DNA of 22,697 bases from a virus, in the IMG/VR virus record IMGVR_UViG_3300037245_000860, positions 1 through 22,697 of that record; one strand, given 5' to 3'. The notes under the pieces were generated by a model, which made no database searches, was not told the DNA's origin, and was given only the letters and a program-made list of their open reading frames with translations. Positions 1 through 22,697 of the stretch are shown here, one piece after another; the stretch's first letter is position 1; each line of letters opens with the position of its first letter. The translations under genes and the position numbers were made by a program.

Positions 1-79
1 TAGCAAAGGGCTGATCCGTTGTGACTCTACCTTTATTCAAACCAAACAGAGGGAACATAACTTGTGTAGGTCTTCCCAT
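1..79 (-). CDS. Tail/virion structural protein, N-terminus only (cut by window edge)
   Basis: The reading frame opens with ATG at 79 after a good ribosome-binding site (AAGGGG, then GATTACG) and stays open to the window edge. The visible protein begins MGRPTQVMFPLFGLNKG and continues to a DQPFA segment. From memory, an opening of the type 'V.FPL.GLN.G....QP' is typical of large virion or tail proteins of some podovirus-like phages that lie after the adaptor genes; no search was possible. It is the last gene of the leftward structural operon and follows the fibronectin-like gene at 90-359 closely. Only 26 residues can be read, so the assignment rests on the opening motif and position. Confidence 0.6.
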   Translation of the reverse strand, partial: MGRPTQVMFPLFGLNKGRVTTDQPFA

Positions 80-89
80 CGTAATCCCC

Positions 90-359
90 TTAAATATCTT
101 CGTACCAAATTGAATTAGCAGCCGCACCTACCAGCCGTTTTATCACGATCCTGTCAACAGGAGGAGCAAATATAACAGCAGTGAAGCTCCACACTTGACC
201 ATAAGTTGTTCCGTACTCGCTAACCGTGTCGATCTTCCACTCGTACTCCTGACCGTAGACAAGTTCGCCAGCAGGAATGTTCCAAGCTGCACCAACCTGA
301 CCTTCAGACCTGAGAGTCATGTTACCAGCAGGGCCAAAATATACATCGTATGTAGTCAT
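90..359 (-). CDS. Small fibronectin-III-like tail-associated protein
   Basis: An 89-residue protein with features of a single fibronectin-III/Ig-like beta sandwich: 'YDVYFGP' near the start, 'LVYGQEYEWKIDTV' in the middle and 'GQVWSFTAV' near residue 60, which is the usual F/G-strand pattern. The last 19 residues (RLVGAAANSIWYEDI) closely match the C-terminus of the larger gene at 881-1702 (RLCAVAANKFYYEDV), so the two probably share a docking tail or arose by duplication. Such domains in virions usually bind carbohydrate or decorate the surface; that role is inferred. The start is ATG at 359, three bases after the upstream stop, with only a weak ribosome-binding site (GGTATAAATT). Translation may be coupled to the gene at 363-881. 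Confidence 0.75.
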   Translation of the reverse strand: MTTYDVYFGPAGNMTLRSEGQVGAAWNIPAGELVYGQEYEWKIDTVSEYGTTYGQVWSFTAVIFAPPVDRIVIKRLVGAAANSIWYEDI

Positions 360-362
360 AAT

Positions 363-881
363 TTATACCCAAGTCGCTTGCGGAAGAACTAATCGGACAC
401 CTGTGTCGTCATCAGGAGGGTTCGGCGTCGAAGCAGCAGCAGGAGGATCACCACCTACTTGCTCATACGGAGTCTGCTCTGTGAATATCAAGCCAGGCTC
501 TCCACCTTCTCCTGACGGAAACAGAATCGTCCCGTCGTAACCATGATGAGTTATCGTCCATGTCTCGCCATAGTTCCCAGTGTACACGCCGCTAAGATTG
601 CCAGCCAAGTACGCTGCGTAGAAGGCAGAGTTGTTCGCATCGAGATAACCATAGCTCGTACCAGTACCCTTATAGCCACTGTAGATCATCCTTACCAGTG
701 AGCCAAACGGCGGTGTCCAGTTCGACAAACTCACGTTGTACACACCGCCAGAGACATCCATCTGAGCTACAGTCCACCCACCAGCATTCCAAACGTATTC
801 AACGTAAACTACTGATGGAGGAGCAGGCCAAGTTGGTTGATCGTTTTTAAGACCTGAGAACGCTATCCGTAAGTATTGCAT
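363..881 (-). CDS. Putative tail/fibre-associated protein, unknown fold
   Basis: A 172-residue protein rich in Gly, Tyr, Ser and Pro with no obvious signal peptide or catalytic motif. A Pro/Asp-rich stretch (residues about 145-160, AAASTPNPPDDDTG) looks like a linker before a short C-terminal tail. The ATG overlaps the TAA stop of the upstream gene as TAATG and is preceded by GAGGACG, so translation is probably coupled. It lies between two fibronectin-like genes, which suggests a part in the same tail or fibre structure. I do not recognise the family, and receptor-binding or decoration roles would be guesses. Confidence 0.7.
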   Translation of the reverse strand: MQYLRIAFSGLKNDQPTWPAPPSVVYVEYVWNAGGWTVAQMDVSGGVYNVSLSNWTPPFGSLVRMIYSGYKGTGTSYGYLDANNSAFYAAYLAGNLSGVYTGNYGETWTITHHGYDGTILFPSGEGGEPGLIFTEQTPYEQVGGDPPAAASTPNPPDDDTGVRLVLPQATWV

Positions 882-1702
882 TATACGTCCTCATAATAAA
901 ATTTGTTTGCAGCTACAGCACATAGTCTCTGCACTGTTAGCTGATTGTTCTCACCAGTTGGAACCACGTAAGGATCACCACCAGGATCGCCGTAAGGTAA
1001 CTTCCACCGCCACGATTCATCAGGCGGCTTGAAATCTACCGTGGTGAATGACCAAATATCTGAGTCGTAGTCGTATCCACCTATAGTCTTTCTCACAAAC
1101 CAAAAATAGGTTGTGCTGTATTCAAGTGTGTAATCGAGCCACATCTTCGTATGGGTAATGCTATAGCGTGATCGGTCTGTTCGTGGCACCCATTCACCGA
1201 CGTACGGATCGTAGAACCAGAGAGTGTAGTCATCGTAGTCAGTGGTGTCTTCATCGTTCCACCGCATCTCGATAAGCCAGTCGTGGTTCAAGTAAACTTC
1301 CTGAAGTTCATCATCAGGGTATTCTAAAGTAGGGGTAGAATCTACTGCTTCTGTGTAGAAAACATCCCAACTTTCCCCATCAAAAGATGTTGCACCACCT
1401 ATGTAAGTAGTGTACTCCCCTGGAAACCTGCCACCGACCTCGTATACGATCTCCATTCTTAAATAGTATCTTTGACTATCCAGTAGTGACGTTGCTGCCG
1501 TGTAGAATGTGCCACCTGTCATACTCGGTAGCCCCAGAAAAGCAATCTCCGCAGAGTTACCGGCTCCGGTAGACACAAACGTCGAAGCTGATACAACTCT
1601 TATAAATTCGTTGACTTCATTGTCATGGAAAATCATTTCAAATGTAACTGGCTGAGGTATGGTAGCAGCAGAACTCGGATATACTTTATGTGCGTTAGAC
1701 AT
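881..1702 (-). CDS. Fibronectin-III-like tail/fibre protein
   Basis: A 273-residue protein with a beta-rich N-terminal half and a fibronectin-III-like domain at about residues 140-225 ('YSITHTKMWLDYTLEYSTTYFWFVRKT...WSFTTVDFKPP'). A Pro/Gly linker and a C-terminal tail ending AVAANKFYYEDV follow, and the tail matches the end of the 90-359 protein. I chose the ATG at 1702 (MSNAHK), which has GGTGG four bases upstream, over a TTG fifteen bases earlier. The start lies only 14 bases past a strong intrinsic-terminator-like hairpin, so expression depends on read-through or antitermination. A tail or fibre role is inferred from fold and position. Confidence 0.78.
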   Translation of the reverse strand: MSNAHKVYPSSAATIPQPVTFEMIFHDNEVNEFIRVVSASTFVSTGAGNSAEIAFLGLPSMTGGTFYTAATSLLDSQRYYLRMEIVYEVGGRFPGEYTTYIGGATSFDGESWDVFYTEAVDSTPTLEYPDDELQEVYLNHDWLIEMRWNDEDTTDYDDYTLWFYDPYVGEWVPRTDRSRYSITHTKMWLDYTLEYSTTYFWFVRKTIGGYDYDSDIWSFTTVDFKPPDESWRWKLPYGDPGGDPYVVPTGENNQLTVQRLCAVAANKFYYEDV

Positions 1703-1715
1703 AATCCACCCAGAC

Positions 1716-1744
1716 AAAAAGGCAGGGAGCCAATGCCCCCCGCC
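1716..1744 (-). terminator. Strong intrinsic terminator between head and tail genes
   Basis: On the minus strand GGCGGGGGG pairs with CTCCCTGCC (9 bp including two G-U pairs) around a 6-nt loop CATTGG, followed at once by TTTTTG. It lies between the 87-aa gene and the fibronectin-like gene, inside what otherwise reads as one operon. It would reduce tail-gene transcription relative to head genes unless the polymerase is modified. Confidence 0.8.
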
Positions 1745-1757
1745 GAGTTAGTTATTC

Positions 1758-2021
1758 TTACTTCTGATCCGTCCAAACCGGAACAGCCTTCGTACCAGTG
1801 TTCAGGTACAGGACTGATGCACTGTCAACGACCCTGGTGTATGAACAGCCAGGAGCGTATTCACCTGCATCTGTCAAAGGTGCGACGTTGGTAGCAGCCG
1901 TGCCATAACATTGCATGACACCATCTTCTGACCTGAACATTACCTGAACAGCTTCTGCCCGTGCTTCTGGTGCCCCTACCATGTTGTGAACCTGAAACGC
2001 ATGTGTGTATTCTGATGCCAT
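1758..2021 (-). CDS. Small virion protein (decoration or tail-related)
   Basis: An 87-residue protein. Its second half (DAGEYAPGCSYTRVVD, then SVLYLNTGTKAVPVW) follows a pattern I associate with short phage structural or decoration proteins, 'YAPG....G.LY.NTGT...P.W'. It has no catalytic motif or membrane segment. The start is ATG at 2021 with GGAGAAG seven bases upstream. It lies directly after the adaptor gene and before the 1716-1744 terminator, so it is the last gene of the head module. A capsid decoration or connector-accessory role is an inference from position and composition. Confidence 0.72.
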   Translation of the reverse strand: MASEYTHAFQVHNMVGAPEARAEAVQVMFRSEDGVMQCYGTAATNVAPLTDAGEYAPGCSYTRVVDSASVLYLNTGTKAVPVWTDQK

Positions 2022-2035
2022 CGTACTTCTCCAAA

Positions 2036-3058
2036 TTAAATATCGTGTTCTGTTGTTACATTAAGCCACGAACGATGCGGCACTCTTTTGTGTCTTCTTA
2101 GCCGTCGAGGGCGTGACAAGCCATCAAGTCTCCACGCATTAGGCAGATCAACTTTGTAGTAAAGCTCAACCAAGCCTTCGTTTACTTCTTCTACCTGCTT
2201 CTCTGTTTCAGCATAACAGGCAGACTTAACCGCATCGTCCATCGCCATCCCCGCAGGGTGCAAGTTCGACGCTGGCTCTACAAAGTACACTGACGTATTA
2301 TCGGGAGATGACCCGCCCGACAAAGCTGTGAAAGTGAAAGTGCCATCAGAGTAATCGGTAATTGTGGCTGTCTGTCCAAGCCCAGTTCCACCAACCACTG
2401 TGAGAACCCAAGTGTTGAAGAAGTCATCCTCTTCCAGTCTTCCTGAGTCAACAAGAGTAGTCGAGCTACCATCAGTCGCTGTTCCAGTCTCAGCAGTCAT
2501 CTCATTGAAATGCGATGTGTACGGGATGATAACTGTGTCAGCCCCTACAGGAGCAGGATCAACTATCAACTCCCATCGCCTTGATGATCCGAGTTCCCCG
2601 GCAGCAGACTGATATGGTCGAACCGCTGCTCTTAACGGATAGCCCGTTATGATATTGACAGCACGACGCCTACGAATTTCTGACTCGCTTACCCATTCAA
2701 TCACCGATCCAGTGTTTGTGTTAGCCACATAGGTTATCGGCCCATCGACCTGACCACTAAAATCACCAGGAAGAGTATACCGAGCAGGGTCATTATCAAT
2801 GTTATCACTTCCGTCTCCATCAGGATAGAATGTTACGTTAGCAAAACGCTCCTGCCACTTCCAGCCAGTAGGGGGAACAGATGCAACGAATGTGCGTACC
2901 CCGTCATTTATGATACGCCTGCACATGTCGAGATTATGGGCGTCAACTGGTACAGTTGGTTTGCCCTGGCCAGTGATGCTGTAATAGGCAACACCAGCTT
3001 TTATCGCGACACGCAAAAGCAAGTCATAGAATTTTAATGCACTCGTAGGCTCGGCCAT
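2036..3058 (-). CDS. Head-tail adaptor/connector-type protein
   Basis: A 340-residue protein. Its N-terminal region is helical ('LLLRVAIKAGVAYYSITG', then 'MCRRIINDGVRTFVASVPP' at about residues 45-65), followed by a beta-rich middle and a helical, basic C-terminus (RPRRLRRHKR). The early pattern '...RIINDG...F....P..GW.W' is what I recall from podovirus-type head-to-tail adaptor proteins that sit under the portal. The gene follows the capsid and capsid-accessory genes, the usual place for an adaptor. The start is ATG at 3058 with AAGGAG and GAAGGAAG upstream. Confidence is moderate because no structure or alignment could be run. Confidence 0.68.
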   Translation of the reverse strand: MAEPTSALKFYDLLLRVAIKAGVAYYSITGQGKPTVPVDAHNLDMCRRIINDGVRTFVASVPPTGWKWQERFANVTFYPDGDGSDNIDNDPARYTLPGDFSGQVDGPITYVANTNTGSVIEWVSESEIRRRRAVNIITGYPLRAAVRPYQSAAGELGSSRRWELIVDPAPVGADTVIIPYTSHFNEMTAETGTATDGSSTTLVDSGRLEEDDFFNTWVLTVVGGTGLGQTATITDYSDGTFTFTALSGGSSPDNTSVYFVEPASNLHPAGMAMDDAVKSACYAETEKQVEEVNEGLVELYYKVDLPNAWRLDGLSRPRRLRRHKRVPHRSWLNVTTEHDI

Positions 3059-3072
3059 CTTCCTTCAACTCC

Positions 3073-3468
3073 TTAAACGTCGATTTCAATTTCTTCCAGT
3101 GTAATCGCACGAACGATTGCTTCTTCGTGAAGCACACCACCGAGTCCAGCCTTGCCATCCGCTGTCATGTCCACAAGTTTGTTGACAGTCTGTTTCAGAA
3201 TCTGTACCTCGCGTTCGTCCAAGTAGTGTACGTTTTCCTTGCAGTCCCTTATAGCTTTCGCGAGCGTGACGGCTTCGACGATGTCTTCAGCAGTTCTGAA
3301 GATGCCCGCCGTACGTAGCCACACGCTTATATTTTCACGTAGTGGGTAAACCTCATCTTCGATAACGATCTTCGTAACCATGTTACCTTTACCGTCGTCT
3401 TCCGTTTTTCTCCGTTGTGCTTTAACAGTGTACTCACTCAAATCCAAACTAAATCTTTTTGCCTTCAT
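3073..3468 (-). CDS. Small post-capsid protein of unknown function
   Basis: A 131-residue, mostly helical, charged protein (starts MKAKRFSLDLSEYTVKAQRR; central region 'AEDIVEAVTLAKAIRDCK'; acidic end LEEIEIDV). I prefer ATG 3468, which has AGAGAG eight bases upstream, over a TTG at 3489. By length and composition it could be a capsid or tail-assembly accessory factor, but I recognise no motif. Its leader is unusual: the ribosome-binding site lies in one arm of a 13-bp inverted repeat (3476-3530), so translation may be regulated by RNA folding. Confidence 0.78.
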   Translation of the reverse strand: MKAKRFSLDLSEYTVKAQRRKTEDDGKGNMVTKIVIEDEVYPLRENISVWLRTAGIFRTAEDIVEAVTLAKAIRDCKENVHYLDEREVQILKQTVNKLVDMTADGKAGLGGVLHEEAIVRAITLEEIEIDV

Positions 3469-3475
3469 AATAGTT

Positions 3476-3553
3476 CTCTCTTTCAACAAGGTTAATAAAT
3501 GGCCCGACCCGCTTCACCCTTGTTGGAGAGAAGCAAGGCCGGACCTTCGGGTC
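3476..3553 (-). promoter_or_regulatory. Structured leader with two competing hairpins over a ribosome-binding site
   Basis: In the leftward transcript CTCTCCAACAAGG (3530-3518) is complementary to CCTTGTTG-AAA-GAGAG (3491-3476), giving 8 bp plus 5 bp with a 3-nt bulge. The second arm contains the AGAGAG ribosome-binding site of the gene starting at 3468. The same CAAGG can instead pair with CCTTG at 3538-3534, inside an outer stem GACCCG/CGGGTC (3553-3548 with 3511-3506). The two folds exclude each other. There is no T-tract, so it does not look like a simple terminator. Confidence 0.55.
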
Positions 3554-3576
3554 AAACAAATACTACTTCGCTACGG

Positions 3577-4515
3577 TTATGCGAAGCTAAATACACTGGG
3601 TGCCGTTGCCCATGCAGCCGCAGCAATCCAGTCACCATCGCCATCCTGAACAAGCGTGACACTTGAACCGACATCGTTGGCGTCAGCGTTAGTGATGGAA
3701 AGAACCTCGCCATCAGCACCCGCCGCAGTCCCGTTACCGAGCAGAATCTTGTTGCCAGTACCAGGATCGACTGTAATAGCCTGTACCTCCACGTTGACAA
3801 ACGTGAAAGTGGTTCCAGCCGAGATAACCGTCGGCAGTACAAATGCAGCAGTCGCACCAGCACCCTTGTTGACGAGTACCGAGCCACTATCCTTCGGGGT
3901 AAGCGTAGTGCTTGCCTCTGCATGGATATGCACCTGACGGGTCTTATCGGCCACAGCTACTTCAGCCAAGCGACCCCAGACCAAACCATCAGTACCAGAT
4001 CGGTCAACTGTTTCCTGAGCAATCGAAACGTGACGACTGTAATCGCCAGTGTTCGCCGTGAAGTTATCTTCACCAGACACGATAGACAGATGTGTCTCAC
4101 CGAGGATACAGGCAACGTCTGTCAGCATCGAGATCATTGCACCATTCGGAATGGCGATCTTGATCTTGTCGCCGTCAGCACCGGCCAAATCGCCGAGTGC
4201 CAGAACAGCACCAGCGAAGTTGTCGATGTTCGAGGCCGAAGGACGTTCGACGATAAAGATACGTCCGTCGTAAGTCTGTGCCCCTTCAGCGTAAGTTGTG
4301 GCCTTCGATGCGTTGTTGCTGGCTGCATTCGCGACGATGGGATTCACCGTACGCTCTTTGTAGTCACCAACGATGTCGGCGTTGTAACACACCGGCTGGC
4401 CCACCTTCACAACATCGGAAGGTGTAGCAGGACGAAAGTATACGTCCTTGATAAGAATCAGAGGGTCCGTGTCAGGCCCGACAGCACCCATCATTGCAAT
4501 AACATTTCCGCCCAT
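3577..4515 (-). CDS. Capsid accessory/decoration protein
   Basis: A 312-residue protein encoded directly after the probable major capsid gene. The first ~180 residues resemble capsid cement proteins in composition ('FRPATPSDVVKVGQPVCYNAD', many Ala and Gly). The last ~110 residues ('STTLTPKDSGSVLVNKGAG', 'AGTTFTFVNV', 'SSVTLVQDGDGDWIAAAAW') follow a C-terminal module I recall from phage surface proteins, with the pattern 'LT..DSG...V......FTLP..AG..FTFV...VGSSVTL...G.W'. The start is ATG 4515 with GAGAGGAAG seven bases upstream, rather than TTG 4536. The stop lies in a 6-bp hairpin (CTTCGC/GCGAAG, 3567-3586) that may protect or trim the mRNA end. Confidence 0.72.
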   Translation of the reverse strand: MGGNVIAMMGAVGPDTDPLILIKDVYFRPATPSDVVKVGQPVCYNADIVGDYKERTVNPIVANAASNNASKATTYAEGAQTYDGRIFIVERPSASNIDNFAGAVLALGDLAGADGDKIKIAIPNGAMISMLTDVACILGETHLSIVSGEDNFTANTGDYSRHVSIAQETVDRSGTDGLVWGRLAEVAVADKTRQVHIHAEASTTLTPKDSGSVLVNKGAGATAAFVLPTVISAGTTFTFVNVEVQAITVDPGTGNKILLGNGTAAGADGEVLSITNADANDVGSSVTLVQDGDGDWIAAAAWATAPSVFSFA

Positions 4516-4575
4516 AATACTTCCTCTCAAAAACAAAATAATCTTAACAAAATGAAATGTCTGTCTACCGCTAAC

Positions 4576-5661
4576 TTATGCAGCTTTGTGCATGACGAAG
4601 CCAGCTTCACGCAGATTCAGACACAGGTTGTTGTGGGCACCATCAAGGAAGACGGTGAACGTAGTATGCTGTCCACGGTCTGTCATGGGTTCGCCCTCTT
4701 CCATCCAGTAACCTTCATGGACGTAAGGAATAAACTTCGCGAAGTCGATACAATAGATCGGCGAGAAACCTGCACCGTTCAAGTTCGAGATCGGAACAAC
4801 AGGAAGCCGGTTAAGATACACCAGCCCAGTGTCATCCATCTTGATATTACCCAAGACGTCTTTGCCACTGTGGTTGTCGTCACGCTGGTCAGCCAAATCC
4901 TGAAGACGGGCGACGGTATCGAAGTCAGTGTAAACACGCTTCGCACCAACACGCTTGTCGGACGGGTCTTTGACGAACAGAGGAGCCTTGAACTTCGTGT
5001 ACATGAACGCCAGTCGGAAAGAACGCAACAGACTGTTGTTGATGTCACTGTACAGTGCGGCATAGTTACGCCACTTTGTTTCGACAGCACTGTCGATACC
5101 AGCACACAAGGTGCCGTCCGAGCCGTCCTGGTAGTCGATGGTCGCACCGACAAAACCAGACGATGTGTTGATCGCACCCGCTGCGTTCTTGAACTTCATG
5201 TAGTACGGAACGCCGTACGGATAGAGATCGTCGCTTGCATTCGTGGGTGTCTTCCACGCACGCTCTTCGACGAGATTCGCCAGGGACCACAAACCGTCGA
5301 TCCGGCGAAGCTTCATAAGACTGATGAAGCCCTTTGCAGAGTTCTTCTGCTGAAGAATTTCAAACTTCTCCCACGAATAGTTCGTTCCGATCTTAGTCCA
5401 GGGAACCTTGATCGTGTGAACAACGTCACCAACTGTGGGTGCGTCAGTATCGAAAGACCTGCGATACCTTGCGTTACCAGTATGGTCAAGCATAACCTTT
5501 CGCTCGATCTGAGTACCACCGTCGATAACCATACGCTCCTGCTGGTAAATCCGGCAGAACTCGTATTCGTTGTTATCCCAGCCTACCTCGAAAGTCTGGT
5601 TCGGCAGATCGTTGATAGTTGTCGCGATAAGATCAGCAAGATCGGCATCTTTCACGGCCAT
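4576..5661 (-). CDS. Probable major capsid protein
   Basis: A 361-residue protein in the canonical slot between the scaffold gene and the capsid accessory gene. It lacks membrane segments and catalytic motifs, and mixes helical and beta segments ('DLIATTINDLPNQTFEVGW', 'RMVIDGGTQIERKVMLDHTGNARY', 'FAKFIPYVHEGYWMEEGEPM'). Length and gene order fit an HK97-fold capsid subunit. The start is ATG at 5661 with GGAAGGAC seven bases upstream. The opposite strand carries a 588-codon open frame (3922-5688) that I regard as a codon-bias shadow. The assignment rests mainly on position and general character rather than a diagnostic motif. Confidence 0.8.
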   Translation of the reverse strand: MAVKDADLADLIATTINDLPNQTFEVGWDNNEYEFCRIYQQERMVIDGGTQIERKVMLDHTGNARYRRSFDTDAPTVGDVVHTIKVPWTKIGTNYSWEKFEILQQKNSAKGFISLMKLRRIDGLWSLANLVEERAWKTPTNASDDLYPYGVPYYMKFKNAAGAINTSSGFVGATIDYQDGSDGTLCAGIDSAVETKWRNYAALYSDINNSLLRSFRLAFMYTKFKAPLFVKDPSDKRVGAKRVYTDFDTVARLQDLADQRDDNHSGKDVLGNIKMDDTGLVYLNRLPVVPISNLNGAGFSPIYCIDFAKFIPYVHEGYWMEEGEPMTDRGQHTTFTVFLDGAHNNLCLNLREAGFVMHKAA

Positions 5662-5696
5662 AATTTTGTCCTTCCAAATAAGTTTTAGTTAGTGAT

Positions 5697-6743
5697 TTAC
5701 TTTCTGTAAATCTGTCCCAGTCTCGCCCCTACTGTAGCTTCCAGTTGCTTCTCAGTCTTCGGAGCGTTCTCATCCGACTTAGCGGATTTTCCTGACGACG
5801 GCTTGAGTGACAATCCTTTGCTTCTCTTGACGATCTTCGCTTTGAGTTCAGTGCGGATCGCCTGTTCACGCATCCCATCCGTTACGGACATGTGAGCTTT
5901 TTCCATCGCCTCATCAATACTCATACTGAGGCCCTGAGCTTCAGCACCAAGAATGATGCAGTCAGCCTGTTCAAACATTTCCCACCTGTGTTTCATCTGG
6001 CCGTGTGTCAACTTGTCAGCGTCGTTACCCTCGCCGTAAAACTCGGCGTAAGGTTTCAATGCTGGGTTAGAGAAAAACTGTTTCGCGACTGCCTCAGCTT
6101 CGGGGTTCGCCTCTACCTTTGCGGGGGCCACAGGCACTGCTGCCTCAGCCGCTTCGAGTCTTCCAGATAAAGCTGTGAAAGCTTTGACCACAGCACTGTC
6201 TTCACCGTACTGCTCGATAAGAGCAGCAGTGTCGATAACTTTGGCCTTCTCTTCACTTTCTTCCGTTGCTGTTTTCGCTTCAGGTTTTCCACCCTCAAGT
6301 TTCAGACGTCCGATCCTGGCGAACTCGCTCGAAAGCTTATTCGTAGATTCGTACATCTTACCGAATGACTTCACAGCCAACTCAGGTGTAGCCTCAAAGA
6401 ACTCCTTTACTTCTTCAGGTGTCCATCCCTGATGAATCGCCGCACGATAAAAATTATCGGGTAGCGTTACGTCCGTGCCATCGTCTTTTTCAGCAGCCGC
6501 TTTTTCCTCAGAGGTAGATTCGCCATCGTCGTCTTTTTCTTCTGCCTGATTGTCGTCCTTTTCTTCAGGGGTAGAATCTTTTTTCGGCTCTTGCTCTTCT
6601 GTCTGATTGTCATCCTTTTCTTCCGGTTCGACTCCGTTCAAGACGTCAAGTTTTGCTTGAACCGAATCGACTACTGCTTGCTCTTCGACTACTGGATCAG
6701 GTTCGTTGACTTCTTCTTCCGCTGTTTGTCCATCTTTCAACAT
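5697..6743 (-). CDS. Capsid scaffold protein
   Basis: A 348-residue, extremely acidic, helical protein. The first ~100 residues are a low-complexity Glu/Asp/Lys tract with tandem repeats of the type EEKDDNQ..E, followed by helices and Ala/Glu-rich segments ('LEAAEAAVPVAPAKVEANPEAEAV') and a basic C-terminus (LKPSSGKSAKSDEN ... GARLGQIYRK). An acidic coiled body with a basic capsid-binding tail just upstream of the major capsid gene is typical of scaffolding proteins. I chose ATG 6743, which follows GGAGAG by seven bases, over an upstream alternative at 6773 with no ribosome-binding site. Confidence 0.83.
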   Translation of the reverse strand: MLKDGQTAEEEVNEPDPVVEEQAVVDSVQAKLDVLNGVEPEEKDDNQTEEQEPKKDSTPEEKDDNQAEEKDDDGESTSEEKAAAEKDDGTDVTLPDNFYRAAIHQGWTPEEVKEFFEATPELAVKSFGKMYESTNKLSSEFARIGRLKLEGGKPEAKTATEESEEKAKVIDTAALIEQYGEDSAVVKAFTALSGRLEAAEAAVPVAPAKVEANPEAEAVAKQFFSNPALKPYAEFYGEGNDADKLTHGQMKHRWEMFEQADCIILGAEAQGLSMSIDEAMEKAHMSVTDGMREQAIRTELKAKIVKRSKGLSLKPSSGKSAKSDENAPKTEKQLEATVGARLGQIYRK

Positions 6744-6801
6744 GTTACTTCTCTCCAAAAGGGTTAGGGGCATTTACGATACCCGTAGCTTGTGGTGTGA
6801 G

Positions 6802-7137
6802 TTAGGCAATACGTTTGCCATGCTTCTTAATCTTCTGGGGCATCTTCTCGAACCCCGTCTGCTGACAGTACTTGCTCTGTTGTTGCACAGAGTTAAAACC
6901 AAGTCTTCCGTCAGGCAGTACATCGACGCCTGGAAACAATTTTCTATGAGCCTTCGTCTGTGAAGGGTTGATGGCTAACGACTCAGATATGTGAGTGTAG
7001 TCACCGGGGCGTATGCCACCGCCGCACAACCACCGCATGTCTTCGCCGCACTCTTTACAAACATGAACGCCCTCAGCGTTATCGTCTTGACACGTGAACC
7101 CGCACGCATCACATATAAACTCTTGAACAGTACTCAT
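6802..7137 (-). CDS. Zinc-ribbon protein between portal and scaffold
   Basis: A 111-residue protein with an N-terminal zinc ribbon: Cys9-x2-Cys12, an extra Cys16, then Cys27-x2-Cys30 (CDAC ... CKEC). The C-terminal half is unannotated and ends in a basic KIKKHGKR segment. Short zinc-ribbon proteins between portal and scaffold occur in some phages, and their role is not established. The start is ATG 7137 with GGGAGAG upstream, inside a repeated leader (AACCTTGTTGGGAGAG) also found before three other genes on this strand. Metal binding is well supported by the cysteine spacing; any nucleic-acid binding is inferred. Confidence 0.8.
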   Translation of the reverse strand: MSTVQEFICDACGFTCQDDNAEGVHVCKECGEDMRWLCGGGIRPGDYTHISESLAINPSQTKAHRKLFPGVDVLPDGRLGFNSVQQQSKYCQQTGFEKMPQKIKKHGKRIA

Positions 7138-7158
7138 AATACGTCTCTCCCAACAAGG

Positions 7159-7338
7159 TTACTTCTTTTTCTTCTTGTCCTGAAGCCGTTTGATATCAGC
7201 TTCCGACAAGCTACCACGTAACTGTTTCTTCACTGATCTTGTTCGCGTGGTTTCTTTAGCTTTCTTCTTCTTTTCTGCGAAGTGCTTCTGAACTTTCTTC
7301 TTTAGCTTCTTCGCCCAGTTGTCTTCATCCTTCGGCAT
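7159..7338 (-). CDS. Lys-rich miniprotein downstream of portal
   Basis: A 59-residue protein starting MPKDEDNWAKKLKKKVQKHF and ending QDKKKKK, with about 24 of 59 residues Lys or Arg. Its ATG overlaps the portal stop codon (TAATG at 7340-7336), so it is probably translated by coupling. It has no membrane segment. The basic, helical character suggests binding to DNA, RNA or the acidic scaffold, but I do not recognise the family. Confidence 0.8.
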   Translation of the reverse strand: MPKDEDNWAKKLKKKVQKHFAEKKKKAKETTRTRSVKKQLRGSLSEADIKRLQDKKKKK

Positions 7339-9155
7339 TAGTAAACACCTTGACCTTCCTGTCCTGCACCGCCCTGAGCAAATTGATTCGCCTCTTGCCC
7401 AGGTGACGCTATGTTTCGTTGCATGGGGAAACCCCCATTCTGCATTATGCCAGCTTGCGGGCCAGCCTTCTGTGTCGATCCGGTAGAGCCGTTTCCGGCA
7501 CCGCCTGACTTTCCAGCATGAAACTGTATGTACATCGCAAGCTTCTCTTGAAACTGCGGATCGTGGAATAGCTCCACCATCATGTCACCGATCTCAAGTT
7601 CCTCAGCGGCCATAGTAAGAGCGTGCTGTATGTTGAATGGTACACCAAGTTGCATCATCATCATGCCAGTATTCGCCAACGCCGGAACAGCATTAGTCAA
7701 GAACTCCATCATACGCTTAGATCGGACAGATGGGTCCATGCGTGTCATCGACTTTGCTTTGATCTTGTAGATATAGTCTTCGATGTCGCCACGCTTCTCT
7801 TCAGGAGTCAGGACCAACTGCTCAACTTCCATGCCTGGCTTCCTGCGTGCGAGAACTTCTTCGATCATTGGATCATGGTGCATGTACCACGCCATGTCGT
7901 GACTGATAGCAGCAGTGCCATCGTACAGAATGTCGCGTGCGTCTTCAATCGAGATCATCGCGTTAGACTGAAGTATGTTCGCCTGTGTCGCAGTCTCAGC
8001 AGCAGAGCTAACACCAGCTATCTGATCTGGGTTGCCCGACATATAGTTGAACCATATTTGCAACTGTGACAGCATAGCTTCGTTGCCACGGTTCTGACCA
8101 CCAAACGATACTACCTGTGCTGCCTTCGGATCGTCAGTAGCAACAGCCGCACCATTATCAGCATCGAGGATGTCTTGTGCGACGTCAGCATGAGACGGAC
8201 GGTACAACAACAAGTCTCTCTGGTCTTCAGCCTGGTCGAGAATCTTTGTGAACATTCTATTCGAGGCAATGTGAAGATCGTAATACAAACTCACCGGAGC
8301 AACCGGCATTGGGTTTCCTTCGACTGGGGGAGTAAAGCTCAAGAAGCGATACGGCCCAGTAGACGGCCCATAATAATCAGTGATGCCGAGGTACTTGTCA
8401 AACACGATCTCACGTGGATCGGGGATTGTAATCAAAGCTTCAGCCCCAGGAACCCACAACTCTACTACGTTGACCATGTCCTCAAGGTCTTTCATCTCGA
8501 AAGCACCAGCAGCGATCTGTGACATCTGCTCTGTACTTCTCTCACCATCAGCACTTGCCATCGTAGCAGACGGAAGCTTCATAGCGAGATCAGAGTCGTA
8601 CATGTCGTTGTCAAGGAAGAACCGCCTCGGTACACTTGTGGAGTCGCCAAGAAACGATGACTCTGTAATCTTGTTGCACAACGGGTCCATGACAAAACGA
8701 TCAAGATCAACTAAAGCAGCGTAAATGTCGCCCTGATCTATCAACTGATTGTCAATTAGTATACAGTTACCGTTGGCAGATATACCAGTCTTCATAATGC
8801 CCATGCTGAACATAGCAGACACGACCCACGCACGCAAAAGCTCTTTGAGATTTATACGCTGTGAAATCTTGTCCAGTGCCATCGACTGCATTTCGGCATA
8901 CTTCTTGAACTGTAGATTCTCAGTCGTTACTTCGTTGCGAGGATTCTTGCTAACGATTGCAGGAACTATCGAACGTATAGCAGAGTACAGCAAATTGATC
9001 GGCTGTTCTCCGGTGTAGCCAAATTGCTTGCGGTAGTACTGTCCGATGTACGCCTTTACAAACATGGCCCTGGCTCGTCGATACACTTTCATGCGATCAA
9101 ATCCGGCCTTCACCACACCCTGTATTTTTCTGGGGCTTACGTTTTCTGTAATCAT
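7338..9155 (-). CDS. Portal protein
   Basis: A 605-residue protein immediately downstream of the large terminase, with the length and character of a portal. It has a helical N-terminus ('FDRMKVYRRARAMFVKAYIGQYYRKQFGY'), a central 'HIASNRMFTKILDQAEDQRDLLLYRP' region, 'FNYMSGNPDQIAGVSSAAETATQANILQSNA' typical of the portal wing/stem region, and a Gly/Gln-rich flexible C-terminus (GKSGGAGNGSTGS ... GAGQEGQGVY). It would form the dodecameric ring at the packaging vertex, dock the terminase, and contact the adaptor. The start is ATG at 9155 with AGGACG six bases upstream; the stop overlaps the next start. Confidence 0.85.
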   Translation of the reverse strand: MITENVSPRKIQGVVKAGFDRMKVYRRARAMFVKAYIGQYYRKQFGYTGEQPINLLYSAIRSIVPAIVSKNPRNEVTTENLQFKKYAEMQSMALDKISQRINLKELLRAWVVSAMFSMGIMKTGISANGNCILIDNQLIDQGDIYAALVDLDRFVMDPLCNKITESSFLGDSTSVPRRFFLDNDMYDSDLAMKLPSATMASADGERSTEQMSQIAAGAFEMKDLEDMVNVVELWVPGAEALITIPDPREIVFDKYLGITDYYGPSTGPYRFLSFTPPVEGNPMPVAPVSLYYDLHIASNRMFTKILDQAEDQRDLLLYRPSHADVAQDILDADNGAAVATDDPKAAQVVSFGGQNRGNEAMLSQLQIWFNYMSGNPDQIAGVSSAAETATQANILQSNAMISIEDARDILYDGTAAISHDMAWYMHHDPMIEEVLARRKPGMEVEQLVLTPEEKRGDIEDYIYKIKAKSMTRMDPSVRSKRMMEFLTNAVPALANTGMMMMQLGVPFNIQHALTMAAEELEIGDMMVELFHDPQFQEKLAMYIQFHAGKSGGAGNGSTGSTQKAGPQAGIMQNGGFPMQRNIASPGQEANQFAQGGAGQEGQGVY

Positions 9156-9158
9156 AAG

Positions 9159-9992
9159 TTACGTCCTAAAATTATACTTTTGCTTCCGTGATCTCTTGTT
9201 CTTTTTCTTCTTCTTCGCGATAGCCTGTGCCATCCTGTGACCAGTAGAGTTCACTGGTGGCTTGATGTCTTCAGCCTTCTCAGCTAAAATCGTGGTCTTG
9301 CCCTCTTCGAGTGTCAGGGCATCAGCAATTACACAGTCACCATGAGTCTTACGTGCTGAAGAGTTCTCCTGCACAAGTTCAGCAGGCCCGATGTAACCAT
9401 CAGGAAAGTGAATGTAGTACAACGCTTCTTCAAGTGCGAAATCGGAATGATTGATGTAACCGCCGTGTGCCATAACGCGATCATACATCATCAACAGTTC
9501 ATTCTTCGACGTCGTATCAGAATGCCAGCCATACTTTTTCGTGTCGGTGTCAACTACCTGACCAGAGGTTTTCTTCCGGTAGTAATGCGGGTATTCAAAC
9601 TGTAGGACGATCATACGCCCGAAGTCCCACCCAGGCCCGTTCATCTCCCACTTCAACAGCGGCAGGCGGTGCGGCTGTTTACCACCACACCACAACGCAA
9701 GAGCCACGGCCACCCGTGAAAGTTCGTAAGGCGGCGTGTTGGCTCCTCTCCACTCTGCTATCTTCTCACCAGTCTCTCTGCACTTGACAGATAGAACTGA
9801 GTTCGACGCTCCCTGTCCTTTGCTGACGTCGATACCTATCCTATAGGACTTCGACTGGTCCGGCCTGCCCATCGCCAGATGACACCACACACGCAACTCG
9901 CCGTCACCCTTTTGCCTAATTTCAACGCAAGAGTGATCTCGCTGCTTGATGTAATCTCTGACAGACTCATTCGCTTCAAGTCGATTCTCCAT
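9159..9992 (-). CDS. terL: Large terminase, C-terminal nuclease part (separate frame)
   Basis: A 277-residue reading frame carrying the RNase-H-like headful/cos nuclease domain of a large terminase. It shows 'YRIGIDVSKGQG' with Asp55 as the first metal ligand, 'KWEMNGPG' with Glu116, and 'HGDCVIADAL' with Asp219 and Asp224. The C-terminus is very basic (KKKKKNKRSRKQK). The frame is open further upstream, from about 10031, reading YVRERTLEPMEN before the first ATG at 9992. That ATG has no convincing ribosome-binding site. The ATPase half is in the frame one base back (9836-11074), so the intact enzyme needs a -1 (or +2) shift near 10031-9995. Otherwise the two halves act as separate chains or an indel is present. 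Confidence 0.8.
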   Translation of the reverse strand: MENRLEANESVRDYIKQRDHSCVEIRQKGDGELRVWCHLAMGRPDQSKSYRIGIDVSKGQGASNSVLSVKCRETGEKIAEWRGANTPPYELSRVAVALALWCGGKQPHRLPLLKWEMNGPGWDFGRMIVLQFEYPHYYRKKTSGQVVDTDTKKYGWHSDTTSKNELLMMYDRVMAHGGYINHSDFALEEALYYIHFPDGYIGPAELVQENSSARKTHGDCVIADALTLEEGKTTILAEKAEDIKPPVNSTGHRMAQAIAKKKKKNKRSRKQKYNFRT

Positions 9993-11074
9993 CGGCTCAA
10001 GGGTTCGCTCGCGAACATAGCTCTGTGAATCTCAAAGTTCTGGATCGTAAAGAACGTATCGCCTGACTCGACATCCTGTGCGAGAACTTCCTGGGCGAGT
10101 TCTTTCGGGCCACGAACAGATTCTTCTATCTCAAACCACGGTGATCTAATCTCGTAACCACCGAGTTTTTTTTGTACGACGTGACGACCAGCACCCTTCT
10201 CAGGATGTTCCCAGAAGGGTAGTGCGAAAACTTTGATTTGTCCCGACTTCTTCCACTTGCTGTATTCAGTACCAGCACCGGCAGGAGTCGAGTTGATGAT
10301 ACGCATGAATGCCACGTCTCGCGTAGCTGATCGCATCTCTGCACCAAACTCAACTTTAGAAAACTCATCGAGCAACGCTACCAAACGTCTGTCACCCGAT
10401 CCAGCGTGCTTCGTGGTTGACTCGCCATCAATCGTGGCACCAGTCAAACAGTTGTGCATGTGCATCTTTGTTCTGTACTGATCCTTCGGCAAGCAATCAG
10501 GCGGGAGCATCCATTCGGGCAACCACTCGTTAATCTTGTCATGCTTCTGGAACAGTGCCTTGTGGTTTCCAGTCTGATCCACGTACTCTCGCGTACGCGA
10601 CATCTCAAGCAACTGTGGCCCCTTCGGATGAAACAGCCACAGCCAGTGCATGAAGATAACACAAATCCATGAAGCACCCATGTCACGACACTTCGTAACA
10701 AGGATGTCATGCGGTGCCTTCTTCAGTCTTTCTAAAAACTCGTTGAACAAGTCGTCCTGTATGTCCCATGTTAAGAACGGGACGTGAGGCGTCAGTGATT
10801 CTATTCTTTCACCAGTAAGCGGGTCAACGTCAAACTGGTGGTACGTCCATACAAACGCATTGGTGAAAAACAACAGTGACTCTGCACATGCAGCCAGCAG
10901 ATCAGCCTGAAGGATTGTATCATCCTCAGCTTCAATGAGAATCTTTTCCTTCCACTCTCTGTTCTCGTTCTCACGCTTAGGAAGGATCAACCCAGTCTTC
11001 GGGCACTTCCAGTATTGGTTCTCGCGTGGGAACGGTGTTGCGAGGTCAGGTCTGCATGTTTCCGTCAGTATCAT
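9836..11074 (-). CDS. terL: Large terminase, N-terminal ATPase part (frame-broken)
   Basis: A 412-codon frame encoding the DNA-packaging ATPase. It has a variant Walker A 'TKCRDMGASW' at residues 127-136, Walker B 'LVALLDEF' at 231-238 with catalytic Glu237, and the coupling motif 'NSTPAG' at 261-266. Homologous-looking sequence ends near residue 350 ('FTIQNFEIH'). The following ~60 residues look like out-of-frame reading, and the matching continuation is in the other frame. The joined protein would be about 635-640 residues, a usual size for this enzyme. The start at 11074 overlaps the small-terminase gene by 29 bases. An A8 run lies within codons for QKK at 10166-10173 but is too early to be the shift point. 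Confidence 0.85.
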   Translation of the reverse strand: MILTETCRPDLATPFPRENQYWKCPKTGLILPKRENENREWKEKILIEAEDDTILQADLLAACAESLLFFTNAFVWTYHQFDVDPLTGERIESLTPHVPFLTWDIQDDLFNEFLERLKKAPHDILVTKCRDMGASWICVIFMHWLWLFHPKGPQLLEMSRTREYVDQTGNHKALFQKHDKINEWLPEWMLPPDCLPKDQYRTKMHMHNCLTGATIDGESTTKHAGSGDRRLVALLDEFSKVEFGAEMRSATRDVAFMRIINSTPAGAGTEYSKWKKSGQIKVFALPFWEHPEKGAGRHVVQKKLGGYEIRSPWFEIEESVRGPKELAQEVLAQDVESGDTFFTIQNFEIHRAMFASEPLSRWRIDLKRMSLSEITSSSEITLALKLGKRVTASCVCGVIWRWAGRTSRSPIG

Positions 11075-11519
11075 TAGCCTTCACCATATCGTTAATTCGT
11101 TGCTTGTTCGCTTCAGACACCTTCTTCGGAAGAGTTCTCTTCTTCGCGTCACTGTCGTCAGTCGCGACTGCACGGCCTTCCATCCGGTCCCAGATCAAAG
11201 CGATCATGCCTTTGTCTGCACCAAAATAAACTGTCTTGCCAGTCTTTACATTGAACTCAGAATAGCCGAGTGCCATCTGAAACATTCGCCTGGCAAGAGC
11301 TTCAGCCTTCGTCATCAGGACTTCGCCATCTGGACCCGTCACGTTCTCAGTCTCTTCCTGTGCGATCTTACGCAAGAAAGATGAGAGTTGTCGGCCTGCA
11401 CGAATCTTATCGCCAGCCAGAGACGGGAGCTTCGGAAGCATCTGCTTCAACGCTTTCGGCGGGGCTGGAATCTTCTTCTCAGGTTTAGGCGGGGGTTTAG
11501 GTTTGTCGTCAGATGGCAT
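11046..11519 (-). CDS. terS: Probable small terminase subunit
   Basis: A 157-residue protein directly before and overlapping the large terminase. It has a Pro/Lys-rich N-terminus (PKPPPKPEKKIPAPPK) and a helical central part. The segment 'LMTKAEALARRMFQMALGYS' followed by 'KGMIALIWDRMEGRAV' matches a pattern I recall from small terminases and terminase-associated proteins ('TKAEALA...W..A......A...I.DR.EGK'). It would recognise the packaging site and load the large subunit. The start is ATG 11519, overlapping the upstream stop by 11 bases, with AAGGAAGG upstream. Confidence 0.68.
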   Translation of the reverse strand: MPSDDKPKPPPKPEKKIPAPPKALKQMLPKLPSLAGDKIRAGRQLSSFLRKIAQEETENVTGPDGEVLMTKAEALARRMFQMALGYSEFNVKTGKTVYFGADKGMIALIWDRMEGRAVATDDSDAKKRTLPKKVSEANKQRINDMVKANDTDGNMQT

Positions 11520-11958
11520 GAGCCTTCCTTCCGTTCAGTATTTCTATCTGATCTCTGTAGTACTCCATCGTACTGTCAACCCACTCAGGAGTTATCAAGC
11601 GTTCCTCTTCACTCAGTTCGATCAACCGCATAATTTCTGTTATACCATATTTCTTGTCCATGAATCGGAAGTACTTGACCCACTCACCCTGTCGCTGTAT
11701 GTTGCAACGATAGCACTGTGCATGAACGCACGTCGGCTCAAATAGGATCGAGTCTTTACGGCCAGGGATGAAGTGACCAGCTTGCAGTTTCCCGAAAGGG
11801 TACAAGCGACCACATGTACAGCATTTCCCTTGCGTGATAGTACCAGTCGTCGCAAGACAATCGCGTGTACGTATGTAAACAGAAAAGACCGGCCACAACT
11901 TCTTCTTCTTAGAAGTCACGGTCGGCGTTTTCTTTTTAGTTTTTTTAGCTGCGGGCAT
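11509..11958 (-). CDS. ninG: NinG-like zinc endonuclease/recombination protein
   Basis: A 149-residue protein with a Lys-rich N-terminus (AAKKTKKKTPTVTSKKKK) followed by a core matching the lambda NinG/Rap family: 'CCTCGRLYPFGKLQAGHFIPGR' at residues 46-67 and 'CVHAQCYRCN' at 77-86. Cys47/Cys49, His62, Cys77, His79, Cys82 and Cys85 are plausible zinc ligands or active-site residues. NinG (Rap) resolves branched DNA during recombination. Here it sits in the late strand just before the terminases, where clearing branches from concatemers before packaging would make sense. I chose ATG 11958 with GGAAAG upstream over a more distal start at 12006. Confidence 0.82.
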   Translation of the reverse strand: MPAAKKTKKKTPTVTSKKKKLWPVFSVYIRTRDCLATTGTITQGKCCTCGRLYPFGKLQAGHFIPGRKDSILFEPTCVHAQCYRCNIQRQGEWVKYFRFMDKKYGITEIMRLIELSEEERLITPEWVDSTMEYYRDQIEILNGRKAHAI

Positions 11959-12115
11959 ATTTTTCTTTCCAGTATTCTCTCTCTCGACGTGTGGCCTCAA
12001 CATCAAACTTCAAGTAGAGGACCGCAACACGAAACTCTGCGACCTTTTCACAAAGCTTTCCGATTACTGTTTGCATCTCAGCACTTGTTAGTTGTTTTTT
12101 CTTTTTCTCATCCAT
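11945..12115 (-). CDS. Small helical charged protein
   Basis: A 56-residue protein (starts MDEKKKKQLTSAEMQ, ends REYWKEKYARS), predicted to be one long helix or coiled coil. It overlaps the NinG start by 14 bases, which supports real translation. The ribosome-binding site is weak (GACGGAATGGTGCG before ATG 12115). Function unknown. Confidence 0.65.
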   Translation of the reverse strand: MDEKKKKQLTSAEMQTVIGKLCEKVAEFRVAVLYLKFDVEATRREREYWKEKYARS

Positions 12116-12202
12116 CGCACCATTCCGTCAGTTGCTGCTCCACCTTACGTGTTGGCAGTTCTTAACCACCAACGCATAAGGCAAGCAAGAGAACGATTGT
12201 AG

Positions 12203-12535
12203 TTATGTTGCCAGCTTCCTTAAATAGCCTATGCCGTTGACTGTGTCAGTAGCATAATGTAACGACGTAATGCCATTCGGCACTACAATGATAATTGTTT
12301 TGCCAAGAGGACACGCCCACACGATGTTAGCCGCAGTTGCAATCGTAGCAACTCCAAGATAAAAGCCACCAACTGTCTGAGCAGTAAGAGCGTACTTCTC
12401 ACCTGCCTCGACTGTCACTGTGGTATCAGTGTCTTTGGCGGCGTTAGTTAGCGTCTGCCCTGTTGCCACTACGGGATCAGGAGCGTCAGCCGGGGGAACT
12501 CGATGCCCCGCATTGTCAGATAAAAACAGGTCCAT
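12203..12535 (-). CDS. Possible structural protein, beta-rich
   Basis: A 110-residue protein rich in Thr, Ala, Val and Gly and predicted mainly beta ('DTDTTVTVEAGEKYALTAQTVGGFYLGVA', ending 'SLHYATDTVNGIGYLRKLAT'). It resembles short capsid decoration or fibre-tip proteins in composition but lies upstream of the terminase genes, away from the capsid genes. The start is ATG 12535 with GAGGAG six bases upstream. A terminator-like hairpin (12561-12595) precedes it. A stretch of 87 bases between its stop and the next gene contains no supportable ORF. A structural role is an inference. Confidence 0.68.
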   Translation of the reverse strand: MDLFLSDNAGHRVPPADAPDPVVATGQTLTNAAKDTDTTVTVEAGEKYALTAQTVGGFYLGVATIATAANIVWACPLGKTIIIVVPNGITSLHYATDTVNGIGYLRKLAT

Positions 12536-12560
12536 GTGAAACTCCTCAAAGAAAAATTAA

Positions 12561-12595
12561 GGTGAGGGCAAGCCCGCAGGCTACTCTCCCTCACC
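12561..12595 (-). terminator. Terminator-like hairpin before the 110-aa gene
   Basis: GGTGAGGG and CCCTCACC form a perfect 8-bp stem around a 19-nt interior, which itself can form AGCC/GGCT. On the minus strand it is followed by TTAATTTTTC and then the GAGGAG ribosome-binding site. It could terminate part of the upstream transcript or act as a processing hairpin. Confidence 0.6.
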
Positions 12596-12625
12596 ATTTT
12601 CAGCGACCATTTTAGTCGCATCATC

Positions 12626-12793
12626 TCATTTCGGCCAATACTGGCCCCTTAGAACGTCTTCAATTCTGGCGTTGTCTTCGTCAACCTTTTTCTTCAGTCT
12701 AAGCATACGCCTGAAAGCACGTCGTAGTCTCCACTTGAGCATAAACCCCGGCTTCGCTTTGTACGACGCATGATAGTTTCTCCACTCTACCAT
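12626..12793 (-). CDS. Small basic protein
   Basis: A 55-residue, strongly basic and aromatic protein (starts MVEWRNYHASYKAKPGF, middle KWRLRRAFRRMLRLKKK, ends RGQYWPK). The start is ATG 12793 with GAGG seven bases upstream, eight bases past the upstream gene's stop. The Arg/Lys clustering suggests nucleic-acid binding, but no family is recognised. It is the last gene before the 12561-12595 hairpin. Confidence 0.72.
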   Translation of the reverse strand: MVEWRNYHASYKAKPGFMLKWRLRRAFRRMLRLKKKVDEDNARIEDVLRGQYWPK

Positions 12794-12800
12794 AGCAACC

Positions 12801-13142
12801 TCAATTCAATGCGATCTTACGATCAATCGCCTGCTTACGTGCGATGCCCTGATGCTTCTGGTCGATCAACTTTTCCAAGTCTTTCTGCATCAGCACAGGA
12901 CTGTTGATCGAGTGCATCTCTACTGCGAAATCTTCAAACGACATGTCCTTGTTCTCGAACTGCTCGTAAAGTTTCCAGTAGGCTTTTCTGTTCTCTTGCG
13001 GAATGAACTTGAAACACAGATTAACTGGTTTCTTCTCAACCGCAAAACCGTTTTCCTCTTTAACACCGGGAGCAATTTCTTGCTCGCCCATGCAGCCGAG
13101 GTCTTCTGGGGTGATGCCGTCAAATTCGTTTATACTAACCAT
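12801..13142 (-). CDS. Hypothetical phage protein
   Basis: A 113-residue soluble protein (N-terminus VSINEFDGITPEDLGCMGEQ; helical C-terminal half with KAYWKLYEQFENKDMSFEDF and KDLEKLIDQKHQGIARKQ). It has no recognised motif. The start overlaps the previous stop by eight bases (ATGGTTAG) with GAGG upstream, so translation is coupled. It belongs to the run of small unknown genes that opens the leftward operon. Confidence 0.75.
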   Translation of the reverse strand: MVSINEFDGITPEDLGCMGEQEIAPGVKEENGFAVEKKPVNLCFKFIPQENRKAYWKLYEQFENKDMSFEDFAVEMHSINSPVLMQKDLEKLIDQKHQGIARKQAIDRKIALN

Positions 13143-13614
13143 CAGTCTCTACCTCCGATTCAACTTCCTCAGCTACGACGGCGGCGTCTGCTCTGTCGCC
13201 ACGGGCCGTATCATCAGGATAGACCACCTGGCCCCGCATCTCTTTAAGCTGTGCTTCGAGTGTCTTACATCCAGCTTTCCAGAACTCCACTCGCTCGGAC
13301 TTTTCTTTCAGTTCGTCCATGCTGATCTGTGCGAGGTCTTGATACTCTTTGTGTGAGTCTTCAAGTTCATTCTGAAGATCAACACACTTCGCACAGAAAC
13401 CCGTAACGAGTGGTGCATCAGGAATCTTCACCGCAACCTTGAGCGTCACAGTTCCGTCTTCGTGATTGCACTTGAAACTCTGAAGCTGTGTGACAACGTG
13501 CCCTTTGTTAGTCCGGTTATAGTGCCGGATCGCCATGCTCGCTGTCAGAACACCGTTAGGGGAATCGGTAATTTCTTTTCTCTCGTACGTTTTTTCAATA
13601 CTCTTCGTTGCCAT
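13135..13614 (-). CDS. Hypothetical protein with coiled coil
   Basis: A 159-residue protein. An N-terminal part that looks folded (to about residue 75, including 'GFCAKCVDLQ' with a CxxC) is followed by a coiled coil at about residues 78-128 ('LQNELEDSHKEYQDLAQISMDELKEKSERVEFWKAGCKTLEAQLKE') and an acidic, disordered end. The start is ATG 13614. Its leader carries the repeated AACCCTTGTTAGAAAGAGAG motif. Function unknown. Confidence 0.77.
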   Translation of the reverse strand: MATKSIEKTYERKEITDSPNGVLTASMAIRHYNRTNKGHVVTQLQSFKCNHEDGTVTLKVAVKIPDAPLVTGFCAKCVDLQNELEDSHKEYQDLAQISMDELKEKSERVEFWKAGCKTLEAQLKEMRGQVVYPDDTARGDRADAAVVAEEVESEVETDG

Positions 13615-13642
13615 TTTCGTTCTCTCTTTCTAACAAGGGTTA

Positions 13643-13792
13643 TTATGCTGTATAGCCACCAAGCTTCAGCCAGGTCGCTATCATCCGAATCATTTGCTGT
13701 TGTACTTCTTTGTCATACTTCTCAAGGTTGTCAATTATAATCGCGATGTCTTCGAGTACAACAGTTTTATCTACTGTGCTGTTCGCCGCGAT
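13643..13792 (-). CDS. Small helical protein with non-canonical start (or broken start)
   Basis: A frame of about 49-51 codons encodes a convincing amphipathic helical protein ('VVLEDIAIIIDNLEKYDKEVQ', ending WLKLGGYTA with two stops in a row). It has no ATG, GTG or TTG near its beginning. A strong ribosome-binding site (AAAGGAGGGG, 13801-13810) lies nine bases before an in-frame ATC at 13792-13790. The adjacent GTG is in a frame that stops after nine codons. Either an ATC/GTC start is used, or a single-base error or mutation has separated the start from the frame. Confidence 0.45.
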   Translation of the reverse strand: MAANSTVDKTVVLEDIAIIIDNLEKYDKEVQQQMIRMIATWLKLGGYTA

Positions 13793-13799
13793 TTTGACA

Positions 13800-13883
13800 C
13801 CCCTCCTTTCTCAACGCCACGCTCGGAATCGAAGCCGAGTCTTCTGGGTTTACCCGTTAGGGCGACCAGATGTTTTCCATAAA
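13800..13883 (-). other. Structured intergenic segment with tRNA-like fragments
   Basis: Between two small genes the minus strand contains TCTGG...CCAGA enclosing CCC-TAAC-GGG, then CTCGG-CTTCGATT-CCGAG, then CGTGGCG. The parts GCCCTAACGGGT and CTTCGATTCC look like a tRNA D-arm and T-arm. The spacing leaves no room for an anticodon arm and the acceptor strands do not pair. It may be a decayed tRNA or simply a structured leader. Confidence 0.3.
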
Positions 13884-14111
13884 CTACGCAGCAACTGCTT
13901 CTCTCGTTGTTATAATTAAGTCCATCACGTCCACTGCACGATGCCTGCCGTTGTACTTCAACTCACCGTAAATAATCTGGAGTATCTGAACATTCGACAA
14001 GTGCTTGTGAGCCATGAAGAAATCATAAAACTCACAGTTGGTTTTGAACGGCGACTGATCCTGCACGAACTCATGTTTGTTCTTGTGTTTGTTTTTGAAA
14101 AACCCGAACAT
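13884..14111 (-). CDS. Hypothetical phage protein
   Basis: A 75-residue protein (MFGFFKNKHKNKHEF at the start; QILQIIYGELKYNGRHRAVDV later). The start ATG 14111 overlaps the upstream TGA as TGATG and follows GGAGG by four bases, so the start is secure. The central 'FYDFFMAHKHLSNVQILQIIYG' is helical. No family recognised. Confidence 0.75.
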   Translation of the reverse strand: MFGFFKNKHKNKHEFVQDQSPFKTNCEFYDFFMAHKHLSNVQILQIIYGELKYNGRHRAVDVMDLIITTREAVAA

Positions 14112-14764
14112 CAAACCTCCACGATTTGCTTACCTGGATATTCTTTTTTGTTGATCGAACTTCTTCCACCGATCCGAACACCCGCATAAATGATGTCGCC
14201 CCATGATTTGATTTTCCATTTCTCAAACCAGTTGAGCTTGCAGTTCTTCGCGTAGACGAGTCGCTTTTCTTTGCGTGCCCGTTTGATCTCAACCAGTGCC
14301 TTCGCCTTGATCGCCAGTCGTGTCGCTTCTCTCAGGTAGATGTCCCTGAACAACTGGTCAGCACACTTCCTCCACTCCAAGCCAAGCTCGCCCATGTTCA
14401 TCAACTGGTACAGTGCGTCGTGAAAAAGTGATGCTCGCATATTGTCGGGCTTGTCCTTAATGACGTTAGCCCCGTTCCAAGCATAATAGGTTTCGATGTC
14501 CATGAATCCGCTGCCGATGGTAATGTACTCGGTTTGAATACATACGCCTGGCATTTCGACGGCTTCGACGTGGTCTTTGTCTGTTTCATAATTCCAAGGC
14601 TCGATTATTCTATAACGTGTCGTCATGTCGTCGCTCCCGTAAATAACTCGTCGCCCCTTGTAGGTGAAGCAACCAAATGACTCTTGCCCTCTCGGTGCCC
14701 AGTCAATTTTTTTATTGCCCTCGCAGGCTTTGTCCCACTCGCTCCAATCGACTTCAATACTCAT
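14111..14764 (-). CDS. DUF1353-like phage protein
   Basis: A 217-residue protein. The segment 'AWNGANVIKDKPDNMRASLFHDALYQLMNMGEL' (about residues 95-130) and the following 'CADQLFRDI' resemble DUF1353, a small family common in phages ('...ASLIHD.LY......R...D..F'). The biochemical role of that family is not established to my knowledge. The C-terminus is basic and ends KKEYPGKQIVEV. I chose ATG 14764 because it overlaps the upstream stop as ATGA; earlier GTG/ATG codons lie inside the preceding gene. Confidence 0.68.
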   Translation of the reverse strand: MSIEVDWSEWDKACEGNKKIDWAPRGQESFGCFTYKGRRVIYGSDDMTTRYRIIEPWNYETDKDHVEAVEMPGVCIQTEYITIGSGFMDIETYYAWNGANVIKDKPDNMRASLFHDALYQLMNMGELGLEWRKCADQLFRDIYLREATRLAIKAKALVEIKRARKEKRLVYAKNCKLNWFEKWKIKSWGDIIYAGVRIGGRSSINKKEYPGKQIVEV

Positions 14765-14892
14765 CTGTCCCATCCCAGGCACGTTCTAAAAACCGTACCA
14801 AGTATCCAGCCAATATAACAGCCGAGTGCTGTCTGTCCAATTATGATAACGACACAAGCCGCCCACAGTATTTTGAGTTTAGTAGAGATCAT
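14761..14892 (-). CDS. Single-pass membrane miniprotein
   Basis: A 43-residue protein starting MISTKLKILWAACVVII, with one hydrophobic segment at about residues 7-36 (WAACVVIIIGQTALGCYIGWI) and a basic N-terminus. The start overlaps the end of the upstream gene and its TGA overlaps the next ATG, so it sits tightly in the operon. Its role is unknown. Small membrane proteins in phages can act in lysis timing or superinfection control, but nothing here shows which. Confidence 0.72.
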   Translation of the reverse strand: MISTKLKILWAACVVIIIGQTALGCYIGWILGTVFRTCLGWDR

Positions 14893-15223
14893 CTTCCGAC
14901 ACCCCCAATTTTCTCAGTTGGCCGTTGAGCATCTCTTTGATCTGGTAGATCGCACAAATCGCTCGGCCACGGATCAGTGACTTCAGTGCTTTGCGGTCAG
15001 CTTGCAGGTGAAAAATTTCCTTGCCGTGAATCTCGAAGTTGCACCTGGCCTCAACGATGGCAGCAAACTGGACGTCCATACATCGCTCGCTGATCTGGAT
15101 AATCTCAGCCGATCTTAGCACATCTGAATCACGGGCGTCAGCTTCTTCTCGCTGGCAGTCCTTCAGCAGTTGCAGCATTTCCAGTTTGCTCAGCATCCGC
15201 TTCTGTGTGTTGTCTTTATTCAT
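14879..15223 (-). CDS. Hypothetical helical protein
   Basis: A 114-residue, almost entirely helical protein (MNKDNTQKRMLSKLEMLQLL at the start; EIIQISERCMDVQFAAIVEARCNFEIHGKEIFHLQADRK in the middle). I chose ATG 15223, preceded by GAGGTTGACC and overlapping the upstream stop by eight bases. No catalytic motif is seen. It is the second gene of the leftward operon. Confidence 0.76.
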   Translation of the reverse strand: MNKDNTQKRMLSKLEMLQLLKDCQREEADARDSDVLRSAEIIQISERCMDVQFAAIVEARCNFEIHGKEIFHLQADRKALKSLIRGRAICAIYQIKEMLNGQLRKLGVSEDDLY

Positions 15224-15404
15224 GGTCAACCTCTTTAGGAATTATGATCGAGAAGCTCTTCATGTTGCCTGCTCTGTTGACTTTCCCGATTATGGCCTCA
15301 TAGTCATTTTCGCGAATCTTCACTCGCACGCTGTGTCCCTTGAGATCAGGTATCGCGTTCACAACCGCTGTCGCTGCTCCCATGACCTCACCTATATTTA
15401 CCAT
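15216..15404 (-). CDS. First gene of the leftward operon, hypothetical
   Basis: A 62-residue protein (starts MVNIGEVMGAATAVVNA; then VRVKIRENDYEAIIGKV) with a probable N-terminal helix and a small beta domain. The ribosome-binding site is AGAGGG, six bases from ATG 15404, within the AACCTTGTTG leader. The conserved 41-nt promoter-like element ends 59 bases upstream, so this is the promoter-proximal gene of the structural operon. Function unknown. Confidence 0.75.
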   Translation of the reverse strand: MVNIGEVMGAATAVVNAIPDLKGHSVRVKIRENDYEAIIGKVNRAGNMKSFSIIIPKEVDHE

Positions 15405-15462
15405 AATTCCCTCTACTTCCCCAACAAGGTTCCCGATATAGAAGAGTCCCGAATAAAACCCT

Positions 15463-15503
15463 ACCCCTCCACTAATACTGGCTCAAACCACAAGATTGAA
15501 AGG
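15463..15503 (-). promoter_or_regulatory. Putative phage-specific late promoter (copy 1)
   Basis: On the minus strand: CCTTTCAA, 14 bases, then CCAGTATTAGTGGAGGGGT. A second copy with identical spacing lies at 21837-21877. Read as a promoter it gives -35 TTTCAA, an 18-base spacer and -10 TATTAG. Upstream are A/T tracts (GAAAATTTTC palindrome at 15522-15531 and a T8 run) that could act as an UP element. It faces the structural operon. Confidence 0.65.
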
Positions 15504-15840
15504 AAATCGAAAAAAAATCTCGAAAATTTTCTCATATATATGCACTTTCCTACATAGGATATGGGTCTAAAATAGGAAATACCACGATATCAGCCCAATA
15601 ACGCCGGTTTCGCGGATTTGCCAGAAAAAATTCTAAAAAATTGTACGTTCTAAGAAGGGTATATTCCAGTATAGCTTCGAGCAAGTCGAAGGGTACTACC
15701 CCCAGGTCCGATAATAGCGGGGATAGGCGACATTGACCATCTATAGCGTGTTGTGTGACCGATAAAAACAGCGTTTGTGGCTCGCTATGCGTGTTTTCAT
15801 GGTGATACCATACTAACGCACATAACCACATAGCTTGCAC

Positions 15841-16177
15841 TGTGTCGGTGTGTCGGTCAGTGTCAAGTGGAAATATGATGTAAACCCTTATGACATAAGG
15901 ACTTACGCTGCCGTGTCGCTGTGTCGGTATAAAACCGAAACCGTGCTATATAAGAATAGATAAACACAAACACAGAACACACAAACACACATAATAACAT
16001 AATACTATCATATAACCTATTTAACAAACCATCGACACAATAACAGTATATATTACTCTAAGTACTTATCAATAAAGGAGTTATGTCTGTGTCGCACTGT
16101 GTCGCAACTATGATAACACCCCAAAAACAGCGATAATGCGACACAAACACCGACACAGAATACAAAACAGCGACACA
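15841..16177. repeat. TGTGTCG repeat cluster (candidate origin or operator array)
   Basis: The heptamer TGTGTCG occurs at 15841, 15849, 15920, 16088 and 16098, with a near copy (CGTGTCG) at 15912. Its reverse complement CGACACA occurs at 16033, 16139, 16151 and 16171. Several copies are extended by G or C (TGTGTCGG and TGTGTCGC forms). Between the left and right groups lies a very A/C-rich segment with few G. Direct and inverted iterons beside an easily melted tract are typical of origins; operators for a phage regulator are the alternative. Confidence 0.6.
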
Positions 16178-16298
16178 AACCCCAGCCTTTTATCGTTAGT
16201 CAAGCAATCGGAAACAATCGCAACGTCGTTTTTAACATAGATATCGCTTGTCTATATATTGAACGTGAAAACAATTTGCTCATTCTTTGAGAATATAT

Positions 16299-16327
16299 TT
16301 GACTTGTGTTCTGCTATGTGGTATACT
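16299..16327 (+). promoter_or_regulatory. Strong sigma70-type early promoter
   Basis: TTGACT (16299-16304), a 17-base spacer, then TATACT (16322-16327), with TGG directly before the -10 forming an extended -10 (TGGTATACT). It points into the small-gene region, with the predicted start near 16334. Confidence 0.85.
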
Positions 16328-16381
16328 GTGTTTGTTGATTGAAGTTATTTGACAAGTTCATAGCGTCGGAAAGGGGAAAAC

Positions 16382-16393
16382 ATGAAGTACTAA
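16382..16393 (+). CDS. Three-codon leader minigene (possible)
   Basis: ATG AAG TAC TAA (Met-Lys-Tyr-stop) follows a strong ribosome-binding site (GGAAAGGGG) about 50 bases after the predicted transcript start. It comes just before a large hairpin. It could be a leader peptide, a minigene that ties up tRNA, or simply a ribosome entry point. Length alone cannot prove use. Confidence 0.3.
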   Translation: MKY

Positions 16394-16451
16394 ACAACAG
16401 TCTATTATAGCACATTCGGCGGTTTGGGTGTGCTATGATAATTTGTTGTTT
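16392..16451 (+). promoter_or_regulatory. Two-part leader hairpin 1
   Basis: Outer stem AAACAAC/GTTGTTT (16392-16398 with 16445-16451) and inner stem ATAGCACA/TGTGCTAT (16407-16414 with 16429-16436, 14-nt loop) are separated by an internal loop of eight bases on each side. The downstream arm is T-rich. It lies between the minigene and the first real gene, a typical attenuator or processing-site position. Two related hairpins follow downstream. Confidence 0.6.
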
Positions 16452-16469
16452 ATGATGAAAGGTTTGACC

Positions 16470-16619
16470 ATGAAGACTGGGATTAAACTTAGCAAAACGC
16501 AATCAAAAGAATATGGTGTCAAATACGCCGATACTCTTAGACGATTGCATACTTGCACACCTTCAGAGAATGCCGGATTGAAAAAGCTTTTGAACTATTA
16601 TTATAACTTGTTGAATTAA
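16470..16619 (+). CDS. Hypothetical small early protein
   Basis: A 49-residue basic protein (starts MKTGIKLSKTQSKEYGVKY, ends LKKLLNYYYNLLN). The start ATG 16470 is set by the repeated leader GAAAGGTTTGACCATG; an upstream in-frame ATG at 16428 falls inside the leader hairpin and is unlikely. It is the first gene after the early promoter, a position often used for host-takeover proteins, but function is unknown. Confidence 0.68.
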   Translation: MKTGIKLSKTQSKEYGVKYADTLRRLHTCTPSENAGLKKLLNYYYNLLN

Positions 16620-16629
16620 GGGTTTGAAA

Positions 16630-16704
16630 ATGTATATGCTTATAAGTTTTGTTGTTGGCGTGATTGTTTGGGTGGTTGTTATTGTTACAAGCGAAGATTA
16701 TTAA
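16630..16704 (+). CDS. Membrane microprotein, 24 aa
   Basis: Starts MYMLISFVVGVIVWVVVIV and ends TSEDY: a single hydrophobic helix with a short acidic tail. Its start is set by AAGGGTTTGAAAATG, the same leader motif as its neighbours. It has a strong ribosome-binding site and tight spacing to the genes on each side. It resembles the next gene in design. Function unknown. Confidence 0.62.
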   Translation: MYMLISFVVGVIVWVVVIVTSEDY

Positions 16705-16716
16705 AGGGTTTGAACT

Positions 16717-16791
16717 ATGGGAACTAATGACAGTAAAGAGTTAATCACGTTGTTAATCTTGACGGTTTTGAGTTTTATAGCTTTATGTTAA
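16717..16791 (+). CDS. Membrane microprotein, 24 aa (second)
   Basis: A short polar N-terminus (MGTNDSKE) followed by a hydrophobic helix (LITLLILTVLSFIALC). The leader AAAGGGTTTGAACTATG provides the ribosome-binding site. It has the same length as the preceding microprotein but reversed polarity of charge and helix. A terminator-like hairpin follows. Function unknown. Confidence 0.6.
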   Translation: MGTNDSKELITLLILTVLSFIALC

Positions 16792-16795
16792 TCGG

Positions 16796-16850
16796 AGAAT
16801 CAAAAGCAGAACACACGTCGATTTGTGGGGTGTGTTCTACTGTTTATTCT
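16796..16850 (+). terminator. Two-part hairpin 2, terminator-like
   Basis: Inner stem AGCAGAACACAC/GTGTGTTCTACT (16805-16816 with 16830-16841, one mismatch, 13-nt loop); outer arms AGAAT/ATTCT (16796-16800 with 16846-16850). A T-rich segment (TGTTTATTCTTT) follows the inner stem. Its architecture matches the hairpins at 16392-16451 and 17482-17533. Confidence 0.65.
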
Positions 16851-16866
16851 TTGAAAGGGTTTGAAA

Positions 16867-17055
16867 ATGACACACAAGCAAAAATCAGAACGTATCGAGA
16901 ATCTCGAATCAGACATTATCGACGCAAACAAGACTTGCAACGAATTATTGCATTATTTGAACTCAAAGAAGTTTCGTTGTGGCGATACGTTAGACGGATA
17001 TGTCAGCACAAACGACGTACGTGCTTATGTTATGATGATAAAATCTAATCTTTAA
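16867..17055 (+). CDS. Small coiled-coil protein
   Basis: A 62-residue protein whose first half is a charged helix (THKQKSERIENLESDIIDANK), probably a coiled coil, followed by 'GYVSTNDVRAYVMMIK'. The start ATG 16867 follows GAAAGGGTTTGAAA; a TTG six bases earlier belongs to that leader. Function unknown. Confidence 0.65.
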   Translation: MTHKQKSERIENLESDIIDANKTCNELLHYLNSKKFRCGDTLDGYVSTNDVRAYVMMIKSNL

Positions 17056-17070
17056 TCGAAAGGTTTGACA

Positions 17071-17256
17071 GTGGAAAGTCATTATGTGATTAACGTTGCA
17101 AGAAATGGAAAACACCATTTCAGAATTGAAATTGTGAACGAAAATGAAGCAAAAACAGTTTATTGGGAAATGGTTCACAAGTATTCTGCAAAGTGTTATA
17201 GTATCGACGTTGCATATTGGGAAATAATCGGACATTCTGTAAATTGGAAAGGTTAG
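17071..17256 (+). CDS. Hypothetical small protein (GTG start)
   Basis: A 61-residue protein (VESHYVINVARNGKHHFRIE after the start; 'VYWEMVHKYSAKCYSIDVAYW' later), probably alpha/beta. The start is GTG 17071, fixed by the leader GAAAGGTTTGACAGTG that matches ATG-containing leaders of neighbouring genes. No motif recognised. Confidence 0.68.
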   Translation: MESHYVINVARNGKHHFRIEIVNENEAKTVYWEMVHKYSAKCYSIDVAYWEIIGHSVNWKG

Positions 17257-17259
17257 ACC

Positions 17260-17484
17260 ATGAAAACAGCGATTGTAAAGTTAAAAGATGTGCTTGATTT
17301 TGCCGATGGAATAGGTTATCACGTAGTCGGACGATATGTCGAGGGTGGAGAAAAAGTATCGGCGACGTGGTTAGCTGAAGACGCTGATTTGTCTTGTGAA
17401 GTGAGTTTTTCGGGGATATCACTTGATTTTATGGGTGTGATTTTCAGCACGTGTGGCGTTTTTGCATTTACGTTAATCAGCTAA
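17260..17484 (+). CDS. Hypothetical small protein
   Basis: A 74-residue protein (KTAIVKLKDVLDFADGIGYHVV at the N-terminus) with a hydrophobic C-terminal half ('ISLDFMGVIFSTCGVFAFTLIS') that might insert in a membrane or form a beta sheet. ATG 17260 follows GAAAGGTTAGACC. The stop codon is the first base pair region of the next two-part hairpin, so it is the last gene of this subgroup. Confidence 0.68.
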   Translation: MKTAIVKLKDVLDFADGIGYHVVGRYVEGGEKVSATWLAEDADLSCEVSFSGISLDFMGVIFSTCGVFAFTLIS

Positions 17485-17533
17485 AGTCTAAAATAGAATA
17501 CATGTTTCGGCGTGTGTTCTGTTGTAAACTTTA
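17482..17533 (+). terminator. Two-part hairpin 3
   Basis: Outer stem TAAAGT/ACTTTA (17482-17487 with 17528-17533) and inner stem AGAATACA/TGTGTTCT (17495-17502 with 17513-17520, one G-U pair, 10-nt loop), with seven unpaired bases on each side between them. It overlaps the stop of the gene before it and ends just before the ribosome-binding site of the next. Confidence 0.6.
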
Positions 17534-17548
17534 ATTGAAAGGAAAAAC

Positions 17549-17836
17549 ATGTTGAAGACTACAGAACAACAGCGATATCGAATTTACACGGAGAATATCG
17601 AAAACGGAGTTTTTAGAGTTCAAGAAATTGTGAATTTTTACTTTGAAGCTTGCACGGTTATCGAATCACACGGAGTCTATAAAGGCGAACGTGAAAACGG
17701 TTTGATAATTGAAATAATCACAAGCTATAGACTCGACAAGAGAATTGAAAACATTTGTGATAGAATCAACAAGCTACATAAACAAGAGTGTTGTATGGTT
17801 ACTGTTGAAGCAATCGAAACCGTTTTTATATCTTAG
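17549..17836 (+). CDS. Hypothetical small protein
   Basis: A 95-residue alpha/beta-looking protein (QRYRIYTENIENGVFRVQEI; 'YRLDKRIENICDRINKLHKQECC' near the C-terminal third). The ribosome-binding site GAAAGG precedes ATG 17549 by seven bases. It contains three cysteines in the C-terminal part (two adjacent) but no zinc-ligand spacing. Function unknown. Confidence 0.72.
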   Translation: MLKTTEQQRYRIYTENIENGVFRVQEIVNFYFEACTVIESHGVYKGERENGLIIEIITSYRLDKRIENICDRINKLHKQECCMVTVEAIETVFIS

Positions 17837-17844
17837 GGTGAATT

Positions 17845-18201
17845 ATGATGTTATTTAATCCTGTCAAGCTAAAGAAAAAGGCGATTGTGTGGTATACTTA
17901 TACCACGAAGGGAATGCACATAAACACGTATAAACCAGAAATGCAAGGCGTGAAAGGCGTAAAGCATACCGCACAAATTCAGCCTTTATACTGGTTTCCT
18001 TTTGCCGTCGAGTTTATAAAATGCAACAAACAAAACCTTGCAATCAGTGCAAGTGGTCGGATGGTTTCGGACGTGTTTATCATCCGGTTTTGGGCTAAGA
18101 ACAAAATCAAGTTTGATATCGTCTTATCGAAAACGGGTTTTATAATGACGGGTTTTGATTTTAAGCGTAGTTTATGGGTGAAAAAATATGAAACTATCTG
18201 A
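17845..18201 (+). CDS. Hypothetical protein
   Basis: A 118-residue basic, aromatic-rich protein (KLKKKAIVWYTYTTKGMH; 'IQPLYWFPFAVEFIKCNKQN'; ends FDFKRSLWVKKYETI), probably beta-rich. The ribosome-binding site AGGGTG lies before two adjacent ATG codons (17845 and 17848); either may be used. Its last 14 bases overlap the next gene. No family recognised. Confidence 0.7.
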   Translation: MMLFNPVKLKKKAIVWYTYTTKGMHINTYKPEMQGVKGVKHTAQIQPLYWFPFAVEFIKCNKQNLAISASGRMVSDVFIIRFWAKNKIKFDIVLSKTGFIMTGFDFKRSLWVKKYETI

Positions 18202-18562
18202 TATTGAAAACAAAATATACAAGCGTATGAACGTCGAACCGCCTAAGCTTGCTGGAAAGGGCGGGTTCATATTATCGGACGGAATGTTCGTCTCGACGTC
18301 TAACCATGCTGGAACGTGCAAGAGTATCGGTATTACTTTACGTTCTGCAATCAAATCCGGTTTGTGTCGGTTCTTTAGTCGGCAAGGTTTGGGCGGCAAT
18401 GTTGCAGTGTTTGAATATCGGAAATTGACCGACAAACAAACAACAGCAATCAAAAGCTTTTTGAAGTATAACGAGTTTCACCACGTGATTTGTGGGGGTG
18501 AAACTATCGAATCACAAACACGGGCGATAAGGTCAGTACCCTCTATTCACAAAAAAGATTAA
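18188..18562 (+). CDS. Hypothetical protein
   Basis: A 124-residue protein (MKLSDIENKIYKRMNVEPPK at the start; 'GITLRSAIKSGLCRFFSRQGLGGNVAVFEYRKL' in the middle). It overlaps the preceding gene by 14 bases, with GGGTGAAAAAAT before ATG 18188. It is the last gene before the second sigma70-type promoter. The middle segment could bind nucleic acid, but this is only a composition-based guess. Confidence 0.72.
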   Translation: MKLSDIENKIYKRMNVEPPKLAGKGGFILSDGMFVSTSNHAGTCKSIGITLRSAIKSGLCRFFSRQGLGGNVAVFEYRKLTDKQTTAIKSFLKYNEFHHVICGGETIESQTRAIRSVPSIHKKD

Positions 18563-18581
18563 CAAAAATCGAAAAAAGAAT

Positions 18582-18610
18582 TTGACTAATTCAAGAGGTC
18601 AGTGTATAAT
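18582..18610 (+). promoter_or_regulatory. Second sigma70-type promoter
   Basis: TTGACT (18582-18587), a 17-base spacer, TATAAT (18605-18610). It shares the string ATTTGACT with the promoter at 16299. The predicted start is near 18617, sixteen bases before the ATG of the glycosylase-like gene. Confidence 0.85.
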
Positions 18611-18632
18611 ATAGATATGAAAGGCGGTTCTT

Positions 18633-19160
18633 ATGTGTTGGTATACTTCAGCAAGGCGAACGATTGAAAGTTTATACGGTGAAGACGCTGATTTGTTTTG
18701 TGATATCTTAGCTGCAACGTCACCACGTAAACAAGTTAGGGCGAACTGGAAACTTGCCGTGCGATTGTTTGCAGAACACAAAAACGGTCTACCTATGTCT
18801 GAAGTTGGATTATTGCCAGCACATAAAGGAAACTTGAAGCGTGCTTTTAGTGGTGAAGAGTTATCAGGTCCGAAGGTTCAAGCGTTTGCAGCAAACTTGA
18901 AGGGCGATTTTGACAGAGTGACGATTGACGTTTGGGTTTTGCGGTTCTTTGGTTTCAAGAAAAACAGAATCACACCCAAACAATATATCGCTCTTGAAAA
19001 AGCAATCAGCAAGCTTGCAAAGCGTAGGGGGAAAACCCCAGCACGCTATCAATCGGAAATATGGGAACGTAGCATGGCGAATGCTGGGCGTAAACCAATA
19101 AGCTATACAAGCGTAAGCGAAGTTAATCAGAATCAGTTCACATTTATGTCGGAGAATTAA
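18633..19160 (+). CDS. Helix-hairpin-helix DNA-glycosylase-like protein
   Basis: A 175-residue helical protein. Residues 77-102 read LSGPKVQAFAANLKGD...VTIDVW, with Lys81 and Asp99 placed 18 residues apart. In Ogg-type bifunctional glycosylases a hairpin 'G.G.K' lysine and a 'VD.H/W' aspartate are about 19 apart, so the pattern suggests an HhH-GPD-like fold. The earlier helices ('FCDILAATSPRKQVRANWKLAVRLF') would fit the N-terminal part of such a fold. It could act on modified bases in host or phage DNA, but this activity is inferred. It has its own near-consensus promoter and the ribosome-binding site AAGGCGG before ATG 18633. Confidence 0.62.
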   Translation: MCWYTSARRTIESLYGEDADLFCDILAATSPRKQVRANWKLAVRLFAEHKNGLPMSEVGLLPAHKGNLKRAFSGEELSGPKVQAFAANLKGDFDRVTIDVWVLRFFGFKKNRITPKQYIALEKAISKLAKRRGKTPARYQSEIWERSMANAGRKPISYTSVSEVNQNQFTFMSEN

Positions 19161-19161
19161 C

Positions 19162-19347
19162 ATGTTGACGGCTAAAGATTACAAGCGTATCGCTGAAGCT
19201 ATAGCGGATTGTACTATCATAATTGACAATCAGGAAGTCGTGGCGAAAAAGCAATTAGTTAATCGGCTTGCAAACTATTTCAAGTCAGAACGTAAAGGTT
19301 TTATCACGGGATTTTTTGTTGAAATGTGCAAATTTTTAAGGGGCTAA
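19162..19347 (+). CDS. Hypothetical small helical protein
   Basis: A 61-residue protein (MLTAKDYKRIAEAIADCTII; 'KKQLVNRLANYFKSERKGF'). Short proteins with a 'DYK.IA.AI....' opening occur in many phages as uncharacterised early proteins (from memory). The ribosome-binding site GGAG lies within the end of the upstream gene. It is co-transcribed with the glycosylase-like gene. Confidence 0.73.
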   Translation: MLTAKDYKRIAEAIADCTIIIDNQEVVAKKQLVNRLANYFKSERKGFITGFFVEMCKFLRG

Positions 19348-19351
19348 AAAC

Positions 19352-19666
19352 ATGTATGATAAGATAGACAAAAATCACACGGCATGGAAACTGCTCAAAA
19401 AAGCTTTGCCGAGTTACCGCAAAAGGTCAGCGTATCTTGCTGAAGTGGAAAGCGTGATATTGTCAGGGCGGTTCTGGTCCGGTGGTTCACGTGACGAGTA
19501 CACTGTAATCGGTATCGACGGCACTGTGAAGCATTTACCGGGTAGAAATGATTTTCCTTTCACGGCACCGGATGAACGAATAGAACTTCACACCGTGCAA
19601 GCTGTTATCCAGCACGGGACATTCTGCGGCAAGCCGTCAACAGCAAGCGTATACATTTATGTTTAA
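19352..19666 (+). CDS. Hypothetical protein
   Basis: A 104-residue alpha/beta protein: helical N-terminus (AWKLLKKALPSYRKRSAYLAE) and a beta-rich remainder ('SGGSRDEYTVIGIDGTVKHLPG'). The ribosome-binding site AAGGGG precedes ATG 19352. No motif recognised; the context is the small early gene series. Confidence 0.74.
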   Translation: MYDKIDKNHTAWKLLKKALPSYRKRSAYLAEVESVILSGRFWSGGSRDEYTVIGIDGTVKHLPGRNDFPFTAPDERIELHTVQAVIQHGTFCGKPSTASVYIYV

Positions 19667-19676
19667 GGGGCGAATC

Positions 19677-19904
19677 ATGGCACTGAAATTTATTGAAGTG
19701 ATTGACTTGACGACGGACAAAAACGAAGGGCGGTTTAGACGTGTAAGCTTAGCACACGGGGGCCGTAATCACGCACTCGGTGACTTGCGTGTTGTGGGTG
19801 GTCTATCACACAGCACGGATATCACTTTCAGCTATGACGAAGCCGTCAAGTTGCGTGATTTTCTGCAAACTGAAATTATTGATAGGCATGAGGACACAAC
19901 ATGA
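19677..19904 (+). CDS. Hypothetical protein
   Basis: A 75-residue protein (MALKFIEVIDLTTDKNEGRF; 'DLRVVGGLSHSTDITFSYDEAV'). I chose ATG 19677 with AAGGGG seven bases upstream over an earlier ATG at 19659 inside the preceding gene. Its end overlaps the next start as ATGA. Function unknown. Confidence 0.72.
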   Translation: MALKFIEVIDLTTDKNEGRFRRVSLAHGGRNHALGDLRVVGGLSHSTDITFSYDEAVKLRDFLQTEIIDRHEDTT

Positions 19905-20092
19905 GTAAAGACAAGAAATGGTTTGACGACAAATTCACCGATGACGTACCCGCTGACCTGAAAAAGTTGGTGACGAGGATTTGTATGTCATATAATATAG
20001 ACGGAATTTGTGATCCTAACTACCTTGCAAATATTATCGCACTGGAACTCGGTTTCGGCGACGGTCACAGCAACTTTCATAGGAGAAATTAA
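19901..20092 (+). CDS. Hypothetical acidic protein
   Basis: A 63-residue protein (MSKDKKWFDDKFTDDVPADL; ends FGDGHSNFHRRN) with two cysteines and a helical middle. It starts in an ATGA overlap with the previous gene, so translation is coupled. Function unknown. Confidence 0.72.
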   Translation: MSKDKKWFDDKFTDDVPADLKKLVTRICMSYNIDGICDPNYLANIIALELGFGDGHSNFHRRN

Positions 20093-20093
20093 C

Positions 20094-20342
20094 ATGGCTG
20101 CAAAAATCAAAGACATCAAAAACAAAGAAGACTGGGATTTTTTCGAGTTCGTGGACGTGTGCGTGATTGCAAGTAACAAGGTTTACGGGCGGGTAGCAAT
20201 CGCCAAAGAAGCACGAACCATCGGCAATCGTCGCGACATTTATCACAACGCTTTACTGATTGCCGACGACGGCGATATTGTAATCGGTCCTGATGACCAC
20301 AAAGCGTACGCAATCGGCAACTTGAAAAAGGTGGAGGTATAA
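20094..20342 (+). CDS. Hypothetical protein
   Basis: An 82-residue alpha/beta protein (AAKIKDIKNKEDWDFFEFVD; 'LLIADDGDIVIGPDDHKAYAIG'). The start ATG 20094 follows AGGAG by eight bases; an earlier in-frame codon at 20010 lies inside the upstream gene. Function unknown. Confidence 0.74.
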   Translation: MAAKIKDIKNKEDWDFFEFVDVCVIASNKVYGRVAIAKEARTIGNRRDIYHNALLIADDGDIVIGPDDHKAYAIGNLKKVEV

Positions 20343-20344
20343 TC

Positions 20345-20743
20345 ATGGGTAGAGGCGTGATGACAGTAGGCGACCACGGCATATATTTTAGCACGTGTGA
20401 TATGCTGCAAGACGAGGATAATGACTGGGCATGGGACGATATGCGGGATAACTTGCAGTATGCTTTGATGAAAGTTTTTCCCAGCCTTGACAAGTTTAAC
20501 GGTTGGCATGGGAACGAGTGTCAGGGCCTGCTCAAAAATGACCACGTCAAGTTCTATACTTCAGAATATTGCGGGTGTGGTGCAATCAGTGTGGTCGTGG
20601 ATAATGACGAGTACCCCGAACTTGCCGAGGCGTGGCTGGCTCAGGTCTGGGACCGCATGACAGATATCATCGGTGGATATGTGGACACGCTGCGGCTTAT
20701 CGCGACGGGGTCAAATGGAATACCGTTTTATGAAAGGGTGTGA
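20345..20743 (+). CDS. Hypothetical acidic protein
   Basis: A 132-residue acidic, aromatic protein (VGDHGIYFSTCDMLQDEDND; 'HVKFYTSEYCGCGAISVVVDNDEYPELAEAW'). Its CGCG cysteine pair and early cysteines could bind a metal, but no known site is evident. GGAGG lies nine bases before ATG 20345. A small acidic early phage protein may interfere with host DNA-binding proteins, but that is speculation. Confidence 0.74.
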   Translation: MGRGVMTVGDHGIYFSTCDMLQDEDNDWAWDDMRDNLQYALMKVFPSLDKFNGWHGNECQGLLKNDHVKFYTSEYCGCGAISVVVDNDEYPELAEAWLAQVWDRMTDIIGGYVDTLRLIATGSNGIPFYERV

Positions 20744-20745
20744 TT

Positions 20746-21192
20746 ATGGCGGCACGTGAAATAGTGAAGCAGGCTATACTCCGGTGGACAGTATCACTGG
20801 AAGAAAAAGAAGAGGGTGCCGAACCCTTGACGTTCGCTGAAGAACGGCTACTTTGCAATCAGATTGCAGAATTGAGACAGTACATCGAAGCTGGCGAAGT
20901 CATTCTCGAAGACTTTGATCGACACAGGACTGCTGCGTCAAGGTTGTTTGAGAATTATGAGATAGCAAGGGTGGGTGACTTTGACGACGGCTACGGCGAT
21001 GCGTGTACTGAAGTCATCACCGAAGACGGTGAACGAACTGAAGATATGTATGACCGTATCTACTGGACAGTTTATGGTCGCAAGTCTGACGGCTGCGTCG
21101 AAGCACTGGTAGACCGTAACACAGAAGAAAATGCACAAAAAATTTGCGATGAGTTCACAATGTTGCTGGAATTTTTTAAGGACTATTCATAA
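20746..21192 (+). CDS. Hypothetical acidic helical protein
   Basis: A 148-residue protein, with a helical N-terminal half (AAREIVKQAILRWTVSLEEK; 'AEERLLCNQIAELRQYIEAG') and a mixed acidic C-terminal half ending LLEFFKDYS. I chose ATG 20746 with AAAGGG upstream; the GTG at 20740 is inside the leader. Its stop overlaps the next start (TAATG). Function unknown. Confidence 0.74.
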   Translation: MAAREIVKQAILRWTVSLEEKEEGAEPLTFAEERLLCNQIAELRQYIEAGEVILEDFDRHRTAASRLFENYEIARVGDFDDGYGDACTEVITEDGERTEDMYDRIYWTVYGRKSDGCVEALVDRNTEENAQKICDEFTMLLEFFKDYS

Positions 21193-21389
21193 TGGCAACG
21201 CCACCATACGATATTTACAGTGGGTTTCCAAAGCTGGCAGTTTTTGAAGACTGGTACGCTCACAACCCGAAAAATGATTTAGCATACGGCTTGCTCGGTT
21301 GCACGTTCAGCCAGGCCCTATGCTGGGTAGTTAATCACATGGACCTTAGTTTAGAGTGGGAAGTTACCGCTGCAAAGGAGTTAAGATGA
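21192..21389 (+). CDS. Hypothetical small protein
   Basis: A 65-residue protein (ATPPYDIYSGFPKLAVFEDW; then 'LLGCTFSQALCWVVNHMDLSLEWE') with a hydrophobic central helix that is too short and interrupted to call transmembrane. Its start and stop overlap both neighbours (TAATG and ATGA). Function unknown. Confidence 0.7.
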   Translation: MATPPYDIYSGFPKLAVFEDWYAHNPKNDLAYGLLGCTFSQALCWVVNHMDLSLEWEVTAAKELR

Positions 21390-21595
21390 GTGAAGATTTT
21401 AAGAATTGCAATATCTGCGAGAATAAGGGCTTATGCGTAGGCTGGAAGACAGCGTCAGTGCGGCTGCGTGATGAGAACGAACGAACCGAGCCAGTCAATC
21501 TCGTCGCACTGGCTGCAAAGAAAATGGTAGCAGGCAAAAACATGGCTGGCAGATGTTCCAAATACTACCGATCTTATTCGAGGAGCAGTAAATGA
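21386..21595 (+). CDS. Cys-containing small protein
   Basis: A 69-residue basic protein with Cys8-x2-Cys11-x5-Cys17 near the start (NCNICENKGLCVGW) and a fourth cysteine in GRCSKYY near residue 57. Four cysteines could bind one zinc or an iron-sulfur cluster, though the spacing matches no family I can name. The start ATG 21386 has AAAGGAG eight bases upstream and overlaps the previous stop. Confidence 0.7.
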   Translation: MSEDFKNCNICENKGLCVGWKTASVRLRDENERTEPVNLVALAAKKMVAGKNMAGRCSKYYRSYSRSSK

Positions 21596-21825
21596 GTGTG
21601 AAAATGCGTAAGTGGCTGGCGACAAGACCAGCGAGCAGAACAGACTGGGCATATATTCTGAAGGATGCGTGCTGGAAACCGATCAAATCGCACCGGACTG
21701 TCACACGGGGCAAGAAAAAAGGCTGGATCGAAGTGACGTTATTCCATCCTGAAGGGCGAAAACGGATCGTGCCAGCAGAAGCTTGCCGATTCGCAGAAAT
21801 AAAAACCGACGAAAATTCAAAATAG
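21592..21825 (+). CDS. Hypothetical basic protein
   Basis: A 77-residue basic protein (KMRKWLATRPASRTDWAYIL; 'HRTVTRGKKKGWIEVTLFHPEGRKRIV') that could be a small beta-barrel nucleic-acid binder by composition. It starts in an ATGA overlap with the upstream gene. It ends 12 bases before the copy-2 promoter element, so it is the last gene of the second early transcript. Confidence 0.72.
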   Translation: MSVKMRKWLATRPASRTDWAYILKDACWKPIKSHRTVTRGKKKGWIEVTLFHPEGRKRIVPAEACRFAEIKTDENSK

Positions 21826-21836
21826 TTTTCCAAAAA

Positions 21837-21877
21837 CCTTTCAAAAGTATGCAGATCGCCAGTACTATTGGAGGGGT
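21837..21877 (+). promoter_or_regulatory. Putative phage-specific promoter (copy 2)
   Basis: CCTTTCAA, 14 bases, then CCAGTACTATTGGAGGGGT. It matches the minus-strand copy at 15463-15503 at 29 of 41 positions with no gap, including 8/8 and 17/19 in the two conserved blocks. A/T tracts (GAAAATT, TTTTC) lie upstream in both. It ends 35 bases before the start of the HTH gene. Confidence 0.65.
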
Positions 21878-21911
21878 GTGTTATTTGGGTAATTTGAAAA
21901 GAGAGATAATT

Positions 21912-22289
21912 ATGAAGACAAGAAAAATTTCAGAGAAACAAGAGATGGCAATCAGGTTACGTTCTGGTGAGCTTGATGGTTTATCGGCTGAAGAGGCAGC
22001 AGCGAAAATGGGCATATCACAGCAGGCGTTGACTGGTTTGTTGCGACGGGCAGAGATAGCAGTTCCCGAACTCTTCCCACTGCTCACGAAGCAAGAGGCT
22101 GAGGTCATGGAGCTTGAGGACATCGACGGCATGAACGGTGTGCAGATCGCTGACACGCTGTTCCTGAGTCCACAGCGAGTCAGCCAGATCGTCAGGAGTA
22201 TTGCTAAGAAGCGTGGCGACAGAAACAAACCTGTAGTCATGGAGCATTATGAATCGCACATGGATTCAAAAGTTGTGGAGAGTTTCTAA
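21912..22289 (+). CDS. Double-HTH regulator, sigma-region-4-like
   Basis: A 125-residue protein with two helix-turn-helix-like segments. The first, at about residues 26-48, is SAEEAAAKMGISQQALTGLL. The second, at about 75-104, includes MNGVQIADTLFLSPQRVSQI, preceded by LTKQEAEVMELEDID, the pattern of sigma70 region 4 or LuxR-type DNA-binding domains. The start ATG 21912 has GAGAGA upstream; a longer frame from 21783 runs through the promoter element and is rejected. Lying directly behind one copy of an element that also precedes the structural operon, it is a plausible activator or sigma-like factor for that promoter class, possibly autoregulated. Confidence 0.75.
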   Translation: MKTRKISEKQEMAIRLRSGELDGLSAEEAAAKMGISQQALTGLLRRAEIAVPELFPLLTKQEAEVMELEDIDGMNGVQIADTLFLSPQRVSQIVRSIAKKRGDRNKPVVMEHYESHMDSKVVESF

Positions 22290-22290
22290 G

Positions 22291-22587
22291 ATGATTAAAG
22301 AAGATATGAGATTGCGTTGTAAACCGCTGGTACTGGCCGTAATCGACAACGGCAGACCTATTGACATACCGTATTACGATGCGATGTTCCACGTGATCGA
22401 CGGCCTGAACTCTTATGAGCGATACTTGCTCAGGCCGTTGTTTGATCGTGAGTTACTCATAAGAGAAACTGAGTACTGTTTGAACCAGTGTTCTGTTGAG
22501 CGTAGAATACCACCATCAACTTACGATGACTGCGTGCTACACGAACTCGTACCACTGTTGATAATTGAGTTAAAGAAAGGTGAATGA
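22291..22587 (+). CDS. Hypothetical helical protein
   Basis: A 98-residue protein (MIKEDMRLRCKPLVLAVIDN; 'FHVIDGLNSYERYLLRPLFDRELLIRETEYC'), mainly helical. I chose ATG 22291 with GGAGAG eight bases upstream. It is co-transcribed with the HTH gene and its end overlaps the next start as ATGA. No family recognised. Confidence 0.72.
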   Translation: MIKEDMRLRCKPLVLAVIDNGRPIDIPYYDAMFHVIDGLNSYERYLLRPLFDRELLIRETEYCLNQCSVERRIPPSTYDDCVLHELVPLLIIELKKGE

Positions 22588-22676
22588 TGAAAGATATTGA
22601 GTGGACACCAATCATAGTAGTTGCGATCATCTGCATTACACTGCTTATGGGTTTAAGAGTTATACATTCAAACTGA
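22584..22676 (+). CDS. Membrane microprotein, 30 aa
   Basis: Starts MMKDIEWTP and has one hydrophobic helix (IIVVAIICITLLMGLRVI), ending HSN. Two adjacent ATGs overlap the previous stop; AAAGG lies upstream. It is a third very small membrane protein of the rightward region, in design like those at 16630 and 16717. Function unknown. Confidence 0.65.
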   Translation: MMKDIEWTPIIVVAIICITLLMGLRVIHSN

Positions 22677-22687
22677 AAGGTTAGGCC

Positions 22688-22697
22688 ATGAACATTT
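22688..22697 (+). CDS. Start of a further rightward gene (cut by window edge)
   Basis: ATG AAC ATT T follows GAAAGGTTAGGCC, the same leader used by genes near 16470-17260. Only three codons are visible. The call rests on the leader motif and spacing. Confidence 0.5.

Follow-up and report, generated by a model that had tools for sequence, protein, structure and literature searches.

Does the dense cluster of short repeats between the divergent operons of this viral contig mark the place where replication starts, or is it an array of operators that switches transcription? We addressed this question in the window, i.e., the whole stretch of 22,697 bases that was analysed, and in its relatives within IMG/VR.

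A two-sided heptamer cluster in the control region

The window has a single large non-coding gap, from ~15405 to 16470, barring an unconserved 96-aa ORF (15550-15840, - strand). As the original prediction had stated, this control region lies between divergent operons, with late genes, among them the terminase (9836-11074), running leftward from it and early genes running rightward. The features to which we refer throughout are given below; iterons of the left and right sets were called by count and shuffles, and those bordering the central gap by count and iteron map.

15216-15404, - strand: putative first late-side ORF, 62 aa; the relatives yielded no homologue
15841-15847, + strand: iteron TGTGTCG, left set
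15849-15855, + strand: iteron TGTGTCG, left set, 8 bp after the preceding copy
15880-15906, + strand: conserved palindrome 1, GTAAACCCTTATGACATAAGGACTTAC (leave-one-out score 28.2, the contig's best match)
15912-15918, + strand: near-iteron CGTGTCG (heptamer scan)
15920-15926, + strand: iteron TGTGTCG, inward-facing left border of the central gap
15927-16032, no strand: iteron-free central gap, candidate melting region (iteron map and AT content)
16033-16039, - strand: iteron TGTGTCG, inward-facing right border of the central gap
16058-16084, + strand: conserved palindrome 2, CTAAGTACTTATCAATAAAGGAGTTAT (leave-one-out scan)
16088-16094, + strand: iteron TGTGTCG, right set
16098-16104, + strand: iteron TGTGTCG, right set
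16139-16145, - strand: iteron TGTGTCG, right set
16151-16157, - strand: iteron TGTGTCG, right set
16171-16177, - strand: iteron TGTGTCG, right set
16299-16327, + strand: sigma-70-like early promoter lying beyond the array, TTGACT-17-TATACT with a TG preceding the second hexamer (consensus match only)
16470-16619, + strand: first early gene, 49 aa, with homologues in the relatives G002 and G003

About ten copies of one heptamer, in both orientations within some 340 bases, had been predicted. This number holds if the near-copy CGTGTCG at 15912 is included, since 15841-16177 contains nine exact copies of TGTGTCG, at 15841, 15849, 15920, 16088 and 16098 on the + strand and at 16033, 16139, 16151 and 16171 on the - strand. 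With their flanking bases, the clustered copies mostly read YTGTGTCGS. The heptamer is distributed unevenly over the window, which has 15 copies in total versus 4.4 expected, the 6 copies outside the cluster being scattered singles. No non-overlapping 7-mer reached more than five copies per 337 bp in 3,400 dinucleotide-preserving shuffles (400 of the whole window, 3,000 of the surrounding 1 kb), five being the maximum at either scale, compared with the nine observed; the cluster is therefore beyond chance, as had been claimed. Nor is the heptamer spread over several promoters in the manner of stoperators, 9 of the 15 copies lying in this one 337-bp region.

The repeats were also said to flank a G-poor, A/C-rich stretch. 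That part stands, the stretch (~15957-16000) sitting within the central gap, and the arrangement can now be refined: the heptamers form two sets whose innermost copies face inward, and not a simple tandem run of iterons. The gap measures 106 bp and is 72% AT, versus a contig mean of 53%, which places it above 99.7% of same-length segments of the contig.

Two further elements were noted in the control region. On the late side, GGGTACTACCC occurs as a single copy at 15691-15701, with TTCGA and GTCCGATAATA adjoining, and is found in ~10 members; it is a candidate packaging site or late operator. A 24-bp inverted repeat (16391-16452) stands directly ahead of the first early gene, and its arms carry the extended -10-like TGTGCTAT(A/G)AT on both strands.

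Relatives of the window and a conserved palindrome

With the window's terminase as query, we found 47 IMG/VR loci, and 80 by an alignment-based search. The terminase search also found one contig binned in a Pseudomonadota MAG, an assignment that may be a binning error. A homologous control region is present in ~30 IMG/VR phages with a common terminase, and 13 relatives were read as whole contigs; a set of late genes is conserved between the window and its relatives. Phages with this control region most likely represent an undescribed group of bacterial viruses (tailed phages). Among annotated phages there was no homologue of the window's portal-sized protein and none of the control region, the window's tail-chaperone-like and DUF7178 proteins found no relatives when used as queries, and neither an Rfam match nor a tRNA was found in the window.

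Several observations concern the late side of the window. The terminase large subunit is a single ORF of ~640 aa in the relatives and is divided in the window between two overlapping frames, 9836-11074 and 9159-9992 (- strand), the frame change near 9976-9990 being either a sequencing error or a real lesion. A NinG/Rap-like junction endonuclease (11509-12006, - strand) adjoins the terminase genes. A 588-aa open frame (3922-5688, + strand) runs antisense to a conserved 361-aa presumed capsid gene (4576-5661, - strand) and is probably a codon-bias shadow.

Interleaved with the repeats is an imperfect 27-bp palindrome with a consensus near TAAGTCCTTATGnnATAAGGAGTTA, 9-bp arms and a 7-bp variable centre. 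It is usually present in two copies ~180 bp apart (178 bp in the window), both of which were absent from the original prediction. The scan was leave-one-out, i.e., the matrix excluded the member tested. Because the seeds were picked by eye from eight members, the weight rests on the held-out members, namely G005, G009, G031-G033, G035-G037, L012, L117, L133 and L142. The best palindrome site of the whole contig fell in the control region for most members, including members never in training, and outside it in G034, G008, G010 and G004. Of 21 members, 12 have a second site at a distance of 164-200 bp from the first.

Member-specific repeats on a common layout

TGTGTCG itself is clustered in none of the first 47 terminase loci. 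In several of these, different repeats cluster 3-6 kb upstream of the terminase gene, and at the corresponding locus the repeat reads, member by member, TTAGTTAT, TGTCCCG, TGTCCAG, TGTTCTATA, GTCTGGGTA, GTCTAGGTA and others. The spelling of the repeat thus varies from virus to virus; the palindrome is constant. Repeats were searched around each member's best palindrome, an anchor picked without using the repeats, and are given here with the lengths of the iteron-free gaps:

G001: strongest repeat TTAGTTAT, 8 copies; gap 110 bp
G002: strongest repeat GTGTGCTAT, 4 copies; gap 246 bp
G004: repeat TGTCCCG/A, 9 copies; gap 114 bp
G006: repeat TGTCCAG/T, 9 copies; gap 110 bp
G007: strongest repeat TGTTCTATA, 10 copies; gap 112 bp
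G011: strongest repeat GTCTGGGTA, 6 copies; gap 159-166 bp
G012: strongest repeat GTCTGGGTA, 6 copies
G013: strongest repeat TTCTATGC, 5 copies; gap 107 bp
G031: strongest repeat CCTATGTT, 8 copies; gap 159-166 bp
G033: strongest repeat TCTAGTAGA, 5 copies
G036: strongest repeat GTCTAGG, 11 copies; gap 98 bp
G039: strongest repeat GTCTGGGTA, 8 copies; gap 159-166 bp

Across the relatives GTCTGGGTA is present in 4-8 copies, and further member-specific repeats at the same locus are GTCTAGGTA (9 copies), TGTTCTATG and GGCCTATGT (6 copies). In the palindrome-anchored members, the top repeat has a Poisson log10 p of ~-10 to -26 before correction for the words tried. No clear iteron cluster was seen in G003, G005, G008, G009, G010 and G034, some of these contigs ending near the region, and in the palindrome-anchored search repeats were absent or weak in G003, G005, G009, G032, G034, G037 and some others. 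In most relatives, among the members examined, the iterons are confined to one locus and are not found at several promoters. Judged by their letters, the member repeats may all derive from a single ancestral site near TGTCTATA. Separately, CCGATAA/TATCGGA heptamers are frequent in G001 (L048, L049) and other relatives, with 16-22 copies in G001, several of them beside control elements.

In the common layout, an iteron-free, AT-rich gap separates two sets of repeats, and the 27-bp palindrome is also present. In the 11 members examined, the window included, the gap spans 98-114 bp in seven, 159-166 bp in three and 246 bp in one. Its bordering iterons face inward in 7 of the 11, and its AT content exceeds the contig mean in all 11.

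Cumulative GC skew, to which the original prediction had looked for the position of an origin, has its minimum at the control region in the window and in those relatives with the region in one piece; in the longest contigs, its maximum lies roughly half a genome from there. The sign change falls between the divergent late and early operons; as gene orientation flips there too, the skew does not tell replication apart from transcription. The DnaA box TTWTNCACA has no match in the whole window.

A primase-helicase as the likely iteron reader

Two replication proteins are encoded by the long relatives, a family-A polymerase and a primase-helicase of 747-781 aa (Pfam DUF5906, Pox_D5 and D5_N, above cut-offs). 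The primase-helicase was found in every longer relative searched apart from G040 and G041, records of 24 and 27 kb. The window, probably an incomplete fragment of a virus genome, yielded no gene of this kind. In G001 the 754-aa protein is encoded at 7827-10091, ~17 kb from the array (~27154-27630), and this genome also has genes for the family-A polymerase, for a PD-(D/E)XK exonuclease and for a Sak4-like protein. The closest solved sequence is PDB 7ola (E 1.3e-13), which we take to be the SaPI5 primase-helicase. SaPI5 Rep has been placed in this domain group (PMC7581432).

The last ~80 residues, forming the C-terminal domain, are the least conserved part of the protein, far below the core. 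In the relatives, AlphaFold2 predicted this domain to be a winged helix, with pLDDT 85-95 over model residues 81-165. Its best PDB match is an RFX DNA-binding domain (E 1.2e-3, TM 0.82 on target), and the viral structure matches include primases and SF3 helicases. 1KA8, presumably the P4 domain structure, was not among the Foldseek matches listed for the C-terminal model. One winged-helix family includes both the RFX1 domain and the origin-binding domain of P4, and the tail of one viral primase-helicase resembles these two members (PMC10516667).

Among 11 members, iteron similarity was correlated with the identity of the C-terminal domain (rho 0.52, permutation p 0.001), compared with rho 0.15 (p 0.17) for the helicase core; the former p rose to 0.047 without G038 and G039, and to 0.20 when G036 was also left out. 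G011, G038 and G039 have the same iteron and C-terminal domains that are 86-92% identical, and G036, with a one-letter change in the iteron, has a C-terminal identity of 65-67%. Between G001 and G002 the C-terminal recognition helices are near-identical and the iterons differ. This sequence covariation, found mainly within one clade, is suggestive of a link between iteron and C-terminal domain, and the C-terminal winged helix is likely to be the iteron reader.

The palindrome outside the family

The exact palindrome pattern (~20 specified bases) matched 19 IMG/VR stretches, our chance estimate being below one. Five unrelated viral contigs, G017, G018, G024, G025 and G029 (L083, L084, L091, L092 and L098), have 13-21 copies each, located between genes, many of them in tandem pairs whose members are exactly 53 bp apart and whose spacers are GC-rich. 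Some tandem palindromes of unrelated contigs fold into long attC-like hairpins. They do not appear to be canonical integron attC sites: they misfit the attC R-box consensus, and no Phage_integrase was found on the array contigs. As a common chromosomal motif, the palindrome was found in 0 of 398 Pseudomonadota genomes (the apparent host phylum) with one mismatch allowed. Blastn against annotated phages and plasmids gave no match, with a 33-nt query near the sensitivity limit, and a literature search returned unrelated papers only.

Because most of the unrelated palindrome-bearing contigs lack this primase-helicase, the enzyme is unlikely to read the palindrome, whose binder is probably common to different lineages; no single protein common to the window's family and these contigs emerged. 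The binder may act in regulation, since unrelated phages carry the palindrome in other settings. A conserved early protein (21783-22289, + strand) with two tandem sigma-70 region-4-like HTHs is a possible regulator or palindrome binder. Somewhat tentatively, and short of an outright preference, we suggest a two-part replicator, in which the palindrome would be read by a factor common to unrelated phage lineages and initiator specificity would differ from phage to phage through the fast-changing iterons. The palindrome would then be an undescribed phage element, found elsewhere as 53-bp-spaced tandem pairs between genes.

Origin of replication or operator array

In our assessment the cluster is quite probably the main replication origin of a tailed phage, acting independently of DnaA. 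The proposal that it is an origin or an operator array was thus well founded, and the comparative architecture favours an origin over a pure operator array because of the two iteron sets, the AT-rich gap, the palindromes, the presence of a self-loading initiator family in the relatives and the lack of DnaA boxes. According to the mechanism we propose, a phage-encoded, self-loading D5/P4-alpha-like primase-helicase would bind the iterons via its C-terminal winged-helix domain and assemble as oligomers on both iteron sides, the AT-rich gap (~106 bp) would melt, and two forks would depart from it in opposite directions; a separate second factor would bind the palindromes. Several findings count against this reading: skew also tracks gene orientation, the covariation depends mainly on one clade, G001 and G002 differ in iteron, and some members have no clear iteron cluster. 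In addition, PICI origins adjoin the initiator gene, which in G001 is ~17 kb away, and the palindrome has a regulatory look in unrelated contigs, where it occurs in many intergenic copies.

Those intergenic copies would suit an operator array, at which a repressor or activator bound to the heptamers and palindromes would switch divergent early and late transcription while replication starts elsewhere. So would the position between divergent operons, the sigma-70-like promoters near or inside the region and the family's conserved protein with two sigma-70 region-4-like HTHs. We consider such an array unlikely, however, as the best early promoter predicted (16299-16327) lies 120 bp beyond the repeats, the arrangement on two sides of an AT-rich gap is conserved in the family, and the members' iterons are concentrated at one locus and not at several promoters. 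Rather less doubtful, and itself a variant of the origin reading, is the possibility that a small early protein or host factor reads the iterons and the primase-helicase is only recruited. The differing iterons of G001 and G002 speak for it, as does the weakness of the covariation outside one clade. Against it, SaPI Rep, SCCmec Cch2 and P4 alpha all read iterons or origin repeats by the C-terminal domain (PMC7581432, PMC4234260), and no alternative protein was found to diverge in step with the iterons, the alternatives having been examined less thoroughly.

It is very improbable that the palindromes are recombinase or terminase sites, i.e., that the locus serves recombination or packaging. The 9-bp arms and 7-bp variable centre do resemble tyrosine-recombinase core sites, and some exact copies in other contigs adjoin tRNA or tmRNA ends, but no Phage_integrase was found in eleven family members, the palindromes are interleaved with iterons at an origin-like geometry, and the single-copy GGGTACTACCC (15691) is a better candidate for packaging. 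The chance that the cluster is a low-complexity artefact is negligible: the region is rich in CA/TG dinucleotides, but the dinucleotide-preserving shuffles and the conserved layout exclude this explanation.

Comparison with known origins

In PICI origins an AT-rich region is invariably flanked by two sets of iterons (PMC6092414), and by this definition the origin proposed here is alike. As between PICI/SaPI elements, the iteron sequence differs between these phages; the relatives encode a D5-type primase-helicase with PDB 7ola as its closest solved match; and the C-terminal domain, which recognises the iterons in SaPI Rep (PMC7581432), is the candidate reader here. In contrast, the origin of those integrating satellites lies immediately downstream of the rep gene, whereas here it is found at the early/late junction, far from the primase-helicase (G001), in a phage with a terminase and other structural genes, and has an extra conserved pair of 27-bp palindromes ~180 bp apart. 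Given that the phage has structural genes of its own, that the initiator gene lies far from the origin and that a palindrome pair is added, classification as a PICI origin would be unjustified.

P4, unlike these phages, is a satellite, and its origin has a second element, crr, of which no counterpart was found here. The P4 origin repeats are bound by the C-terminal winged-helix domain of a multifunctional primase-helicase (PMC4234260), and the C-terminal fold predicted here is RFX-like, as reported for the P4 domain (PMC10516667). Iteron plasmid origins likewise have short repeats and an AT-rich melting region (reviewed in PMC4980987). However, they have DnaA boxes, of which the window has none, and here both strands carry repeats, in two sets separated by the AT-rich stretch; none of the proteins scanned was identified as a plasmid-type Rep.

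By analogy, the best reading is that this origin is built like those of PICI/SaPI elements and P4, and we propose that it works like a PICI origin. If this is true, a PICI-like layout would be the apparent main origin of a tailed-phage group and would no longer be exclusive, which would point to common ancestry or to replicon exchange between phages and satellites. With ~10 diverging iteron types on one conserved frame and matching initiator sequences, these phages would also provide a natural series for the co-evolution of initiator and origin specificity.
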